Shown piece by piece: positions 1 through 64,000 of a stretch of 64,000 nt of DNA (positions within the stretch are counted from its first letter, which is position 1; each line of letters opens with the position of its first letter). The position numbers were made by a program, and so were the translations under genes. Origin of the DNA: Agromyces sp. CF514 (GTDB taxonomy: Bacteria; Actinomycetota; Actinomycetes; Actinomycetales; Microbacteriaceae); contig NZ_FOZD01000001.1 in the NCBI RefSeq assembly GCF_900113185.1, forward strand, positions 1,240,001 to 1,304,000. Direction: 5' to 3'. The notes beneath the pieces are model-generated. The model saw only the letters and a program-made list of their open reading frames with translations, was not told the DNA's origin and did not search any database.

Positions 1-1683
1 GACTGGCGCCAGGCCGCGGTGAACACGATCGCTGCGCTCGTGGCGATGATCCCGCTCGGACTCGTGCTCATGACGAGCATCGCGTTCGCGGTCGGCGCGG
101 TGAAGCTCGCCGGACAGCAGGTGCTCGTGCAGGAACTCGCCGCAGTCGAGGGCCTCGCGCGGGTCGACCTCATCTGCCTCGACAAGACCGGCACTCTGAC
201 CGAGGGCACCATCGCGTTCGACGCCGAGCACCCGGTCGACGGTGGCGTCACCCCAGACGGTTGGCGCCGCGCGCTCGCATGGGCCGGCGGCGATCCCGAG
301 GCGAACGCCACCGCCCGCTGTCTCGCCGAGGCGTACCGCGACGCACCCTCGCATGAGCCGATCGCACGCATCCCGTTCTCGTCCGCTCGCAAGTGGAGCG
401 CCTTCGAGTTCGCCGCCGGTTCGGATGCGGCGACGGATGCCCCGACGGATGCCGCGGGCAGCTGGGTGCTCGGCGGGCCCGAGATGGTCTTCCCCGACAA
501 CCGGCTCGCGGGCGATGCGCGCGAGCTCGCGGCATCCGGGCTCCGCACCCTCGTGCTCGCACACTCGACGTCGCCGCTCGACGAGGAGGCCGAGGCGCTT
601 CCGGCCGGGCTCACGCCGGTCGCGCTGCTGACCTTCCGCGAGCGCATCCGCACCGACGCCGCCGAGACGCTCGCGTACTTCGCCGAGCAGGGCGTCGCCG
701 TGCGCATCATCTCGGGCGACAACCCCGACACCGTCGCGGCCATCGCCCGGAGCGTCGGCCTCGACGCGGCGGTCGGGTTCGACGCGCGGCAGCTGCCCGA
801 GGACCCCGCGGAGCTGTCCGAGCTGCTGCAGCGGCACCTCGTGTTCGGCCGCGTGACGCCCCAGCAGAAGAAGGCCATCGTGGTCGCGCTGAAGGAGGCG
901 GGCCACACGGTCGCGATGACGGGCGACGGGGTGAACGACGCGCTCGCCATCAAGGAGGCCGACATGGGCATCGCGATGGAGTCGGGCGCCGCGGCCACCA
1001 AGGCGGTCGCGCGCATCGTGCTGCTCGACGGCCGGTTCTCGCACCTGCCGAGGGTCGTGGCCGAGGGGCGGCAGGTGATCGCGAACATCGAGCGCGTCTC
1101 GATGCTGTTCCTCACCAAGACCGTCTACGCAACGGGGCTGGCGGTGCTCTTCGGCCTGTTCGTGCTGCAGTTCCCCTTCCTGCCGCGCCAGTTGTCGGTC
1201 ATCGACGGGCTCACGATCGGCATCCCGGCGTTCTTCCTCGCGCTCATGCCCAACGCGCGCCGGTACGTGCCCGGCTTCCTGCGGCGATCGCTGAGCTTCG
1301 CGATCCCGACGGGCGTCGTCGTGGCGGTCGCGCTCTTCGTCTACAGCTGGTTGGCGACGCAGGCCGGCATCGGTCAGGACGAGCTGCGCACCGGATCCAC
1401 GCTGCTGCTGACCATCATCGGGCTCTGGATCCTCACGGTGCTCTCGCGTCCGATCGACGGCTGGAAGATCCTCATCATCGGGTCGATGATGCTCGGCCTG
1501 ATCCTCGTCTACTCGGTGCCGCTCGTCACGGAGTTCCTGGTCTTCGTCGATCCGTCGATCGTGACCGCCGCGCTCGTGCTCGTCGTGTCGGTCGTGAGCA
1601 TCGCGCTCATCGAGGTGATCAGGTTCGTGCACCTGCGCTACGTGCGAAGAACCGCGCGGTTCGACCCGTCCACAGCACCGTGA
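1..1683 (+). CDS. Cation-translocating P-type ATPase, C-terminal part (CtpE-like)
   Basis: This is the C-terminal part of a cation-pumping P-type ATPase; its start lies before the window. The visible 560 residues read in frame from base 1. They begin in the membrane segment before the phosphorylation domain (MIPLGL, where many relatives have PEGL). The phospho-acceptor motif DKTGT has its aspartate at visible residue 61, the hinge motif TGDGVND is at residues 307-313, and about six hydrophobic segments end the protein. The order of motifs and the stretch QELAAVEGLARVDLICLD resemble the mycobacterial CtpE group, which is linked to calcium uptake. I infer the ion only from that likeness. The last 65 bases overlap the convergent gene on the other strand. 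Confidence 0.9.
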   Translation, partial: DWRQAAVNTIAALVAMIPLGLVLMTSIAFAVGAVKLAGQQVLVQELAAVEGLARVDLICLDKTGTLTEGTIAFDAEHPVDGGVTPDGWRRALAWAGGDPEANATARCLAEAYRDAPSHEPIARIPFSSARKWSAFEFAAGSDAATDAPTDAAGSWVLGGPEMVFPDNRLAGDARELAASGLRTLVLAHSTSPLDEEAEALPAGLTPVALLTFRERIRTDAAETLAYFAEQGVAVRIISGDNPDTVAAIARSVGLDAAVGFDARQLPEDPAELSELLQRHLVFGRVTPQQKKAIVVALKEAGHTVAMTGDGVNDALAIKEADMGIAMESGAAATKAVARIVLLDGRFSHLPRVVAEGRQVIANIERVSMLFLTKTVYATGLAVLFGLFVLQFPFLPRQLSVIDGLTIGIPAFFLALMPNARRYVPGFLRRSLSFAIPTGVVVAVALFVYSWLATQAGIGQDELRTGSTLLLTIIGLWILTVLSRPIDGWKILIIGSMMLGLILVYSVPLVTEFLVFVDPSIVTAALVLVVSVVSIALIEVIRFVHLRYVRRTARFDPSTAP

Positions 1684-2098
1684 TCGCGCCGGCCACGAGC
1701 ACGAGGTCCACGATCACGAACCATTGATCCGGCGAGGCGATCAGGATGACCGCGTCGAGTGCGATCGTCAGGCCGAGCAGGACGGTCACGAGCACGCGGG
1801 CGTCGCGCCTCGCACGCGTGAGCCCGGCGGCGATCGTGATCACGAACAGGCCGAGCAGCACGACGCAGGCCCCCACGACGGTGACGACGAAGCGTTCGCT
1901 CGCGCTCGTGTCGGGCAGGTAGCGGCCGAACATCACCGCGATGCCCGCGACGATCTGCGCGATGCCCGTGACGTACCCGAGCACGACCGCCACGACGAGC
2001 TCTGCGGGCGGGCGGTGCGGCGCGTGACGCAGACCCGTCTCGACCTCGACGGCCGGTTCGTCCGGCGGGTCGAGCGTCGGATCGGACTGGTCGCTCAT
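1619..2098 (-). CDS. Small four-span membrane protein, function unknown
   Basis: A 159-residue protein with a hydrophilic acidic N-terminus (about 30 residues) followed by four hydrophobic segments, so probably an integral membrane protein with both ends on one side. I do not recognise a functional family. The ATG start is supported by a TAGGGT box whose last base lies seven bases before it on the minus strand, as expected for a leaderless transcript. Its 3' end overlaps the 3' end of the convergent P-type ATPase gene by 65 bases, so the last 20 or so residues of both proteins are encoded by the same DNA. Confidence 0.7.
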   Translation of the reverse strand: MSDQSDPTLDPPDEPAVEVETGLRHAPHRPPAELVVAVVLGYVTGIAQIVAGIAVMFGRYLPDTSASERFVVTVVGACVVLLGLFVITIAAGLTRARRDARVLVTVLLGLTIALDAVILIASPDQWFVIVDLVLVAGAITVLWTGRTARFFARSAGART

Positions 2099-2240
2099 AC
2101 CGGCGACCCTAGCCGAGTCCGTCCAGCCCGTACGAGCGAATCCGCGACGTCCTCGAGCAGGCGCCCTCGCTCTGGGGGCTTCTCGTGAGGATTTGTCAGG
2201 TTATAGGATCTGGTCGTCATCAGCCCCGGGGGGAGGTTCG

Positions 2241-5111
2241 ATGAACCGGCAGCCGACGGTGCTCGAACTGCGGGTCCACGGGATCGCCAACGCGCCGCCT
2301 GCGGCGATGCTCTGCGTCGCCGAAGACGAGGTTGTTCGCGTCGACGGCGACGAATTCGGTTCGTTCTGGATGGCTGCCGACCCTCCGGAAGACGAATCGG
2401 ACCTCCGTACCGAGGCCTACTCGTGGGGCAATCTCGCCCGTAGTGGCGGCTCGGCACTCGCGGTGATCAGTCGTGCACTCGTGCACCTCGGTTGGCTCTT
2501 CGTGCTCCCGTTCGGGCTGTGCAATCTCGCATACTGGGCCAGACGCCAGATCCCCGGCGAGGAAGCCAGCTCCCGATGGTGGGACGGCGGGCCCGGAGCG
2601 ATCGCCATCCGCATGTTCGCTGTCCTCCAGACACTTTTCTACGTCGTCGCCTTCATGTCGGTGAGCGTCGACCTGATCGCGGTCCAGTGCCTCCGCGATC
2701 ACCAGCCGTGTGCTGCTTTGCCCGGGTGGCTCGACGGCATCGCAGCCCTCGGCCCGTTGCAACGGTCCGCCGTGTTCGGCATCCTCCCGATACTGGTCAT
2801 CCTCGTGATCTACCTGATCGGGCTGCGGGCGAGAGGACAGTTCGACCCGAACCGCGACGTCTCCGACACGATCACCCGGACGGAGGCCGCGGAGGATCGG
2901 AAGCAGCGAAGCAACGCACTGCGCTGGATGCGCGGCGAACGCCCGAAGCCGGGGGAGTTCCCGCCGCTGCTCGAATCGAAGGGGTTCTGGCGCCGTTCGA
3001 AGGTGGCGCATACCTCAGAACGTGCGCACTTCGCTGCATCGATCGCGCTCGTGCTGTTCCTGCTCGCCTGGGATGCGTGGATCGGGGCGGCGGGCAACGG
3101 GCATGAGTGGGACCCGGCGTCCTGGTTGTCGCTGGATCCGGCTGGGCACTTGGTGCCGCTCATCGGTGTCCTCGCGGGGGCCGCGCTGCTCGCTGGATCG
3201 CTGGTCATGACCGCGGCCGCCGGACTGTCCAACGCCCGGTGGTCGACGAGATCCAAGCGTGCGTGGTCGTCCGTCCTCCTCGTCGGTTCGGTCTGCGCCT
3301 ACCTGGCTTGGCTGATCTGGACGTTCATGCCCGACTCGACCGATGTCCCTGACGACGGCAAGGCACTCGGCCTGGCGATCGCCCCGGGGGTCATCAGCAC
3401 GATCTGCGCCCTCATCGCCGTCGCCAGCCTGACATGGGGCTACGGCTGGCAGCGACCGATCGCGTGGGTGCTGCTTACCGGCGCCTTCGTCTCGGTCGTC
3501 GTGGCGGAGGTCTGGCGCGAGCAGTTCGGCTCGGCATGGCAGCGCTGGTGGTCGATCGCCGCGATCGGGTTGACACTCCTCGCCGTGATCGCCGGCTACA
3601 CCTTGCACTCGAGGCACGAAAAGACGGCGAGGAGGCTACTCGGATGGCACGGGAACGCAGCAGCGGTCGCGTTGCTGGTCGCGCTCTTCGCGTCACTCGT
3701 CATCACCAGCCTGATGGTCGTCGGGGCATACGCCTGGCTCGCAGCGCCCGCGGGATCGCCGAAGATCAGCGGATTCCGTCGAGCGATCCTCGAGCCCGGT
3801 GAACCACCGCTCGATCCGCCGCTCTTCTACCAGCGCTTTGCTGCGAGCCTCGTCGCGATCCTCGGCATCCTCATCGTCGTCGTGGCCATCGGGGCCAGCA
3901 GTGCCCTGCGCCGTTATGCGCGGTTCACCGTGCCGACCCTCAGACCTCCTGCCGCGAACGCCGCGACCTCGCCGGACCGCAATCGTGCCGGAACGGCCGA
4001 TCCGACGGCCGACTACCCCCGAGGGCTCAAGGACCATGACGAGAAGGATCGCAAGGTCGTCTCGGCGCGAAGAGTCGCGAGCCTCGCGCACCGAGGCGAG
4101 CCGATGCTGCGGTTGCTCGCGATCCTCACCGCGGTCGCATTGGTGCCGCTCGCGGTTCCATACGCCGCCGAATACCTTGCAGGCCAGGAATTCTGGCAAC
4201 GGCTGACGGACCTATCGTCTTGGGCGCTCGGGCTTCTCTCGCTGGCAGCGGTGGCGTGGGTCGTCACGAACGCGGCCACGTCCACCGAACGACCACTCGG
4301 ATTGGTCTGGGACATCATCTGCTTCTTTCCGCGGGCCGGCCACCCGTTCACGCCGCCGTGCTACGCGGAGCGCACCGTGCCAGAGATGCAGGAGCGCCTC
4401 GGCGAATGGCTCCATGGCGAAGGCTCGGAGGGTCGTCGGGTCATCATCGCGGCGCACTCGATGGGTGCGACGCTCGCTGTCGCGGCAATTTTCGCCATGC
4501 ACGGCGCTGAATTGGAGGAGGCCCAGCGTCGGCGGGAGGCCGGAGAGCCGCTCGGGCCCCCCGATACGTCGCGCATCGCATTGCTCACCTACGGCGTGCA
4601 GCTCCGCGCATACTTCAGCAGGTTCTTCCCGGAGGTTTTCGGAGCCCGGGTGCTCGGGGTACACGGAACGGTCGGTCCGAAGCTGTTCGCGCTCGACCCA
4701 TGGGAGGAGCAGGTCCGACGTGAGTGGATCGACCGCCAGCAACCGATCCCCGCGCCGGAGGAACCGCCATCGCTGGTCGATCTGCTCGGCGGCGACCTTC
4801 AATCAAGACAGGCACCGCGTTGGCGGAGCCTCTGGCGCCGCACCGACTACCTCGGATTCCCGGTGTCGAGTTATCGATCGAAGGGGAACCTGATCGACCG
4901 CGGCGCGACCGAACGTGCACCGAGGACCTACCTGTGGACCGTCGCCCGCCACAACGGGTATCTCGACACTCAGCAGTACCGGCTCGCTCGGGCGGAACTG
5001 CTGGCGATGTTCACGGCCACGCGCAGGCGGCGCGGTGGCAGCCGCACCGGTCGACTCCTGAGTCGGCCCGACTCATCGACGCCATCACCGCAGCACACGT
5101 CGACGGTGTGA
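2241..5111 (+). CDS. Large multi-span membrane protein with lipase-like alpha/beta-hydrolase domain
   Basis: A 956-residue protein. The start is ATG at 2241, because a strong Shine-Dalgarno (GGGGGGAGG) sits just before it. The N-terminus reads LELRVHGIANAPP, typical of the first strand and loop of an alpha/beta hydrolase. About 13 hydrophobic segments follow between roughly residues 75 and 690. A cytosolic or periplasmic C-terminal domain then carries AAHSMGATLAVAA, with the likely nucleophile serine near residue 740. So the hydrolase fold appears split around a large membrane domain. Family knowledge suggests an esterase or lipase acting at the membrane; the substrate is unknown. It stands alone, with no operon partner visible on the same strand within 100 bases. 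Confidence 0.75.
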   Translation: MNRQPTVLELRVHGIANAPPAAMLCVAEDEVVRVDGDEFGSFWMAADPPEDESDLRTEAYSWGNLARSGGSALAVISRALVHLGWLFVLPFGLCNLAYWARRQIPGEEASSRWWDGGPGAIAIRMFAVLQTLFYVVAFMSVSVDLIAVQCLRDHQPCAALPGWLDGIAALGPLQRSAVFGILPILVILVIYLIGLRARGQFDPNRDVSDTITRTEAAEDRKQRSNALRWMRGERPKPGEFPPLLESKGFWRRSKVAHTSERAHFAASIALVLFLLAWDAWIGAAGNGHEWDPASWLSLDPAGHLVPLIGVLAGAALLAGSLVMTAAAGLSNARWSTRSKRAWSSVLLVGSVCAYLAWLIWTFMPDSTDVPDDGKALGLAIAPGVISTICALIAVASLTWGYGWQRPIAWVLLTGAFVSVVVAEVWREQFGSAWQRWWSIAAIGLTLLAVIAGYTLHSRHEKTARRLLGWHGNAAAVALLVALFASLVITSLMVVGAYAWLAAPAGSPKISGFRRAILEPGEPPLDPPLFYQRFAASLVAILGILIVVVAIGASSALRRYARFTVPTLRPPAANAATSPDRNRAGTADPTADYPRGLKDHDEKDRKVVSARRVASLAHRGEPMLRLLAILTAVALVPLAVPYAAEYLAGQEFWQRLTDLSSWALGLLSLAAVAWVVTNAATSTERPLGLVWDIICFFPRAGHPFTPPCYAERTVPEMQERLGEWLHGEGSEGRRVIIAAHSMGATLAVAAIFAMHGAELEEAQRRREAGEPLGPPDTSRIALLTYGVQLRAYFSRFFPEVFGARVLGVHGTVGPKLFALDPWEEQVRREWIDRQQPIPAPEEPPSLVDLLGGDLQSRQAPRWRSLWRRTDYLGFPVSSYRSKGNLIDRGATERAPRTYLWTVARHNGYLDTQQYRLARAELLAMFTATRRRRGGSRTGRLLSRPDSSTPSPQHTSTV

Positions 5112-5151
5112 CGGTTACCGGGCCCTCGTCCCAACGTTCCTCCACGACGGA

Positions 5152-5178
5152 TGTCACACGCGCGCGTCGGCTGGTGTC
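5152..5178 (+). promoter_or_regulatory. Candidate ECF41-type promoter for the CMD/sigma operon
   Basis: TGTCACA at 5152-5158, a 16-base spacer, then TGTC at 5175-5178. The published ECF41 promoter is TGTCACA, 16 bases, CGTC, so only one base differs. It lies about 60 bases before the CMD gene that is coupled to an ECF41 sigma gene, which fits autoregulation. Confidence 0.5.
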
Positions 5179-5239
5179 TCCATGTCGACGGATCATCCGG
5201 GAACCGAACCCCGGCCGTCGATGATCGCAGGAGGACACG

Positions 5240-5860
5240 ATGACCACCCAGACCCGCATCCCCCCGACCGAGCTGACCGGAGTCTTCGGCGCCGTCGTGA
5301 AGGTCGCCGCCCGCCGCATGCTCGGCCGGGTGCCCGATTCGATGGGCGTGCTCGCGCATCATCCCGCGCTCATGCGGGCATCGATGGGCATCGGCCGCAA
5401 GGTCGAGGCGATGCACGAGCTCGACCGGAACCTCGCGAGCTACGCCGTGATGGCGACGGCCGCGACGATCGGCTGCAGCTGGTGCCTCGACTTCAACTAC
5501 TACAAGGCGCACAACGAGGGCCTCGACGAGGACAAGGCCCGGGAGGTGCCGAACTGGCGTGCATCCACCGCGTTCACCCCGCTCGAACGCGACGTCATGG
5601 AGTACGCCGAGGCGATGAGCCAGACCCCGCCTGCCGTCACCGACGAGCTCTCGGCCGCGCTGCTCGCGGCACTCGGGCCGGCAGCGCTCATCGAGCTCAC
5701 CGCCAAGGTCGCGTTCATGAACATGAGCTCGCGCATGAACGTGGCGCTCGGCATCCACTCCGAGGGCTACGCCGACGCGTGCGAGCTGCCCCCGCTCGCG
5801 CAGCGCGCGACGGTCGCATCGACGGATGCCGCGGCATCCGTCGTAGGCTCTGGCTCATGA
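5240..5860 (+). CDS. Carboxymuconolactone decarboxylase (AhpD-like) family protein
   Basis: A 206-residue AhpD/CMD-fold protein, usually a thiol-based peroxidase or disulfide reductase. The redox pair is CSWC at residues 79-82, followed by a histidine in YYKAH, the standard arrangement of the family. The start is ATG at 5240 with GGAGG a few bases ahead. The stop codon overlaps the ATG of the next gene (ATGA), so it is translationally coupled to an ECF41 sigma factor. CMD-type genes are the commonest genomic partner and regulatory target of ECF41 factors, so it probably answers to that factor. The last 40 bases contain a perfect 22-bp palindrome. Confidence 0.9.
   Translation: MTTQTRIPPTELTGVFGAVVKVAARRMLGRVPDSMGVLAHHPALMRASMGIGRKVEAMHELDRNLASYAVMATAATIGCSWCLDFNYYKAHNEGLDEDKAREVPNWRASTAFTPLERDVMEYAEAMSQTPPAVTDELSAALLAALGPAALIELTAKVAFMNMSSRMNVALGIHSEGYADACELPPLAQRATVASTDAAASVVGSGS
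5821..5842. repeat. Perfect 22-bp palindrome inside the CMD gene
   Basis: GACGGATGCC followed by GCGGCATCC and GTC makes a perfect 22-bp dyad across codons for Thr-Asp-Ala-Ala-Ala-Ser-Val. It is the full palindromic form of the GGATGCC string that recurs through the whole window. It lies just before the TAGGCT box and ATG of the sigma gene. Confidence 0.75.
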
Positions 5861-6735
5861 TCGACGACGACCCGTTCGTCACCCATCGTGGGCTGCTCTT
5901 CACGGTGGCCTACGAGATGCTCGGCTCCGCGGCCGACGCCGAAGACGTGCTGCAGGAGTCGTGGCTGCGCTGGGATGCGACCGACCGCAGCGAGGTGCGC
6001 GACCCTCGCGCGTACCTGGTGCGCGTCGTGACGCGACAGGCGCTGAACCACCTGCGCGCGAGGGCGCGCCTTCGCGAGTCGTACGTGGGGGAGTGGCTGC
6101 CCGAGCCTCTGCTCACGAGCCCGGATGTCGCCGACGACGTCGAGCTCGCCGAGAGCGTCTCGATCGCGATGCTCACGGTGCTCGAGACCCTCGGGCCGAC
6201 CGAGCGCGCGGTGTTCGTGCTGCGGGAGGTCTTCGACGTGCCGTACGACGAGATCGCATCGGCCGTCGACAAGTCCCCGGCGGCGGTGCGGCAGATCGCG
6301 CACCGCGCGAAGGAGCACGTCGCCGCACGGCGACCGCGGGTGACGGTCGAGCGCGCCGAGCAGGAGGCCGTCGTCGCCCGGTTCGTCGCGGCCGTGAACT
6401 CGGGCGACCTCCAGGGCCTCATGGACGTGCTCGCGCCCGACGTGGTGTCGGTCGCCGACGGCGGCGGGTTCGTGAAGGGCGCCGCGCGCCGCCCCATCGT
6501 CGGGGCCGACAAGATCGCCCGCTACCTGCTCGGCGGGCTCGCGAAGCTCGGGCTGCCGTTCGAGGCGCGGCCGACGTGGGTGAACGGGCATCCGGCGATC
6601 CGTGGAGAGGTCGACGGCGCACTCGCCGGAGCCATCTGCTTCGAGGTCGAGGGCGGGCGCATCACGCGCATCTTCTCGATCGCGAACCCGCACAAGCTGG
6701 GTCGGCTCGACGCCGAGGCGTCGTTGGTGCGGTGA
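5857..6735 (+). CDS. ECF41-family RNA polymerase sigma factor with SnoaL-like C-terminal domain
   Basis: A 292-residue extracytoplasmic-function sigma factor. Region 2 (roughly residues 8-72) and region 4 (about 105-160) recruit RNA polymerase and read the promoter. A SnoaL-like extension of about 125 residues follows. Three signatures of the ECF41 group are present: WLPEP at 80-84 between the sigma regions, DGGG at 201-204, and NPHKL at 277-281 (usually NPDKL). In this group the extension, not an anti-sigma factor, tunes activity. The ATG overlaps the stop of the CMD gene, and a TAGGCT box lies seven bases ahead, so a second, leaderless transcript is possible. Mycobacterial SigJ belongs to the same group. 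Confidence 0.92.
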   Translation: MIDDDPFVTHRGLLFTVAYEMLGSAADAEDVLQESWLRWDATDRSEVRDPRAYLVRVVTRQALNHLRARARLRESYVGEWLPEPLLTSPDVADDVELAESVSIAMLTVLETLGPTERAVFVLREVFDVPYDEIASAVDKSPAAVRQIAHRAKEHVAARRPRVTVERAEQEAVVARFVAAVNSGDLQGLMDVLAPDVVSVADGGGFVKGAARRPIVGADKIARYLLGGLAKLGLPFEARPTWVNGHPAIRGEVDGALAGAICFEVEGGRITRIFSIANPHKLGRLDAEASLVR

Positions 6736-6809
6736 CGGAGGGCTGCTGGGCCCTGCACGGCGCTGCGCAACCCCGTGACGCGGCGTGCCCGCCCGGGCAT
6801 CATGGTCGC

Positions 6810-7718
6810 ATGCGCGATCAGGCCGGAGTGACGGATGCCGCGTTGCGAGCGCTGCGCGTCGAGCGTCCCGACGGCGCCGTGCTCGCGACCGAGGTCGCGG
6901 GTGACGCCCGGCATCCGCTCGTCCTGCTCGTCGCCGGCGCCGAGTGCTCGATGGACTGGTGGCGGCCGGAGTTCTGCGGCGCGATCGTCGAGCGCGGATT
7001 CCGCGTGGCGCGCTACGACCAGCGCGGCACGGGCCGCACCACCCGCGGCCGTGCGGGAGAGCGGCTGGGCGGGCTCGGCACGGCGGTCGACGACGCGATC
7101 GCGGTGCTCGAGGCGGTCGCGGAGGTCGACGGATGCCGCGCGCAGGCGCACTGGCTCGGACTCTCGGCCGGCGGGTTCGCGGTGCAGGTGGTGGCGATCG
7201 AGCATCCGGGACTCGTGCTGTCGCTCACGCTCATCGCCACCCGACCGGCGAGCCCGTACGACCCGGATGTCGACCTGCCTCCGGTCTCGGAGCGCATGAT
7301 GCGCGCGTGGGCCGACCCGGTGCCCGAGCCGGATTGGGCCGACGAGGCATCTGTCGTCGAGTACCACGTCGACGTCGACCGCGCCTACGCCGGAACGGAG
7401 TTCGACGAGGCGCACGAACGCGCCATCTGGACCGCGACCGTGCGCAGGTCGCCCGATCGCCACCGTGACGAGCCGGAGCCCGACGTCATCGTCGAGCCGG
7501 CGCGCTGGCGCGAGCGGCTCTCGGAGATCCGCGTGCCGACGACCGTGCTGCACGGCACCGATGACCCGCTGTTCCCGATCGGCAACGGGGAGGCGCTCGC
7601 CGCGGACATCCCCGGAGCCCGGTTCGTCGCCCTCGACGGGGTCGGTCACGAGTTGCCGCCCCGAGCGTGGCCGCCCGTGATCGCGGCCGTCACCGCGTCG
7701 GCACGAGCCGTGCGGTGA
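6810..7718 (+). CDS. Alpha/beta hydrolase
   Basis: A 302-residue cytosolic alpha/beta hydrolase. Visible features are the oxyanion-loop region VLLVAGAECSMDWW, the strand YDQRGTGRTT, the nucleophile elbow GLSAGG (serine near residue 126), an acidic residue in LHGTDDPLFP, and the catalytic histidine in VGHELPP near the C-terminus. Esterases, haloperoxidase-like enzymes and epoxide hydrolases share this pattern, so the substrate cannot be named. ATG at 6810 is chosen because homology begins directly after it. It follows the ECF41 gene on the same strand with a 74-base gap and may be part of its regulon. Confidence 0.85.
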   Translation: MRDQAGVTDAALRALRVERPDGAVLATEVAGDARHPLVLLVAGAECSMDWWRPEFCGAIVERGFRVARYDQRGTGRTTRGRAGERLGGLGTAVDDAIAVLEAVAEVDGCRAQAHWLGLSAGGFAVQVVAIEHPGLVLSLTLIATRPASPYDPDVDLPPVSERMMRAWADPVPEPDWADEASVVEYHVDVDRAYAGTEFDEAHERAIWTATVRRSPDRHRDEPEPDVIVEPARWRERLSEIRVPTTVLHGTDDPLFPIGNGEALAADIPGARFVALDGVGHELPPRAWPPVIAAVTASARAVR

Positions 7719-7729
7719 GCATCCGGGTT

Positions 7730-7767
7730 AGACAAGAGATTTTGTCTTGACAAATTCATTTGTCAAG
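7730..7767. promoter_or_regulatory. Tandem inverted-repeat operator before the DHFR-like/ArsR operon
   Basis: A perfect dyad CTTGACAAAT-TC-ATTTGTCAAG lies at 7746-7767, preceded by AGACAA (7730-7735) and TTGTCT (7742-7747). The half-sites GACAA and TTGTC thus alternate four times in an unusually AT-rich stretch. The ArsR-family product of this operon is the obvious candidate ligand. TTGACA at 7747-7752 could double as a -35 box; I see no convincing -10. Confidence 0.65.
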
Positions 7768-7836
7768 AGGAGACTCGTCCTGTGAGCACGGACCGGGGGG
7801 ATTCCGGCGGAGGCCCACCCGACACGGAGGTCGATC

Positions 7837-8412
7837 ATGCGAACAGTGACTCTCGGAATGAACGTGTCCCTCGACGGATACGTCGCCACCGACGACGGCG
7901 GGCTCGACTGGGTCTTCCCGAACTTCAGCCCCGAACTCATGGCCTCGACGCAGCAGGTGCTCGGCGGCCTCGACACGGTGCTCATGGGCCGCAAGAACTA
8001 CGAGGGCCAGGCCGAGAGCTGGGCGAACGCCGACGGGCCGATCGCCGAGGTCATGAACGGCGTGCAGAAGGTCGTCTTCTCGAAGACGCTCGAACGCGCG
8101 AGCTGGGTCAACTCCACGCTCGCCACCGCGGCGCCCGAAGACGAGATCCCGCGGCTCAAGGCGCTGCCGGGCGGCCCCATCGGGGCCTCGGGAGGTGCGG
8201 CGTTCGCCCAGTACCTCTCGTCGCACGGGCTGATCGACGAGTACCGGCTCACGGTGCATCCGGTGGTGCTCGGCAGTGGCCTGCCGCTGTTCACGACGCG
8301 CATCGCGTTCGACCTCGTCGACGCGGTCGAGTACCCCAACGGGGTCACGGTGCGCACGCTGCGGCCGAAGGCCGGCGATGCTGCCGGCGAGACCCGGGCC
8401 TCCGGCGCATGA
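7837..8412 (+). CDS. Dihydrofolate reductase-like (RibD C-terminal domain) protein
   Basis: A 191-residue protein of the RibD C-terminal/DHFR-like family. It begins MRTVTLGMNVSLDGYVA, the family's usual first strand, and has a GGAAFAQYL dinucleotide-binding loop and the conserved C-terminal region HPVVLGSGLPLF. Members resemble NADPH-dependent reductases of pterin or pyrimidine rings, but most small actinobacterial ones have no proven substrate. The ATG at 7837 has GGAGG eight bases ahead. A GTG at 7782 in another frame was not used. The stop overlaps the start of an ArsR regulator (ATGA). Two more members of the family lie at 9861 and 19622. Confidence 0.88.
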   Translation: MRTVTLGMNVSLDGYVATDDGGLDWVFPNFSPELMASTQQVLGGLDTVLMGRKNYEGQAESWANADGPIAEVMNGVQKVVFSKTLERASWVNSTLATAAPEDEIPRLKALPGGPIGASGGAAFAQYLSSHGLIDEYRLTVHPVVLGSGLPLFTTRIAFDLVDAVEYPNGVTVRTLRPKAGDAAGETRASGA

Positions 8413-9047
8413 CCGTCCTCGTCGATGGGAGAGCCGAGCCGGTCGCGCTTCCCGACGTGGCCGCCATCGAGGACCCGGATGCCGCCATCGCCTCACTCGA
8501 CCCCATCCGCTCCCGCCTGCTCGCAGCACTCGTCGAACCGAACTCGGCGAGCACGCTCGGGGCCATGCTCGGCCTGCCCAGGCAGAAGGTGTACTACCAC
8601 CTCGGCGCGCTCGAGCAGCACGGGCTCATCGAACTCGTCGAGGAGCGCAAGAAGGGCAACATGGTCGAGCGCGTGATGCGCGCGAAGGCCGCGTCGTACG
8701 TCATCACGCCGTCCGCGCTCGCATCGGTCCGCCCCGATCCGAGCCGGGCGCCCGACCGACTGTCGGCGCGCTGGCTGCTCGCGCTCGCAGCGCGGCTCGT
8801 GCAAGACGTCGGCTCGATCATCTCGGGCGCCGAGCGTGCCTCGAAGCCCCTGGCCACGTTCGCGCTCGACGGCGAGATCCGGTTCGCCTCGGCATCCGAT
8901 CGCGCCGCGTTCGCCGAAGAGCTGGGCGACGCGGTCATGGCGCTCGCGAATCGCTATCACGACGGGTCGGCACCGCGAGGTCGCGACTACCGACTGGTCG
9001 TCGCACTGCACCCGAGCGCCGAACCGCGCCGGACCGACGAGGGGTGA
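8409..9047 (+). CDS. ArsR-type winged-helix transcriptional regulator
   Basis: A 212-residue regulator. Residues about 28-95 form a winged helix: SASTLGAMLGLPRQKVYYHL is the helix-turn-helix and LIELVEERKKGNMVERVM the wing. The remaining 115 residues have no recognised ligand motif and are mostly helical. It is coupled to its neighbours at both ends, with ATGA at the start and GTGA at the stop. ArsR-type repressors encoded beside an SRPBCC protein and a DHFR-like enzyme are common in actinobacteria and usually control their own operon, so the palindromes at 7730-7767 are the likely binding site. Confidence 0.85.
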   Translation: MTVLVDGRAEPVALPDVAAIEDPDAAIASLDPIRSRLLAALVEPNSASTLGAMLGLPRQKVYYHLGALEQHGLIELVEERKKGNMVERVMRAKAASYVITPSALASVRPDPSRAPDRLSARWLLALAARLVQDVGSIISGAERASKPLATFALDGEIRFASASDRAAFAEELGDAVMALANRYHDGSAPRGRDYRLVVALHPSAEPRRTDEG

Positions 9048-9808
9048 CGTCGCACGCATTCGAAGATGCCGCCGAGCTCTCGTTCGAGCTCACGCCCGAC
9101 GCCGTGTGGAACGCGATCGCGACCGGCCCGGGGCTCACCTCGTGGTTCATGGGGGCCACCGAGGTCGATCGTGAGCAGGGCGTCGTGCGCACGCGCATGG
9201 GCGACTACTCGCAGGACTCGACGATCGTCGCCGACGACCCGGGTCGCCGGTTCGCCTTCCGCGGTGCAGAGGCCCCCGACGGGCGGTTCTTCGCCATGGA
9301 GTTCCTCATCGAGGCGCGCGACTCCTCGAGCACGGTGCTGCGCATCGTCTCGAGCGGATTCCTGCCGGGCGACGACTGGGAGGACGAGTACGAGGCGATG
9401 GTCGCCGGCGGACGCCAGTACCGGCACACGCTGGTCGAGTACCTCGAGCACTTCAGCGGACGCCCGGGCATCGCCGTCGCGGCTTCGACGCCGCTCGGCG
9501 ACAACGACCGGCGCTGGGTGGCCATGCTGGCAGACCTCGGCGTCGCGGGATCCGAGTCGCCCCGGGGCGGTCGCCCGGACGTCGCGGTGGGCGACGCGGT
9601 GGCCCTCGCCCCGACCGGACTCGAGCCGATCACCGGCGTGGTCGATTTCGTGACCGCCGAGACGCTGGGCGTGCGCTCCGCCGATGGGCTCCTCAGGTTC
9701 TTCCGCGGCCACTGGGCTGCGGGCGTCGGTCACCATCTGTTCGGTGAGACGGATGCCGCGGCAGCCGCCGCGCGCTGGCAGGCCTGGCTCGACGCGGTGG
9801 CCGCCTGA
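9044..9808 (+). CDS. SRPBCC (AHSA1-type) domain protein
   Basis: A 254-residue protein of the SRPBCC/START-like superfamily, whose members enclose a hydrophobic ligand cavity. The first 140 residues show the AHSA1 pattern: AAELSFELTPDAVWNAI, then GLTSWFMGATEVD, and a final helix with EYLEHF. The C-terminal 100 residues are an extra domain not seen in the shortest members. The start is the GTG overlapping the ArsR stop codon (GTGA). The coupling to ArsR suggests a small-molecule stress response; the ligand is unknown. Confidence 0.82.
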   Translation: MTSHAFEDAAELSFELTPDAVWNAIATGPGLTSWFMGATEVDREQGVVRTRMGDYSQDSTIVADDPGRRFAFRGAEAPDGRFFAMEFLIEARDSSSTVLRIVSSGFLPGDDWEDEYEAMVAGGRQYRHTLVEYLEHFSGRPGIAVAASTPLGDNDRRWVAMLADLGVAGSESPRGGRPDVAVGDAVALAPTGLEPITGVVDFVTAETLGVRSADGLLRFFRGHWAAGVGHHLFGETDAAAAAARWQAWLDAVAA

Positions 9809-9860
9809 GCGCGGGCGCCGGCCCGTGACATCCGCTCGCCGTCGGCGCATGCTGGAGGGC

Positions 9861-10394
9861 ATGGGAACCGTGACGATCTCGTTCGAGATGACGCTCGACG
9901 GAGTGTTCGACCAGATGGAGCAGTGGTTCGACCCCGACGATGCGAGCGTGCAACGCGCGTCGGACGCGCTGGTGTTCGGCGCCGACGCCGTGCTGCTGGG
10001 CAGGGAGAGCTACGAGTTCTTCCGCGAGTACTGGCCCGCCCAGACCGACGACCGCGGGTTCGCCGCCCACTACAACGCGCTGCCCAAGTACGTGGCGTCG
10101 ACCACCCTCACCGGCCCCCTCGACTGGAACGCCACCCTCATCGAGGGCGACGTCGCCGAGGCGGTGCGCGGCCTCCGCGATCGGTACGCCTCGATCATCT
10201 CGCACGGTTACGGACAGCTCGCCTCGACGCTCATGGCCGCCGGGCTCGTCGACGAGGTGCACGCGGGCATCCACCCGTTCATCGTCGGCGACGGCGAGAT
10301 CCGCCTGCGGTCCCCGCAGCCGGTCGGGCTGCGACTTCTCGGGGCGCAGGCTTCCGAGTCGGGCATCATCGCGGCGAGGTACGCGCCCGCGTGA
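9861..10394 (+). CDS. Dihydrofolate reductase-like (RibD C-terminal domain) protein
   Basis: A 177-residue second member of the RibD C-terminal/DHFR-like family, beginning MGTVTISFEMTLDGVFDQ and ending in the typical GIHPFIVGDGEIRL region. The dinucleotide-loop equivalent is SHGYGQLASTL. ATG at 9861 has GGAGG immediately ahead but at short spacing; an in-frame ATG at 9849 is the alternative. It follows the SRPBCC gene by 52 bases on the same strand and may be co-transcribed. Confidence 0.85.
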   Translation: MGTVTISFEMTLDGVFDQMEQWFDPDDASVQRASDALVFGADAVLLGRESYEFFREYWPAQTDDRGFAAHYNALPKYVASTTLTGPLDWNATLIEGDVAEAVRGLRDRYASIISHGYGQLASTLMAAGLVDEVHAGIHPFIVGDGEIRLRSPQPVGLRLLGAQASESGIIAARYAPA

Positions 10395-10448
10395 TGCCGA
10401 TCGTGCGGTGCGGAGTGCCGCAGGTGCGTGACCCCGCTGCCCCGCTGC

Positions 10449-10505
10449 GGTCGCCGACCCGCGAATCGGTCGCCGACCCGCGAATCGGTCGCCGACCCGC
10501 GGATC
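10449..10505. repeat. Three tandem 19-bp repeats
   Basis: The unit GGTCGCCGACCCGCGAATC occurs at 10449-10467 and 10468-10486, with a third copy at 10487-10505 changed at one base. It is followed by a related GGTCGCCCC. It lies between the DHFR-like gene and the winged-helix gene, ahead of the latter's TAGGCT box. Confidence 0.85.
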
Positions 10506-10541
10506 GGACGCCGCTCCGCGGGTCGCCCCTAGGCTGCAGGG

Positions 10542-11630
10542 ATGACCACCGATCGCGACCTCGCCCGACGGCGTCTGCGTTCGCAGCACCTCTCCGATCC
10601 CGCAGCCGACGCCGAGCAGGTCGTGCGCTCGCTGCTGGGCGTGCAGGCCGAGAATCCGTCGCAGTCGGCGTGGGCGGTCGCGACGCGCACGGCGGCGCCG
10701 GATGCCGGTGACCTCGAGACAGCCCTGGCCGATGGGCGCGTCCTGCGCACCCACGTGCTGCGCCCGACCTGGCACTACGTGCACGCCGACGACGCGGCCT
10801 GGCTCATCGAGCTCACGGCGCCGCGCGTGCTGCCGACGATCGACCAGCAGCTGCGGCCGCTCGCCGACGAGTTGACGGCGCTCGCCGACCTCGTCGTCGC
10901 GATCCTCGCCGAGACGCCCGGCCGAACGCGCGCCGAGCTGTCGACCGCGCTCGCCGATCGAGGCGTGGCACTCACGGGGCAGCAGCTGATGCTGCTGCTC
11001 GCGCACCTCGAACTGCACCTGCTCGTCTGCAGCGGTGCTCCTCGTGACGGCGAGCACACGTATGCGCTGTTCGCCGAGCGCGTGCGCCGGCCCCGCAGGC
11101 TCGAACGCGACGAGGCGCTCGCCGAGCTCGCCGTTCGCTACCTGACGTCGCACGGCCCGGCCACCGAGCGCGACCTCGCGTATTGGGCGACGCTCACCCT
11201 CGGCGACGTGCGTCGAGGCATCTCCGCCGCCGGCGAGGGGCTCGCGTCGTTCGAGCACGACGGGCGCACGTTCCTGCACGCAGCGGATGCCGAGGCGGCC
11301 GTCGCGGCATCCGATGCCCAAGAAGGGCCGACCGCGCACCTGCTGCAGGTGCTCGACGAGATGTACCGCGGATACCAGGACTCGCGCTGGCTGCTCGATG
11401 CCGACGGCGTCGTGCCGCGCGAACGCGAGACGGCAATCGGCATGGCCCTCGTGGACGCGCAGCTCGTGGCCGCCATGCGTCGAACGCTCACCGCGAAGGC
11501 GGCGACGTTCGAGCTCCGCCCGCACCGTGCGCTGGCCGAACCCGAACTGGACGCGATCCACGACGCCTCGGCTCGCTACGCCGCCTTCCTCGGACTCGAA
11601 CCCCGGGTGGTGTTCGCCTCGGTCGGGTAG
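10542..11630 (+). CDS. Winged-helix DNA-binding domain protein (HTH_42 family)
   Basis: A 362-residue protein of the winged-helix family related to the DNA-glycosylase-associated AlkX/YcaQ proteins. Typical sequences are LLGVQAENPSQSAWA near the N-terminus, RTHVLRPTWHYV, and the central RTRAELSTAL and GQQLMLLLAH helices. YcaQ-type members unhook DNA crosslinks. Whether this branch has glycosylase activity cannot be told from sequence. The ATG has a TAGGCT box six bases ahead, so the transcript is probably leaderless. It stands alone between a tandem repeat and a convergent two-gene unit. Confidence 0.82.
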   Translation: MTTDRDLARRRLRSQHLSDPAADAEQVVRSLLGVQAENPSQSAWAVATRTAAPDAGDLETALADGRVLRTHVLRPTWHYVHADDAAWLIELTAPRVLPTIDQQLRPLADELTALADLVVAILAETPGRTRAELSTALADRGVALTGQQLMLLLAHLELHLLVCSGAPRDGEHTYALFAERVRRPRRLERDEALAELAVRYLTSHGPATERDLAYWATLTLGDVRRGISAAGEGLASFEHDGRTFLHAADAEAAVAASDAQEGPTAHLLQVLDEMYRGYQDSRWLLDADGVVPRERETAIGMALVDAQLVAAMRRTLTAKAATFELRPHRALAEPELDAIHDASARYAAFLGLEPRVVFASVG

Positions 11631-11655
11631 CCGCCGACCGCTCGGCTGCGACCGC

Positions 11656-11970
11656 TCAGCGGCCGCCGTCGACCGTTCGGATCCGCCCCGGCCCGAAGGG
11701 CAGCGCGGGCGCCCGGTACTCGAGCGCCGGCGGATGCCCCGGTTCGAGCGCGAACTCCGCGCGGCCATAGCGCCACATGCGGTTGAAGAGGAAGACGCCG
11801 ACGGCGACCGACTCGTCGGCCGGGACCTGCCAGGTTCCGCGTCCCCACTGCACCGGTTGGCCGCGGCCGCCGATCACGAGCGTGGGCTTCACGCCCCAGT
11901 GCAGCGCGAACCACGGCTTGCGCAGGTTCAGCTCGATGCGACGCGTGGCGTTCGCCGCGGCATCCGTCAT
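11656..11970 (-). CDS. Hypothetical protein, 104 residues
   Basis: A small soluble protein with no recognised family. The sequence is rich in aromatic and basic residues (ELNLRKPWFALHWGVKP, FLFNRMWRYGRAEF) and looks like a compact beta-rich domain. Its ATG overlaps the stop codon of the upstream membrane-protein gene (ATGA), so the two are translationally coupled and probably work together. The C-terminus (PFGPGRIRTVDGGR) ends in coding DNA of ordinary composition, so it is not truncated in any obvious way. Confidence 0.7.
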   Translation of the reverse strand: MTDAAANATRRIELNLRKPWFALHWGVKPTLVIGGRGQPVQWGRGTWQVPADESVAVGVFLFNRMWRYGRAEFALEPGHPPALEYRAPALPFGPGRIRTVDGGR

Positions 11971-12488
11971 CGATTCGTGCCGGTCTGCATCGGCGAGAGG
12001 TCGATGTCGATGTCGCCGAGCATGAAGTCGGGGTACGGGAACGGACCGACGCCGTCCCATGCGAGCACGTCGACCGAGAGGAACGACACCAGGGTCAGGG
12101 CCCACCAGGCGGCCGTGAGCCCGACGATGGCGACCGCCGCCAGATCGAGGGTGCGCAGTGCGGCGGTCTCGGAGCCGGCGCGGCGCAGCACCCGACTGAT
12201 CGCGATGAGCACGATCGCGACGATGACGAGGAACACGATCGGGGCGGGCCGGAGAGTGAGGGTCGCGCACATGGGCACGACGCCGGTCGGGTCGCCGTTC
12301 GCATCGAGGAATCCGCCGTCGCCCGTGACTCCGCCCGGGCACCCGCCCTTGCTGGCGGTGCCCAGCACGCCGTAGATGAGCCCTGTCGCGCCGGCCACGA
12401 CCAGCAGGCGCCGGATGCGGCGGATGATCGGCGCACCCGGCAGCGTCGAGAGGGCATCGGCCGGCGGGCGTTCGAGGGTCTCGGGCAT
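11967..12488 (-). CDS. Membrane protein, 173 residues, function unknown
   Basis: Three hydrophobic segments (about residues 28-45, 82-103 and 118-140) enclose an extracytoplasmic loop with two cysteines (GGCPGG and MCATL), which could form a disulfide. The hydrophilic tail DIDIDLSPMQTGTNR ends the protein. No family was recognised. It is the first gene of a coupled two-gene unit with the 104-residue protein downstream. The start is ATG at 12488. Confidence 0.72.
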   Translation of the reverse strand: MPETLERPPADALSTLPGAPIIRRIRRLLVVAGATGLIYGVLGTASKGGCPGGVTGDGGFLDANGDPTGVVPMCATLTLRPAPIVFLVIVAIVLIAISRVLRRAGSETAALRTLDLAAVAIVGLTAAWWALTLVSFLSVDVLAWDGVGPFPYPDFMLGDIDIDLSPMQTGTNR

Positions 12489-12599
12489 CGGGTCTCCGCT
12501 CGGGCGTCGGTCGCGTAGGGGCTTCCTGCATCGTGGCAGGCGAGTCGCCGTGCGGGCAAGCGCCCAGGCGCTCGGACGGGCTCGGGCGCTCGGGCCGGC

Positions 12600-13175
12600 T
12601 CAGGTACCGTCGTCGAGCAGCTCGAGCAGCTCGAGCAGCTCGAGCAGCCGCGTCGCGGTCTTCCAGCTGCGCACGGTCATCTGCGCGAAGACGGGCATCG
12701 CCATCAGCTTCTGGATGCGGGTCTTCGTGGCGCGGGCCTTCACCCGCGAGAAGTAGAGCGCACCGGGGCCGGGTGCGATCGAGTCGACGCCGTCGCGGAG
12801 CTCGGGCATCTCGGCGAGGACCTCTGCCGCGGTGAGCGGTGCCTTGAGGAAGAAGACGTCGCTGCGCAGCGAGTCGGATCCGTGGTCGGCCGGCGCCTGC
12901 TCGATCGTCGCGGCGAACGCGTCGCGCGAGCGCACGATCGTCGGGACCTGGAACCCGAAGCGCTCGCGCAGCGCGGTCTCGACCGCGGCCTCGAGCTTCG
13001 CCTCGCTCGTGCGATCGCCAGGTGCGGTGAACAGCACATTGCCGCTCGCCAGGTGCGTGCGCACGTCGGCGAACCCGGCGGCTTCGAGACAGTCCACGAG
13101 GTCCGGCATGGCGACCGGGTTGCGACCGCCGACGTTGATGCCCCGCAGGAGGGCGACGAATGCTCGGGACGTCAT
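12600..13175 (-). CDS. DUF1697 domain protein
   Basis: A 191-residue cytosolic protein of the DUF1697 family. It is recognised from the opening AFVALLRGINVGG, the following HLASGNVLF region and the VFFLKAPL strand. The biochemical role of the family is unknown. The length matches the usual 175-190 residues except for a C-terminal tail of repeated LEL units, encoded by a short tandem repeat at 12612-12647. That tail is probably a recent slippage expansion. Single gene. Confidence 0.88.
   Translation of the reverse strand: MTSRAFVALLRGINVGGRNPVAMPDLVDCLEAAGFADVRTHLASGNVLFTAPGDRTSEAKLEAAVETALRERFGFQVPTIVRSRDAFAATIEQAPADHGSDSLRSDVFFLKAPLTAAEVLAEMPELRDGVDSIAPGPGALYFSRVKARATKTRIQKLMAMPVFAQMTVRSWKTATRLLELLELLELLDDGT
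12612..12647. repeat. Four tandem 9-bp repeats at the 3' end of the DUF1697 gene
   Basis: The unit CTCGAGCAG is repeated four times (first copy GTCGAGCAG). On the minus strand it encodes a run of Leu-Leu-Glu. Because the unit is a multiple of three, changes in copy number lengthen or shorten the protein tail without a frameshift. Confidence 0.85.
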
Positions 13176-13203
13176 GCTGGTTGTGGGGCGGGCGCGAGCC
13201 GCG

Positions 13204-13608
13204 TCACATCGCGCGGATGCGGTTGTTGCGCTTCTCGTGCGTGAGTTCGGCGAGCCCGAGAGCCTCGAGCAGCGGGGGCAGGTACATGCCGAAGCGCCCG
13301 CGATACCCCTTGCGGAGCCCGTACCAGCCGCCGACCGGGTTGCCCTCGTCGCGGCCCCAGGCCTCGACGGTGCCCGCCTGCGCGGGCTTCTGCTCGTCAG
13401 CGGCGCCGAGGTCGACCCAGTCGCCCTGCTCGCGCAGCCACGAGGCGAGGTCGTCGATCGCGCTGAGCCGGTAGGTCAGCTTCGTCGACCCGACCTGGCA
13501 CACCAGCGCGGGCGGATCAGCCGACTCGTCGCGGTACATCGTGTAGGTGCTCGTGCCCGGTGCCGTGGTCAGCCGCCACGGGTCGTCGGCCGTTCCGCTG
13601 CCGGTCAT
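13204..13608 (-). CDS. Hypothetical protein, 134 residues (DUF6855-like)
   Basis: A soluble protein of 134 residues beginning MTGSGTADDPWRLTT and continuing with STYTMYRDESADPPALVCQVG. The central part (AIDDLASWLREQGDWVDLG) is helical, and the C-terminal half is rich in Gly, Arg and Tyr (GGWYGLRKGYRGRFGMYL). Related proteins occur widely in actinobacteria without assigned function; my family label rests on overall pattern only. It is 29 bases from the DUF1697 gene on the same strand and may share its transcript. Confidence 0.7.
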   Translation of the reverse strand: MTGSGTADDPWRLTTAPGTSTYTMYRDESADPPALVCQVGSTKLTYRLSAIDDLASWLREQGDWVDLGAADEQKPAQAGTVEAWGRDEGNPVGGWYGLRKGYRGRFGMYLPPLLEALGLAELTHEKRNNRIRAM

Positions 13609-13827
13609 GGCATGCTCCGATCGTCATTGCTCGGGTCGGCTCTGGATGGGGCCGATGCTACGCCGGCGCGTTCGACGCGGCTACGAGGAAGCGCTCGTCG
13701 AGCCTCTCGAGTTCTTCGAACTCGGTGTCCCAATCGCTGAGCAGGTCATCGGAATCTGAAACGGCCACGACTCGATTCTCGTCGTACCCACCGACATCCG
13801 TGCGCTCGTCGCACCTAGCATGAACGC

Positions 13828-14721
<894 letters not shown>

Positions 14722-14793
14722 CCGGCCCCGGCGCCCTGACGGAGCTCACTGCCGGGCGTCGGGTGCCCGCGTCGAGCGGCGGTCGTTCGCCCG

Positions 14794-15369
14794 TCAGCCC
14801 ACGCGCTCGAGGAACTCGAGCACGCGCTCGGTGAGCAGCCGCGTCGCGGCAGCGTCGTAGCTCGGCAGGCTGGAGTCCGCGAAGTAGTGCTGGTCGCCGG
14901 GGTAGAGGAACAGCTCGACCTGCTGCTCGTGCTCGACGAGCTCGCGTGCGGCGTCGACGTCGCCCTCGTCCATGAAGATCGGGTCGGCATCGGCCCCGTG
15001 GATCTGCGCGGGCAGCCCGGCCGGCCACTCGCCGAACTCCGAAGCGGGCACGCAGGAGTAGAAGAGCAGCGCCCCCTTCGCCCCCGCGCGGGTCTGCGCG
15101 AGCATCTGCGCCGGGAGCACCCCGAGCGAGAAGCCCGCGTAGACGAGCCCCTTCGGCAGCGCCTCGGCCGCACGCTCGCCGCGCCCGAGGATCTCGCCCC
15201 AGCCGGTATCGCGGGCGTAGGCGACGCCCTCGTCGATGGTCTCGAAGGTGCGGCCCTCGAACAGGTCGGGCGTGTGCACGGTGTGCCCGGCCGCGCGCAG
15301 CTCGTCGGCGAATGCGCGCAGGCCCTCGTTGGGCCCGAGCGCGTGGTGGAACATCAGGACGTCGGCCAT
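14794..15369 (-). CDS. Dienelactone hydrolase family protein
   Basis: A 191-residue alpha/beta hydrolase of the dienelactone hydrolase family. The nucleophile elbow is GFSLG, with serine in place of the classic cysteine. The acid is probably in HGADADPIFMD, and the histidine is in LYPGDQHYF. The length is a little short for the family (about 230). It begins VLMFHHALGPNEG. The physiological ester or lactone is unknown. It is followed by a short gap and preceded by the VOC gene on the same strand (52 bases apart). Confidence 0.87.
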   Translation of the reverse strand: MADVLMFHHALGPNEGLRAFADELRAAGHTVHTPDLFEGRTFETIDEGVAYARDTGWGEILGRGERAAEALPKGLVYAGFSLGVLPAQMLAQTRAGAKGALLFYSCVPASEFGEWPAGLPAQIHGADADPIFMDEGDVDAARELVEHEQQVELFLYPGDQHYFADSSLPSYDAAATRLLTERVLEFLERVG

Positions 15370-15420
15370 GGCGGCTCCGTTCGCTTCGGTTCGGTCTTCT
15401 CGGTTCGGTGCGGACCGCGC

Positions 15421-15861
15421 TCAGCCGACCCGTTGCGCCAGGGCGACGATGATGCCGGCCGGCCCGCGCAGGTAGCAGAGGCGGTAGACGTTCTCGTAGT
15501 TCACGACCTCGTCGATGACCTCGCCGCCGAGCGGTCGCAGTCGTTCGAGGGTGTCGTCGAGGTCGTCGACGGCGAACATCACGCGGTGGAGTCCGAGGGT
15601 GTTCGACGGCGGGTTCGCGGGTGACACCGCGGATGCCGCGGGCGAGTGGTAGTACGTCAGCTCGAGCCGGCCCTGCCCCTCGACGACGCGCATCATCGCG
15701 ATCTCGCTGCGCACGCCGTCGAGCCCGACGGTGCGGTCGGCCCAGACGCCCTCGATCGGCTGCCGGTCTTCGAGCTCGAGCCCGATCGCGGCGAAGAACG
15801 CGATCGCCGCGTCGAGGTCGTCGACCACAATGGCGACATTGTCGAGTCGGAGCACGGTCAT
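15421..15861 (-). CDS. VOC-family (glyoxalase/bleomycin-resistance fold) protein
   Basis: A 146-residue vicinal-oxygen-chelate fold protein with two beta-alpha-beta-beta-beta units. It opens TVLRLDNVAIVVDDLDAAIAFF and the second half begins GLHRVMFAVDDLDDTLERL. The metal ligands in this fold are usually a His/Glu set; HRVMFAV supplies the histidine of the second half. The substrate is unknown, since members range from lactoylglutathione lyases to antibiotic binders. A TAGCCT box six bases before the ATG supports the start and a leaderless transcript. Confidence 0.85.
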   Translation of the reverse strand: MTVLRLDNVAIVVDDLDAAIAFFAAIGLELEDRQPIEGVWADRTVGLDGVRSEIAMMRVVEGQGRLELTYYHSPAASAVSPANPPSNTLGLHRVMFAVDDLDDTLERLRPLGGEVIDEVVNYENVYRLCYLRGPAGIIVALAQRVG

Positions 15862-15992
15862 GGGCCGAGGCTATGCCCGACGGCCGACATCCGCAGGGGG
15901 TGTCCGATCACCGGTCGTCGTGCTACCGGAAGCCGGGGCCGCCACATGCGGAACCGAGGTCCGCCATCGGCCCGCCCCTCCGAGACGTTCGA

Positions 15993-16385
15993 TCAGTCGG
16001 AGACGCGGGCACTCACGACGCGCAGTGCAGCACCGTCGCCGCGCACCACGCAGCGGAGCTCGGCGTAGTCGACGCGGCCCGCTGGGTCGACCGAGGTGAC
16101 CGACCCCGACACCCGCCTGGCGCCGTCGGCATCGGTGACCCGCAGCGACCGGGCGACGTCGACCCCGGTGTGCCCGCGCGACGCCAGCTTCACCTCGATC
16201 GCCGAGGTGCAGAGCGAGTCGACGGATGCCGGTGGTGGGGCGATCGCGGTCACGGCGCCGCCCATGAGGGCCGCACCGGCGGCCACGATGAGCACGGGAA
16301 CCGCGACCGGCACCCAGAACAGGGCGCGCGCGGATCGGACGGGTGAGGTTTCTGGCGTCTCGCGGACGCCGGTTTCTGAGTTCAT
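15993..16385 (-). CDS. Single-span membrane-anchored hypothetical protein
   Basis: A 130-residue protein with a 25-residue cytoplasmic start, one membrane segment (LFWVPVAVPVLIVAAGAAL) and an extracytoplasmic domain of about 80 residues containing two cysteines. No family was recognised. A TACGGT box seven bases before ATG 16385 supports that start. It lies downstream of the second ECF41 sigma gene on the same strand (83 bases) and could be its target, though no ECF41 promoter was seen here. Confidence 0.65.
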   Translation of the reverse strand: MNSETGVRETPETSPVRSARALFWVPVAVPVLIVAAGAALMGGAVTAIAPPPASVDSLCTSAIEVKLASRGHTGVDVARSLRVTDADGARRVSGSVTSVDPAGRVDYAELRCVVRGDGAALRVVSARVSD

Positions 16386-16468
16386 GCCGAGCACCGTAGG
16401 GCGGGGGTGGGGCCGCGGCATCCGTGCACTGCACTGAGATCGACACGGAGCAGCACTGAGATCGAGGT

Positions 16469-17353
16469 TCAGCGCGGCGGCTGCAGGTGGCCGAGCTTCT
16501 TCGGGTTGCCGATGCCGTGGATCACCGAGATGCGGTCGTCGGCGAACTCGAGCGCGAGCACCGAGACGACCCGTCCGCGACGGCGGGCCACGATTCCCGG
16601 CTCGGCGTTCACGACCGCGGGCTCGAACTCGAGGCCGAGTCCGCCGACACCCGCGAGCAGTTGCCGTGCCACCGTCTCGGCGCCGACGACGACCTGCGTC
16701 GGGGCATCCGGGTAGATGCCGCCGGAGTCGAAGTGCCCGCGAGCATCCGAGGCGAGCGCGGCGACGAGCCCGTCGAGGTCGCCGTCGGAGGCGGCTCGCG
16801 CGAACCGCTCGGACAGTCGCCGGGCGACGGCCGGGTCGACGGTGAACCTCGCCTCTCCCTGCGCCGCGATGCGCTTGCGGGCCCGCGATGCCGCCTGCCG
16901 TGCGCTCGCCGGGCTGACGCCGAGCACCTCGGCCACGCGATCGAACCCGAGGTCGAACACGTCGTGCAGCAGGAAGGCGGTGCGCTCGGCCGGGGAGAGC
17001 TGCTCGAGCACGACCAGCAGCGCCATGCGCACCGAGTCGTCGAGCGTGACGCGATCCTCGGGCAGGGTGCGCTCGTCGGTGACGACGGGCTCGGGCAGCC
17101 ACGGGCCGACGTAGGCGCGGCGCGAGTGCTCGTGGGCGCGCAGCCGATCGATCGCGAGGCGCGACGCGACCGTCACCAGCCAGGCGCGCGGCTCGTCGAG
17201 CGGCGCCGCGTCGGGGTCCGCGAGCCGGGCGAGCAATCGCACGTACGTCTCCTGGGTGATGTCCTCGGCGTCGGCGACGGAGCCGAGCACTCGGTAGGCG
17301 ACGTCGCGCACGACGCGTCGGTGCTCGGTCCACAGGTCGGCGAAATCGGTCAT
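16469..17353 (-). CDS. ECF41-family RNA polymerase sigma factor (SigJ-type)
   Basis: A 294-residue sigma factor with region 2 (about residues 5-75), region 4 (about 110-165) and a SnoaL-like C-terminal domain. The linker motif WLPEP is at 85-89 and the terminal motif NPKKL at 283-287. The DGGG motif is altered to DSGG. These are ECF41 features, so activity is expected to be set by its own C-terminal domain. It is the second such factor in the window. It is divergent from a nitroreductase-like gene that has a perfect ECF41 promoter. The start is ATG at 17353; longer readings add a low-complexity leader. Confidence 0.9.
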   Translation of the reverse strand: MTDFADLWTEHRRVVRDVAYRVLGSVADAEDITQETYVRLLARLADPDAAPLDEPRAWLVTVASRLAIDRLRAHEHSRRAYVGPWLPEPVVTDERTLPEDRVTLDDSVRMALLVVLEQLSPAERTAFLLHDVFDLGFDRVAEVLGVSPASARQAASRARKRIAAQGEARFTVDPAVARRLSERFARAASDGDLDGLVAALASDARGHFDSGGIYPDAPTQVVVGAETVARQLLAGVGGLGLEFEPAVVNAEPGIVARRRGRVVSVLALEFADDRISVIHGIGNPKKLGHLQPPR

Positions 17354-17443
17354 GACAAGATGACGATCCACCCACGGCCGGTGTGACGGCAAGGGCGGAT
17401 CCGGACGGCAGGGGCGAGCGGATGTCGGGCGCTCCGCGCGCGA

Positions 17444-17470
17444 TGTCACATTCGGGGCGGCCCGATCGTC
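17444..17470 (+). promoter_or_regulatory. ECF41-type promoter, perfect match
   Basis: TGTCACA at 17444-17450, 16 bases, CGTC at 17467-17470: an exact match to the published ECF41 consensus. Transcription would start about seven bases past CGTC, at or beside the ATG at 17479, so the mRNA should be leaderless. The divergent gene is an ECF41 sigma factor. Confidence 0.8.
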
Positions 17471-17478
17471 CCATGGGT

Positions 17479-17916
17479 ATGAACGAGACCTCCCGTCACC
17501 CCGAACGCCCCGCCGCTGCCGTCCCCGCCGGCACCGCACCCGGCGGACCTCCCCGCCGGCTCGTGACCGCGACGGCGCCGGTCGCCCGAGCGCTCGCCGG
17601 CCGCCGCTGGATGCCCGTCTGGGGCGTCGTGCGGCACCGCGGGCGCCGGAGCGGCACGGCGTACGAGACCCCGATCGCGGTCGTGCCGACGACCGAGGCC
17701 TCGATCGTGATGATCGGGCTTCCGTGGGGTGCGAAGACGAACTGGGCGCGCAACGTGGTGGCGGCCGACGGCACGACCCTGCGTTTCAGGGGCCGGGAGG
17801 TCGCGCTCTCGCGTCCGCGGATCATCGACGGGACCGAGGCGCAGCGACTGGCGAAGGCGCCGTTCCGTCCGGTGCTGAAGCGGTTCCCGGCGGCGATCGT
17901 GCTCGATCGCGCGTGA
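17479..17916 (+). CDS. Nitroreductase/quinone-reductase family protein (F420-type, Ddn-like)
   Basis: A 145-residue protein of the split-beta-barrel flavin or F420 family (DUF385, Ddn-like). Recognisable parts are MPVWGVVRHRGRRSGTAYETP, VMIGLPWGAKTNWARNV and the following strand LRFRGREV. Mycobacterial relatives use reduced F420 to reduce quinones or nitro compounds; the cofactor here is inferred. Two in-frame ATGs occur, at 17473 and 17479. I choose 17479 because a perfect ECF41 promoter places the transcript start there. The divergent sigma gene at 16469-17353 is the probable activator. Confidence 0.82.
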   Translation: MNETSRHPERPAAAVPAGTAPGGPPRRLVTATAPVARALAGRRWMPVWGVVRHRGRRSGTAYETPIAVVPTTEASIVMIGLPWGAKTNWARNVVAADGTTLRFRGREVALSRPRIIDGTEAQRLAKAPFRPVLKRFPAAIVLDRA

Positions 17917-17933
17917 GCGCGCGTGAGGCCGGG

Positions 17934-19211
17934 TCAGGACGGTCGCTCGTCGAGCTCGCTCCGCCGACGCTCGAGGTACGCCGTCTCGGCCGTGTTGCCC
18001 GCGAGGGCGATGGCCCGGTCGTAGGCCGCGCGCGCCTCGGCGGTCCGCCCGAGCCGGCGGAGCAGTTCGGCCCGCGTGACGTGGAAGGCGTGGTAGCCGT
18101 CGAGCGCATCGGCCAGCGCGTCGACGGCCGGCAACGCGACATCCGCCCCATCGAGCTCGCCCACCGCGATCGCGCGATTGAGCGCGACGACGGGCGACGG
18201 GTCCAGAGCGGCGAGCTGGTCGTAGAGCGCGACGACCTGCGACCAGTCGGTGTCGCGTGCCTCGGGCGCGTCGGTGTGCACGGCGTTGATCGCGGCGAGC
18301 AGCTGATAGCGGCCGGGCGTGACGCCCGACGCCAGCCGCGCCTGCACGAGTCCGTGGCCCTCGGCGATGAGCTCGGCATCCCACGCGCTGCGTTGCTGCT
18401 CGCCGAGCGGGATGAGCGCTCCCTCGGGGGAGACGCGAGCCGGGCGACGTGCCTCGGTGAGCAGCATGAGCGCCAGCAGGCCGACGACCTCGCCGTCGTC
18501 GGGCAGCAGCGCGTGCACGAGGCGCGTCAGCCGGATCGCCTCGCCCGTCAGCTCGGCGCGCACGGGATCGGTGTCGGGCCCGGTCGCGAGGTAGCCCTCG
18601 TTGAAGACGAGGTACAACACCGCGAGCACGCCCGTGACGCGACCGGGCAGGTCGGCGGCGGTCGGCACCCGGTACGGGATGCGCGCGGCCGCGATCTTCG
18701 CCTTGGCGCGAGTGATGCGCTGCCCCACGGCGCTCTCCTGCGCGAGGAACCCGCGCGCGATCTCGGCGACGGTGAGGCCGCCGACGAGACGGAGGGTCAG
18801 CGACATCCGCGACTCCATCGACAGCGCGGGGTGGCAGCACGTGAAGATCAGCCGCAGCCGGTCGTCGTCGACGGCGAGGGCCGCGTCGACCGCCCCGACC
18901 GCGTCGAGCGGGTCGTCGAACCCGTGCCCGCCGGATGAGCCGTCGAGCATGATCGCCTCCCGGTGCTTGTCGTCCCGCCGTCGCTCGCGGCGGATGCGGT
19001 CGATCGCCTTGCGGTTCGCGGTCGTCGTGAGCCAGGCTCCCGGGTTCGGCGGCACGCCGTCGGCCGGCCAACGCTCGACCGCGATGGCGAACGCCTCGGC
19101 CGCCGACTCCTCGGCGAGGTCGAGGCTGCCGAAGCGTCGGGCGAGCGAGGCGACCACCCGTGCCCACTCGTCGCGGTGGGCGCGGGCGAGCGCGGCCCGC
19201 GTGTCGCTCAG
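17934..19211 (-). CDS. ECF42-type RNA polymerase sigma factor (DGPF-linked)
   Basis: A sigma factor of about 425 residues. Region 2 is in the first 90 residues (RRFGSLDLAEESAAEAF, NRKAIDRIRRERR), region 4 follows, and a long C-terminal domain of TPR-like helices ends it. This is the ECF42 architecture, which normally needs no anti-sigma factor and is encoded beside DGPF/YCII proteins, as here. The family start SDTRAALARAH has no ATG, GTG or TTG near it. The only start giving the usual length is a CTG at 19211-19209 that overlaps the TGA of the DGPF gene. I annotate that start; a GTG 45 bases later would remove conserved residues. Confidence 0.85.
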   Translation of the reverse strand: MSDTRAALARAHRDEWARVVASLARRFGSLDLAEESAAEAFAIAVERWPADGVPPNPGAWLTTTANRKAIDRIRRERRRDDKHREAIMLDGSSGGHGFDDPLDAVGAVDAALAVDDDRLRLIFTCCHPALSMESRMSLTLRLVGGLTVAEIARGFLAQESAVGQRITRAKAKIAAARIPYRVPTAADLPGRVTGVLAVLYLVFNEGYLATGPDTDPVRAELTGEAIRLTRLVHALLPDDGEVVGLLALMLLTEARRPARVSPEGALIPLGEQQRSAWDAELIAEGHGLVQARLASGVTPGRYQLLAAINAVHTDAPEARDTDWSQVVALYDQLAALDPSPVVALNRAIAVGELDGADVALPAVDALADALDGYHAFHVTRAELLRRLGRTAEARAAYDRAIALAGNTAETAYLERRRSELDERPS

Positions 19212-19543
19212 GACCCCGGCTCCAGGAACGGCCGCACCTCGAGGCGACGATTGCAGGCCCGCGACCCGTCGGCCATGAGCGCGAGCGCGACGTCGAGGTC
19301 GGGGGCTTCGATGATCCAGAAGCCCGCCATGTGCTCCTTCGACTCGATGAACGGGCCGTCGGTGAACACCGGCCGCTCGCCTCGGCCGTCGATCACGGTC
19401 GAGGTGCTGGGGGCGGCGAGCCCGCCCGCGAACACCCAATGCCCGCCCGACCGGAGCCGGTCGTTGAACGCGTCGATCGCGACCGCCTCTTCTTCGGTGC
19501 CCGAATTGGTCTTGTCGTCGATCACCGATACCAGGTACTGCAT
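19208..19543 (-). CDS. YCII-related DGPF-domain protein
   Basis: A 111-residue protein of the YCII/DGPF family. It shows MQYLVSVIDD at the start, the signature TDGPF at residues 61-65 and the following FIESKEHMAGFWII strand. These small ferredoxin-like-fold proteins are the usual partners and targets of ECF42 sigma factors; their chemistry is unsettled. The stop codon overlaps the sigma factor's apparent CTG start, so the two are translationally coupled. The start is ATG at 19543, with GGAGGACTGAG ahead on the minus strand. Confidence 0.9.
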   Translation of the reverse strand: MQYLVSVIDDKTNSGTEEEAVAIDAFNDRLRSGGHWVFAGGLAAPSTSTVIDGRGERPVFTDGPFIESKEHMAGFWIIEAPDLDVALALMADGSRACNRRLEVRPFLEPGS

Positions 19544-19621
19544 CTCAGTCCTCCAGAATTCGTGTCGTGACGGATGCCGGCGCTCGCCGTTGTGCGGTCG
19601 CGCCGACGCGAGGCGCCTCCC

Positions 19622-20245
19622 TCATGCATACTGCGGGCGGCCGCCGGGGCGGTAGGTCTGCGCGACGATTCCCGTCGGGAAGGTGCGCGATTCCAGCAGC
19701 TCGAGGGCGACGTCGCGCCCCTCCTCGGGGAACAGTCGCTTTCCGGCGCCCACGATCACGGGGCACACGATGAGCACCATCTCGTCGACGAGCTCGCGCT
19801 CGAGCAGCCAGCGGATGAGCTGCCCGCTGCCGTGCACCTGCAGTTCGCCGCCGGGTCGCGCCTTGAGCGCGCGGATCGCGGCCTCGAGCTCACGACCTTC
19901 GCCGTCGGCTCCGCGACCGGGCAGCACCGTCGTGTCCGCCCACTGCGGGTCGGTGATCGTGTCGGACGCGACGAACTTCGGCCGCGTGTTCAGCGACCGC
20001 ACGAACGGGCTCTCCAGGTCGGTCTGCACGCCCCAGTAGCTCGCGAACAGGTCGTAGGTGCGCCGTCCGAAGAGGAACGCGTCGGCCCGCAGGTAGCAGT
20101 CGCCGATGAAGCCGACCGACTCCTCGTCGCCGAGCGGGATCGCCCAGCCGCCTCGGTCGAACCCCGGATCGAGCTCGGGGTTGTTGCCCCCGTTCGCCTG
20201 CATCACGCCGTCGACGGTGATCTGGGTGTTGGTGACGAGCTTCAT
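19622..20245 (-). CDS. Dihydrofolate reductase-like (RibD C-terminal domain) protein
   Basis: A 207-residue third member of the RibD C-terminal/DHFR-like family, beginning MKLVTNTQITVDGVMQ. It carries LFGRRTYDLFASYW, the dinucleotide loop HGSGQLIRWLL and the ending VCPVIVGAGKRLFPEE. Start ATG 20245 has GGAGGAAG eight bases ahead on the minus strand. It lies upstream of the ECF42/DGPF pair in the same direction with a 78-base gap. Such genes are frequent members of DGPF-type stress loci, but the substrate is unknown. Confidence 0.87.
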   Translation of the reverse strand: MKLVTNTQITVDGVMQANGGNNPELDPGFDRGGWAIPLGDEESVGFIGDCYLRADAFLFGRRTYDLFASYWGVQTDLESPFVRSLNTRPKFVASDTITDPQWADTTVLPGRGADGEGRELEAAIRALKARPGGELQVHGSGQLIRWLLERELVDEMVLIVCPVIVGAGKRLFPEEGRDVALELLESRTFPTGIVAQTYRPGGRPQYA

Positions 20246-20399
20246 CGCCGCTTCCTCCTTCGGCCGGCCCGGGGTGGGCGGCCTCTCACCAGTGCTACGA
20301 ACGAGCCTGCCCCGATCCGACATCCGTCGCGAGGATTTCTTCGAGCAGCGGTGACGGATGCCGCGGGCACGCGTGGATCGGCCGCCCTAGACTGCCCGC

Positions 20400-20942
20400 A
20401 TGCGCATCGTCGTCTCGGGCACCCATGCGAGCGGCAAGACCACCCTGATCGACGACCTGGTGGCCGCGCATCCCGAGTTCGAGCGGTGGGGCGACCCGTT
20501 CGAGCTGGTCGACGACGCGCTCGACGAGCCCGACGCGTCGACGTTCTTCGAGCAGCTCGTGTCGAGTGCGCGTCGCCTCATGACGGATGCCGGGGGCCGA
20601 ACGGTCGTCGCCGAGCGCGGGCCGATCGACTTCCTGGCCTATCTCGGCGCGCTCGAGGCGCTGCGCCGTGGCGGACGGTCGTCGTCGCTGTCCGCACGCG
20701 GTTTCGAGGTGACGGCCTCGGCGATGCAGCGCGTCGACCTGCTGGTCGTGCTGCCGCTGCACCACCGGGACGACCTGCCGGTCGGCGATGACGAGGACCC
20801 CGAACTGCGCGCGGCGATGGACGAGGCGCTGCTCGAGCTCGTCGACGACCCCGACCTGGTCGGCGAGCACGTGCGCGTGATCGAGGTCAGCGGTGATCGG
20901 GCGACGCGGCTCGCGGCGGTCGAACGGGCGCTCCAGGGCTGA
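20400..20942 (+). CDS. P-loop nucleoside/nucleotide kinase-like ATPase
   Basis: A 180-residue single-domain P-loop protein. Walker A is GTHASGKT at residues 7-14. A Walker-B-like or lid-region sequence is VVAERGPIDFLAYL, typical of small AAA_28/nucleoside-kinase-like proteins. The C-terminal helix ends in RLAAVERAL. The phosphoryl acceptor is unknown. A TAGACT box ends six bases before the ATG, suggesting a leaderless transcript. Single gene facing the aldo/keto reductase. Confidence 0.8.
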   Translation: MRIVVSGTHASGKTTLIDDLVAAHPEFERWGDPFELVDDALDEPDASTFFEQLVSSARRLMTDAGGRTVVAERGPIDFLAYLGALEALRRGGRSSSLSARGFEVTASAMQRVDLLVVLPLHHRDDLPVGDDEDPELRAAMDEALLELVDDPDLVGEHVRVIEVSGDRATRLAAVERALQG

Positions 20943-20991
20943 GCGCCCGCCTGGTCCGACCCGGCCCGACCCCGCCTACGCATCGACGCCT

Positions 20992-21939
20992 CTACGCCTC
21001 GGCCGCGTCGAGCCGCGCCCGCAGCTCGGCGGGCAGCTCGAGTGCGACGCCCTGCAGGGCGCTCTCGAGCTGGTGCAGCTTGCTGCCGCCGAGGATCGGG
21101 AGGATCGACGGCGTGCCGCCCACGAGCCAGGCGAGCACGACCTGCCCTCTCGGCATGCCGAGCTCGGCGGCGACCTCGGTCAGCGCGGTGAGGCGCCGGT
21201 CGGTGCCCGCGTGCTCGTGCGCCGACGGAATCGCCTTGGCCGGGTTGTCGTAGGCACCGCTCAGCAACGGCGTGTACGCCCAGAGCTCGAGGCCGTTCTC
21301 GTGCGCGAAGTCGACCTGCTCGTCGCTCATCATGCCGAAGCGGTGGTTCTGGCCCTCGGGCTGGGCGCCGGGTCGGGGCGCGAGGTAACTGCGGCTGAGC
21401 TGCATCGCATCGACGGGCTGCCCGCCGGTCGCGATCGCCCGGGCACGCGCCCGCTCCACGCGCCAGGCGGGGTGGTTCGAGGTGCCGAGCCGCACGGACT
21501 TGCCCTCGCGCACGAGGTCGGCGAAGGCATCCGCCGTCTCCTCGATCGGCACGCTCCGGTCCTCCATGTGCGCCCAGAGCAGGTCGACGCGATCGGTGCC
21601 GAGGCGCTGCAGGCTGCCCTCGAGCGCCGTGCGCACGGCCGCCGTCGAGAGGCCTTCGCGCGAGGCCGGCCAGTCCGCGGCATCCGTCGGCTCCGCGCCG
21701 ACCTTGGTCGAGAGGCGCACGCGGTCGCGCATGCCGGGCCTGGCGGCGAGCCACCGGCCGAGCAGCAGTTCGCTCTGGCCGCCGTAGCCCGACTCGCTCG
21801 CCCAGAAGGAGTAGCAGTCCGCGGTGTCGATCCATACGCCGCCGGCCTCCACGAAGCGGTCGAGCAGTGCGAACGAGGTGTCTTCGTCGATCTCGGTGCC
21901 GAACATCATGGCGCCGAGGGCGAGTGCTGGTGTGTTCAT
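20992..21939 (-). CDS. Aldo/keto reductase
   Basis: A 315-residue NADPH-dependent oxidoreductase with the (alpha/beta)8 aldo/keto reductase fold. The catalytic tetrad can be followed as Asp in WIDTADCYSFW, the nearby Tyr, Lys in VRLSTKVG and His in LLWAHMEDR. The C-terminal cofactor region is SILPILGGSKLHQLESAL. The start is ATG at 21939; an in-frame ATG 27 bases upstream falls inside the regulator's operator. It is divergent from a MerR-type gene with a perfect palindrome between them, so it is probably that regulator's target. Confidence 0.9.
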   Translation of the reverse strand: MNTPALALGAMMFGTEIDEDTSFALLDRFVEAGGVWIDTADCYSFWASESGYGGQSELLLGRWLAARPGMRDRVRLSTKVGAEPTDAADWPASREGLSTAAVRTALEGSLQRLGTDRVDLLWAHMEDRSVPIEETADAFADLVREGKSVRLGTSNHPAWRVERARARAIATGGQPVDAMQLSRSYLAPRPGAQPEGQNHRFGMMSDEQVDFAHENGLELWAYTPLLSGAYDNPAKAIPSAHEHAGTDRRLTALTEVAAELGMPRGQVVLAWLVGGTPSILPILGGSKLHQLESALQGVALELPAELRARLDAAEA

Positions 21940-21954
21940 GTCTCCACGGTGCAT

Positions 21955-21972
21955 GCTGGAGTGCACTCCAGC
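21955..21972. promoter_or_regulatory. 18-bp perfect palindrome between AKR and MerR genes
   Basis: GCTGGAGTGCACTCCAGC is a perfect dyad in the 52-base divergent intergenic region. On the minus strand it is directly preceded by TTGAGC, a usable -35 box for the aldo/keto reductase gene. MerR-family regulators bind such dyads between -35 and -10, so this is the likely operator. Confidence 0.8.
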
Positions 21973-21991
21973 TCAAGCCCCGGGAGGAAGA

Positions 21992-22393
21992 ATGGCCGAA
22001 TTCACTCCGGCACAGGTCGTCGAACGCACCGGATTCAGCCTCGACACCCTGCGCTACTACGAACGCGAGGGGCTCATCGGGCCCATCGACCGCACCGCGG
22101 GCGGGCGTCGAACGTACCGGCAGGAGCACCTCGACTGGCTCGGGCTCGTCAGGTGCCTGCGCGACACGGGCATGCCCATCGCCGACCTCAAGCGCTACAC
22201 GGCGCTCGCCGACGACGAGTCGACCCTCGCGCAGCGCATCGAGCTGCTCGAGCGCCACGACCGCGAGGTGCAGGCTTCGATCGACCTGCTGCTCGAGCAG
22301 CAGCGGCACCTGCACGAGAAGATCGCGTGGTATCGCGGGCAGGCTGCGGCGGCGCAGGTCAGCCTGCAGCCCGCATCCGCCGTCGGTTGGTGA
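21992..22393 (+). CDS. MerR-family transcriptional regulator
   Basis: A 133-residue regulator. The N-terminal winged helix opens FTPAQVVERTGFSLDTLRYY and continues with the wing EREGLIGPI...GGRRTY. A long dimerisation coiled coil runs from about residue 75 to 118. There is no cysteine ligand cluster, so a metal sensor is unlikely; an organic inducer is more plausible. The ATG at 21992 has GGGAGGAAG ahead. It probably controls the divergent aldo/keto reductase through the palindrome at 21955-21972. The last 35 bases overlap the convergent ltrA-like gene. Confidence 0.9.
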   Translation: MAEFTPAQVVERTGFSLDTLRYYEREGLIGPIDRTAGGRRTYRQEHLDWLGLVRCLRDTGMPIADLKRYTALADDESTLAQRIELLERHDREVQASIDLLLEQQRHLHEKIAWYRGQAAAAQVSLQPASAVGW

Positions 22394-23501
22394 CCTCCGA
22401 GGTCGTGACGATGACGACGAGCACGACCACCGCACAGGCGATCGCGACCGCGGCGTCGAAGAACGCCGCGGCGAACCCGAGCGCGACCGTCAGCAGCAGC
22501 GCCGGGATCGCCCAGCCGAGCACTGCGCGCAGCGGGCGGCCGAAGCGCAGCGAGATGATGGCGTTCGTCAGGTAGAACACGGCGATGCCGCCGCTGAGGG
22601 CGATCGCCGAAGCCTGGGGCAGCGGTTCGGCCGGATGCTGGATCGCACGGTCGAGCGCTCCCGAGATCGCCGTCACGCCGACGACGATGAGGAACGGCAG
22701 GAACGCCACGGTGTCGCGGATCGCCCGGTAGTCGCCCGCCTCGCGCAGCGCGTCGAGCCCGACCCGCATCGCATCGGTGCCGTACATGAAGAACGACCAC
22801 GCGAGCAGTGAGATCATGGCCAGGCCGAGCGCACCGACGAGCCCCGAGGCGAGGTTCCAGCTCTCGTTGAGCGCGCCGACGGTCGAGAGCACCGACTCGC
22901 CGAGCACGATCACCACGAGCAGCCCGAACCGTTCGGCGAGGTGCTCGGTGTTCATGCGCGGCAGCATGCGAGCCGCCCACGCGCTGCTGCTCGCGACGAG
23001 CAGTGTCACCTCGACGACGATGCTGAGGCCCCAGAGCACGAAGATCCACGGGCTCGGCAGCCAGATCGACACGATCCAGAGCACCGCGGTCACCCCGTTG
23101 TAGACGAGCAGGCGCACGCGCGAGGCCGTGCCGACGCCCCAGGACGATGCGATCCAGAGGCCGAGCAGCACGAGCCGCAGCGCCGCATTGCCCGCGGCGA
23201 ACAGCCACGCCCGCTCGCCCGTCGCCTCGGGGGCGGCGACGGCGATCGCCCCGACCGCGAACATCGCGGCCAGCATCACGAGCGCGAGCTGCCGCCTCGA
23301 GAGCGACGGCATGATGTTCACGGTGAAGGTCAGGTTGACCCACGACCACCACACCGACGCGAACAGCGCCGTGAAGAGCACCAGCCCCTCGACCGACGGA
23401 TGCTCGTGCAGCCCGTGCGCGAGCTGCCCCACGAGCGCGACGAAGATGAGGTCGAAGAACAGCTCCATCCAGTGCGCGCGCGACGGGTCGCGGTCGCTCA
23501 C
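22359..23501 (-). CDS. Low temperature requirement protein A (LtrA) family membrane protein
   Basis: A 380-residue membrane protein with about 11 hydrophobic segments. The LtrA signature is at the N-terminus (HWMELFFDLIFVALVGQLAH) and again centrally (AERFGLLVVIVLGESVLST). Listerial LtrA was named for growth at low temperature, but the molecular function is unknown. I place the start at GTG 23501 because AGGAGA lies nine bases ahead. GTG 23537 has no ribosome site. The 3' end overlaps the MerR gene by 35 bases. Confidence 0.85.
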   Translation of the reverse strand: MSDRDPSRAHWMELFFDLIFVALVGQLAHGLHEHPSVEGLVLFTALFASVWWSWVNLTFTVNIMPSLSRRQLALVMLAAMFAVGAIAVAAPEATGERAWLFAAGNAALRLVLLGLWIASSWGVGTASRVRLLVYNGVTAVLWIVSIWLPSPWIFVLWGLSIVVEVTLLVASSSAWAARMLPRMNTEHLAERFGLLVVIVLGESVLSTVGALNESWNLASGLVGALGLAMISLLAWSFFMYGTDAMRVGLDALREAGDYRAIRDTVAFLPFLIVVGVTAISGALDRAIQHPAEPLPQASAIALSGGIAVFYLTNAIISLRFGRPLRAVLGWAIPALLLTVALGFAAAFFDAAVAIACAVVVLVVIVTTSEVTNRRRMRAAG

Positions 23502-23717
23502 GGCCCGGTTCTCCTGGTCGGAGGTCGCGGTGCTCACGCCACGGCCCGCATCGCGTCGCCCGACCCGCCCATCGAAACCCCTTCGCTCACCGGTCGCCGC
23601 ACACGCTACGCCCGTGAAGCGGGCGCCGTCACGCGCCGGCGGTCCGGCATCGTGCTCGCCGGCCGCAACGGTGCAGACCCTGTTCCCCGGCGATGCCCGG
23701 GCCACTACGCTCGCACC

Positions 23718-24824
23718 GTGCATCCGAAACCGGCCGTCGTCGCCACCGCCTCGCTGCTGCTGCTCGCCCTGACCGGATGCGTGGGGCTCGCCGACGATGC
23801 CGCCACGACCCCGACGCCGACGGTCGCGCCCGAGACATCCGCGCCGGCTCCGACCCTCCTGACCTGCGACGACCTCGCGTCCGCCGACCTCGTGGCCACG
23901 ACGCTCGAGGGAGCCGACGGGGTCGCGGCGCAGCCGGTGCCCGCCGTGAACGACTACGACGCCTTCGACGGCGTGCTGCTCGAGGGCGCGGGCGGGCTGC
24001 CGTGCTCATGGCGGGTCGGCTCAGGAATGCCCGAGTACAACACGCCGAGCGACTGGGCGTACCTGCGCATCGACGTGCTGCCGGGGGCCGCCGGGCAATG
24101 GGTGCCGCTGTCGGCGGGCGACGCGCCGTCGACCGACACTCGCACGATCGAGGGCATCGAGGCCTCCGTCTCGGGCGGCGACCGCGGCTGGTCCGTCTCG
24201 GCGCCGGTCGGCGACAGTTGGGTCGTGTTGAGCATCAGCGCGGCGGGGTTGACCGGGGCGGGCAGTCGCTTCTCGGGGCTCGGCGGCGACGTGATGATCG
24301 ACAGGCTCGCGGATGTCGCAGGGCCGGCGTTCACCGCGGTGCAGCAGGCGTCGCCGGAGCAGCTCGCCTGGCCCGCCGTCGAGCTCAGGCAGACCGATGC
24401 GGTGTGCAACGGCGGGCTCGACGAGCAGGGCATCCTCGCCGCGGAGCAGGTGCCGGCCGACGCATCCGTCGAGTACGAGACCCTCGACCCGACCACCGAG
24501 GCGCCCGCCTACTTCAGCGACGCCGTGCGCGCCGCGGCGCGCACGTTCACCTGCGACCTGTGGGTCGACGCGCTGCCGCTCGTCACGATCACGACGGCGC
24601 GCGGCTTCTCGCCGCTGTTCGATCGTCTGCGGGCTCCCGACGGCGACGTCGGCTTCGCACCGTTCGATCTGGCCGATGCGCCGGCGGATGCGGCGGCCGT
24701 CGTCGCCGTGACCGACGACGGACCCTCGTCGCCTGCGTATCTCAGCATCGGCGGCACGCTCTACGAGATCCAGGGCGACGGTGCCCAGGCGGTCGCCCAG
24801 GCGATCGTCGCGCAGACGTACTGA
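23718..24824 (+). CDS. Secreted lipoprotein, function unknown
   Basis: A 368-residue lipoprotein. The first 20 residues form a signal peptide ending in the lipobox LTGC, with the lipidated cysteine at residue 21, followed by a Thr/Pro/Ala-rich linker. Two similar-looking extracytoplasmic halves follow, each with paired cysteines (LLTCDDLAS and LPCSW; AVCNGG and FTCDLW), suggesting two disulfide-bonded domains. No enzyme motif was seen. The start is GTG at 23718, with a TACGCT box ending six bases before it. Confidence 0.75.
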   Translation: MHPKPAVVATASLLLLALTGCVGLADDAATTPTPTVAPETSAPAPTLLTCDDLASADLVATTLEGADGVAAQPVPAVNDYDAFDGVLLEGAGGLPCSWRVGSGMPEYNTPSDWAYLRIDVLPGAAGQWVPLSAGDAPSTDTRTIEGIEASVSGGDRGWSVSAPVGDSWVVLSISAAGLTGAGSRFSGLGGDVMIDRLADVAGPAFTAVQQASPEQLAWPAVELRQTDAVCNGGLDEQGILAAEQVPADASVEYETLDPTTEAPAYFSDAVRAAARTFTCDLWVDALPLVTITTARGFSPLFDRLRAPDGDVGFAPFDLADAPADAAAVVAVTDDGPSSPAYLSIGGTLYEIQGDGAQAVAQAIVAQTY

Positions 24825-24906
24825 GCGGCCGCCCGCGGCATCCGTCCTGCACATGCCCACGGCGAACACCCGACCGCTGCACCGGCACGCGGCGCAGAAT
24901 GAACGC

Positions 24907-25257
24907 ATGGTCGAGATCTCGGACGACGACTTCGAGCGCATGGTCGCCGACGAGTTCGATGCGCTGCCCGACGAGATGGTCAGGGGGCTCGAAAACGTCG
25001 CGATCCTCACTGCGAACCAGCCGATCGGGGAGCGCCCGCGCCTGTTCGGCCTCTACAGCGGACGCCCGCTGAAGACGCGCGGGGTCTACGGCTACGGCGA
25101 GCTGCCCGACCGCATCACGCTGTTCAAGAACAACATGCAGGAGCACAGCGCCGATCTCGACGCCCTGCGCACCCGCGTGCGCATCACGCTCGTGCACGAG
25201 ATCGGCCACTACTTCGGCCTCGACGACGCGAGGCTGCGCGAGCTCGGCTGGGCGTAG
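24907..25257 (+). CDS. Small zincin-like metallopeptidase family protein
   Basis: A 116-residue protein of the short actinobacterial zincin-like metallopeptidase family. The zinc site is HEIGHYFGLDD beginning at residue 97: two histidines and the glutamate base, then His/Asp, near the C-terminus as usual. The N-terminal half (DDFERMVADEFDALPDEM) is acidic. Substrates are unknown. The ATG at 24907 is chosen because the family starts there and a CAGAAT box lies six bases ahead. Confidence 0.87.
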   Translation: MVEISDDDFERMVADEFDALPDEMVRGLENVAILTANQPIGERPRLFGLYSGRPLKTRGVYGYGELPDRITLFKNNMQEHSADLDALRTRVRITLVHEIGHYFGLDDARLRELGWA

Positions 25258-25316
25258 GGCACGAAGGCCGGATGCCGCGGGCGACCGGTGCCGGGTCTGC
25301 TCGCCGGTGTCGCCCG

Positions 25317-26531
25317 TCAGCCGAGGCAGGCCGTGCTCGAGGTCGCCGCGACCGATTCGGGCAGCACTGGGATCAGTGCCCTCAGCACCTCGGCGAACGC
25401 CTCGCCCGTGCCCCCGTCGCCGTTGCCGATGAGGGCGAGCACGGCGCGCGAGCCCTCGAAGTACTGCACGTGCGCACCGTAGCCGGGCTCGGCGCCGCTG
25501 TGGTTCACGTCGAGGACGCATCCCGAGTCGGGATCGACGTGCACGCTGACGGCGAGCCCGTACCCGTAGCCCGTGTCGCTGAGGCCGGGGGCGCGGTCCT
25601 CGAGGCGTGCGGTCTGCATCTCGGGCGTGAGCCCGTAGCCCTCGCCCAGCGCGATTCCCCACGTGTGCAGGTCGTCGATCGTCGAGAGCATGGCGCCGGC
25701 CGCCCAGGCCTCGTGGTTGGTCCAGTCGGTCGTGTCGGTGGGCTGCGGGTACTGCGGGCAGAACTCCGAGTAGCCGCGGTCGAACGGCTCCGCCAGTTCG
25801 GCGTCGGGTGCGAAGCGGCTTCGGCTCATGCCGAGAGGCCTGAGCAGGTGCTCGTCGATCAGCGTGGCCAGGTCGCTGCCGGTCGTGCGCTCGAGGATGC
25901 GCCCGAGGATGAAGGTGTTGTAACCCGAGTAGGTGTTGCCCTCGCCCGGTGCGTACGGCTCGCGAGGGGTCGCCGCACCGATGGCGATCATCTCGTCGGG
26001 CGTGATCGTCGAGTACGGGTCGTCGCAGATCCGGTCGAGTTGCGTCTGGCCGGGCGGGCCGATGCCGCTCGACATGTTCATGAGCATGCGCAGGGTGATC
26101 TCGGCCGCATCGGGGAACTTGGGGTACCAGCGGTCGATCGTGTCGTCGAGCGAGAGCCCGACGGTTCCGTCGCCGATGAGCTGCAGCGCGACCTGGCCCA
26201 CGAGAGTCTTGGTGATGCTGCCGATCTTGGACTGGTTGGCGCGGTCCATCGGCTCGTTCGTGGCGAGATCCGAGACGCCGCGGGTGGCGACCCATTCCGC
26301 CTGGCCGGGTATCCACAGCCCGACGATGACGCCGGGCATCCCGGATGCCGCGAACCCCGCGTCGAGCGCGGCCTCGAGCTGCACGCGCAACGCGGTATCG
26401 AAGGGCGTCACGGAGGCGGTCGGCGGGGCCGAGGCGACGGTCGGCGTCGCGGAGGCGCATCCGCTCAGCAGGACGACGGCGACCGCAGCGGCGACCGCGC
26501 CCTTGAGAACCGCCCACCCCGGTTTGCGCAT
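25317..26531 (-). CDS. Serine hydrolase (class C beta-lactamase-like) lipoprotein, YxN motif altered
   Basis: A 404-residue exported penicillin-recognising-fold hydrolase. A signal peptide ends in lipobox LLSGC (Cys25). The SxxK motif is SITK at 105-108, and the HxG-like third motif lies in VNHSGAEPGY. The second motif, YAN in its closest paralogue, reads YSG at 201-203, so the asparagine is lost. Such proteins are D-aminopeptidases, esterases or peptidases of cell-wall fragments more often than true beta-lactamases. The paralogue at 35810-37027 shares much of the sequence and two upstream boxes, so this is a duplicated gene pair. Confidence 0.88.
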   Translation of the reverse strand: MRKPGWAVLKGAVAAAVAVVLLSGCASATPTVASAPPTASVTPFDTALRVQLEAALDAGFAASGMPGVIVGLWIPGQAEWVATRGVSDLATNEPMDRANQSKIGSITKTLVGQVALQLIGDGTVGLSLDDTIDRWYPKFPDAAEITLRMLMNMSSGIGPPGQTQLDRICDDPYSTITPDEMIAIGAATPREPYAPGEGNTYSGYNTFILGRILERTTGSDLATLIDEHLLRPLGMSRSRFAPDAELAEPFDRGYSEFCPQYPQPTDTTDWTNHEAWAAGAMLSTIDDLHTWGIALGEGYGLTPEMQTARLEDRAPGLSDTGYGYGLAVSVHVDPDSGCVLDVNHSGAEPGYGAHVQYFEGSRAVLALIGNGDGGTGEAFAEVLRALIPVLPESVAATSSTACLG

Positions 26532-26542
26532 GCCTGCTCCAC

Positions 26543-26592
26543 TCGCGACCCTATCCCGCGGGGGCGGGCCGCTGCCCCGCCCACTTCAGGGG
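26543..26592 (-). promoter_or_regulatory. Upstream boxes shared by two serine hydrolase genes
   Basis: TCGCGACCCTA (26543-26553; TAGGGT on the minus strand) and CCACTTCAGGGG (26581-26592) lie upstream of the 25317-26531 gene. The same two strings, in the same order, lie upstream of its paralogue at 37081-37139. This looks like a conserved promoter with a TAGGGT -10 box and an upstream CCCCTGAAGTGG element. Confidence 0.5.
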
Positions 26593-26601
26593 ACGTTCGG
26601 C

Positions 26602-28260
26602 TCAGCCCGCGTCGACGCCCGCAGCTCGCAGCTGCAGCCAGGCCGCGAGTCGCTGGTCGGCGCGCTCGATGCGGATGCCGTGCGCCTGCTCGGCCCGGCG
26701 CAGGCGGTGGCGCACCGTGTTCTGGTGCACGCCGAGCCGGTCGGCGGCCTGGGCGACGTTGCCGAAGCACTCGAGCCACGCGAGCAGGGTCTCGGCGGTC
26801 GCGGTCGTCGCAGGGTCGGTGACCAGTGCGTCGATCGCGGGATCGCGCAGCTCGTCGGATGCCGCGAGCAGCACGGCGGCCCGCTCGATCACCAGGCGCG
26901 GCCGCACGTCAGACACGGTGATCACGCGGGTCAGGTCGAGGCCGGGGTCGGAGCCCGCCCGATCGGCGCGGACCCGAGTGGGTGGCATCGGGTCGGACGC
27001 CGTGACGTCGAGCAGCCGGTCGGCGAGATCGCGCGCAGCCGCGACCTCGCCCGAGCGATGCACCGGGTCGACGACGGCGATGCGCGTGCCCTCGCCGACG
27101 AGGCGGTCGACGAGCGGCAGCAGCGGTTCGCACGCGCGCACGGCCTCGGCGACGTCGCCCGCGGTGAACAGGGCGTAGACGCGCCCTCGGTGGGCGACCG
27201 CGACCGTGTCGGGCCGGTGCAGCACGAGGTGCCTGATCACCGTCGAGCGCAACTGCGCGATCGCCGTGGGTCCGGCGCTCGGCACCTCGAACGCGACGAC
27301 CGCGGCACCGCGCTCCTCGGGGATGCCGAGCTCGGCGAACTCGGTGCCGGTCAGGTCGATGCCGGTGAGCAGGGTGCGCAGGCGGTCCTCGCGCGGGCGC
27401 TGGTTCGTGGCGTGGGTGCGCAGGTCGTCGAGCAGGTGCGCACCCGCGAGCGCGCTCGCGCGACGCATCCGCCCGTCCTGCTCGGGCGTGAGCCCGGCAT
27501 CGCCCGACGCGTCGATCGCCCAGATGCTGCCGAGGGGCACGGTGCCCGCGCGCACGGCGAACGCGACGCGCGGCTCCTCGTCGCCGAGACGCGGGTACTT
27601 CACCGGTGTGTCAGAGCGCAGCACGGTGCGGTACTGGTCGTCGTTGTACGGCGATGCGGGCACGCGCCGCGCGAGGATGCCGTGGGTGCGCAACTCGTCG
27701 ATGAGCTGCCCGGGCACCGACGAGTACGCGAGGATGTTGCGACTCAGGTCCTCGATCGCGACCGAGCCGCCGAAGTGCTCGGCGAGTTCGTTCGCGATGG
27801 CGAAGAGCGGTTCGGCCCCACGATCCTGCGCGCGTGCGAGGGAGGCGTCGGACTCGCCGAGCAGCCGCGTGAGCTGCGCGTCGAGGAGCCGCCAGCTGAT
27901 GCGATCGGCGATGCGCACCACCGTGAGACCGGTCGATTCGGCGATCGCGGCCATCGCGGCGATCCGATCGGCGCTGCACTTGACCGCGAGCCCGGCGGCA
28001 CCGTGATCGACGGCGGCCGCCGCGAGCGCCGCGAGTCGGGCGGTGCTCAGCGAACTCGTCGACGGGGCGAGCAGGAGCATGCCCGCGGCATCCGGCAGTT
28101 CGTCCGCGATGTCGACGAACTCGGTTCCGGTGACGGCGACGGATGCCGCGACGCCGCCGATGACCGTGATCGTGCTCGGTCCGAGCTGGTCGACGAGCTC
28201 GGCGAGCGAGACGCGCGGCACGAGGGCCGGCCACGACGTTGGAGGATTCGCTGCATCCAT
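26602..28260 (-). CDS. PucR-family transcriptional regulator
   Basis: A 552-residue regulator. The N-terminal 130 residues resemble the PucR sensory domain, a central GAF-like or linker region follows, and the C-terminal helix-turn-helix (GNVAQAADRLGVHQNTVRHR) near residue 505 is the PucR/CdaR type. PucR regulators respond to purine or amino-acid catabolites. It is divergent from the decarboxylase-like and amino-acid ABC importer genes (93-base gap), which are its probable targets. Confidence 0.9.
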   Translation of the reverse strand: MDAANPPTSWPALVPRVSLAELVDQLGPSTITVIGGVAASVAVTGTEFVDIADELPDAAGMLLLAPSTSSLSTARLAALAAAAVDHGAAGLAVKCSADRIAAMAAIAESTGLTVVRIADRISWRLLDAQLTRLLGESDASLARAQDRGAEPLFAIANELAEHFGGSVAIEDLSRNILAYSSVPGQLIDELRTHGILARRVPASPYNDDQYRTVLRSDTPVKYPRLGDEEPRVAFAVRAGTVPLGSIWAIDASGDAGLTPEQDGRMRRASALAGAHLLDDLRTHATNQRPREDRLRTLLTGIDLTGTEFAELGIPEERGAAVVAFEVPSAGPTAIAQLRSTVIRHLVLHRPDTVAVAHRGRVYALFTAGDVAEAVRACEPLLPLVDRLVGEGTRIAVVDPVHRSGEVAAARDLADRLLDVTASDPMPPTRVRADRAGSDPGLDLTRVITVSDVRPRLVIERAAVLLAASDELRDPAIDALVTDPATTATAETLLAWLECFGNVAQAADRLGVHQNTVRHRLRRAEQAHGIRIERADQRLAAWLQLRAAGVDAG

Positions 28261-28353
28261 GCCGCGAATCTATCTCAGATCTCCAACCAGCGGCCGGGCC
28301 GATCTTCCTAGGCTGGCCGACGCGACGGCGAAGACGCCCGCAGAGGAGGAACG

Positions 28354-29664
28354 ATGACTGCGAACCGGCCGGACCCGAGCGGCACCCGCCTCGGCGACCT
28401 GTGGCGGATCCTGCCCGAAGAGGCGACCGCCACCGCCGACGGCGTGCTCGAGATCGGGGGCGTCGCCGTCACCGAACTCGCCGAGCGCTTCGGCACCCCG
28501 CTGCACGTCTACGACGAGCAGGGCCTGCGGCGACAGATCCGCAGGTTCGTCGACGGCCTGCAGGCGAGGTGGCCGGACTCCGAGGTGCTCTTCGCGTCGA
28601 AGTCGCTCCCCGCCGTCGGCATGTACCGCATCGCGCAGGAGGAGGGGCTGTCGGTGGACATCGCGGGCGGCGGCGAACTCCGGCTCGCGCTCGCCGCGGG
28701 CGTGGACCCCGCACGCCTGCACTTCCACGGCAACGCGAAGACGGATGCCGAGCTGCGCATGGCGCTCGACGCGGGCATCGACACGATCATCGTCGACAAC
28801 GACGACGAACTCGACCGGCTCGAGCGGCTGCTCGAGCGCCCCCAGAAGCTGCTGCTCCGGGTCATCCCGGGCGTCGAGGCGAAGACGCACGCGTCGCAGG
28901 CCACCGGCGGTGCGAACTCCAAGTTCGGGCTGCCCATCGACCAGGCCGAGCGCGCGATCCGCCGCATGCAGGCGCACCCGCTCATGCGATTCGAGGGCGT
29001 GCACCTGCACATCGGCTCGCAGATCCTCGACGAGACCCAGTTCGCCGAGGCGGTCGAGAAGATCTCGACGGTCGGCACGTTCGGCACCTACGACGTCGGC
29101 GGCGGACTCGGCATCGCCTACACGTACGACGAGGTCGCCCCGAGCGTCGACGACTACCTCGACGCGGTCGTCGCCTCGGCGAAGGCGCACCTTCCCGCCG
29201 GCGCACGCCTGATGATCGAGCCGGGCCGGTCGATCGTCGGGCGTTCGGGCGTCACGCTCTATCGCACGACCACCGTCAAGCGCACCGGCCGCACCTTCGT
29301 CGCCGTCGACGGCGGCCTCGCCGACCAGATGGACATCGCGCTCACGGGGCAGCGCTACGAGGCCGTGCTCGCCGACCGCCTGCTCGAGCCGTGGACCGAG
29401 ACCGTGCAGCTCGTCGGCCGTCAGTGCGAGTCGGGCGACCTCCTCGTCGACGGCGCGGCCATGCCGCCCGCACGTGTCGGCGACCTCGTGGCGATGGCCG
29501 CGACCGGCGCGTACGCCTACACGATGTCCAACAACTACAACGGTGCGTTGAAGCCCGCGATCGTCTTCGTCGCCGACGGCGTCGCACGGCTCGTCGCGCG
29601 CCGCGAGACCTACGACGACCTGCTCGCCACCCACGCACCGGCGCTCGAGAACGCACTCGTCTGA
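28354..29664 (+). CDS. lysA: Diaminopimelate decarboxylase-like PLP enzyme (fold type III)
   Basis: A 436-residue PLP-dependent decarboxylase of the alanine-racemase fold. The PLP lysine is K83 in VLFASKSLP. HIGSQ, DVGGGLG and EPGRSIVG bind the cofactor phosphate, CESGD supplies the catalytic cysteine from the second subunit, and YTMSNNYNG closes the substrate site. LysA makes lysine from meso-diaminopimelate. The gene sits directly before a polar amino-acid importer and opposite a PucR regulator. That setting suggests it decarboxylates an imported amino acid, or supports salvage, rather than being the housekeeping lysA. GAGGAGG precedes the ATG. Confidence 0.85.
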   Translation: MTANRPDPSGTRLGDLWRILPEEATATADGVLEIGGVAVTELAERFGTPLHVYDEQGLRRQIRRFVDGLQARWPDSEVLFASKSLPAVGMYRIAQEEGLSVDIAGGGELRLALAAGVDPARLHFHGNAKTDAELRMALDAGIDTIIVDNDDELDRLERLLERPQKLLLRVIPGVEAKTHASQATGGANSKFGLPIDQAERAIRRMQAHPLMRFEGVHLHIGSQILDETQFAEAVEKISTVGTFGTYDVGGGLGIAYTYDEVAPSVDDYLDAVVASAKAHLPAGARLMIEPGRSIVGRSGVTLYRTTTVKRTGRTFVAVDGGLADQMDIALTGQRYEAVLADRLLEPWTETVQLVGRQCESGDLLVDGAAMPPARVGDLVAMAATGAYAYTMSNNYNGALKPAIVFVADGVARLVARRETYDDLLATHAPALENALV

Positions 29665-29711
29665 GACGCTCCGCCGACCACCGACCAGATCACCCCGACG
29701 AAGGAGTCCGC

Positions 29712-30683
29712 ATGATCACCAGCACCACCACCCGAACCGACGCCGCCAGAACCGTCGCAGCCCGCTCGGCCGCGCTCGCCGCCGCATTCGCCGCCGTCGC
29801 CGCGCTCACCCTCACCGGATGCTCCGGCATCACGGGCTCCGGAGCCCAGGCCGCTGGTGGATCCGACCTGCCCGTCGGCGACGAGGTCTCGACGACCGCG
29901 GATCCGGAGCTCGCGAAGCTGCTGCCGGCCCCGATCGTCGAGAAGGGGCGGCTCGACATCGCCGTCGACATCCCGTTCCCGCCCATGGCGATGTACGACG
30001 ACACGAATCGGGCCGTCGGCTTCGACCCGGAGCTCGCGCGCCTCATCGGGCAGAAGCTCGACATCGACGTGTCGATCAACAAGCAGGCGTTCGACTCGGT
30101 GATCCCGTCGCTGCAGGCCGGCAAGAACGACCTCATCATGAGCGGAATGAACGACACCCCCGAGCGCCAGGAGACCGTCACCTTCGTCGACTACACGCAT
30201 GGCGGCTTCGCGATCCTCGTGAACGCGGGCGACACCGCCATCGCCACGCAGACCGACCTGTGCGGCAAGACCGTCTCGGTGCAGAAGGCGACCGTGCAGG
30301 GCGACCTGCTCCGCGGCATGGACTGCGGATCGGACCCGGTCGTCGTGACGGAGCTGCCGAGCGACCTCGACGCGCAGACCGCGCTCCGCGCCGGCAAGTC
30401 CGACGCCTACGTCGCCGACGCCGTGGTCGCCGAGTACGCGGCCGCGACGACCGACGACGGCGAGACGTTCGACGTCGTGCGCGACCCCGAGAATCCGGCC
30501 GGCTTCGCGCCCGTGTACAGCGGCATCGGCATCCTGAAGGACGACGCCGAGCTCGTCGAGGTGATCCGCCGGGCGCTGCAGGCGCTCATCGACGAGGGCG
30601 CCTACCAGGCCGTGCTCGAGCGCAACGACATCGGCGCGTACGCGGTCGAGTCGGCCGAGACCAACCAGGGCGCGGGCTCGTGA
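29712..30683 (+). CDS. Polar amino-acid ABC transporter, substrate-binding lipoprotein
   Basis: A 323-residue family-3 solute-binding protein. The signal peptide ends in lipobox LTGC (Cys37). The mature part shows the expected opening LDIAVDIPFPPMAMYD, GFDPELARLIGQKL, the ligand loop FDSVIPSLQAGKNDLIMSGM and the second lobe GKTVSVQKATVQGD. It captures an amino acid or opine outside the membrane and hands it to the permease. ATG 29712 has AAGGAG ahead. The stop overlaps the permease GTG (GTGA). Ligand identity is not evident; the neighbouring decarboxylase suggests a diamino acid. Confidence 0.92.
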   Translation: MITSTTTRTDAARTVAARSAALAAAFAAVAALTLTGCSGITGSGAQAAGGSDLPVGDEVSTTADPELAKLLPAPIVEKGRLDIAVDIPFPPMAMYDDTNRAVGFDPELARLIGQKLDIDVSINKQAFDSVIPSLQAGKNDLIMSGMNDTPERQETVTFVDYTHGGFAILVNAGDTAIATQTDLCGKTVSVQKATVQGDLLRGMDCGSDPVVVTELPSDLDAQTALRAGKSDAYVADAVVAEYAAATTDDGETFDVVRDPENPAGFAPVYSGIGILKDDAELVEVIRRALQALIDEGAYQAVLERNDIGAYAVESAETNQGAGS

Positions 30684-31651
30684 CGGTCGTGCACGAGCGG
30701 GCGGCGGATGTCGCCGCCACCGACGACGACGTCGTCGCGATCCCGCTGCGCCGACCGTGGCGGTGGATCGGCGCGGCCCTCGTGCTGCTCCTCGCCGCCT
30801 GGTTCGCCTGGTCGGTGTTCACGAACCCCAACCTCGACTTCGCCGCGATCGGAACGTTCCTCGTCGACCCCCGGATCCTCGACGGCGTCGGGCTGACGCT
30901 GCTCATCACGCTCATCTCGATGCTGGTGTCGACGTTCCTCGCGATCGTGATCGCCGCCATGCGGCTCTCGACGAACCCGGTGCTCTCATCGGTCGCGTGG
31001 TTCTACGTGTGGGCGTTCCGCGGCACGCCGTTGCTCGTGCAGATCGTGCTCTGGGGCTACCTCGGCCTGCTGTACGAGCAACTGAGCATCGGCATCCCGT
31101 TCACCGACGTGGTGTTCTGGCAAGCCGACACGAACGCCCTCATCAGCGCGTTCACGGCAGGCCTGCTCGCCCTCACGCTCAACCAGGCCGCGTACTCGTC
31201 GGAGATCGTGCGCGCAGGCATGCTCTCGGTCGACGAGGGCCAGCGCGAGGCCGCGGCCTCGCTCGGGATGTCGCCGCTGTACACGTTCCGTCGGGTGCTG
31301 CTGCCGCAGGCGATGCGCGTGATCATCCCGCCGATGGGCAACGAGACCATCTCGATGCTGAAGAACACGTCGCTGCTCTCGGTGATCGCGGTGCTCGAGC
31401 TCTACACGCAGGCGAGCATGATCTCGTCGCAGAACCTCAAGCAGGTCGAGCTGCTCATCGTCGCGAGCCTCTGGTACCTGCTGCTCACGAGCGTGCTGTC
31501 GATCCCGCAGTACTACCTGGAGCGCCGCTACGGGCGCGGCTCGAGCCGCGCCCTTCCGCCCACGCCGTTCCAGCGGCTCCGCCGGGCCCTCGCCTCGCGG
31601 CGCCCCGGGCCGGAACCTGCCCCCGTGACCAAGGAGGTCCGAGCCGTATGA
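30680..31651 (+). CDS. Amino-acid ABC transporter permease
   Basis: A 323-residue HisM/GlnP-type permease with about six membrane spans and the EAA loop SSEIVRAGMLSVDEGQREAA, which contacts the ATPase. FYVWAFRGTPLLVQI is a typical conserved segment. Only one permease gene is present, so it should act as a homodimer. The start is the GTG overlapping the binding-protein stop. The C-terminus runs into the ribosome site of the ATPase gene and overlaps it by four bases. Confidence 0.92.
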   Translation: MTVVHERAADVAATDDDVVAIPLRRPWRWIGAALVLLLAAWFAWSVFTNPNLDFAAIGTFLVDPRILDGVGLTLLITLISMLVSTFLAIVIAAMRLSTNPVLSSVAWFYVWAFRGTPLLVQIVLWGYLGLLYEQLSIGIPFTDVVFWQADTNALISAFTAGLLALTLNQAAYSSEIVRAGMLSVDEGQREAAASLGMSPLYTFRRVLLPQAMRVIIPPMGNETISMLKNTSLLSVIAVLELYTQASMISSQNLKQVELLIVASLWYLLLTSVLSIPQYYLERRYGRGSSRALPPTPFQRLRRALASRRPGPEPAPVTKEVRAV

Positions 31652-32451
31652 CCGTCACCGCTCCCGCAGGCGTGCCCGCCGCGGCATCCGCTCGCCCGCT
31701 CGTCGAGATCCGCCGTGTGCGCAAGAGCTTCGGTGCGCACGAGGTGCTGCGCGACATCTCGCTCGAGGTGCCCCAGGGCTCCGTGACCGTGCTGCTCGGG
31801 CCGTCGGGCTCCGGCAAGTCCACGCTGCTGCGCTGCATCAACCACCTCGAGACCATCGACGGCGGGCGCATCATCGTCGACGGCGAGCTCATCGGCTATC
31901 GCCAGGCCGGGCACAACATCCACGAGATGACGCCCGGTCAGATCGCCCGCCAGCGTCGAGACATCGGCATGGTGTTCCAGCGATTCAACCTGTTCCCGCA
32001 CATGACCGCGCTCGAGAACATCGTCGAGGCGCCGGTCGGGATCGCGCGCATCCCGTCGGCGAAGGCGAAGGCGCGCGCGCACGAGCTGCTCGACCGGGTG
32101 GGGCTGGCGGACTTCGCCGGGCACTACCCGTCGCAGCTGTCCGGCGGCCAGCAGCAGCGCGTCGCGATCGCCCGGGCGCTCGCGATGGACCCCAAGCTCA
32201 TGCTCTTCGACGAGCCGACCTCGGCGCTCGACCCCGAACTCGTGGGCGACGTGCTCGACGTCATGCGCGAGCTCGCGCGCGAGGGCATGACGATGATCGT
32301 CGTGACCCACGAGATCGGGTTCGCACGCGGCGTCGCCGATCAGGTCGTGTTCATGGACGGAGGCGTCGTCGTCGAGGCGGGCACCGCGTCGGCCGTGATC
32401 GATGCGCCGCAGCGGCAGCGCACCCGCAACTTCCTCGAGAGCGTGCGGTAG
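31648..32451 (+). CDS. Amino-acid ABC transporter ATP-binding protein
   Basis: A 267-residue ABC ATPase of the GlnQ/HisP group. Walker A is GPSGSGKST, the signature is [15 protein letters not shown], Walker B is LMLFDEP, and the switch histidine is in [10 protein letters not shown] strong AAGGAGG precedes ATG 31648, which overlaps the permease stop (ATGA). It drives import by the binding protein and permease encoded just upstream. The 169 bases after its stop contain a 22-bp direct repeat and no gene. Confidence 0.95.
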
Positions 32452-32476
32452 GACCGCACCTGCTCGAGGAGGCGAA

Positions 32477-32533
32477 GGGATGCCGCGAGGTCGGGGGGAC
32501 TCCGCGGCGTCGGGATGCCGCGAGGTCGGGGGG
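32477..32533. repeat. 22-bp direct repeat downstream of the ABC operon
   Basis: GGGATGCCGCGAGGTCGGGG plus GG occurs identically at 32477-32498 and 32512-32533. The copies lie between the ends of the ABC ATPase gene and the convergent EamA gene. Each copy contains the GGATGCCG string common in the window. Confidence 0.8.
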
Positions 32534-32620
32534 CTTCGCGGCATCCGTCGTCTGCACGGCAGGCCGCGTACGACGCCGGATGCTCCGTCGACAAGCCCGC
32601 GGCCGCGACCGGCATCCAGG

Positions 32621-33568
32621 TCATCTCGCGGTACGAGCCGACTCCGTGGCGGCTGCTCGAGGCAGGTCGCGCCCGGGGTGGCCGCCGCGCACGGCTCGTC
32701 GCCCCACCGGCGCGTTCGCGACGAACACGCCGGCGACGAGCACGAGCCCGCCGGCCGTCTCCCACGCGTTCGGCACCTGGCCGAGCAGCAGCGCGGCGGA
32801 TGCCATCGCCACCACGGGTGCGAGCAGCACCCACGGCACGACCGACGCCGAGCGGTTGCGTGCGAGCAGGGCGTTGAAGATCGCATAGCCGACGAGGGTG
32901 CAGAGGCCCGCGGTGTAGAGCGTCGAGAGGATCGGGCGCCAGCCGAACGCCGCGATGCCGGCGGCGATCGCATCGGGCCCCTCGATGAGCGCCGAGAGCC
33001 CGAGCGCCGGCAGCGGCACCACGAGCGACGACCACACCGTGAGCGACAGCGCGCCGAGGCGCTTCGCAGGCGCGACCGGGCCAGCCTGACGCGAGATGAC
33101 GTTGCCGATCGCCCACGAGAGCGCGGCGAGCAGGCACAGCACGACCGCGAGTGCGGGCGCGTCACCGCCGCGGCCGAGCGCGACGACGCCCAGGCCGACG
33201 GTGCCGACGAGCACGCCGATCGTCTGCATGCGGTTGGGTCGCTCGCGCAGGGCGAGGGCCGCGACCACGATCGTCAGCACCACCTGCGCCTGCAGCAGCA
33301 GGGCGGCGATGCCCGGCTGCAGCCCCAGCGCGATCGACGTGTACAGCAGGCCGAACTGTCCGAGGCTCATGAAGAGGCCGACCCCGACGACGGTCTTCCA
33401 GTTCGCGAGCGGCCTGGGCACGACGACCGCGGCCAGGGCGACGACGCTGAAGCGCACGGCGACGAAGAAGAGCGGCGGAATGCCGCGCATGCCCCAGTCG
33501 ATCACGACGAAGTTGAAGCCCCACAGGGTGGCCACGGCGGCGGCCAGCAGCATGTCGCGTCTCGTCAT
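32621..33568 (-). CDS. EamA-family (DMT) transporter
   Basis: A 315-residue drug/metabolite-transporter protein with ten hydrophobic segments in two EamA repeats. The first repeat opens AVATLWGFNFVVIDWGMRG and the second opens LCLLAALSWAIGNVISRQAG. Members export amino acids or metabolites. It is divergent from a LysR regulator with an inverted repeat between the genes, so it is probably that regulator's target. A hydrophilic tail of about 30 residues follows the last helix. Confidence 0.9.
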   Translation of the reverse strand: MTRRDMLLAAAVATLWGFNFVVIDWGMRGIPPLFFVAVRFSVVALAAVVVPRPLANWKTVVGVGLFMSLGQFGLLYTSIALGLQPGIAALLLQAQVVLTIVVAALALRERPNRMQTIGVLVGTVGLGVVALGRGGDAPALAVVLCLLAALSWAIGNVISRQAGPVAPAKRLGALSLTVWSSLVVPLPALGLSALIEGPDAIAAGIAAFGWRPILSTLYTAGLCTLVGYAIFNALLARNRSASVVPWVLLAPVVAMASAALLLGQVPNAWETAGGLVLVAGVFVANAPVGRRAVRGGHPGRDLPRAAATESARTAR

Positions 33569-33601
33569 GTCTCAAGGCTCGCCCGCGGCATCCGGAAACA
33601 C

Positions 33602-33639
33602 CAGCAATCATTTCTGCCACTGAATCGGTAGCATTGCTG
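33602..33639. promoter_or_regulatory. Inverted repeat and promoter between EamA and LysR genes
   Basis: CAGCAAT (33602-33608) and ATTGCTG (33633-33639) form a dyad with 7-bp arms and a 24-base gap. The right arm overlaps TAGCAT (33629-33634), a -10 box six bases before the lysR ATG, which suggests autoregulation and a leaderless lysR transcript. Confidence 0.5.
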
Positions 33640-33640
33640 C

Positions 33641-34618
33641 ATGATCGATCTCGAAGCCGTGGTCGCACTGCGCGCCGTGGCCACCAACGGCAGCGTCGCG
33701 GCGGCGGCCGATGCGCTCGGGTACACCCCGTCGGCGGTGTCGCAGCAGATCAAGCGCCTCGAGCGCGGCACCCGGGTCGCGCTGCTCGAGCGCGCGGGCC
33801 GCGGCGTCGTGCTGACGGATGCCGGTCGCCATCTCGTCACGTCGTCGGCGACGGTGCTCGCCGATCTCGAGCGCATCGAGGCCGACCTGCAACTGACCGG
33901 CGGTGCGCCCGGAGCAGACGGCCTCGACGGCGCCGCTCGCCGCCCGATCACCGGTGAGGTGCGCATCGGCGCGTTCTCGACCGCGGTGCGCGGGCTGCTG
34001 GTCGACGTGCTGCCGAGCCTGCGCAACGAGCATCCCGACCTGCGCGTGCCCCTGCGAGAGAGCGAGCCGTGGGAGACGATCGCGCTCGTCGCGTCGGGCC
34101 AGCGAGATCTCGGCATCGTGCACCGCTGGGGTGGCGTGGCGCTCGCGATGCCCGATCACCTCGTCGAGACCCCCCTGTTCACGGATGTCGCCGACGTGAT
34201 CCTGCGGCGCGATCACCCGCTCGCGCTCGCCGGAACCGCCGAGCTCACCCCCGCCGACCTCGCCGACGAGCCGTGGATCGCGACCTTCGACTCGACCATC
34301 TGCCGCCAGTGGCTGCGACGACTGTTCGACGGCGTCTCGAACGCGCCGCGCATCGTGCACGAGTCGATGGAGTTCGAGAACCACCTCGAGCTCGTGCGCG
34401 CGGGCCTCGGCGTCGCGCTCGTGCCTCGTATGGGGCGTCCGCCGCTGCATCCCGATCTCGTCGCCGTGCCGACCGTGCGACCGGCCTCGACGCGCGGGGT
34501 GTCGGCCGTGCACCGGCGCAGCCAGGCGGACTCGCCGGCGCTGCAGGCCGTGCTCGACGCGGTGCGGGCCGTCGCGTCGTCGCGCGCTGATCTGCAGGAG
34601 GGCCCGGTTCGACGCTGA
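33641..34618 (+). CDS. LysR-family transcriptional regulator
   Basis: A 325-residue LysR regulator. The N-terminal winged helix contains GSVAAAADALGYTPSAVSQQ as the helix-turn-helix. A 90-residue linker helix and the two-lobe effector domain follow (GEVRIGAFSTAVRGLL onward). A 15-residue Ala/Gly/Asp insertion lies in the hinge (GGAPGADGLDGAA). It is divergent from the EamA exporter. By analogy with ArgP/LysE-type pairs it may sense the exported metabolite, but the ligand cannot be read from sequence. Confidence 0.9.
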   Translation: MIDLEAVVALRAVATNGSVAAAADALGYTPSAVSQQIKRLERGTRVALLERAGRGVVLTDAGRHLVTSSATVLADLERIEADLQLTGGAPGADGLDGAARRPITGEVRIGAFSTAVRGLLVDVLPSLRNEHPDLRVPLRESEPWETIALVASGQRDLGIVHRWGGVALAMPDHLVETPLFTDVADVILRRDHPLALAGTAELTPADLADEPWIATFDSTICRQWLRRLFDGVSNAPRIVHESMEFENHLELVRAGLGVALVPRMGRPPLHPDLVAVPTVRPASTRGVSAVHRRSQADSPALQAVLDAVRAVASSRADLQEGPVRR

Positions 34619-34636
34619 ACCCGACCTCCGTCGAGC

Positions 34637-35071
34637 TCATCGTCCGGACTGCAACCGACCGATCTCGGCGCGTGCGGCTTCGACGATCTCGTCGTTCGTG
34701 TGGGCGTGGCCGAAGAGGCCCCACCCGCCGGGCACCGCCTCGGTGAGCAGTACCCAGACGCGTTCGGCCGGAATGCGGCCGGCAGACGCATCGACCACGA
34801 GCGCGGTCAGCTCGGAGACCACCGCGAGCTGCTTGTCGCGGTCGAGGGCTCCGGCGTTCGTGAGCACCTGGACGCGCGCGTGGTCACCTGCTCCTGCGGC
34901 ATCCGACATCGCGGTCGCCTCGAGCTCGTGCACGAAGGCGGCCGTATTGTCGCGGAACATCGGGATGTCGGGCACCTGCTCGACGTTCTTCACGATGTCG
35001 GCGGCGCGGACGGCGACGTCATGCGTGTCGGCGAAGGTGCCGCGGGGGGCGTAGAGATCGATCATCGGCAT
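34637..35071 (-). CDS. Tautomerase-family protein
   Basis: A 144-residue protein of the 4-oxalocrotonate tautomerase-like superfamily. It begins Met-Pro, so Pro2 would become the N-terminal catalytic base after methionine removal. The beta-alpha-beta unit around RVQVLTNAGALDRDKQLAVV and the strand ERVWVLLTEA fit the fold, and its length suggests two fused units. It is divergent from a TetR regulator with twin operators between them, so it is probably induced by an organic compound. It ends 18 bases from the convergent LysR gene. Confidence 0.82.
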   Translation of the reverse strand: MPMIDLYAPRGTFADTHDVAVRAADIVKNVEQVPDIPMFRDNTAAFVHELEATAMSDAAGAGDHARVQVLTNAGALDRDKQLAVVSELTALVVDASAGRIPAERVWVLLTEAVPGGWGLFGHAHTNDEIVEAARAEIGRLQSGR

Positions 35072-35092
35072 GAGCAGGCTCCTCGTCTCAGA

Positions 35093-35135
35093 TTATGATG
35101 AGCGTCATAACTGTAGATTAGGACGAGCATCATAG
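35093..35135. promoter_or_regulatory. Twin TetR-type operators between tautomerase and TetR genes
   Basis: TTATGATGAGCGTCATAA (35093-35110) is an inverted repeat. A second, similar 18-base site in the reverse sense, TTAGGACGAGCATCATAG, lies at 35118-35135. The two centres are 25 bases apart, all within the 83-base divergent region, which is much richer in A+T than its flanks. Confidence 0.7.
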
Positions 35136-35154
35136 TCAAGGCTCTGGAGGGCAG

Positions 35155-35721
35155 ATGGCCACGGACACCCGTCGCAACATGATCGACAGCGCAGCCGTGC
35201 TCCTGGCGCGCCACGGATCGCGCGGCACCTCGTTCTCAGAGGTGCTCGAGGCATCCGGAGCCCCGCGTGGGTCGCTCTACCACCACTTCCCCCAGGGCAA
35301 GGAGCAGCTGGTGCACGCCGCGCTCGAAGCGGCAGGCACCCGGTCGCTGGCTCAGCTCGCCGACTTCGACGGCCTTGCCGCCGGCGAGGTCGCGGCGCGG
35401 TTCTTCGGCATGTGGCGGAGCCTGCTCACCGCGACCGACTTCGGTGTCGGATGCGCGGTGGCGGCCGTCACCGTCGACGCCGAGTCGGACGCCCTGCTCG
35501 AACGCGCGGGCGAGGTGTTCCGGGCGTGGCGCGGCAGACTCGCGGAGCTGCTGGCCGAAGGCGGTGTCGGACCTGATCGTTCGCCGGGCCTCGCGGCGAT
35601 GCTCCTCGGGGCGAGCGAAGGCGCGGTCGTGCTGGCCCGCGCCGAGCGGGACCTCGCCGTGTTCGACGCCGTCGCCGCCGAGGCGATCGCCGCCGTCGGG
35701 GCCGCTGCGGCAGCCGCGTAG
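35155..35721 (+). CDS. TetR/AcrR-family transcriptional regulator
   Basis: A 188-residue repressor. The helix-turn-helix is in residues 8-55, ending in the family hallmark GSLYHHFPQGKEQL. The ligand-binding helices are of the LmrA/YxaF type (FFGMWRSLL, GCAVAAVTVDAE). GGAGGG precedes the ATG. It should repress itself and the divergent tautomerase through the twin sites at 35093-35135. The C-terminus is a run of alanines. Confidence 0.9.
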   Translation: MATDTRRNMIDSAAVLLARHGSRGTSFSEVLEASGAPRGSLYHHFPQGKEQLVHAALEAAGTRSLAQLADFDGLAAGEVAARFFGMWRSLLTATDFGVGCAVAAVTVDAESDALLERAGEVFRAWRGRLAELLAEGGVGPDRSPGLAAMLLGASEGAVVLARAERDLAVFDAVAAEAIAAVGAAAAAA

Positions 35722-35725
35722 TCGT

Positions 35726-35763
35726 CAGCCGAACAGTCGCAGCCGAACAGCCGTCAGCCGAAC
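35726..35763. repeat. Short repeats downstream of tetR
   Basis: CAGCCGAAC occurs at 35726-35734, 35740-35748 and 35755-35763, with a period of 14-15 bases, between the ends of the tetR gene and the convergent serine hydrolase gene. No clear hairpin is formed. Confidence 0.6.
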
Positions 35764-35809
35764 GGTCGCGGGCGTCGAATCGTCAGGGTTTCGCGTCGCG
35801 AGCTGCCCC

Positions 35810-37027
35810 TCACCCCCACGGCGCGGCGCACGGCTCGGTCGGCGTCGGGTAGAGCACCGGACCGAGCACCGGCGCGAGCGCCTTCGTGACCTCCGTCGCA
35901 GCGTCGCCGTCGCCGCCGTCGCCGTTCCCGAGCATCGCCAGGACGGCACCGGTCATCGGGTAGTACGCGATGTTCGTGCCGTAGCCGGGTTCGGCTCCGG
36001 CGTGGGAGACGATCAGGACGCAGCCGGTGGCGGCGTCGTACACGACCCCCGCACCGAGGCCGTACGCAGATCCGGTCTCTTCGGAGATGATCGCGCGATC
36101 CGCATACCGGGCGACCTGAAGCTCGGGGGTCACGCCCGCGCCGGCACCGATGGCCTCGCCCCAGGCGTGAAGGTCGTCGAGGGTCGACACCATGGCGCCG
36201 CCCGCCCAGCTCTCGCCGTTCGACCACTCGACGGTGTCGACCGTCTCGCCGAGCTCGGGGCAGAACTCGGAGTAGCCGTGGGTCAGCGGGGCGGTGACCT
36301 CGCCGTCGGGCGCGAACCGGCTGCGGTCCATGCCGAACGGCTCGGTGATGCGGTCGTGGATGAGCGTCGCGAGGTCTTCGCCGGTGACCTGTTCGAGGAT
36401 GCCGCCGAGCAGGAAGTAGTTGCCGTTGGCGTACTCGAATCCCTCGCCGGGCGCGAAGTCGGCGCGCGGAGTCTCCGCGCTGACCGCGATGAGCTGATCG
36501 GGGGTCGGAACGGCGTACGGGGCGGCGCAGATGCGGTCGACCTGGGCCCGGCCGGCCTCGCCGATGCCGCTCGAGTGGTTGAGCAGCATCCGCACCGTGA
36601 TGTTCGACGCCTCGGGGAAGTCGGGATACCACCGGTCGAGCGTGTCGTCGAGACTCACGTCGAACCCGCCCTCGCCGATGACCTGCAGCATCACCGTTCC
36701 GACGATCGTCTTGGTGATGCTGCCGATCTTCTGCTGGTTGTCGCGGCCCATCGGCTCGTCGGTGCCGACCTCGGCCACGCCGCGCTCCGAGACCCATTCG
36801 TCTTCACCGGGCACCCACACTCCGACGATGACCCCGGGCATCCCGGATGCCGCGAATCCCTCGTCGAGCGCTGCCTCGAGTTGCGTGCGCAGCTCCGTGT
36901 CGAGGATCGGGGCGGATGTCGCGGGCGGGCTCGTGGCGGCATCCGAAGCCGTCGTGGCGGCGCACCCGCCGAGGAGGAGGACCGTGGCGGCTGCGACTGC
37001 TGCGCCCGCCCATCTGGAGTTCCGCAT
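35810..37027 (-). CDS. Serine hydrolase (class C beta-lactamase-like) lipoprotein
   Basis: A 405-residue exported hydrolase of the same family as the 25317-26531 gene. The signal peptide has lipobox LLGGC (Cys22). SxxK is SITK at 103-106, the second motif is YAN at 199-201 and the third lies in VSHAGAEPGYG. All three motifs are intact, unlike the paralogue. Large blocks (LEAALDEGFAASGMPGVIVG, LDDTLDRWYPDFPEA) are nearly shared with that gene. It is divergent from a third, more distant member starting at 37213. Confidence 0.9.
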   Translation of the reverse strand: MRNSRWAGAAVAAATVLLLGGCAATTASDAATSPPATSAPILDTELRTQLEAALDEGFAASGMPGVIVGVWVPGEDEWVSERGVAEVGTDEPMGRDNQQKIGSITKTIVGTVMLQVIGEGGFDVSLDDTLDRWYPDFPEASNITVRMLLNHSSGIGEAGRAQVDRICAAPYAVPTPDQLIAVSAETPRADFAPGEGFEYANGNYFLLGGILEQVTGEDLATLIHDRITEPFGMDRSRFAPDGEVTAPLTHGYSEFCPELGETVDTVEWSNGESWAGGAMVSTLDDLHAWGEAIGAGAGVTPELQVARYADRAIISEETGSAYGLGAGVVYDAATGCVLIVSHAGAEPGYGTNIAYYPMTGAVLAMLGNGDGGDGDAATEVTKALAPVLGPVLYPTPTEPCAAPWG

Positions 37028-37080
37028 GACCAGCCCTTCGGGCCTCGCGCAAGACGCAGTTCGGGAGCCCGTGCCCCCAT

Positions 37081-37139
37081 TCGCGACCCTACGCCGCGGT
37101 CGCGCGGCGCGGCCGAACGGGACGGCCCCACTTCAGGGG
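37081..37139 (-). promoter_or_regulatory. Upstream boxes shared by two serine hydrolase genes (second copy)
   Basis: TCGCGACCCTA at 37081-37091 and CCACTTCAGGGG at 37128-37139 repeat the arrangement at 26543-26592, with a longer gap between the boxes (36 versus 27 bases). They sit upstream of the 35810-37027 gene and inside its divergent intergenic region. Confidence 0.5.
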
Positions 37140-37212
37140 GTGGGCGGCCGATCGCGACGTGCCCTCCCATAGAGTGAGGGCGCAGCCCGGTCTTGATCGA
37201 ATGGGGAACGAC

Positions 37213-38496
37213 ATGCCGAGCATCATCCGCACAGCCCTGCTGACCCTCGCGCTCGGTGCGCTCGTCGTCGGCGCCGCCGGCTGTTCGGGTCCCGCGAGCG
37301 ACGCGCCACCTTCGGAGTCCGCTTCTGCCGAGGCATCCGATGGTCGACTCGTGGTCGTCGAGGACGGTCTCGGTGCAGAGCTCGGCGAGCAGCTCGCGAG
37401 CGCTGCGACCGAGGCGTTCGCCGGCATCAGCGCTCCGGGCGCCGTCATCGGGGTGCGCACGCCCGAGGGCACGTGGGCCGCGACGATCGGGTTCGAGGAC
37501 TGGGACGAGACGGTGCCGATGGCCGCCGACGTCAACCACCGCGTGGGGAGCGTCACGAAGACGTTCACCGTCACGGCGCTCATGCAGCTGGCCGAGCAGG
37601 GCGAGCTCTCGCTCGACGACCCGATCGAGCAGTACGTGCCGGGCATGCCGAACGGCGACGCGACCCTCTTCGAGCTCGGCGCCATGCGCAGCGGCATCCC
37701 GTCGTACACGTTCGACGCGGAGTTCGAGCAGAAGCTGTTCACCGACCCGAACTTCGTCTGGACGCCCGAGGCACTCGTCGACATCGTGCGCGGCGAGGAG
37801 CCGATGTTCGCACCGGGCACCATGACCTTCTACTCGAACACCAACACCGTGCTGCTGGGCATGGTCATCGAGCAGGTCACGGGCGAGCCGATCGAAGACG
37901 TGCTGCAGGAGCAGATCTTCGAGCCGCTGGGCCTCGACCGGACGATCTTCCCGACGGATGCCTCGTTCCCCGAACCGCACGCCCACGGGTACACGCTCCA
38001 GGGCGTCGATGACGGCGTGCCCGTCGAGACCACCGACTGGAACCCGTCATGGGGCTGGACGGCCGGCTCGGTCATCTCCGACCTCGACGACCTGCTCACC
38101 TGGAGCGAGGCGTTGGTCACCGGCGATGGACTGCTCGCCCCGGAGTGGCAGCAGCAGCGCATCGACTCGTTCGACTTCTCGCTGCCCGTGTACACGGGCG
38201 AGGGCACCACCGCCCCGCAGACCGAGGCTCGCGCCTACGGCCTCGGCCTCGGCCTCGCGCTCGGCTGGTACGGCCACGACGGCACGATGCCCGGCTTCAA
38301 CACCGTGCTGCAGCACCACCTCGAGTCCGGCACGACGCTCATCGTGATGGCCAACAGCGACATCAAGTCGGGGGAGTGTCCCGACGGCACCGGAACCGTC
38401 GACGGGGGTCGTACGACCGGCACGTGCGCCGACCCGGCCGTCTTCATCGGCAACGCGCTCGCCGAGGTCGTGGGGCATCCGAACGTCGAGCAGTGA
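37213..38496 (+). CDS. Serine hydrolase (class C beta-lactamase-like) lipoprotein
   Basis: A 427-residue exported penicillin-recognising-fold hydrolase. A signal peptide ends in AAGC (Cys24) and is followed by a Ser/Ala/Glu-rich linker. SxxK is SVTK at 113-116, the second motif is YSN at 207-209, and the third is HDG in WYGHDGTMPGF. Motifs are complete. It is more distant from the two other members, resembling D-alanyl-D-alanine carboxypeptidase-type proteins. ATG 37213 is chosen over 37201 because GGGGAA lies just ahead and the signal peptide starts there. Confidence 0.88.
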   Translation: MPSIIRTALLTLALGALVVGAAGCSGPASDAPPSESASAEASDGRLVVVEDGLGAELGEQLASAATEAFAGISAPGAVIGVRTPEGTWAATIGFEDWDETVPMAADVNHRVGSVTKTFTVTALMQLAEQGELSLDDPIEQYVPGMPNGDATLFELGAMRSGIPSYTFDAEFEQKLFTDPNFVWTPEALVDIVRGEEPMFAPGTMTFYSNTNTVLLGMVIEQVTGEPIEDVLQEQIFEPLGLDRTIFPTDASFPEPHAHGYTLQGVDDGVPVETTDWNPSWGWTAGSVISDLDDLLTWSEALVTGDGLLAPEWQQQRIDSFDFSLPVYTGEGTTAPQTEARAYGLGLGLALGWYGHDGTMPGFNTVLQHHLESGTTLIVMANSDIKSGECPDGTGTVDGGRTTGTCADPAVFIGNALAEVVGHPNVEQ

Positions 38497-38551
38497 CGCG
38501 GTCGCCCATGCATCCACACGCGTATACCGTGGTCTGGATCGGTGGGAGAGG

Positions 38552-39016
38552 ATGCGCATGATCGTCGACGGCTACCGCCTGGTACGGCCCGGGCAGGAAC
38601 CCGAGATGCGGGCTGCGCTGCGGGCGCGGCGCCTGACCGAGATCGGCGGCACCGCACTCGGCGTCGTCGTCGCGCTGTCGGCCGGCGCGGTGGCCGGAGT
38701 GCCGGTGCTCCCCGTCATCCTCGCCGTGGAGAGTCCCGTACCGACCTGGATGCGGATGCTCTGGCCGCCCGTCGTCCTGATCGTCCTCGCCTTCGCCATC
38801 GCGTTCCGAGGCTGGCTGCTCGCGCTCCGGATCGCCGAACGGCGGTACACGCGGCGGCGCGACGAGCTCACGCGCAGCGCGTACGCGATCTACGACTTCT
38901 TCGGCGGCATCCCGGATGTCCCGGCGGAACAGCTCTGGGAGATGCTCGACCGTCGCGACCATGCGGGCTGGAGTGCGCTCTCCGACCTCCATCGGGCGCG
39001 GCGCGACGAGAGCTAG
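38552..39016 (+). CDS. Two-span membrane protein, function unknown
   Basis: A 154-residue protein. A cytosolic N-terminus of about 30 residues is followed by two hydrophobic segments (residues about 32-58 and 68-90) and a basic, then acidic, C-terminal domain (TRSAYAIYDFFGGIPDVPAE). No family was recognised. GGGAGAGG lies before ATG 38552; an ATG two codons later is equally possible. It stands alone between the serine hydrolase and the convergent XRE-cupin gene. Confidence 0.65.
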   Translation: MRMIVDGYRLVRPGQEPEMRAALRARRLTEIGGTALGVVVALSAGAVAGVPVLPVILAVESPVPTWMRMLWPPVVLIVLAFAIAFRGWLLALRIAERRYTRRRDELTRSAYAIYDFFGGIPDVPAEQLWEMLDRRDHAGWSALSDLHRARRDES

Positions 39017-39045
39017 CCCGCACCCGCACGAGGCCGGCCCGAGGC

Positions 39046-39612
39046 TCACGCCGACGCGCGCGTGTGCACCTTCGCGCCCTGCGAGTTGAACAGGCAGAGC
39101 ACCTCGAGCAGGTCGGGACCGGGATTGGCGAAGCCGTGCGGCACGCGGGTGTCGAACTCGGCGGTCTCGCCCGCCTCGATGACGAGGTCGTCGTCGCCGA
39201 GCAGCAGGCGCATGCGGCCCGAGATCACGTAGATCCAGTCCCAGCCGGGGTGCACGAACTGGCGGATGGGAGTGTCGGGCGCCGGCGGATGCACCTGCTT
39301 GAACGCCTCCCATGGGCCGGACCCGCCCGAGAGCGGCACCGTGACGACGCCGTGCTTCAGCCTCGGTCGCGGGTGGATGCGCGGATCGCCGAGCGGCGGC
39401 GCACCGACGAGGTCGTCGAGGGGCAGGCGGTAGAGCCGGGCGAGCGGCAGCAGCAGGTCGAGCTGCGCGCGTCGGGCGCCCGATTCGAGGCGCGAGAGCG
39501 TGCTCGTCGAGATGCCGCTGGCCTCGCTGACAGCCCGCAGGGTGAGGCCGCGGGACTCGCGGATCGCGCGCAGTCGTTCGCCGATGCCGGCCAGTTCGTC
39601 GCGTTGTTCCAT
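39046..39612 (-). CDS. XRE-family regulator with cupin domain
   Basis: A 188-residue regulator. The helix-turn-helix is in residues 9-65 (RLRAIRESRGLTLRAVSEAS and ISTSTLSRLESG), and a C-terminal cupin domain lies at about 105-185 (HPGWDWIYVISGRMRLLLGD and FDTRVPHGFANPG). The cupin is expected to bind a small effector or metal. AAGGAGG precedes the ATG on the minus strand. It is divergent from a thioredoxin-reductase-like flavoprotein, a pairing often found in actinobacteria, and probably regulates it. Confidence 0.9.
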   Translation of the reverse strand: MEQRDELAGIGERLRAIRESRGLTLRAVSEASGISTSTLSRLESGARRAQLDLLLPLARLYRLPLDDLVGAPPLGDPRIHPRPRLKHGVVTVPLSGGSGPWEAFKQVHPPAPDTPIRQFVHPGWDWIYVISGRMRLLLGDDDLVIEAGETAEFDTRVPHGFANPGPDLLEVLCLFNSQGAKVHTRASA

Positions 39613-39681
39613 CGCCGCCTCCTTGTTGCCGTTCCAGCAACGAGCATTGCCGATGCCGCGACGGAACGCGAGCATCGACAC

Positions 39682-40623
39682 ATGGAACACAGCGAACTGG
39701 AAGATGCCGATGTCGTGATCGTCGGCGGTGGACCGGCCGGCCTCAGTGCCGCACTCTCCCTCGGGCGGGCACGCCGTCGCGTCGTCGTCATCGACTCGGG
39801 AACGCCGCGAAACCGCTTCGCCGCGCACATGCACGGCGTGCTCGGACACGACGGCCTCTCGCCGCTCGTGCTGCTCGAACGCGGGCGCGCGGAGGCGGCC
39901 GGTTACGGCGTGCGGTTCATCCGCGGCGAGGTGCGAGCGGCCCGTGCCGTTGGAGACGTCATCGAGATCGACACGGTCGAGGGCGCCGCCCGTACGCGTC
40001 GGCTCCTGGTCGCGACGGGTCTCGAAGACGTGCTGCCCGACATCCCCGGGTTCCGCGAGCAGTGGGGGCGCGGCGTGGTCGTCTGCCCGTACTGCGACGG
40101 GTGGGAGCACCGTGACGACGTCATCGGCATCGTGGCGACCTCACCGCGCAGCGTCGAGCAGGCGCAGCTGCTGCGGCAGTGGTCGGATCGGGTCGTGTAC
40201 TTCGAGAACGTCGTCGGTGCGGCATCCGGAACCGACCTCGACCGGCTCGTGAGCCGCGGCATCCGGATCGAATCGGGTGCCGTCACCGGCCTTCGGACCG
40301 AGGGGGAGACGATGACCGGCGTCGAGGTCGACGGACGCCCCGTCGCGGTGGGCGTGGTCTTCACCGGCCCGACGATGCGCCCGCGTGACGCGCTGCTTCG
40401 ATCGCTGGGCGCCGCCACGACGACGAGCGAGCTCGGCGACTGGGTCGACGTCGACGACGACGGGCGCACCTCGGTGGCGGGCGTCTGGGCGGTCGGCAAC
40501 GTCGTGAACGTGCGCGCGAACGTCTCGGTGTCGCTCGGGCTCGGCTCGCTCGTCGCCGGTGCGCTCAACGCCGACCTCGTCGCCGAGGACGTTGCGGCGG
40601 CAGTCGCCGGGCTCGCCGCCTGA
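39682..40623 (+). CDS. NAD(P)/FAD-dependent oxidoreductase (thioredoxin reductase-like)
   Basis: A 313-residue flavoprotein with the thioredoxin-reductase layout. FAD-binding GGGPAG is at 15-20, the redox pair is CPYC at 135-138 and the C-terminal FAD motif is GVWAVGNVVN. The NADPH-domain motif GxGxxA is not obvious: the region after the CxxC reads IGIVATSPRSVEQAQLL. Members of this short group reduce disulfides or small molecules without a dedicated thioredoxin partner. It is divergent from the XRE-cupin regulator, its likely controller. Confidence 0.88.
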   Translation: MEHSELEDADVVIVGGGPAGLSAALSLGRARRRVVVIDSGTPRNRFAAHMHGVLGHDGLSPLVLLERGRAEAAGYGVRFIRGEVRAARAVGDVIEIDTVEGAARTRRLLVATGLEDVLPDIPGFREQWGRGVVVCPYCDGWEHRDDVIGIVATSPRSVEQAQLLRQWSDRVVYFENVVGAASGTDLDRLVSRGIRIESGAVTGLRTEGETMTGVEVDGRPVAVGVVFTGPTMRPRDALLRSLGAATTTSELGDWVDVDDDGRTSVAGVWAVGNVVNVRANVSVSLGLGSLVAGALNADLVAEDVAAAVAGLAA

Positions 40624-40638
40624 GCCCGGCGGTGCGGG

Positions 40639-41598
40639 TCACTCCCAGGCGAGGTTGACGAGCCGCTCGATGGTCGCGTACCCGCCGCGGGCGAAGGCGT
40701 CGGCCATCGGGATGTTGCCGACGTCGGTCTGTGCCCGGATGTGCGGTGCGCCGGCCTCGGCGAGCACCCGAGTTCCCTCGGCGAGGATGCCGTCGATGTA
40801 CCCATTGCCGCGATGCTCGGGCAGCACGCCGATGTAGGCGACGATGTGGTTGTAGGCGTTCCGCGCCGGGACCACGAACCCCAGAGGGTGGCCGTCGGCA
40901 TCCGTCGCGACCCGCCACCACTCGCGGGGGCTGGTGTAGTGCACGAACTCGTCGTCGAACTGTTCGCGAGCGACCGCCTGCGGTGTGGAACCCACGAGCT
41001 CGCCCCGACTGTGGGCGTCGAGGGTGCCCGGGAGCACGCGAGCGGTGAGGTCGAGGAACTCGTCGTCGGAGTCGAACGGCCGGAACGACAGGCGCTCGTC
41101 GGGCTGGGGGATGCCATCGGCCGGAGTCCAGTGCAACCGCAGGCGCTCGACGATGAAGCGCGCGCCCGCCTGCTCGAGCAGTTCGAGCCGCAGTTCGGTG
41201 GCCTGACGGGTGGCCGGATGCTCGCGCCAGTCGGGCGGAAGGTACAGCGCTACCTCGGGCGGGGTGTCGAGCGCCGCCAGCACCTCGGCGTGGGCCGCTT
41301 CGAGCAGTGCGGTGCCGATGTCGCGCTGCTCGTGCTCGGACAGCGATGGTTCGACGTCGAACAGGTCGAGCTGGCTCGGCGTCGCGGCGCCGGCCGGGGC
41401 CCACAGCGCGAGTCGGCCGAGCAGGTGGTCGTCGCGCACCGCCAACCAGGCCCAGGGGGGTCGTCGGCGGCCGCCGTCGAGGTCGTCTGCGAGCTCGTGG
41501 TTGAGGGCGTACGGGATTCCGGAGAAGAAGTCGATCTCTTCGGGGCCGGTGAGGTGGCGGATGTCGTAGGGCTGGATCGTGCCGGCTGGAACAGTCAT
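40639..41598 (-). CDS. GNAT-family N-acetyltransferase
   Basis: A 319-residue protein that may contain two GNAT-like domains. The N-terminal one is degenerate. The C-terminal one has the acetyl-CoA pyrophosphate loop in YIGVLPEHRGNGYIDGIL and the following helix. The acceptor amine is unknown. A TAGCCT box ends seven bases before ATG 41598 on the minus strand, supporting that start and a leaderless transcript. It ends 15 bases past the stop of the convergent flavoprotein gene. Confidence 0.82.
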   Translation of the reverse strand: MTVPAGTIQPYDIRHLTGPEEIDFFSGIPYALNHELADDLDGGRRRPPWAWLAVRDDHLLGRLALWAPAGAATPSQLDLFDVEPSLSEHEQRDIGTALLEAAHAEVLAALDTPPEVALYLPPDWREHPATRQATELRLELLEQAGARFIVERLRLHWTPADGIPQPDERLSFRPFDSDDEFLDLTARVLPGTLDAHSRGELVGSTPQAVAREQFDDEFVHYTSPREWWRVATDADGHPLGFVVPARNAYNHIVAYIGVLPEHRGNGYIDGILAEGTRVLAEAGAPHIRAQTDVGNIPMADAFARGGYATIERLVNLAWE

Positions 41599-41677
41599 CG
41601 GGGCGAGGCTAGTTGCCGCACTGCGGTCGGACAAGCCCCGCACCGTTCCGTCGGGCCTAGTTACCGTTCCTTCGGCC

Positions 41678-42409
41678 CTAGTTGGCGTCGTCCATTCCGG
41701 TGTAGTGAACGGATGCCCCGTGGCATCCGGCCTGCTGCCAGTCGTAGGCGTCACCGAGCGGTTGGTCGTCGGCGCCCCAGAACGCCTCCTGCCATTCGGG
41801 ATTCCGGGACTCGTTGAACGCGTCGAGCGCATCGACCACCTCCATCGTGTCGCCCAGCTCCCACGTCTCCCAGAGCGGGACGTACGCGGCTTTGAACCCC
41901 TTCTCGGCCATGCAGACCGCGTCGAGGTGGTCCTGCATCAGGCTCACTTCGACGTCGAACGCCCCCCACCTCTCGACGTACTCCGCCGACGGCCTGGGGA
42001 TGAGCGCGAGGTCGGTGTTCTCGTCGTACACGGTGTGCCCGAGGATGACGGCGATTCCACCGGGAGCCGGTTCGACGACGTTCCCGTCGATGGTGGTCTC
42101 CCCGACCACGGCGGCCGCCGGTGCCTCAGTCGCGGTCGCAGTCGGCTCCGTCGGTGCCGGCTCGAGCTCCGCGGGCGGCACGGACGCGGGCGGCGAGAAC
42201 ACGGGCGTCGACGCCTCCGCGGCCGCGTTCAGCTCGTCGTACTCGGTGATCGAGCCGACGGCGGCCGCGGTCAGCGCCGTGCCGGTGCCGAGGACGATGA
42301 CCGCCCCGAGCGCGCCCAGCAGGAGCGCGACGCGATGCCGCGGCATCCGTCGTCCGGTGCGCCGGTCCTTGCGCCGGCGTTCGTCGTCGAGCAGGTGCTG
42401 GAGGTCCAT
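41678..42409 (-). CDS. Membrane-anchored extracytoplasmic protein, function unknown
   Basis: A 243-residue protein. A basic cytoplasmic start of about 25 residues, one membrane segment (VALLLGALGAVIVLGTG) and a Thr/Ala/Pro-rich linker lead to an extracytoplasmic domain with two cysteines (DAVCMAEKGF and QQAGCHGASV). The start ATG overlaps the preceding stop by one base (TGATG), so it is coupled to the membrane-protein gene and the PadR gene upstream. No family was recognised; the domain resembles other actinobacterial secreted proteins of unknown role. Confidence 0.75.
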   Translation of the reverse strand: MDLQHLLDDERRRKDRRTGRRMPRHRVALLLGALGAVIVLGTGTALTAAAVGSITEYDELNAAAEASTPVFSPPASVPPAELEPAPTEPTATATEAPAAAVVGETTIDGNVVEPAPGGIAVILGHTVYDENTDLALIPRPSAEYVERWGAFDVEVSLMQDHLDAVCMAEKGFKAAYVPLWETWELGDTMEVVDALDAFNESRNPEWQEAFWGADDQPLGDAYDWQQAGCHGASVHYTGMDDAN

Positions 42410-43125
42410 CACGATTCCTTCCGGGCCGGCGCGGCCGAGATCAGGGACACGGGCTTCGCCCACTGGCCGGCGGCTGCGAGGCAGACGATCGCGACGCCGA
42501 AGCCGATGGCGTAGGCCGCCGGTTCGAGCCAGGTCACGCCGTTGATCACGAGCAGCGCCGTCGCACTGAGGTAGTACAGGGCCTCGACGCTCTGCGCGAA
42601 GATCAGCACGCCCGTGACGGCGAGCAGCGCTGCACCCCAGTGCCGGGTGTTCCTGTTCCAGAGCAGCACGGTCGCGACGAGCGCGACGGAGCCGAGTGCG
42701 ATGGTCAAGGCCGCGGATGTCGGGATGAAGTCGATGTCGTCGATCAGCAGCGCGCGCGTCTGGCGGGCCGCCACGAACGCGCCGACAGCGACCTGCACGA
42801 TGCCGATGAGGGCGACCGCCGCGAGCAGCAGCCCGTCGACGCGCGGTGCGCTCCACATGGCACGCTCCTCACCGGTGAGCTGCGTGCGACGCCAGCTGAG
42901 GTCGGCCGGGATGCCGCGGAGCATCCGCGCCCTGATCGATCGGGCGACGGCCCGCTCGCTGATGCCGGCCTCGTTGGCCCACGCCGCATGCTCATGGAGG
43001 TCGGAGAGGATCTCGTGCTGCCGATCGGCCGCGACGACCGGATCGAGGCCGCCCGTGTATCGCAGTGACCAGTGCAGCGTGGCACGCGAGGCGCGTTCCA
43101 CCGCGCGTTCGCCCCGGCCGGTCAT
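42409..43125 (-). CDS. Four- to six-span membrane protein with HAAS-like N-terminal domain
   Basis: A 238-residue protein. The first 80 residues form a helical soluble domain (AADRQHEILSDLHEHAAWAN) typical of proteins encoded beside PadR regulators (HAAS/permease-prefix type). About five hydrophobic segments follow. The start overlaps the PadR stop (ATGA) and the stop overlaps the next start. Such proteins are thought to be membrane partners controlled by PadR, with no known chemistry. Confidence 0.78.
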   Translation of the reverse strand: MTGRGERAVERASRATLHWSLRYTGGLDPVVAADRQHEILSDLHEHAAWANEAGISERAVARSIRARMLRGIPADLSWRRTQLTGEERAMWSAPRVDGLLLAAVALIGIVQVAVGAFVAARQTRALLIDDIDFIPTSAALTIALGSVALVATVLLWNRNTRHWGAALLAVTGVLIFAQSVEALYYLSATALLVINGVTWLEPAAYAIGFGVAIVCLAAAGQWAKPVSLISAAPARKES

Positions 43126-43496
43126 GCGAGGGCCTCGCCGGTCGCGGTGCCGAGCTGCCCAGCCCGGGCGGCGCTCTGGGCGGCGGCGCTCTGGGCGGCG
43201 GCACGGAAGGCGGCCTCGCCGACTCCGGTCACGCGGTACAGCCGGCGGCGCGGGCGGCCGTCGGCCTCGGCCAGCTCGGGGGCCTCCCACTCGGATTCGA
43301 GCAGCCCCGCGGCATCCATGCGGTTCAGGGCGCGGTAGAGCGTGCCGTGCGAGATCAATGCGGACCCGTCTCTCTCGGCGAGGGTGCGCGCGAGGGCGAA
43401 GCCGAAGAACGAGCCCTCTCGCGGCTGGATCGTGAGGCCCGCGTCGAGGATCGCGAGCTCGATCGGGAGGAGCACTCCGGGGCGTCGTCTTGGCAT
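43122..43496 (-). CDS. PadR-family transcriptional regulator
   Basis: A 124-residue winged-helix regulator. Residues about 8-80 carry the PadR fold: LAILDAGL, GFALARTLAE, ISHGTLYRALNRMDAAGLLE and the wing RRRLYRVTGVGE. The start is ATG 43496; a GTG at 43514 lies within the operator and is less likely. The tail is Ala/Gln-rich with a repeated AAAQSA unit. A perfect 22-bp inverted repeat lies ten bases upstream, so the operon is probably autoregulated. Two coupled membrane-protein genes follow. Confidence 0.9.
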   Translation of the reverse strand: MPRRRPGVLLPIELAILDAGLTIQPREGSFFGFALARTLAERDGSALISHGTLYRALNRMDAAGLLESEWEAPELAEADGRPRRRLYRVTGVGEAAFRAAAQSAAAQSAARAGQLGTATGEALA

Positions 43497-43505
43497 GTTC
43501 GGGAG

Positions 43506-43527
43506 TATACGCACCTATGTGCGTATA
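43506..43527. promoter_or_regulatory. PadR-type operator, perfect inverted repeat
   Basis: TATACGCAC, four bases (CTAT), GTGCGTATA: a perfect 9-bp-arm dyad just upstream of the PadR gene. PadR proteins typically bind ATAC/GTAT dyads with similar spacing. TATACT or TATAC within it could also serve as a -10 box. Confidence 0.8.
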
Positions 43528-43546
43528 AGTCCAGAGTGGGGTCGGA

Positions 43547-43972
43547 TCACGACGGCGCGGGCGCGAAGAAGAGCTCCTGCAGGGAATCGGGCCAGTCGGC
43601 GGCCCGCCGAGTGGCCCCGTCGACGTAGGCCACGACCATGACGCACGTCGCGAGCGTCGTGCCCGCGGCATCCGTCATCGTGCACTCGATGTGGGCGTCG
43701 CGCTCGCGGAACTCGCGCACGAACGAGGTGATCGACACCGTCTGATCGCCGTCGACCGGCCTGATGAAGTCGATCTCGAGACGCCGCACCCAGGTCATGA
43801 AGCCGAGCGTGGCGAGGTTGGCGAGCGTCCAGCCGACGTTCTTCGCGAGCGCCTCCATGCGGTGATCGGTGAAGTACCTCGCATAGTTGCCCGTGCTCAG
43901 GTGCTGGAACGGGTCGAGCTCCGAGAACGCGACCCGATGCGTCGTCTCGTAGATGATCGGCAGGTTCGCCAT
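43547..43972 (-). CDS. Acyl-CoA thioesterase-like hotdog protein
   Basis: A 141-residue hotdog-fold protein of the 4-hydroxybenzoyl-CoA thioesterase type. The characteristic N-terminal segment is FSELDPFQHLSTGNYARYF, with the likely catalytic Asp and the following His and Asn. The long helix is followed by the strand VRRLEIDFIRPV. It should hydrolyse an acyl- or aryl-CoA; the substrate is not evident. Single gene between the PadR operon and the acetyltransferase. Confidence 0.85.
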   Translation of the reverse strand: MANLPIIYETTHRVAFSELDPFQHLSTGNYARYFTDHRMEALAKNVGWTLANLATLGFMTWVRRLEIDFIRPVDGDQTVSITSFVREFRERDAHIECTMTDAAGTTLATCVMVVAYVDGATRRAADWPDSLQELFFAPAPS

Positions 43973-43994
43973 GATGGCCCCCTCGTGCGGCGTG

Positions 43995-44026
43995 GCGGTT
44001 CGGTGGTTCCGCGGTTCGGCGGTTCC
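43995..44026. repeat. Two 16-bp direct repeats
   Basis: GCGGTTCGGTGGTTCC at 43995-44010 and GCGGTTCGGCGGTTCC at 44011-44026, differing at one base, in the 183-base region upstream of the thioesterase gene. I see no gene in that region. Confidence 0.75.
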
Positions 44027-44155
44027 GCGCCGACGCTACGCGCCCTTTCGCGACGCCGACAGCTGTTCGCGACGCAGCGTCCGTGGCATGGTGCGGAATC
44101 GTTCGTCGAGGTCGTCGCCGAACATTTCACCTGAGCGGATGCCGCGGGCTCGCCG

Positions 44156-44815
44156 TCACCCCAACCAGGACGGCTCGGCGAGCAACTCCTCGAGCTCGCG
44201 AAGGAGACGCGACGTGTGGAATCCGTCGGCCGACGCGTGGTGGATCTGCAGCGCGAGCGGCAGCAGCGTGCGCCCGTCGCGCTCGACGTAGCGTCCGAGG
44301 GTGAAGATCGGTGCGAAGTGGTTCGAGCCGCCGTCGATGTTCAGCGTGAACCCGGTGAAGCTCGTCCACGGCAGGCTCGAGATGTCGAACGCGTCGGCGC
44401 GCAGCTCGCCCTGCGGGAACATCCCGGTCGCGTGCGACGCGCTCGCGAGCGCCTCGACCGCCGCGGCGTGGAAGGCGGCGAAGTCGGCGTCGTACGCGAC
44501 CGACACGGCCGCGAACGTCTCGCGCTCGGGCTGGAACACCGTGAACGCCGGGTGCACGACGGGCCAGACCGCTGGCGCGCCCTCGTCGGTGAGCGTCATG
44601 CGGAACTCCGGATGCCGGTTCACGATGTTCGCGATCGCCCAGATCTGCGCGGGGTACGTCTTCTTCGTCGATTGCCGCAGTGCGGCGACGAACGCCGTCA
44701 CGTCGAGCTCGACCGTGATCGCGTACGTGCACGGAACCTGGTGCCGGTAGTACTCGAACGTCTCCCGTCGCGGCCAGGTCTCGAGGTCGACGGGTACTGG
44801 CGCAGGAGTGGTCAT
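44156..44815 (-). CDS. Chloramphenicol O-acetyltransferase-like protein (CAT type A)
   Basis: A 219-residue protein with the length and layout of trimeric chloramphenicol acetyltransferase. The catalytic HHxxxDG motif is QIHHASADGFH near residues 190-200, and the conserved regions WPRRETFEYYRHQVPCTYA and SLPWTSFTGFTLNI are present. CAT transfers acetyl from acetyl-CoA to the 3-hydroxyl of chloramphenicol. Whether this copy confers resistance is an inference from intact motifs. It stands alone, with no mobile element nearby, and its GC content matches the host. Confidence 0.88.
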   Translation of the reverse strand: MTTPAPVPVDLETWPRRETFEYYRHQVPCTYAITVELDVTAFVAALRQSTKKTYPAQIWAIANIVNRHPEFRMTLTDEGAPAVWPVVHPAFTVFQPERETFAAVSVAYDADFAAFHAAAVEALASASHATGMFPQGELRADAFDISSLPWTSFTGFTLNIDGGSNHFAPIFTLGRYVERDGRTLLPLALQIHHASADGFHTSRLLRELEELLAEPSWLG

Positions 44816-44904
44816 GGGTCGATCCTCGCAGGCGCGCGACGGGAGGCCGCGCTCATCCCCGAGTGATCAATCGACATGCCAGTTCCGCCTCACCGACGGA
44901 CCGT

Positions 44905-45480
44905 TCAGCTCCCGAGGTCGGGCTGCGGTGGCGCAACGGCCTTCGGCGGCAATCCGACGCTCAGAATCCGTTCGACCATGCGCACGGCGCGGTCGCTGAG
45001 CAGATCTGCGGGGTAGTACGACTCGTAGAGCGACTCAGCCTCGTCGAGCGAGTCGACTTCGCAGATCGCCATGAGCTCGGCGATGTCGCGCTCATCTCGG
45101 CCAGGGCGGTTCGCGCGCAGTTTCATCACCAGCATCGCCTCGGCCGAGGCGACCTGGATGACGACCGTCGCATCGTCGTAGATGGTGTGCCATTCGGCTT
45201 CGACGCCATATCGGGGGATGAAGCCCGACGCCTTCGCGTTGAGCCAATCGTCGGGCCAGCCGTTCTCGATGGCGATCGCCTGGCCGGCAGCGAGCACCTG
45301 TTCGGCATCGCCGATAGGCCGCGCATCGATGTCGACCGTCGACTCGCGGTCGAAGTAGCGAAGCGAGAGGGCAGCACCGCCGATGATTCGAAGACCGATC
45401 GGGCCGTCGGCTGCTTGGAGCTTCGTGACCAACTGCCGAAGCCCGTCGATGAGGTCGTCACGTTCGAACCGCGTCGTCAT
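44905..45480 (-). CDS. Nucleotidyltransferase-like protein (AbiEii/DUF6036-type), putative toxin
   Basis: A 191-residue protein whose N-terminal half matches the polymerase-beta-like nucleotidyltransferase pattern. GGAAL is at 34-38, then TVDID at 48-52 supplies the two metal-binding aspartates, as in AbiEii-type toxins. The C-terminal half is helical. AbiEii-like enzymes block growth by modifying tRNA or other targets and act in phage defence. The ATG overlaps the stop of an upstream XRE regulator (ATGA), giving a toxin-antitoxin-like gene order. The region is visibly lower in G+C than its flanks. The toxin role is inference. Confidence 0.78.
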   Translation of the reverse strand: MTTRFERDDLIDGLRQLVTKLQAADGPIGLRIIGGAALSLRYFDRESTVDIDARPIGDAEQVLAAGQAIAIENGWPDDWLNAKASGFIPRYGVEAEWHTIYDDATVVIQVASAEAMLVMKLRANRPGRDERDIAELMAICEVDSLDEAESLYESYYPADLLSDRAVRMVERILSVGLPPKAVAPPQPDLGS

Positions 45481-46052
45481 GCGCTCACCAGAGTGTCGGC
45501 ATCGACGAGTACTCCGCGCCGCAGGAATTCGGGCGGAACCTGTTCGGGCCGCGGCGTCAGCGTGTACGGGCCTTCACCGATCGCCCACTGCCGGCGCAGC
45601 GCGCGGGTCTCGCTGTTCGCCCAGTCGGGAACGGGCAGGTTCTCGGCGACCAGGTGGTGTGCGACGAGCGCGGCGATCGCGGCATCCCATTGCTTGCTGC
45701 CGGTGGACTCGGGTTCGGAGATCGTGAGCGCGAATCGCGTGGCGCCATGCTCCGCGGCCAGGTTGTCGTTGAGCTGGATGAACCGGCGCAGCGCGCGGTC
45801 CTCGCGATCATCGCGCACGGCATAGCGGATGTCGGTGGCGACGGTCGCGGCGTCGTCGCGAACCGTCGGGACGGCGACGAGTCGATGACCGGCTGCGCGG
45901 AGCGCGCGCTCGACCGCATCGAACGACGGGTTCTGGCGGCCACCCTCGATGAGGGAGAGGTGCGACTGCGACAACTCGGCGCGGTGGCCGAGCGCGCGCT
46001 GGGTCAGTCGACGGCTCTTGCGGGCCGAGCGGATCAGGCTTCCTGCGCTCAT
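45477..46052 (-). CDS. XRE-family HTH protein, putative antitoxin
   Basis: A 191-residue protein. Residues about 5-60 form an XRE helix-turn-helix (IRSARKSRRLTQRALGHRAE, LSQSHLSLIEGG). The remaining 130 residues are an unrecognised helical domain ending PEFLRRGVLVDADTLVSA. It is the first gene of a coupled pair with the nucleotidyltransferase-like protein. A near-perfect dyad lies 14 bases upstream of the start. Antitoxins of this layout bind their own promoter and neutralise the partner; here that is inferred from gene order. Confidence 0.8.
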   Translation of the reverse strand: MSAGSLIRSARKSRRLTQRALGHRAELSQSHLSLIEGGRQNPSFDAVERALRAAGHRLVAVPTVRDDAATVATDIRYAVRDDREDRALRRFIQLNDNLAAEHGATRFALTISEPESTGSKQWDAAIAALVAHHLVAENLPVPDWANSETRALRRQWAIGEGPYTLTPRPEQVPPEFLRRGVLVDADTLVSA

Positions 46053-46065
46053 GCGTCACCTCTAT

Positions 46066-46085
46066 ATATTCGATCTATCAAATAT
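46066..46085. promoter_or_regulatory. Operator/promoter of the XRE-nucleotidyltransferase pair
   Basis: ATATTCGAT, two bases, ATCAAATAT: 9-bp arms with one mismatch, in a strikingly AT-rich stretch. On the minus strand TTGATA and TATATA could be -35 and -10 boxes within the same DNA, so binding would block transcription. Confidence 0.65.
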
Positions 46086-46211
46086 TGTACCTCCTTACCT
46101 GGCTTGCGTGCGTTGTCGTTCTTGGAGCGAGCGTCGATCTGCTCGGCACCATTGGCGTGTCGACGACGCCCTGGCTCGACCCAGCCAATGGCACTTCGAT
46201 AACCTGCCGTC

Positions 46212-46730
46212 GTGCTTGAGACGATGATCACCGCGGCGATCGCGGCACTGGTCGCCTTCCTGTTCGCGACCCTCTCGGAATGGCTGCGTGAACGACGTGT
46301 CTTCCGCCACCGTTGGGACAAGAACACGTACACATTGCTCGCCGAATATCTCGGGGCAGCACGGCGCCTCATGCATCTAGCCGGTGATACGGCGCGGGAG
46401 GACTCCGACTCCGACTCATTGCGGGATGCGCTGATGGACCTGCGAATGCGTTGTGGACAGTTGCTCCTTCTGGCGAGCCCAGCGGTCGCAAGGCATGCCG
46501 TCAGCGTTCAGAGTCGCGCGTACGAGCTCGTCCGAGCTCAGTCGACCGGCGTGGACCCTAGACCGGACGGTCGTTCACCGATGACGCGTCTCTACGCAGC
46601 AGTCGGAGACTTGGTAACGGCGGCGCGAGGGCAACTGGCGCTGCCAGCGATCGACGGCATCCAACGTGACAACCTGCCCGCGGAATTCAAGACCTACGCG
46701 GACCAATCGGAAGACACGAGTGCGCGATGA
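46212..46730 (+). CDS. Hypothetical protein with N-terminal membrane anchor
   Basis: A 172-residue protein. One hydrophobic segment at the N-terminus (MITAAIAALVAFLFATLSEW) anchors a helical, charged cytosolic domain (RLMHLAGDTAREDSDSDSLR). The likely start is GTG 46212 or ATG 46224. Codon use is less GC-rich than in most neighbours. No family was recognised. It is divergent from the toxin-antitoxin-like pair and may belong to the same acquired segment, with the truncated gene beyond it. Confidence 0.6.
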   Translation: MLETMITAAIAALVAFLFATLSEWLRERRVFRHRWDKNTYTLLAEYLGAARRLMHLAGDTAREDSDSDSLRDALMDLRMRCGQLLLLASPAVARHAVSVQSRAYELVRAQSTGVDPRPDGRSPMTRLYAAVGDLVTAARGQLALPAIDGIQRDNLPAEFKTYADQSEDTSAR

Positions 46731-46861
46731 GCCCGAGCATCGAGATGACCATGCGTTCATCGAATGGGGCGATCCCATGTAGAGGCTGCGCGGCCGATTC
46801 CGCCAGCCCTGTGCGTACGCGCGGTTGGAGGTGACGGACCAACAAGCGCCGCGGGCCGCGC

Positions 46862-47370
46862 TCAGCGTCTTGCGGGCCGGTCTTGCCTGTTTCCCGGCAA
46901 ACGAACGGACTGACTGACGCGCAGGTCCTTCCACCCGAACCCGCCCGGCTCGGGCAGGCTCGCGCGGATCTGCTCGGCGGTGAACATGCGGCGGGGGAGC
47001 AGGTCGTCGGGCACGGGGTCGGCGGGCGGCGCGGCATCCGTCACGCCCTCGGCGAGCATGCGCACCTGGGCCTTCGCGACGAGCGGCACCGTCATGGTCC
47101 ACTCGGTGACCTGCGCGAGCGCGTACTGCGCCCAGATCGGCCACGGCACCACGACCACGCGACGTCCGGTGACGGATGCCACGCGCCGCACGGCCTTCGA
47201 CAGCAGCAGTTGCTCGGCGCCCACGACCGAGACGGTGGCCCGCGGCATCCGTCCGTCGACCGCTGCCTCGAGGATGTCGGTGAGGTCGTCGATCGGGATG
47301 GGGCGGATGGGCTTCTCGCGGAACCCGACCGTCGCGAACACGGGCACGGTGTGCACCCGGTGGATGTCTC
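46862..47370 (-). pseudogene. Truncated NAD(P)-binding epimerase/reductase, C-terminal remnant
   Basis: The stretch from VPVFATVGFREKPIRPIPID to LPEPGGFGWKDL is the C-terminal third of an atypical short-chain/NmrA-type NAD(P)H-binding reductase. The Rossmann half with its GxxGxxG motif is missing. Homology stops near 47370, where low-complexity arginine-rich reading begins and the next gene's promoter region starts. The fragment has an open frame up to 47506, but that leader looks non-coding. I read it as a decayed gene, cut at its 5' end when the neighbouring + strand gene arrived or when the segment was rearranged. Confidence 0.7.
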
Positions 47371-47442
47371 GCCGTGGGCGCGCCCTCCTGCTACCGTCGA
47401 CCCACCGCGTGGGAGCCGAGCCCGGCGTTGAGAGGAAACGCC

Positions 47443-48246
47443 GTGGAGGACGTGGGCGTCGAGCCGGGCGAGTCGACTGAGGAACACGGCGACATCGACG
47501 TCGCACCGCCGCGCACCCGCGGACTCGCCGCCTCCGTCTGGATTTCGCTCGGACTCGTGGGGTCGTTGGTCGTGAGCATCGTGCTGGTGGTGAACGGCGA
47601 AGGCCGGTACGCGTTCCAGGGCATGGATTCGTCGGCGAACCTGACGAATGCGATCGTCGCGATGAGCATCGCGTTGGGAGTGCCGCTCAGCGTGATCGTC
47701 GCCTGGATGATCCGTCATCGCCAGCTCGGCAAGCAGCGCAGGATGCTTCGCCGGGCTCCGCTCGTGACGGCCCTGGTCTGCCTCGTCATCGGCTCGACGA
47801 CGGTCGCCGTCGTCGCGAGTGCCGTCAGGCGGGTCGATCACGATGCCGTCGTCGCGTTCCAGGAATCGCTTGATCCCGCCGCGGTCGAAGCTGAGGGCCT
47901 CGCCCACCTCGCGTGGATGGCCGAGCGACTCGAGCTCGCCGTGCTCGGGGAGCCCGAGGTGAGACGGGAATCGTGCGTCCTCGCCGATTCCGGTCGGGGG
48001 GTGGCGCCCGTCGTCACGATCGAAGCTCACGCGGGTGGCGTTGCGGCGCAGGACCTCCCTCGGGTCGCCCTCTCGTTCTGGAGGGCCGAGGGGTACGACC
48101 CGAACACGGACAACGGATCGATGGCGTACCTCTCGGGCGTCCCGCTCGAGGACCCGTACACGGAGATCCTGGTGGTGCGTGATTCGCCCGAGACCGGGGT
48201 GCACGAGCTCTCGTACCACGCGGTGTGCATGCAGCCAGCGCCGTAG
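47443..48246 (+). CDS. Membrane protein, 267 residues, function unknown
   Basis: A protein with an acidic cytosolic start and three hydrophobic segments (about residues 35-55, 70-92 and 108-128). A C-terminal soluble domain of about 130 residues has two cysteines (RRESCVLADSG and YHAVCMQPAP). The start is GTG 47443, with AGAGGAAA ahead; earlier in-frame starts overlap the truncated gene. No family was recognised. It precedes the fructan operon by 259 bases and shows no link to it. Confidence 0.65.
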   Translation: MEDVGVEPGESTEEHGDIDVAPPRTRGLAASVWISLGLVGSLVVSIVLVVNGEGRYAFQGMDSSANLTNAIVAMSIALGVPLSVIVAWMIRHRQLGKQRRMLRRAPLVTALVCLVIGSTTVAVVASAVRRVDHDAVVAFQESLDPAAVEAEGLAHLAWMAERLELAVLGEPEVRRESCVLADSGRGVAPVVTIEAHAGGVAAQDLPRVALSFWRAEGYDPNTDNGSMAYLSGVPLEDPYTEILVVRDSPETGVHELSYHAVCMQPAP

Positions 48247-48433
48247 CCGACGCCACGACCACGTGGCTCGACTCCGCACGACCAATCGCTCTGCTCCCGC
48301 CCGAGCGAGCGGACTCCGCGGTATCGCGATGCCGGTTCCCCCTCGCCGATGAGGCGAGCTGGCGCTGCGCGAGACGGAATCCAGCGCGGGCAGGGGTCGC
48401 ATCGGCTCCATCTCGACATGACTCACTTTCCGT

Positions 48434-48489
48434 GATTAACCGCTTGACCAACCTTGATTCGCCGGTTATGGTTCTGGATAACCGATTAA
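48434..48489. promoter_or_regulatory. Promoter and LacI-type operators of the fructan operon
   Basis: TTGACC (48444-48449), 17 bases, TATGGT (48467-48472) is a good sigma-70-type promoter. The dyad CGGTTAT (48463-48469) / ATAACCG (48478-48484) overlaps its -10. GATTAACCG just upstream (48434-48442) and GATTAACC just downstream repeat the half-site. The LacI protein of the operon is the likely ligand. Confidence 0.7.
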
Positions 48490-48505
48490 CCAAGCGAGAG
48501 TGACG

Positions 48506-50050
48506 ATGAACCAACGAGGGTTTTCCCAGCCGAACGGCGCCTGGATCGGCGACGTCATCCCGTGGCAGGAAGACGGGGTGTTCCACCTCTTCTACCTGCA
48601 CGAGACGCGCCGCACTCCGAAGGAGGGCATGCCCTGGCGTCGCCTCACCACTGAGAACCTGGTCGACTTCACGGATGCCGGCATGGCCATCGCCTCGGGC
48701 GGCCTCGACGCCGACGACTTCAACATCTACACGGGCAGCATCGTGCTCGCGGCCGACGGCACGCACCACGCCTTCTACACCGGGCAGAACCCGACCAAGG
48801 TCGGCGACGACGGCCTCGCGCTGCAGCTCGTCATGCACGCGACGAGCACCGACGGCATGGACTCGTGGCAGCGGCATCCGTCGCACACCTTCGGGGCGAC
48901 CGCCGGGTACGAGACCGCCGATTGGCGCGACCCGTTCGTCTTCTGGGACGACGAGGCGCAGCTCTGGCGCATGCTCATCACCGCCCGTCACGTCGACGGC
49001 CCGGCCCGGCGCCGCGGCGTCATCGCGCAGTGCACCTCGACCGACCTCACGACCTGGGAGCCCGCAGCGCCGTTCTGGGACCCGCGCCGCTACATCGCGC
49101 ACGAGTGCCCCGAGGTCTTCAAGATGGGCGACTGGTGGTACCTCGTCTCGTCGGAGTTCAGCGACGCCTTCACCACCAGGTACCGGATGTCGCGCAGCCT
49201 GCACGGCCCATGGCTCACGCCCGAGCACGACACCATCGACGGCCGCGCTTTCTACGCGGCGAAGTCGGCCGAGCGCGACGGACGGCGCTTCTTCTTCGGC
49301 TGGATCGCCTCCCGCGAGGGCGCGACCGACGACGGCGCCTGGCAGTGGGCCGGCACGATGTCGGTGCTCGAGGCCGAGCAGCGCGCCGACGGAGCGCTCG
49401 CGTTCCACCCGGCCGAGGAGCTGCGCGAGACGTTCTCGGAGCCCGCGTTCGCGCAGCCCGGCTCGGAGTCCGGCGCACAGATTGGCGCGCAGGTCGGCGA
49501 GACCATCGCCCCCGGCACCGTGCTCGCCGCACCCGACGGCTACCGCGACCTCCTGACGAGCGAAGACGCCCCGTCGTCGTTCCGCCTGCGAGTCAGCCTC
49601 GACATCGTCGAGGGCACCACCGAGACCGGCGTGCTGCTCCGGGCGAGCGCCGACGGCGACGAGGGCTACGTGCTCCGGCTCGAGCCGAGGCGCGGGCGCC
49701 TGGTCTTCGACCGGTGGCCGCGCCGGTCGACCGGCACCGAGCAGTGGCAGATCTCGGGCGACGTGCCCTTCGCGGTCGAACTCGAGCGCCCGTGCCGGCT
49801 CGACCCGGGGGTGCACGTGCTCGACGTGATCGTCGATGGCGACCTCTGCGTCGCGACGGTCGACGACGCGACCGTGCTGAGCACGCGACTCTACGACCAC
49901 GCGAGCGGCCGGGTCGGCCTCTTCGTCGGCGAGGGCACCGTCACGGTCGAGGAGTTCTCGGTGTTCGCACGCGAGCAGGCAGAGTCCGCCCAGCACGAGA
50001 CATCCGTCATCGAAATCGACACCGCCGACCTCGTCGCAACCACCACCTGA
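48506..50050 (+). CDS. GH32-family glycoside hydrolase (beta-fructosidase-like), cytosolic
   Basis: A 514-residue glycosidase with the five-bladed propeller of family GH32 and a C-terminal beta-sandwich. The acidic triad can be followed as D16 (WIGDVIPWQEDG, replacing the classic NDPNG), D142 in WRDPFVF and E200 in HECPEVF. No signal peptide is present, so it should act inside the cell on imported fructo-oligosaccharides. ATG 48506 has GAGAG ahead; a GTG two codons earlier is possible. It is the first gene of an operon with a sugar importer, LacI regulator, a second GH32 and a fructokinase. Confidence 0.88.
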   Translation: MNQRGFSQPNGAWIGDVIPWQEDGVFHLFYLHETRRTPKEGMPWRRLTTENLVDFTDAGMAIASGGLDADDFNIYTGSIVLAADGTHHAFYTGQNPTKVGDDGLALQLVMHATSTDGMDSWQRHPSHTFGATAGYETADWRDPFVFWDDEAQLWRMLITARHVDGPARRRGVIAQCTSTDLTTWEPAAPFWDPRRYIAHECPEVFKMGDWWYLVSSEFSDAFTTRYRMSRSLHGPWLTPEHDTIDGRAFYAAKSAERDGRRFFFGWIASREGATDDGAWQWAGTMSVLEAEQRADGALAFHPAEELRETFSEPAFAQPGSESGAQIGAQVGETIAPGTVLAAPDGYRDLLTSEDAPSSFRLRVSLDIVEGTTETGVLLRASADGDEGYVLRLEPRRGRLVFDRWPRRSTGTEQWQISGDVPFAVELERPCRLDPGVHVLDVIVDGDLCVATVDDATVLSTRLYDHASGRVGLFVGEGTVTVEEFSVFAREQAESAQHETSVIEIDTADLVATTT

Positions 50051-50148
50051 CCTTCACCTCTGCATCACCCACACAGCACCACAGCAAACACAGCAGCACC
50101 ACCCAGCACCCCCACCCACCTGCAGTTCGATCAAAGGAGATTCCGATC

Positions 50149-51495
50149 ATGTCGACCCCGAAGCGCAGGCGAGCGTTCCTCGCCGCTGCCGCCACCGCAG
50201 CCGCAGCAGCACTCCTGTTCACCGGATGCGCGGGCGCGGCGAGCAGCGCCGACCCGACCGACGTCGACCCGAAGGGCGAGATCGTGCCCCGCGAGATCTC
50301 GTGGCTGCTGTCGCGGCCCGCTGACGGCGGCGTGATCACGGCGATGCAGCAGATCGCCGACGAGTACGCCGACGAGCACCCGGGGTTCTCGCTCAACCTC
50401 ATCACGACGCCCGACCGGCCGTCGTACATCCAGAAGTACGAGACGCTCGCGGCGGCGAAGAAGCTGCCCGAGCTGTTCGACACCGATGCGACGCCCTTCG
50501 CCCAGAAGCTCGCGAAGTCGGGCCAGATGATGGATGTCGACGCGCTGCTCGACGACCTCGGCCTGTCTGACGAGTACCGTGAGGCCGCCCTCAACTACCA
50601 GCGCTTCGACGACGGCTCGCTGTACATGGTGCCGTTCGAGTTCCAGCTCGAGTTCTTCTGGTACAACAAGGCCCTGCTCGCCGACGCGGGCGTCGAGGTG
50701 CCGGCCACGCTCGACGACTTCCCGGCGATGTGCGAGGCGCTGCGGGCGAAGGGCATCACGCCGATCGCCCTCGACGGGCAGGACCAGTGGCCGCTCGAGC
50801 GCTACATGGCGTACTACCCGTTCCGCCTGGCGGGCCCCGAGTACGTGCAGCAGCTGAAGACCGGCGACGCGTCGTTCGCCGACCCGGCGGGCAAGGCCGC
50901 GGCCGACTGGCTGTACTCCCTCGGACAGGCCGGATGCTTCCAGCAGGGCTTCTCGTCGACGGGCTACGCCGACGCCCAGGCGCTCTTCACCTCGGGCAAG
51001 GCCGCCGTCTACAACATCGGTACGTGGGAACTCGGCAACCTCGCGACGGATGCGCTCGACCCGGCCGTGCGCGACGACGTCGACTACTTCACGCTGCCGA
51101 CCATCGACGGCGCCGTGACCGAAGACAATGAGTTCGTGACCCCGTCGGGCATCGGCATGGCCGTGAACGCGCAGACGTACGACCCGCTCGTGCGCGACTT
51201 CCTCGCGTTCGCCCTCGACCGCTACCCCGAGGTCTACGCCGCGACCGGTGCGCTCTCGCCGACCACCAACGTCGAGACCACGATTCCCGACAACGCGACC
51301 GAGCTGTACTCCCGTGCGGTCGGTCAGGCGAACGAGGTCGGCCCGCGCATCGCGATGCCGTGGGACACGCAGCTCGACCCGGCGACCAACACCCGCCTCC
51401 AGCAGGAGCTGACCCTCCTGGTGCAGGGCGACATCACGCCCGACGAGTTCATCGAGACGATGGATGCCGCCCTCGCGGAGAACGTCAATGGCTGA
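50149..51495 (+). CDS. Carbohydrate ABC transporter substrate-binding lipoprotein
   Basis: A 448-residue family-1 extracellular solute-binding protein. The signal peptide ends in lipobox FTGC (Cys27). The mature part shows the usual landmarks for sugar binders: YETLAAAKKLPELFDTDATP, DGSLYMVPFEFQLEFFWYN, and LFTSGKAAVYNIGTWELGNL. It should deliver fructans or inulin-type oligosaccharides to the permeases. AAAGGAGA precedes the ATG. The last eight bases overlap the first permease gene. The 98 bases before it are an A/C-rich leader without a gene. Confidence 0.92.
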   Translation: MSTPKRRRAFLAAAATAAAAALLFTGCAGAASSADPTDVDPKGEIVPREISWLLSRPADGGVITAMQQIADEYADEHPGFSLNLITTPDRPSYIQKYETLAAAKKLPELFDTDATPFAQKLAKSGQMMDVDALLDDLGLSDEYREAALNYQRFDDGSLYMVPFEFQLEFFWYNKALLADAGVEVPATLDDFPAMCEALRAKGITPIALDGQDQWPLERYMAYYPFRLAGPEYVQQLKTGDASFADPAGKAAADWLYSLGQAGCFQQGFSSTGYADAQALFTSGKAAVYNIGTWELGNLATDALDPAVRDDVDYFTLPTIDGAVTEDNEFVTPSGIGMAVNAQTYDPLVRDFLAFALDRYPEVYAATGALSPTTNVETTIPDNATELYSRAVGQANEVGPRIAMPWDTQLDPATNTRLQQELTLLVQGDITPDEFIETMDAALAENVNG

Positions 51496-52450
51496 CACGG
51501 TCACCACTGCCGGGGTGGGTGCGGCCAAGCCGCGCTCGCCCCGGCGGGCCCGCCCGATGTCGACGTCGATGCTGCCGCGTCGGTCGAAGCTGTCGGTGCT
51601 GGTCTTCCTCGTTCCACCGCTCCTCCTGTACGGCGTGGCCGTGCTGCTGCCGATCATCCAGTCGCTGTTCCTCAGCGTGTTCCGCTGGGACGGCATCACC
51701 GACATGGTCTTCGTCGGGTTCGACAACTACGTCAAGATGCTCACGCGCGACGATGTCTTCTGGACGGCGTTCGGCAACGCGCTCGGCTACCTCGCGATCT
51801 GCCTCGTGCTCCAGCTCGGCGGCGCGCTGATCGTCGCCAGCCTGCTCACGGCACTGCCGCGGGCGCGCGAGCTCGTGAAGACGGTCTACCTGCTGCCGGC
51901 GATCATCTCGACGGTCGCGATCGCCATCCTGTTCCAGCGCATCTACTCGCTCGAGCCGGTGGGCCTGCTGAACCAGATCCTCGCGTGGGTCGGGCTCGAG
52001 AACCTCCAGAACGCGTGGCTCTCCGACGTCGACACCGTGCTCGCCGCGGTGTCCATTCCCGAGGGCTGGCGCTTCACCGGGCTCTACATGCTCATCATCT
52101 ACGCCGCGCTCATCGCCGTGCCGAAGGAGCTCGAAGAGGCCGCCCGCCTCGACGGCGCCTCGTGGTGGCAGGTGTTCTGGCGCATCCGCTTCCCGTACAT
52201 CCGCCCGGTATGGATCACGACCACGATCATGGCGACCACGTTCGCCCTGCGCGGCTTCGACATCCCGTACCTGCTCACCAACGGCGGGCCCGGACAGGCC
52301 TCCGAGCTGCTCACGACCTACATGTACAAGACCGCCTTCGTGCACACCGACTACGGCTACGCGAGCGCGATCTCGGTGTTCATCGTGGTCGAGTGCCTCG
52401 TCGCCGTCGGCCTCATCTTCCTGATCCTTCGCCGAAGGGATGACTCATGA
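51488..52450 (+). CDS. Carbohydrate ABC transporter permease (UgpA/MalF-type)
   Basis: A 320-residue permease with six hydrophobic segments after a basic, Pro-rich N-terminus. The EAA loop EEAARLDGASWWQVFWRIRF contacts the ATPase. It pairs with the following permease as a heterodimer. ATG 51488 overlaps the binding-protein gene by eight bases, and its stop overlaps the next ATG (ATGA), so the three are translationally coupled. Confidence 0.93.
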   Translation: MADTVTTAGVGAAKPRSPRRARPMSTSMLPRRSKLSVLVFLVPPLLLYGVAVLLPIIQSLFLSVFRWDGITDMVFVGFDNYVKMLTRDDVFWTAFGNALGYLAICLVLQLGGALIVASLLTALPRARELVKTVYLLPAIISTVAIAILFQRIYSLEPVGLLNQILAWVGLENLQNAWLSDVDTVLAAVSIPEGWRFTGLYMLIIYAALIAVPKELEEAARLDGASWWQVFWRIRFPYIRPVWITTTIMATTFALRGFDIPYLLTNGGPGQASELLTTYMYKTAFVHTDYGYASAISVFIVVECLVAVGLIFLILRRRDDS

Positions 52451-53382
52451 CCGCCCCCGTGCTCACGCCGGCCGTGTCGTCTGCCCCGCCCGAGCCGACC
52501 CCGCCCCGCCGAACCGGTGGGCCGGAACGGCGCCGCATCCGCTCGATCTCACCTCGTCTTCGGGTGCAGCGCACGATCTTGACGGTGACGATCGTGCTCA
52601 TCGTGATCGTGCAGGTGTACCCGCTCGTGTGGCTGTTCCTCACGAGCTTCCGCACCGCATCGGACTTCGCGGGCGGCAACGCCTTCGCACTGCCGTCGGA
52701 GTGGACGCTCGACAACTACGCGCGGGCGTTCGCGACGGGCAACCTCGGGCTCAACATCCTGAACAGCCTCATCGTCACGCTCGGCGCGAGCGTGCTCATC
52801 GTGGTCGCGGGCATGATGGCCGCGTACGCCCTCGAGGTGCTGGGCTTCCGCTTCAGCGGGCTGGTGAAGGCGCTGTTCCTGCTCGGCATCATCGTGCCGG
52901 TGCAGATCGCACTCGTGCCGCTCTTCATCGACTACTCGCAGATCGGGCTGCTCGACACCCACATGTCGATGATCATTCCGCTGGCCGCGTTCGCGCTGCC
53001 GATGTCGATCTACCTGTTCTCTTCGTTCTACGAGTACATCCCGCGCGAGATGTACGAGGCCGCGTCGATCGACGGCGCCGGCCCGTACCGCATCTTCGGC
53101 CAGATCACGTTCCCGCTGTCGGCCAATACGATCATCACGGTCGTGCTGGTGAACAGCATCTTCATCTGGAACGACTTCATCTTCGCGAACACGTTCGTGC
53201 TCTCAGACGGACTGAAGACGATCCCGCTGGGCCTGCAAAACTACATCGGAGCGATGGGCAACACCGACTGGACCGCGACGTTCGCCGCCGTCTGCGTGAC
53301 GGTGACGCCGTTGCTTCTGGTCTTCCTCGTCTTGAACAAGGCGATGATCAACGGTCTCGAGAGTGGAGCAACCAAGGGATGA
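52447..53382 (+). CDS. Carbohydrate ABC transporter permease (UgpE/MalG-type)
   Basis: A 311-residue second permease with six spans and the EAA loop REMYEAASIDGAGPYRIFGQ. A 35-residue Pro/Arg-rich cytosolic leader comes first. Overlapping ATGA junctions tie it to the first permease and to the LacI gene. No ATP-binding gene occurs anywhere in the operon, so energy is probably supplied by a shared MsiK-type ATPase encoded elsewhere, as is usual for actinobacterial sugar importers. Confidence 0.93.
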   Translation: MTAPVLTPAVSSAPPEPTPPRRTGGPERRRIRSISPRLRVQRTILTVTIVLIVIVQVYPLVWLFLTSFRTASDFAGGNAFALPSEWTLDNYARAFATGNLGLNILNSLIVTLGASVLIVVAGMMAAYALEVLGFRFSGLVKALFLLGIIVPVQIALVPLFIDYSQIGLLDTHMSMIIPLAAFALPMSIYLFSSFYEYIPREMYEAASIDGAGPYRIFGQITFPLSANTIITVVLVNSIFIWNDFIFANTFVLSDGLKTIPLGLQNYIGAMGNTDWTATFAAVCVTVTPLLLVFLVLNKAMINGLESGATKG

Positions 53383-54398
53383 GCACCTCGGAGCACGGCC
53401 GAAACGGGTCGCCGGTCACGATGCGGGATGTCGCAAAGGTCGCCGGCGTCTCGGTGGCCACGGTCTCGCACGTCGTGAACGACAAGCAGGGTGTGCGCAT
53501 CGGCGAGGATGCGAGGCGGCGCGTGCACGAGGCGGTGGCCGAGCTCGGCTACCGGCCGAATGCGCTCGCGAAGACGCTCTCGCAGGGCACCTCGCGGTTC
53601 ATCGGCCTCGTCGCCGACGCGATCGCGACGACCCCGTTCGCCGGCCAGATCATCCACGGTGCGCAAGACGAGGCGTGGAAGCACGGCTACGTGCTGCTCG
53701 TCGCCAACACCGACGGCAACGCGGCGGCCGAGAACGAGGCCATCGCGATGATGCTCGAGCACCAGGTGCACGGCATCCTCTACTCGACCTGGTACCACCG
53801 CGAGATCCAGGTGCCCGAGGCGCTGCACCAGACCGACACCGTGCTCGTCGACTGCTTCGCCGCCGGCAACGTGCTGCCCGCGGTCGTGCCCGACGAGGAG
53901 CAGGGCGGACGCACCGCGACCGAAGAGCTGCTCGCCGCCGGCCACCGCCGCATCGCGTTCATCAACACGACGACGCCGTCGCCCGCGCAGACCGGGCGTC
54001 TCGCGGGGTATCGCTCGGCACTTGCCGCGGCGGGCATCGAGTTCGACGAGTCGCTCGTGTTCCCGGCGGCGCCCGAGCAGGAGGGCGGCTACGCCGCGAC
54101 ATCCGCGATTCTCGAATCGAAGGCGACCGCCGTGTTCTGCCACAACGACCGCGTGGCGATGGGCCTCTACGACGGGCTGCGCGAGCACGGCCTGCGCATT
54201 CCCGAAGACATTGCGGTGATGGGCTTCGACAACCAAGACGTCATCGCCGCGCACCTGCGCCCGACGCTGTCGACGGTCGCGCTGCCGCACTACGAGCTCG
54301 GCGCCGCGGGCGTGCGGCTGCTGCTCGGCCTCGAGCCCGCCCCCGAGTCGGGCCCGAAGCTCATCGCGTGCCCGCCGGTGCTGCGGCACTCGATCTGA
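53379..54398 (+). CDS. LacI-family transcriptional regulator
   Basis: A 339-residue repressor. The helix-turn-helix and hinge are at residues 14-68 (VTMRDVAKVAGVSVATVSHV; the hinge helix ends ALAKTL), followed by the periplasmic-binding-protein-like core with the C-terminal AVMGFDNQD loop. It is embedded in the operon it should control, overlapping the permease stop by four bases, so its level rises with induction. The half-sites around 48434-48489 are candidate operators. The effector is probably fructose, sucrose or a phosphate ester of these. Confidence 0.92.
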   Translation: MSTSEHGRNGSPVTMRDVAKVAGVSVATVSHVVNDKQGVRIGEDARRRVHEAVAELGYRPNALAKTLSQGTSRFIGLVADAIATTPFAGQIIHGAQDEAWKHGYVLLVANTDGNAAAENEAIAMMLEHQVHGILYSTWYHREIQVPEALHQTDTVLVDCFAAGNVLPAVVPDEEQGGRTATEELLAAGHRRIAFINTTTPSPAQTGRLAGYRSALAAAGIEFDESLVFPAAPEQEGGYAATSAILESKATAVFCHNDRVAMGLYDGLREHGLRIPEDIAVMGFDNQDVIAAHLRPTLSTVALPHYELGAAGVRLLLGLEPAPESGPKLIACPPVLRHSI

Positions 54399-54419
54399 CT
54401 GAGCTTTAGGAGCAACGAC

Positions 54420-55931
54420 GTGCAAGCCCCGAACGGCCACGTGCCGCGACCCCGATTCCACTTCACGCCGCAGCGCAACTGGATGAACGACCCCAACGGG
54501 CTCGTCTACGACCGCGGCCTCTGGCACCTCTACTTCCAGTACAACCCCGAGGGCGCCGACTGGGGCAACATGAGCTGGGGCCACGCGACGAGCCCCGACC
54601 TGCGGCGCTGGACCGAGCACGAGGTGGCGCTGCGGTACCGCGAGGGGGAGCAGGTGTTCTCGGGGTCGGTGGTGGCGACGGCTTCTGGCTCTGAACCGGC
54701 TGGCTCTGGCGCCGGCTCTGGTGCGGCCGACGGCGGCGCCCTGCTCACCGCGTTCTACACGAGCGCCTACGACGACGACCACCAGGCGCAGTCGATGGCG
54801 ACGAGCCGCGACGGCGGGTACACGTGGCAGCCCGACCCGCAGAACCCGGTGCTCGACCGCGGCACGAGCGCGTTCCGCGACCCGAAGGTCATCAGATTCA
54901 CGGATGCCGCCGGCACCACCCGCTACGTCATGCTCACCGTCGAGGCCGACGACCGTCAGGTGCTGTTCTACTCGTCGCGCGACCTGCGCTCGTGGGAGCA
55001 CGTCAGCACCTTCGGCCCGCTCGGCGAGACCGGCGTCGTCTGGGAGTGCCCCGACCTCGTGCCCCTCGCGGTCGACGGCGATCCCGCCGACATCCGCTGG
55101 GTGCTGCTGCTCAGCACGAACCCCGTCGGCGACGACCCCGACCCCGACGGCTCGTCGATGCACTACGTCATCGGCTCGTTCGACGGTGCTGTGTTCCGGT
55201 CAGATGCCGCCGACCTCACGCGCCTCGACCACGGCCGCGACTTCTACGCCGGCGTCACCTTCGACAGCGCCCCCGGCGGCGAGGCCATCATGCTCGCCTG
55301 GATGAGCAACTGGCGCTACGCGGCCGCCATCCCCTCCTCGCCCTGGCGCGGGGCGATGTCACTGCCGCGGCGGATGTCGCTGCGCACCGTTGCCGGCACG
55401 GTTCGCCTTGTGCAGCAGCCGGTGGGGTTCGTGGGGGAGTTGCTCGCAGGTGCGACGCCCTCGACCGTTTTCGGTGCGAGCGAGCCGGCCGAGTTCACGC
55501 TGAGCGGCCACTCGCTGCTCGAGCTGGCGTGGGATCCCGCCGCGACGGGCGCCCCACGACTGCAGCTGCGAGGCGACGCCGACGCCCTCGTCGAGGTCTC
55601 GCACGATCCGTCGACACACGTGCTCAGCGTCACCCGGAGCGGTGCCGCGACGGAGGGCGTGCACCCCGACTTCCCGTCCACGAGCACCGTCACGCTGCCC
55701 GGCTCCGCTGACGATCCCGTGGGCCTGCTCGTGAGTCTTGACGGCCCCCTGCTCGAGGTCTTCGCCAACGACGGCGAGACGACGGTCTCGAATCTCGTCA
55801 TCCTTGGCGCCGGCCCCATCGCTGCGAAACTCACCACCGAGTTGCCCGGCCCGGTCTCCGCACTCGTTGCAGACGTGCCCGCACCGGAAGCCGCGTCCCG
55901 CGAGCTCGAGTCGGATGGAGTGAAACGATGA
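54420..55931 (+). CDS. GH32-family beta-fructofuranosidase/levanase-like enzyme
   Basis: A 503-residue GH32 enzyme with all classic motifs: WMNDPNG with nucleophile D24, FRDPK with D154, and WECPD with the acid/base E209. A C-terminal beta-sandwich begins near residue 345. No signal peptide is present, so it cleaves imported sucrose or fructans in the cytosol, releasing fructose for the kinase downstream. A Gly/Ser/Ala-rich insertion at about residues 84-104 interrupts the first blade. The start is GTG 54420 with TAGGAG ahead. The stop overlaps the kinase ATG. Confidence 0.92.
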   Translation: MQAPNGHVPRPRFHFTPQRNWMNDPNGLVYDRGLWHLYFQYNPEGADWGNMSWGHATSPDLRRWTEHEVALRYREGEQVFSGSVVATASGSEPAGSGAGSGAADGGALLTAFYTSAYDDDHQAQSMATSRDGGYTWQPDPQNPVLDRGTSAFRDPKVIRFTDAAGTTRYVMLTVEADDRQVLFYSSRDLRSWEHVSTFGPLGETGVVWECPDLVPLAVDGDPADIRWVLLLSTNPVGDDPDPDGSSMHYVIGSFDGAVFRSDAADLTRLDHGRDFYAGVTFDSAPGGEAIMLAWMSNWRYAAAIPSSPWRGAMSLPRRMSLRTVAGTVRLVQQPVGFVGELLAGATPSTVFGASEPAEFTLSGHSLLELAWDPAATGAPRLQLRGDADALVEVSHDPSTHVLSVTRSGAATEGVHPDFPSTSTVTLPGSADDPVGLLVSLDGPLLEVFANDGETTVSNLVILGAGPIAAKLTTELPGPVSALVADVPAPEAASRELESDGVKR

Positions 55932-56854
55932 CGGCCCCGGCATCGAAGTCCAACGTGCTCGTCGTCGGCGAGGCCCTCGTCGACATCGTGCACCGCGCCG
56001 ACGGCTCGATCGACGAGTCGCCGGGCGGCAGTCCGGCCAACGTCGCCCTGGCCCTCGGCCGCTTGGGCCGCAGCCCACGCTTGCTCACCTCGATCGGTGA
56101 TGACCCTCACGGCCAAGCCGTGCGCGAGTGGCTGGCTGCCTCGGATGTCAGGGTGCAGAACCAACCCGCCGCTCGAACCTCGACCGCATTGGCACGCCTC
56201 GACGGGGAAGGCGCCGCTACTTACGAGTTCGACCTCGCCTGGCAGATCCAGGCCGACGGCGTCGATCTGGCCGACGCGCTCCACATTGGATCCATCGCCG
56301 CCACCCTTGATCCCGGCGCAACCGCCGTCTCTGACCTCGTGGACCGCCACCGAGGCCGCGCGCTCATCACCTACGACCCGAACATCCGCCCAAGCCTCAT
56401 CGACGACCGCGACGCGGTGCGCAGCCGGGTGCTCTCCCTCATCGAGCGAGTCGACGTCGTCAAGGCAAGCGACGAGGACATCGCCTGGCTCCACCCCGGC
56501 GAAGATCTTGCCGACGTTGCACGCCGCTGGTCGCTGTCGGGCTCTGCGCTCGTGGTAGTGACTACCGGTTCCGACGGATGCCTCGCACTTGCGCCGAGCT
56601 TTGAGTTGGCGATCCCTGCGGTGAAGGTCGACGTTGTCGACACCGTCGGCGCCGGCGACACCTTTATGGCCGCTCTCATCGATGGTCTGCATAGCGAACA
56701 CGCCTTCGGCACTGACGCGCGAGTCAAGCTCGGGACTTTGAGAGCAGGGCAGATGGCTTCCCTGCTTGCCCGAAGCGTGCGCGCCGCCGCGATCACCGTA
56801 TCCCGCCCAGGTGCCGATCCACCCGGTCGAAACGTGCTGGACAAGACGCCGTGA
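55928..56854 (+). CDS. PfkB-family carbohydrate kinase (fructokinase)
   Basis: A 308-residue ribokinase-fold sugar kinase. The N-terminal PfkB signature is SPGGSPANVALALGRLG, and the C-terminal signature is DTVGAGDTFMAAL with catalytic base D244. In this operon the substrate is most likely fructose set free by the two GH32 enzymes, giving fructose 6-phosphate. The ATG overlaps the GH32 stop (ATGA). G+C falls toward its 3' end, where the lower-GC island begins. Confidence 0.9.
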   Translation: MTAPASKSNVLVVGEALVDIVHRADGSIDESPGGSPANVALALGRLGRSPRLLTSIGDDPHGQAVREWLAASDVRVQNQPAARTSTALARLDGEGAATYEFDLAWQIQADGVDLADALHIGSIAATLDPGATAVSDLVDRHRGRALITYDPNIRPSLIDDRDAVRSRVLSLIERVDVVKASDEDIAWLHPGEDLADVARRWSLSGSALVVVTTGSDGCLALAPSFELAIPAVKVDVVDTVGAGDTFMAALIDGLHSEHAFGTDARVKLGTLRAGQMASLLARSVRAAAITVSRPGADPPGRNVLDKTP

Positions 56855-57015
56855 ATCGATTGCTGTCACTATCCCCAGAGGTCGCGCTTTGGCCCTCGAA
56901 ATGGGGGCGGCATTCCGTCGAGGTGACCAGTGGGGGATCGATAGGTTCATTGGGCTGCTGAGTCACTCGAAACACGGCCTGGCGTCGATTCGCGCATGAG
57001 GTCCGACGGAGTGAC

Positions 57016-57043
57016 TTGGTCGCGGGTGCGGGAGTGTCATATT
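57016..57043 (+). promoter_or_regulatory. Candidate promoter of the HEPN-ATPase pair
   Basis: TTGGTC (57016-57021), 16 bases, CATATT (57038-57043), followed by the ribosome site GAGGGAGGAA before the GTG. The rest of the 203-base region after the fructokinase gene contains no gene, repeat or terminator that I can support. Confidence 0.4.
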
Positions 57044-57057
57044 GAGGGAGGAATCTA

Positions 57058-57561
57058 GTGCCTACGCCTAGTGTTGGCGATTCGATGATGCTCTACGTAT
57101 CGACCCTCAAGCTGGATCAAATCAGCGCAATTCCAAGAGGGCGCTACCCGTTACCGATTTCGACGATTCTGGCGCAGATTACCTCAGACAGACTCGTCCT
57201 TGCAGGGGTTCACTTAAGCGCGGCGGACAACTTGCTTGCTGGTCTCCAGTTTCGCTCGTCGATCAGCAGAAGCTACTACGCGATGTACCACGCCGCTCGA
57301 GCGATTGCGTACGCGTCTCATGGAGGCGATGACTATGAGAAGCACAGTGTTCTGCCACGAAATCTCCCTGGGGGTCTCGATCAGCTTGCGCTCCGCGAGA
57401 GCCAGCTCACTGATGCCCGGCTCTTGAGGAATCAGGCTGACTACGATCCCTATCCTGCTCTGGCGCCCGATTGGGAGCCTGACGCGCGCTCTCTCTACGT
57501 CACCGCGTCCGAGTTTGTGAACGCTTGCGAAGACTTTTCACTCGACAACGGATTGGTTTGA
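57058..57561 (+). CDS. HEPN-domain protein, putative defence or toxin component
   Basis: A 167-residue all-helical protein of the HEPN superfamily. Helix 2 reads SSISRSYYAMYHAARAIAYA, with R71-x6-H78 at the spacing of the HEPN ribonuclease motif (Rx4-6H). The later segment RLLRNQADYDPY is typical of the HEPN group with YYxxxHxA and RxxADY motifs. HEPN proteins are often RNases in toxin-antitoxin and antiviral systems, but some of this group are non-catalytic partners. The start is GTG 57058 after GAGGGAGGAA. It lies two bases before a P-loop ATPase gene and shares its low G+C, so the two look like one acquired unit. Confidence 0.82.
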   Translation: MPTPSVGDSMMLYVSTLKLDQISAIPRGRYPLPISTILAQITSDRLVLAGVHLSAADNLLAGLQFRSSISRSYYAMYHAARAIAYASHGGDDYEKHSVLPRNLPGGLDQLALRESQLTDARLLRNQADYDPYPALAPDWEPDARSLYVTASEFVNACEDFSLDNGLV

Positions 57562-57563
57562 CG

Positions 57564-59213
57564 ATGGAGACTACCGACACTCTTCGGGACTTGTTGGCTG
57601 ACGCTGGACTGAGTTTCGATCGAATTGAGCAACGGAGCTTTCCCGGGGAGGACTGGCTGATCGTCCTCTTGCCGGCGGACAGTCTCACTGCCGCACAGGG
57701 TCTTGCAGGTGCGTTTGAGAAGGTGATCAACGCCTCCGTCGGCCAAGATGCAAGCCAGGTTGTGGTTGTGTTCAGACCCGTGCCAACCGAGATCCCGACC
57801 GGCTCGACCGCGGATCCGACGAGGGGACGCCTCGCTGGCGGCGACGTAGACCAGCTTGTACAGCTGCTGGAAGCCCGTTCGAGAACCTCCGATGCTCTCC
57901 CAAGTCTCAAGTACATGGAGGACCCTCGAGCTGGCCTCTCGGCGATCAGCGCGTCCCGGCATCAGCTGATCTTCGGTCGGCGAGGTGTTGGAAAGACTGC
58001 CTTGCTGCTGGAGGCAAAGGCGGATGCTGAAAGGCGCGGACACGCGACGACTTGGGTAAATGCCCATGTCCTGCGGCACCTGACAGCAGGTGCCGCGGCA
58101 GCATCTGTGATCCTTATGCTGCTGGAGAGCGTTGTTCGGCAGGGTGGCGACACACAAAGCCAAATCTTCGATCGGTTGCGTTTGCTGCAAGGCGAACTCG
58201 CAGTAGAGCTCAGCGCAGAGGATGGCGGGCAGGAGTTTGTGGAGCAACGGCTTCCCGAGCTCAACACGGCTCTGCGCGCTGTTCTGCGAGACGGTCTGAT
58301 TCGGGCCTACCTCTACTTGGACGACTTCTACCTAGTTCCAATGGCTGTTCAACCCGTCCTTCTCGACTACCTTGCTGGTGCGCTGAGAGACTGCGATGGC
58401 TGGATGAAGATCGCCAGCATTGAGCGCCTAAGCCGCGTGTACGAGCAATCCACCAACATGGGCCTTGAGATTCCGCACGATGCCACGAAAGTTGATCTCG
58501 ACGTAACTCTCGAAGACCCGGGGCCGACCCAACGCTTCTTGGAGTCTGTGCTGATCAACTATGTCGCTGCGGCAGGGGTTGGCTCGCTTGGCAGCTTGGC
58601 GAAGCCTGAGGCGTTGGCGCGCCTCGTGCTTGCGTCAGGAGGCGTTCCTCGCGACTACCTCAATCTGGTTGCTTCATCAATCGTCGTCGCCCGTCAAACT
58701 CGTGAACGTGCGCGAGAAATCGGGCGAGAGGATGTGGCAGTTGCAGCCGGACGCTCCGCCCGGCGAAAGAAGCGAGATCTAGAACAAGACGTCGACGAGT
58801 CGAACTCAGCAGCCATCCTCCAGGCGCTCGAGAGCCTCTCCACGGCTGTCAAGCAGCGTGGATACGTGTACTTCCGCGTGAACCGTGCCGAGCGAGGTTC
58901 ACGAGCGTACGAGCTGATGGCGCTGCTCACTGATCTCCGATTTGTGCACCTGGTTCAGGCTTCCCTCTCCGACCAGCATCAGAGCGGCGTGCGGTATGAA
59001 GCGCATCTGCTCGACTTGAGTGAATACACCGACGTCAGATTGAAACGTGGGCTTCACGTCCTGGATCTCGAAGATGGGCGATGGATTCTTCGCCAGACAG
59101 GACAGGCACGGTTCAAGAAGGCGCTCACCGGCACGCTGTTTCGGGATGAGCTACGACAGAGTCCTGCTATCGACCTAAGCAGCCTCGACGGTTTTCGCAC
59201 GGCGCTCGAGTGA
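57564..59213 (+). CDS. P-loop (AAA/STAND-like) ATPase paired with HEPN protein
   Basis: A 549-residue protein. Residues 1-75 form a small alpha/beta domain, then a linker leads to an NTPase core. Walker A is GRRGVGKT at 138-145 (FGRRGVGKTALLLEAKADAE), and Walker B is AYLYLDDFY with D253-D254. The core is of the ORC/STAND-like type used as a sensor or switch. The C-terminal 150 residues are an unrecognised, winged-helix-like domain (RLKRGLHVLDLEDGRWILRQ). The gene begins two bases after the HEPN stop. No transposase or integrase is nearby. I know no named system with exactly this pair; a nucleotide-controlled HEPN effector is the working idea. Confidence 0.78.
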   Translation: METTDTLRDLLADAGLSFDRIEQRSFPGEDWLIVLLPADSLTAAQGLAGAFEKVINASVGQDASQVVVVFRPVPTEIPTGSTADPTRGRLAGGDVDQLVQLLEARSRTSDALPSLKYMEDPRAGLSAISASRHQLIFGRRGVGKTALLLEAKADAERRGHATTWVNAHVLRHLTAGAAAASVILMLLESVVRQGGDTQSQIFDRLRLLQGELAVELSAEDGGQEFVEQRLPELNTALRAVLRDGLIRAYLYLDDFYLVPMAVQPVLLDYLAGALRDCDGWMKIASIERLSRVYEQSTNMGLEIPHDATKVDLDVTLEDPGPTQRFLESVLINYVAAAGVGSLGSLAKPEALARLVLASGGVPRDYLNLVASSIVVARQTRERAREIGREDVAVAAGRSARRKKRDLEQDVDESNSAAILQALESLSTAVKQRGYVYFRVNRAERGSRAYELMALLTDLRFVHLVQASLSDQHQSGVRYEAHLLDLSEYTDVRLKRGLHVLDLEDGRWILRQTGQARFKKALTGTLFRDELRQSPAIDLSSLDGFRTALE

Positions 59214-59251
59214 AGTGGGGTTGGGAATAGAAAGGCTGCCGGAACGTTGAA

Positions 59252-59272
59252 CTTGAGCGTACGCCACTCAAG
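59252..59272. promoter_or_regulatory. HspR-associated inverted repeat (HAIR) operator
   Basis: CTTGAGC (59252-59258), seven bases, ACTCAAG (59266-59272). The HAIR consensus is CTTGAGT, seven bases, ACTCAAG, so only one base differs. It sits between the island and the Clp ATPase start, with the ribosome site AGGAGG right after it, so bound HspR would block the promoter. Confidence 0.88.
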
Positions 59273-59286
59273 TTCCAGGAGGATTG

Positions 59287-61905
59287 GTGCCCGAAGACTT
59301 CAACCCCGAAGCCGGTGCGAGCTCGTTCGACGAGTTTCTGAGCCGGTACCTCGCGGGTGAGCAGGCTCGCCAGGCTCGGTCGATCGACCTCAGCCGGTTC
59401 CTGACCGCCCGCACGCAAGGCATCCTGCAGCGCGCCGGACGCTTCGCGCTCGAGCGCGGCCAGACCGAGCTCGACGCCCTGCACATCCTGCGCGTCATCG
59501 TGGAGGACGACAGCGTCAAGCAGGCGATCGCCCGCATCGGCGTCGCGCCCGAGCGGCTCATCACCGCGACCGAGGCGCGCCTGCCCGCGGCATCCGACGT
59601 CGCCGACATCAACGCCGCCACGATCACCCCGAGCGCGAGCCGTGCGCTGTTCCACAGCTACCAGGTGGCGCGCTCGGCCGGCTCGACCTACATCGACCCC
59701 GAGCACCTCTTCTTCGCGCTCGTGCTCGGGCAGGATGCTCCTGCCGGACAGGTGCTCGCGCGCGCCGGCGTCACCGCCGAGGCGCTGACGCAGCAGATCC
59801 GCGAGGAGTACGCGACTGAGGGCGATGACGACGAGGGATCTCGATACGGCGCTGGCGCGCCTACTCGATCGCCGGATGGCGAGTCCGACACCCCCATGCT
59901 CGACAAGTTCGGCACCGACCTGACCGAGCTGGCCGAGAACGGCGAGCTCGACCCCGTGATCGGGCGCGTCGACGAGATCGAGCAGACCATCGAGATCCTC
60001 AGCCGCCGCACCAAGAACAACCCGGTGCTCGTCGGCGAGGCCGGCGTCGGCAAGACGGCGATCGTCGAGGGCCTCGCCCGCGCGATCGTCGAGGAGCAGG
60101 TGCCCGAGGCGCTGCTCGGCAAGCGCGTGATCTCGCTCGACCTGCCCGGCATGCTCGCCGGCACCCGCTACCGCGGCGACTTCGAGGAGCGCCTCACCAA
60201 GACGATGGACGAGATCACCGCCAACAAGGGCGAGCTCATCATCTTCATCGACGAGATCCACACGGTCGTCGGCGCGGGCGGCTCGGGCGATGGCGGCACC
60301 GACGCGGGCAACATCCTGAAGCCGCGACTCGCGCGTGGCGACCTGCACCTCGTGGGCGCCACCACGCTGAAGGAGTACCGCGTCATCGAGAAGGACCCCG
60401 CCCTCGAGCGCCGGTTCCAGCCGGTGCGCGTCGGCGAGCCCTCCATCGAAGACGCCGTGCTGATCCTGCACGGACTGAAGCCCGCCTACGAGCAGCACCA
60501 CGGCGTCGAGTACACGGATGCCGCGCTTCGCGCCTCCGTCGAGCTCAGCGCGCGGTACCTCAGCGACCGCGTGCTGCCCGACAAGGCGATCGACCTCATC
60601 GACCAGGCCGGCGCGCGACTGCGCCTTCGGCTCGGCGTGAAGACGGATGTCTCCGCGCTCATCGCGCGACTCGGCGAGCTCGAGGCCGACAAGAACGCCG
60701 CCGTCGGCGCCGAGCACTACGAGGAGGCCTCGCGCATCCGCGACGAGATCGCCAAGGTGCAGGCCAAGCTCGACGAGGTGACCGAGACCGGGCGCGCCGT
60801 GACATCCGCGGATCCGAACGCGACCGTCATCGACGAGGCCGAGATCGCCGCGGTGATCTCGCGGGCCACCGGCATTCCGGTGAACCGCCTCACCGAGACC
60901 GAGCGCGAGCGCCTGGGCGACCTCGAGGGCGAGCTGCACGCGCGCGTCATCGGCCAGGACGACGCGGTCACCGCGGTCGCGAAGGCCGTGCGCCGCAGTC
61001 GCACGGGCATGGGCGACGCGCGTCGCCCGGTGGGTTCGTTCCTGTTCCTCGGGCCGACGGGTGTCGGCAAGACCGAGCTGGCGAAGGCGCTCGCGTCGAG
61101 CCTGTTCGACGACGAGACATCCGTCATCCGCTTCGACATGAGCGAGTTCGGCGAGCGGCACACGGTGTCGCGCCTCGTCGGCGCCCCTCCCGGATACGTC
61201 GGCTACGACGAGGCCGGGCAGCTCACCGAGCGCGTGCGGCGCAACCCGTACTCGATCGTGCTGTTCGACGAGATCGAGAAGGCGCACCCCGACGTGTTCA
61301 ACCTGCTGCTGCAGGTCCTCGACGACGGACGCCTCACCGACGGCCAGGGCCGCACGGTCGACTTCCGCAACACGGTGATCGTGATGACCTCGAACCTCGG
61401 TTCGGAGTTCCTCGCGTCGCGCTCGGGTGCGCTCGGGTTCGTCGCGTCGACGGATGCCGCGGCCAACGGCTTCTCGTCGATGAACGACGTGCGTCAGCGC
61501 GTCATGGGCAAGGTGCGCGAGGCCATGCGGCCCGAGTTCCTGAACCGCATCGACGAGATCGTGCTGTTCCAGAAGCTCGACCAGCCGCAGCTGGCGCAGA
61601 TCGTGCGCCTCATGCTGGGTGCCACGTCGGCTCGCCTCGCGGCGCGCGAGATCACCTTCGAGGTGACGGATGCCGCGGTGGCGCTCCTCGCGGAGCGCGG
61701 CTACGAGCCCGAGTACGGTGCCCGCCCGCTGCGCCGCGTGATCCAGCGCGAGATCGACGACCGCATCAGCGACCTGCTCGTGAGCGGTGCGCTGGGCGAC
61801 GGCGAGGGCGTGCGAGCGGATGCCGCAGACGACTCGTTCGTGGTCGTGCCGGTTCCCCGGGCGACCGTGACCGGCGGTTCGATCGAGGTGCCGCTGGCGG
61901 CCTAA
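59287..61905 (+). CDS. ClpC-type AAA+ unfoldase (ATP-dependent Clp protease ATP-binding subunit)
   Basis: An 872-residue Clp/Hsp100 ATPase. Two Clp N-repeats fill residues about 35-170. AAA+ module 1 has Walker A GEAGVGKT (250-257). A short UVR-like middle region follows ([20 protein letters not shown]). Module 2 has Walker A GPTGVGKT (589-596), and the ClpP-docking loop LGF is at 716-718. A ClpB disaggregase would have a long coiled coil and no docking loop, so this is ClpC-type and should feed ClpP. GTG 59287 has AGGAGG ahead. A HAIR operator indicates HspR control, which in Streptomyces governs clpB and dnaK. Confidence 0.93.
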
Positions 61906-61936
61906 CCACCGTCTGCCGCGCGGCCTGCACGACAAC

Positions 61937-62001
61937 GGAATCCCGTTCGTGCGCTGGAATCCCCTTCCCCCCAGGGGATTCCGGCGCACGGGCGGGATTC
62001 C
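61937..62001. terminator. 29-bp stem-loop downstream of the Clp ATPase gene
   Basis: Left arm 61937-61965 begins GGAATCCCG and ends GGAATCCCCT; right arm 61973-62001 is its complement; the loop is TCCCCCC. All 29 positions pair in the + strand RNA. The three positions that are not Watson-Crick are U-G wobbles. No T-tract follows, so it would be an atypical factor-independent terminator or an mRNA 3'-end stabiliser. Confidence 0.75.
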
Positions 62002-62054
62002 TGCGTCTGCGGTCTGCGCCGACGAGCCGCCGCGCAGGCGATAGCCTGACCGTC

Positions 62055-62147
62055 ATGCCCGGCCCGATCGATCTCGTCACCGACCATCGGGTCGACGGCC
62101 CCCGTCCCCGTCTCGTCGGTTCGCCGGGCGTGGGGGAGCGACGGTGA
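62055..62147 (+). CDS. Possible 30-residue leader ORF coupled to the next gene
   Basis: ATG 62055 to TGA 62147 encodes a basic 30-residue peptide (MPGPIDLVTDHRVDGPRPRL...). A TAGCCT box ends seven bases before the ATG, the spacing seen before other leaderless genes here. The stop overlaps the GTG of the next gene (GTGA), so translation of the small ORF could feed the membrane-protein gene. It may instead be only a coupling leader. Confidence 0.4.
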   Translation: MPGPIDLVTDHRVDGPRPRLVGSPGVGERR

Positions 62148-63565
62148 CGGGGCCCGACGGGCGGCAGGCCAAATCGGGGCGAGCGGCCCGAACCGCGCGA
62201 CGGCGTGCCGCGCGCATCCGCACCGAGAACGAGCTGCGCGACCTCGTGTTCGTCGAGGTGCCCGACACGACCGCTTCGGCGATCGCCCGTACCGCGGCCG
62301 ACCTGTCGATCGCGTTCGCCGTCGGCGCCGGGGCGGCCTGGGCGTTGCTGCTCATCGCCGCGATCGTCGGCGACGAAGCCCTGGGGAGCCTCTCGCGCGA
62401 GCGCGAGCTCGAGCTCGACGCGTTCCTCCGGGCGACGATCCCGCCGTTGTTCGTGCTCGCGGCGGTGATCTCGCTTGCGATCTCCCTCCTCGCCGCCGCC
62501 GATGCAGCAGCGGCGTTGCGCCTCCTCGAACGCCATACGGCTGCGAAGCCGAACGAACTGCCGTCGGCGGCGCACCGCGCCCGACTCGCGACGCCGCCGG
62601 CCCGATTCGTACGCCGTTCCGTGCTCGCGGTCGCGGTGATCGCGATGGCGGTCGGCGGGTTCCTCCTCTGCTTCGCGCTCCTCGACGAGGAAGGGCGCAT
62701 CCCCGAGGTCTGGACCGTCGTCGCCGTGAGCGTGGTCGTCGTACTCGCCTGGCTCGTCGCGCGGCCCTCCCTGCAGCGCCTCGAGGAACGGCAAGGGGGC
62801 CGTTCCTTCGCGCTCGAGCTCACCTGGAAACGATCGTTGGGGGCAGCGGACCTCGCCGAGTGGCGGCGTCGCGAGGCATCCGATGCCGTCGAACCGCCTG
62901 CCGGGCTGCTCCCGTCGGCGAAGAACCGGAGCGCGCGCCCGCTCCTCATCGCGGTGTGCGCGCTCGGCGTCGCCCTCGTGCTCTGGTTCGTCTCGGTCTG
63001 GCTCAGGCAGCCGTGCAAGCGCTGCGACGAACGGTATTTCGACGAGCCGGTCGAGCGCTTCATCGACGGGCTGAGCCTCTGGGGCGGCATCGCGATCGCG
63101 CTCATCGTGGCGCTCATCGCCGTGCTCGCGGTCGTGCTGCTCGTGCAGACGCGGCGTGCCGAGCGGGCGGCGGTGCGGTGGGTGGCCGACGGCACGCCGC
63201 GGCGCGTGCCGGACGAGGTGGCCGAGCAACTTCTGCTCGGACAGCGGGCGGGGCTCTGGGCGTCGCGCGTGGTCATGGCCGCGCTCGTTCCGCCCGCCGT
63301 GTTCCTGGTTGCCGCAGCCCTGGTGGACCCCGAGCTGGGCATCCCGGGCGTCGCGACTTCGATTGCGCTCGCCATCCTCGTCGCCGCGACGGCAGTGGCG
63401 ACGGCGGTCGGCGCCGCCGACCTCACGCGCGCGGCGCGCGAACGGAACGCGCTGCGCGCCGCGCTCTCGCCGGGCGACCCCGACCTCGCCTCGATCGCCG
63501 CCCACGCCGCCGAGGCGCGGCTCCAACGCGCGAAGCTCGACCGACGCGCGCAGCGGGGGCGCTGA
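62144..63565 (+). CDS. Multi-span membrane protein, function unknown
   Basis: A 473-residue protein with a very basic cytosolic start (about 30 residues). About eight hydrophobic segments arranged in pairs follow, separated by charged cytosolic loops (LLERHTAAKPNELPSAAHRA; QTRRAERAAVRWVADGTPRR), and a basic helical C-terminus ends it. One extracytoplasmic loop has CKRC, a possible metal or disulfide site. No family was recognised. The start is GTG 62144, overlapping a small upstream ORF. Confidence 0.72.
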   Translation: MTGPDGRQAKSGRAARTARRRAARIRTENELRDLVFVEVPDTTASAIARTAADLSIAFAVGAGAAWALLLIAAIVGDEALGSLSRERELELDAFLRATIPPLFVLAAVISLAISLLAAADAAAALRLLERHTAAKPNELPSAAHRARLATPPARFVRRSVLAVAVIAMAVGGFLLCFALLDEEGRIPEVWTVVAVSVVVVLAWLVARPSLQRLEERQGGRSFALELTWKRSLGAADLAEWRRREASDAVEPPAGLLPSAKNRSARPLLIAVCALGVALVLWFVSVWLRQPCKRCDERYFDEPVERFIDGLSLWGGIAIALIVALIAVLAVVLLVQTRRAERAAVRWVADGTPRRVPDEVAEQLLLGQRAGLWASRVVMAALVPPAVFLVAAALVDPELGIPGVATSIALAILVAATAVATAVGAADLTRAARERNALRAALSPGDPDLASIAAHAAEARLQRAKLDRRAQRGR

Positions 63566-63574
63566 GGATTCGCG

Positions 63575-63602
63575 GTGCCGGAGTGCCGGAGTGCCGGAGT
63601 GC
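63575..63602. repeat. Short tandem repeat, unit GTGCCGGA
   Basis: Three perfect 8-bp copies at 63575-63598 and a partial fourth, between the membrane-protein stop and the next gene's TACGTT box. Confidence 0.8.
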
Positions 63603-63636
63603 GCCCGATGACGGTGGGTGTCCCTACGTTCGCTCC

Positions 63637-64000
63637 ATGACCGAAGTCGAGTTCTACGCCCTCATCGATGCTGCACGAGATGGCACCGCGCCCGAGTCGC
63701 CCAGCGCCGATCCCGACTCGCTCTTCGAACTGCTGAGCGAACGTACCGACGGTGAGGTCGAGGCGTTCGCCCGGGAGTTCCGGCGGCAGTTGGTGCGGCT
63801 CAACCGGTGGTCGGTGTGGGACGCCGGGTACGCCGCCTCTGGCGGACTGAGCGATGACGGGTTCCATTACTTCCGGTCGTGGCTGATCGGCAAGGGCGCC
63901 GCGGTCGTCGAACTCGCACTGGCCGACCCCGATCGCCTCGTGCCGTACCTCGACACCGATGAGCTCGAGAACGAACTCATCGAGTACGTGCCGCTCGACG
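63637..64000 (+). CDS. DUF4240 domain protein, 5' part
   Basis: The first 121 residues of a protein that runs off the window. The opening MTEVEFYALIDAARDG and the core WSVWDAGYAASGGLSDDGFH then YFRSWLIGKG are the DUF4240 pattern, whose function is unknown. A TACGTT box ends six bases before ATG 63637, so the transcript is probably leaderless. The 8-bp repeats just upstream are not part of the gene. Confidence 0.85.
   Translation, partial: MTEVEFYALIDAARDGTAPESPSADPDSLFELLSERTDGEVEAFAREFRRQLVRLNRWSVWDAGYAASGGLSDDGFHYFRSWLIGKGAAVVELALADPDRLVPYLDTDELENELIEYVPLD

Follow-up and report, generated by a model that had tools for sequence, protein, structure and literature searches.

Two genes lie two bases apart on the forward strand of the window, that is, the whole 64,000-nucleotide stretch analysed here. 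The first (57058-57561, +) has a GTG start and encodes a 167-residue HEPN protein, a predicted RNase effector, whose M-P start is also found in most of the aligned close homologues. The second (57564-59213, +) begins two bases past the HEPN stop and encodes an ATPase of 549 residues, counted from the ATG. This is the arrangement described in a sequence-only reading of the same DNA, and the strings GRRGVGKT, LDDF and RNQADYDPY given there are all present. The scanned neighbours include a LacI-family regulator, GH32, PfkB and a Clp AAA+ gene, in line with the earlier placing of the pair between fructan genes on one side and a Clp gene on the other, and, as also noted then, no transposase or integrase is found among the genes adjoining the pair in the window. 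An inverted repeat, CTTGAG-N9-CTCAAG (59252-59272), stands before the Clp gene within the conserved right flank and resembles a HAIR/HspR operator.

The two genes were acquired horizontally. Over its full length the pair has a G+C content of 59.0%, whereas 1147 overlapping stretches of 2156 bp from the rest of the window average 70.4% (SD 1.9; z -6.0 for the pair). GC3 in the pair is 63-64%, compared with 93% for the Clp gene. A lower G+C content had been claimed from two single lines of sequence, and the counts were reproduced (55.0% at 58141-58200 and 73.3% at 60001-60060). The absence of GGATGCC/GGCATCC from the pair, also pointed out earlier, is not significant: with 99 sites in 64 kb, 3.3 would be expected within the length of the pair, and gaps of 2750 and 2729 bp free of these strings occur elsewhere in the window. 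This absence was dropped as a sign of foreign origin, and the argument rests on base composition in its place.

The HEPN protein was recognised by Pfam PF05168 (28.4 bits, cut-off 22), as the earlier assignment had it, and is of the HEPN-T type, with 2hsb as the nearest structure; residues 1-35 fall outside the 2hsb match. R71-x6-H78 had been put forward as the catalytic motif. This string is present, and both residues are conserved in 52 of 53 HEPN homologues, but it is not the HEPN catalytic motif, the position of which is occupied by R124-N-Q-A-D128-Y129 (57427-57444, +). The alternative His, predicted to be catalytic, is H96 (57343-57345, +), which lies in the loop region separating helices 65-88 and 110-129. 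At the place of the canonical Rx4-6H, the end of helix 3, an Asp is found and no His follows the invariant R124 and N125. R124, N125, D128 and Y129 are the same in 53/53 homologues, as are H96 and also Y73 and Y74, the latter two lying within the R71 to H78 segment (RSYYAMYH, 57268-57291, +). In all, 17 HEPN residues are invariant across the 53 sequences, with identity down to about 31%. The replacement of the motif His by D128 and the position of H96 between helices 2 and 3 agree with HEPN-T proteins, for which PMC3710099 describes an Arg with Asp replacing His and an alternative His from between helices 2 and 3. The predicted site of the HEPN protein is H96, R124 and Y73-Y74, and not R71/H78.

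The assignment of the second protein as a P-loop ATPase is supported by a match to PF24389 (ORC-CDC6-like; 28.2 bits, cut-off 27), of which the margin is narrow and the best stretch is confined to the P-loop surroundings. The predicted model (pLDDT 90.0) has the ORC/Cdc6 fold, and its matches to ORC/Cdc6, which are the top ones, and to related ATPases run from residue 90 to about 430-490. The fold matches include DNA-bound ORC/Cdc6, clamp loaders and TnsC, those in a viral fold library were to clamp loaders and other AAA+ proteins, and a sequence search against solved structures gave RecA-construct and chance matches only. In the Walker A sequence GRRGVGKT (residues 138-145; 57975-57998, +), G138, R139, R140, G141, G143 and K144 are invariant in 59/59 homologues, and the same holds for D253 in the Walker B region LYLDDF (58311-58328, +). 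The C-terminal part had been called an unassigned domain, which does not hold for all of it, as the ORC/Cdc6 match runs to about 430-490; the alpha/beta part past the AAA+ core was placed at residues 431-549 (58854-59210, +), with the boundary set by eye from the secondary structure of the model. It is instead the N-terminal domain (residues 1-88; 57564-57827, +), helix-strand-strand-helix-strand in the model, that has no assignment.

Of 83 genome loci found, 80 were kept, 49 of them carrying an ATPase of a HEPN-linked clade and 31 one of a sister clade; gene counts in these other loci come from a home-made caller that also scores amino-acid composition. A HEPN gene lies upstream of the ATPase in 47 of the 48 testable clade loci (L043, which ends at a contig edge, was left out) and in 0 of the 31 sister-clade loci, two of which (L072 and L081) have under 400 bp of upstream sequence. 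The HEPN gene is intact, directly upstream and on the same strand in 45/49 clade loci, whereas it is interrupted by a transposase gene in L006 and in two frames in L051, a MAG, and L036 has a clade ATPase without HEPN. The N-terminal domain follows the same division, being present in 48/48 testable ATPases of the HEPN-linked clade, that of L036 included, and in 0/25 tested sister-clade ATPases, and is a candidate HEPN-coupling domain.

The gap between the two genes is -4 to +2 nt in 31 of 43 pairs, and the distance matrices of the two proteins are correlated with r = 0.93 over these 43 pairs, a value reached by 0/2000 permutations in a test that keeps shared ancestry in, on loci that are non-independent and of which many are from Streptomyces. 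In a survey of 394 genomes of the class, 4 have HEPN matches (E<=1e-8), and it is these 4 that carry the strong ATPase matches (>700 bits), next to the HEPN ones. A HEPN without the ATPase was sought in these genomes and in viral contigs: in the class survey each of the 4 HEPN matches has the ATPase as its neighbour, and the one HEPN locus in the viral contigs is on the contig of the single HEPN pair among 4 viral-contig loci with a relative of the ATPase. Phage records gave no ATPase match, and 23 plasmid records (22 Burkholderia, 1 Paraburkholderia) gave partial (45%) ones. The distribution is patchy, with a full-length match in 1/299 genomes of the family, namely the window's own, and it is the pair, not a larger element, that recurs as a unit across phyla. 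Rarity of the neighbourhood had been set as one of two refuting conditions for the sequence-only reading, and the upstream HEPN genes together with the coinciding class genomes speak for that reading.

Comparison with relatives of the same genus defines a cargo slot upstream of the clp gene (56855-59244). Conserved sequence resumes at 59244-59246 in 22/24 of these relatives and at 59217 in 2/24. Two relatives that share the fructan operon show a left-hand match as far as 56823 (L125) and 56710 (L127), inside pfkB, and different genes occupy the slot. Slot G+C is lower in 29/31 genomes. The fillings in the genus include methylase, HerA, OLD/Gabija-like and Septu-like genes, and other cargo comprises LysR regulators, an MFS transporter and HIT proteins. 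When one protein per slot was scanned with PADLOC in 30 of the 34 slots (L158-L161 left out), taking the longest one (for L125, the Clp-proximal kinase-like protein), 12/30 had a match at E<=1e-12, some of them generic (kinase, AAA), and 18/30 had none. A set of 103 slot proteins matches 412 PADLOC models, whereas 149 proteins located >=7 kb upstream match 16; these model counts are inflated, since a single protein is hit by many related models. In other lineages DruE (Druantia), Cas3, AriAB (PARIS) and a GajB-like helicase adjoin the pair; here ten of the 252 proteins within 4 kb, chosen by length, were scanned with PADLOC and Pfam, and two of the ten are housekeeping proteins and three have no assignment. 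A prophage copy of the pair lies between integrase/ParB-like genes and repressor/CII/O/P/terminase genes. The proximity to defence genes that the earlier reading called for is thus found in the same genus, in other lineages and in a prophage.

Overall, the pair is probably an anti-phage system of the abortive-infection type, made up of two genes that move horizontally, with the ATPase as sensor or gate and the HEPN protein as RNase effector. Co-occurrence, defence-gene proximity and the lack of full-length PADLOC or above-cut-off NCBIfam matches lend good support to the proposal of an undescribed defence system, and we infer, as was suggested earlier, that the ATPase is a sensor of infection or a gate for the HEPN protein. 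The HEPN-T-type RNase would work as a dimer with a composite active site of H96 and R124, and Y73-Y74 would hold the RNA, plausibly a tRNA. The ORC/Cdc6-like ATPase may hold the HEPN dimer inactive or in place via its N-terminal domain and would switch by an ATP-dependent rearrangement, possibly triggered by phage DNA, a replication complex or a phage protein. Such a switch would release RNA cleavage, and growth would stop before the phage cycle is completed.

Much of the same pattern would be given by a toxin-antitoxin module, in which a HEPN RNase toxin is neutralised by a dedicated ATPase for selfish maintenance or stress. Close spacing and co-inheritance fit such a module, as do the ATPase beside every HEPN of the class survey and the survival of the ATPase without an intact HEPN in L036 and L006. 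The gene order is, however, the reverse of that in most type II modules, with HEPN first and ATPase second, an AAA+ ATPase of 549 residues would be a large antitoxin, and the pair sits among defence genes and beside a prophage repressor. Although a HEPN/ParA-like ATPase dyad has been proposed as a toxin-antitoxin system in Anantharaman 2013 (PMC3710099), we regard this role as rather unlikely for the present pair. It is quite improbable that the ATPase is itself an initiator-like effector acting on phage DNA or replication, with HEPN as a non-catalytic adaptor or nucleic-acid-binding subunit. The DNA-bound ORC/Cdc6, clamp-loader and TnsC fold matches and the lack of the motif His are in agreement with this, and PMC3710099 regards some HEPN families as non-catalytic, but 17 invariant residues in 53 sequences seem beyond the needs of binding alone, and a similar site is required for retron-Kva2 defence according to PMC13405049. 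A mobile-element accessory for target selection or maintenance, without immune role and brought to the clp slot as ordinary cargo, is very improbable in view of the recurrence of the pair, not a larger element, across phyla and the genes adjoining it in the window, with no transposase or integrase among them.

If the anti-phage reading is true, the pair is a compact immune system with a HEPN nuclease under the control of an ORC/Cdc6-like ATPase. More tentatively, the pair may represent a new defence family, found in at least four phyla and prophage-borne, whose ATPase, of the cellular-initiator type (ORC/Cdc6), licenses a non-canonical His/Arg HEPN tRNase via the clade-peculiar N-terminal domain. 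In the window's genus this family would occupy a clp-upstream defence hotspot, with further undescribed systems among its many unassigned cargo genes. The clp slot is a ready search site for further systems in the genus.

When compared with described systems, the pair gave no full-length PADLOC 2.0 match and no NCBIfam 20.0 match above cut-off. The second refuting condition of the sequence-only reading, assignment of the pair by a profile search, likewise turned out favourably for that reading. The partial or sub-cut-off matches were PADLOC HEPN_IX for the HEPN protein (16.3 bits, E 0.002), mad8 (E 0.022) and the DnaA homologue Hda (18.7 bits). Sll1717-type P-loop ATPases (27.8 bits, cut-off 75) and the DS-41 protein DS41_1 (18.6 bits, cut-off 370) resemble the ATPase in the P-loop region, over about 40 residues only. 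No description of the HEPN-ATPase dyad or of the clp hotspot was found in a full-text literature search whose coverage leaves out most subscription papers and supplements. HEPN-MNT (HepT/MntA) toxin-antitoxin systems share the HEPN fold, whereas here the motif His is absent and no nucleotidyltransferase is found beside the HEPN gene, among its neighbours PfkB, ATPase and Clp. The HEPN/ParA-Soj-like dyad is also a two-gene HEPN and ATPase unit, but has, in PMC3710099, a HEPN of the MAE_18760 family with conserved motif and a SIMIBI-type ATPase, not an AAA+ one. Type-1 BR / Hma likewise combines HEPN and a STAND/ORC-Cdc6 ATPase in a defence context, with HEPN fused to a DUF499/BrxC-like ATPase and accompanied by a methylase and a helicase-nuclease (PMC12839542). 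In the present pair the two proteins are encoded separately and belong to other families; the ATPase does not match DUF499, and neither a methylase nor a helicase occurs among the neighbours scanned in the window.

The HEPN protein itself has PF05168, the Arg with Asp for His and the His between helices 2 and 3 in common with HEPN-T/UPF0332 (AF0298, 2hsb) and AbiV. HEPN-T/UPF0332 proteins appear in PMC3710099 as stand-alone proteins, MNT fusions and in sacsin, whereas the partner here is an AAA+ ATPase. The RNase activity of HEPN-T proteins has been doubted because the motif His is missing, and the present pair would help to settle whether they are active RNases. A possible parallel to the predicted site is retron-Kva2 (retron type IX), the HEPN of which also lacks the canonical Rx4-6H. 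In a profile alignment with this protein (36ht), H96, R124 and Y73-Y74 fall on H64, R122 and Y41-Y42, the substrate tyrosines, an agreement of position and not of score (E 0.45), the sequence similarity being below significance. A defence role with RNA cleavage is reported for the retron-Kva2 HEPN, and H64A, R122A and Y40-42A abolish T5 defence, in the preprint PMC13405049; our residue set agrees with that case. Among the scanned neighbours of the HEPN gene there is neither a reverse transcriptase nor a winged-helix protein. While the retron-Kva2 HEPN is held by a reverse transcriptase, msDNA and a winged-helix protein, the HEPN protein described here would have an ORC-like ATPase in their place.

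The HEPN gene (167 residues, HEPN-T type, PF05168) is located at 57058-57561 and the gene of the ORC/Cdc6-like AAA+ ATPase (549 residues) at 57564-59213, both on the + strand and two bases apart, as the sequence-only reading had placed them. Most close homologues start with M-P in the same register, which backs the HEPN start. The lower G+C content claimed for the pair was also confirmed, with 59.0% (HEPN gene alone 56.5%, ATPase gene alone 59.7%) against 70.4% in the rest of the window (SD 1.9, minimum 65.3%, 1147 overlapping segments of equal length), and GC3 is 63-64% in the pair versus 93% in the downstream AAA+ Clp gene. The lack of a heptamer common elsewhere in the window was rejected as a signal, since its 99 sites per 64 kb predict only 3.3 for the pair and other gaps are almost as long. 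No tRNA gene was found by ARAGORN in the whole window. Ahead of the Clp gene, at 59252-59272, the inverted repeat CTTGAG-N9-CTCAAG resembles a HAIR (HspR) operator.

The two families do neighbour each other in other genomes. Scanning a single genome for each species gave 83 loci, and the 80 kept were divided by the best-piece score of the ATPase into the clade of the window protein (49 loci, >250 bits) and a sister clade (31 loci, <230 bits). An intact HEPN gene lies directly upstream on the same strand in 45 of the 49, and HEPN is found upstream in 47 of the 48 testable loci when two disrupted copies (L006, L051) are counted, L043 being cut by a contig end and thus outside the 48. In L051, a MAG, the HEPN gene is spread over two frames; in L006 (Actinoplanes philippinensis, 8122-9965) a transposase-like gene of 342 residues, presumably ISAs1-like, lies inside its 3' part and the ATPase gene is intact. 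L036 (Pseudonocardia eucalypti, 9000-11848) has the ATPase with its N-terminal domain and no HEPN gene, and the DNA upstream resembles, by eye, a tRNA gene. HEPN was found upstream of none of the 31 sister-clade ATPases (L072 and L081 with <400 bp upstream). The sister clade (L052-L056, L058-L066, L068-L084) consists of ORC-like ATPases, mostly of 510-560 residues, from many phyla. The N-terminal domain (residues 1-88) tracks the window clade, being present in all 48 testable ATPases, L036 included, and absent (E above 1) from the 25 sister-clade ATPases tested, six without a called gene >450 residues being left out. The gap between the genes, as set by the gene caller, is -4 to +2 nt in 31 of 43 pairs (the window pair and 42 of the 45). 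Across the 43 pairs the distances of the two proteins correlate with r = 0.93, a value reached in none of 2000 permutations; this shows that the two are inherited together, with shared ancestry still included in the correlation. Among 394 genomes of the class, the families are adjacent in the same four; in three more the ATPase matches are weaker and there is no HEPN.

The occurrence of the pair is patchy. Its hosts, with phyla read from titles, are mostly Actinomycetota, and also Planctomycetota, Poribacteria, Pseudomonadota and a single Marinimicrobia contig that is cut short. Many of the loci come from Streptomyces, so that they do not count as independent. In 299 genomes of the window's family, a full-length match was found only in the window's own genome, with weak partial ATPase matches in three others.

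R71 and H78, taken as the active site from the sequence alone, are each kept in 52 of 53 aligned HEPN homologues (the most distant about 31% identical to the window protein), and 17 residues are invariant, including Y73, Y74, H96, R124, N125, D128 and Y129. The layout matches that of HEPN-T proteins of the AF0298 type (2hsb), which, in the accessible part of Anantharaman et al. 2013 (PMC3710099), keep the motif Arg without the motif His (Asp in several cases), and where a conserved His in the helix 2-3 insert may make an alternative site. The family profile matches two recent HEPN structures, 9xbd (E 3e-8) and 9xbc (E 3e-7), and AF0298 (E 5e-7). The match to the HEPN effector of retron type IX, retron-Kva2, is below significance (E 0.45) and aligns Y73-Y74 with Y41-Y42, H96 with H64 and R124 with R122, the Kva2 numbers being counted by hand off the printed alignment. 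In the accessible part of a preprint on retron-Kva2 (PMC13405049), defence against T5 is abolished by H64A, by R122A and by the Y40-42A triple mutant; with designed triggers an intact site is required for small RNA fragments, though with the phage trigger D5 the dead mutant still gives a drop in tRNA, a smaller one. Invariance, HEPN-T layout and the Kva2 mutants thus point to H96, R124 and Y73-Y74 as the candidate key residues, and not R71/H78. The best-matching structures 9xbc and 9xbd differ by Tyr/Phe at the Y129 position of the aligned motif, as if by deliberate mutation, and a literature search for the two gave no paper.

Most likely the HEPN protein would work as a dimeric RNase whose composite site combines His and Arg, with the ATPase holding it back until infection releases it. 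Loss of HEPN with the ATPase kept, together with the companion domain, is consistent with the ATPase, but not the HEPN protein, being able to persist without its partner, as judged from two cases (L006, L036), which are few. The chief rival is that the pair is a toxin-antitoxin system. For an RNase released on infection, the Kva2 parallel is the sole hint to a target, and suggests that this may be tRNA.

Proximity to defence genes was found in the genus and beyond. The pair occupies a slot between pfkB and the Clp gene (56855..59244), and in the genus (L125-L162) this place ahead of the Clp gene, low in G+C and with a high turnover of genes, has the look of a hotspot for defence genes. In 24 same-genus genomes, sequence conserved with the window starts at 59244-59246 (22 genomes) or 59217 (two), just before the Clp gene (59287). 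L125 and L127 share with the window the fructan operon and, to the left of the slot, pfkB, and have other genes between, among them a kinase-like protein (L125) and a DNA methyltransferase (L127). Stretches of at most 14.5 kb on the upstream side of the Clp gene were taken from 38 of 40 other genomes searched and gave 34 usable slots (L129, L132, L157 and L162 were dropped, their Clp end being uncalled); some stretches are short at contig ends. Mean G+C is 60.4% in the slot (2.2 kb) versus 68.4% farther upstream, and lower in the slot in 29 of 31 genomes measured; no relative was found in the other fetched stretches for 80 of 104 genes within 3.5 kb, for 54 of the 103 lying at 3.5-7 kb and for 82 of the 172 at 7 kb or beyond. 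At E<=1e-8, 412 PADLOC models are hit by the 103 slot proteins (without the L125 pfkB) and 16 by 149 controls encoded at 7 kb or beyond, figures that give direction and not size as the models are redundant. Scanned singly at E<=1e-12, 12 of 30 slot proteins match PADLOC: a PD-T4-6-like kinase (L125), PtuA-like (L126), type II methylase (L127), Ppl (L130, L131, partial L133), HerA (L144, weak in L139), DpdB (L148), type I methylase (L149), HEC-06 (L151) and OLD/GajA-like (L153); some of the 18 without a match may be further defence systems. Among the 103, Pfam adds GmrSD_N (4), ThsB TIR (1) and nSTAND (1), and also LysR, MFS and HIT genes.

In other lineages, ten of 252 proteins within 4 kb of the pair were scanned, chosen by length, and four match PADLOC at E<=1e-15: DruE (Mycolicibacterium), Cas3 (Nocardia), AriAB (an Ilumatobacteraceae MAG) and a GajB-like helicase (a Rhizobiales MAG). 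The other six comprise a NACHT protein, two housekeeping proteins (ribonucleotide reductase and the beta chain of phenylalanyl-tRNA synthetase) and three without assignment. In Bordetella genomosp. 1 (L045) the pair is flanked on one side by genes for an integrase and a ParB-like protein, and on the other by those for a repressor, CII-, O- and P-like proteins and a terminase, which places it inside a prophage, adjoining the repressor gene; the scores of a viral contig (L085) are identical. Next to the repressor gene is a usual place for superinfection-immunity genes in prophages.

The pair has no name in PADLOC or NCBIfam, in line with the sequence-only reading of an undescribed system, and a full-text literature search recognised no paper on it, the supplementary list of DefensePredictor (PMC13092281), which reports HEPN and P-loop systems, being outside its reach. 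The accessible part of PMC7159879 names HEPN in its references only. The nearest published systems, from the accessible parts of their sources, are fusions of HEPN with DUF499/BrxC-like ORC-Cdc6 ATPases (PMC12839542) and the HEPN/ParA-like dyad (PMC3710099). Given the database and literature results, the pair is regarded as a new combination within the known scheme of a HEPN effector with an NTPase regulator.
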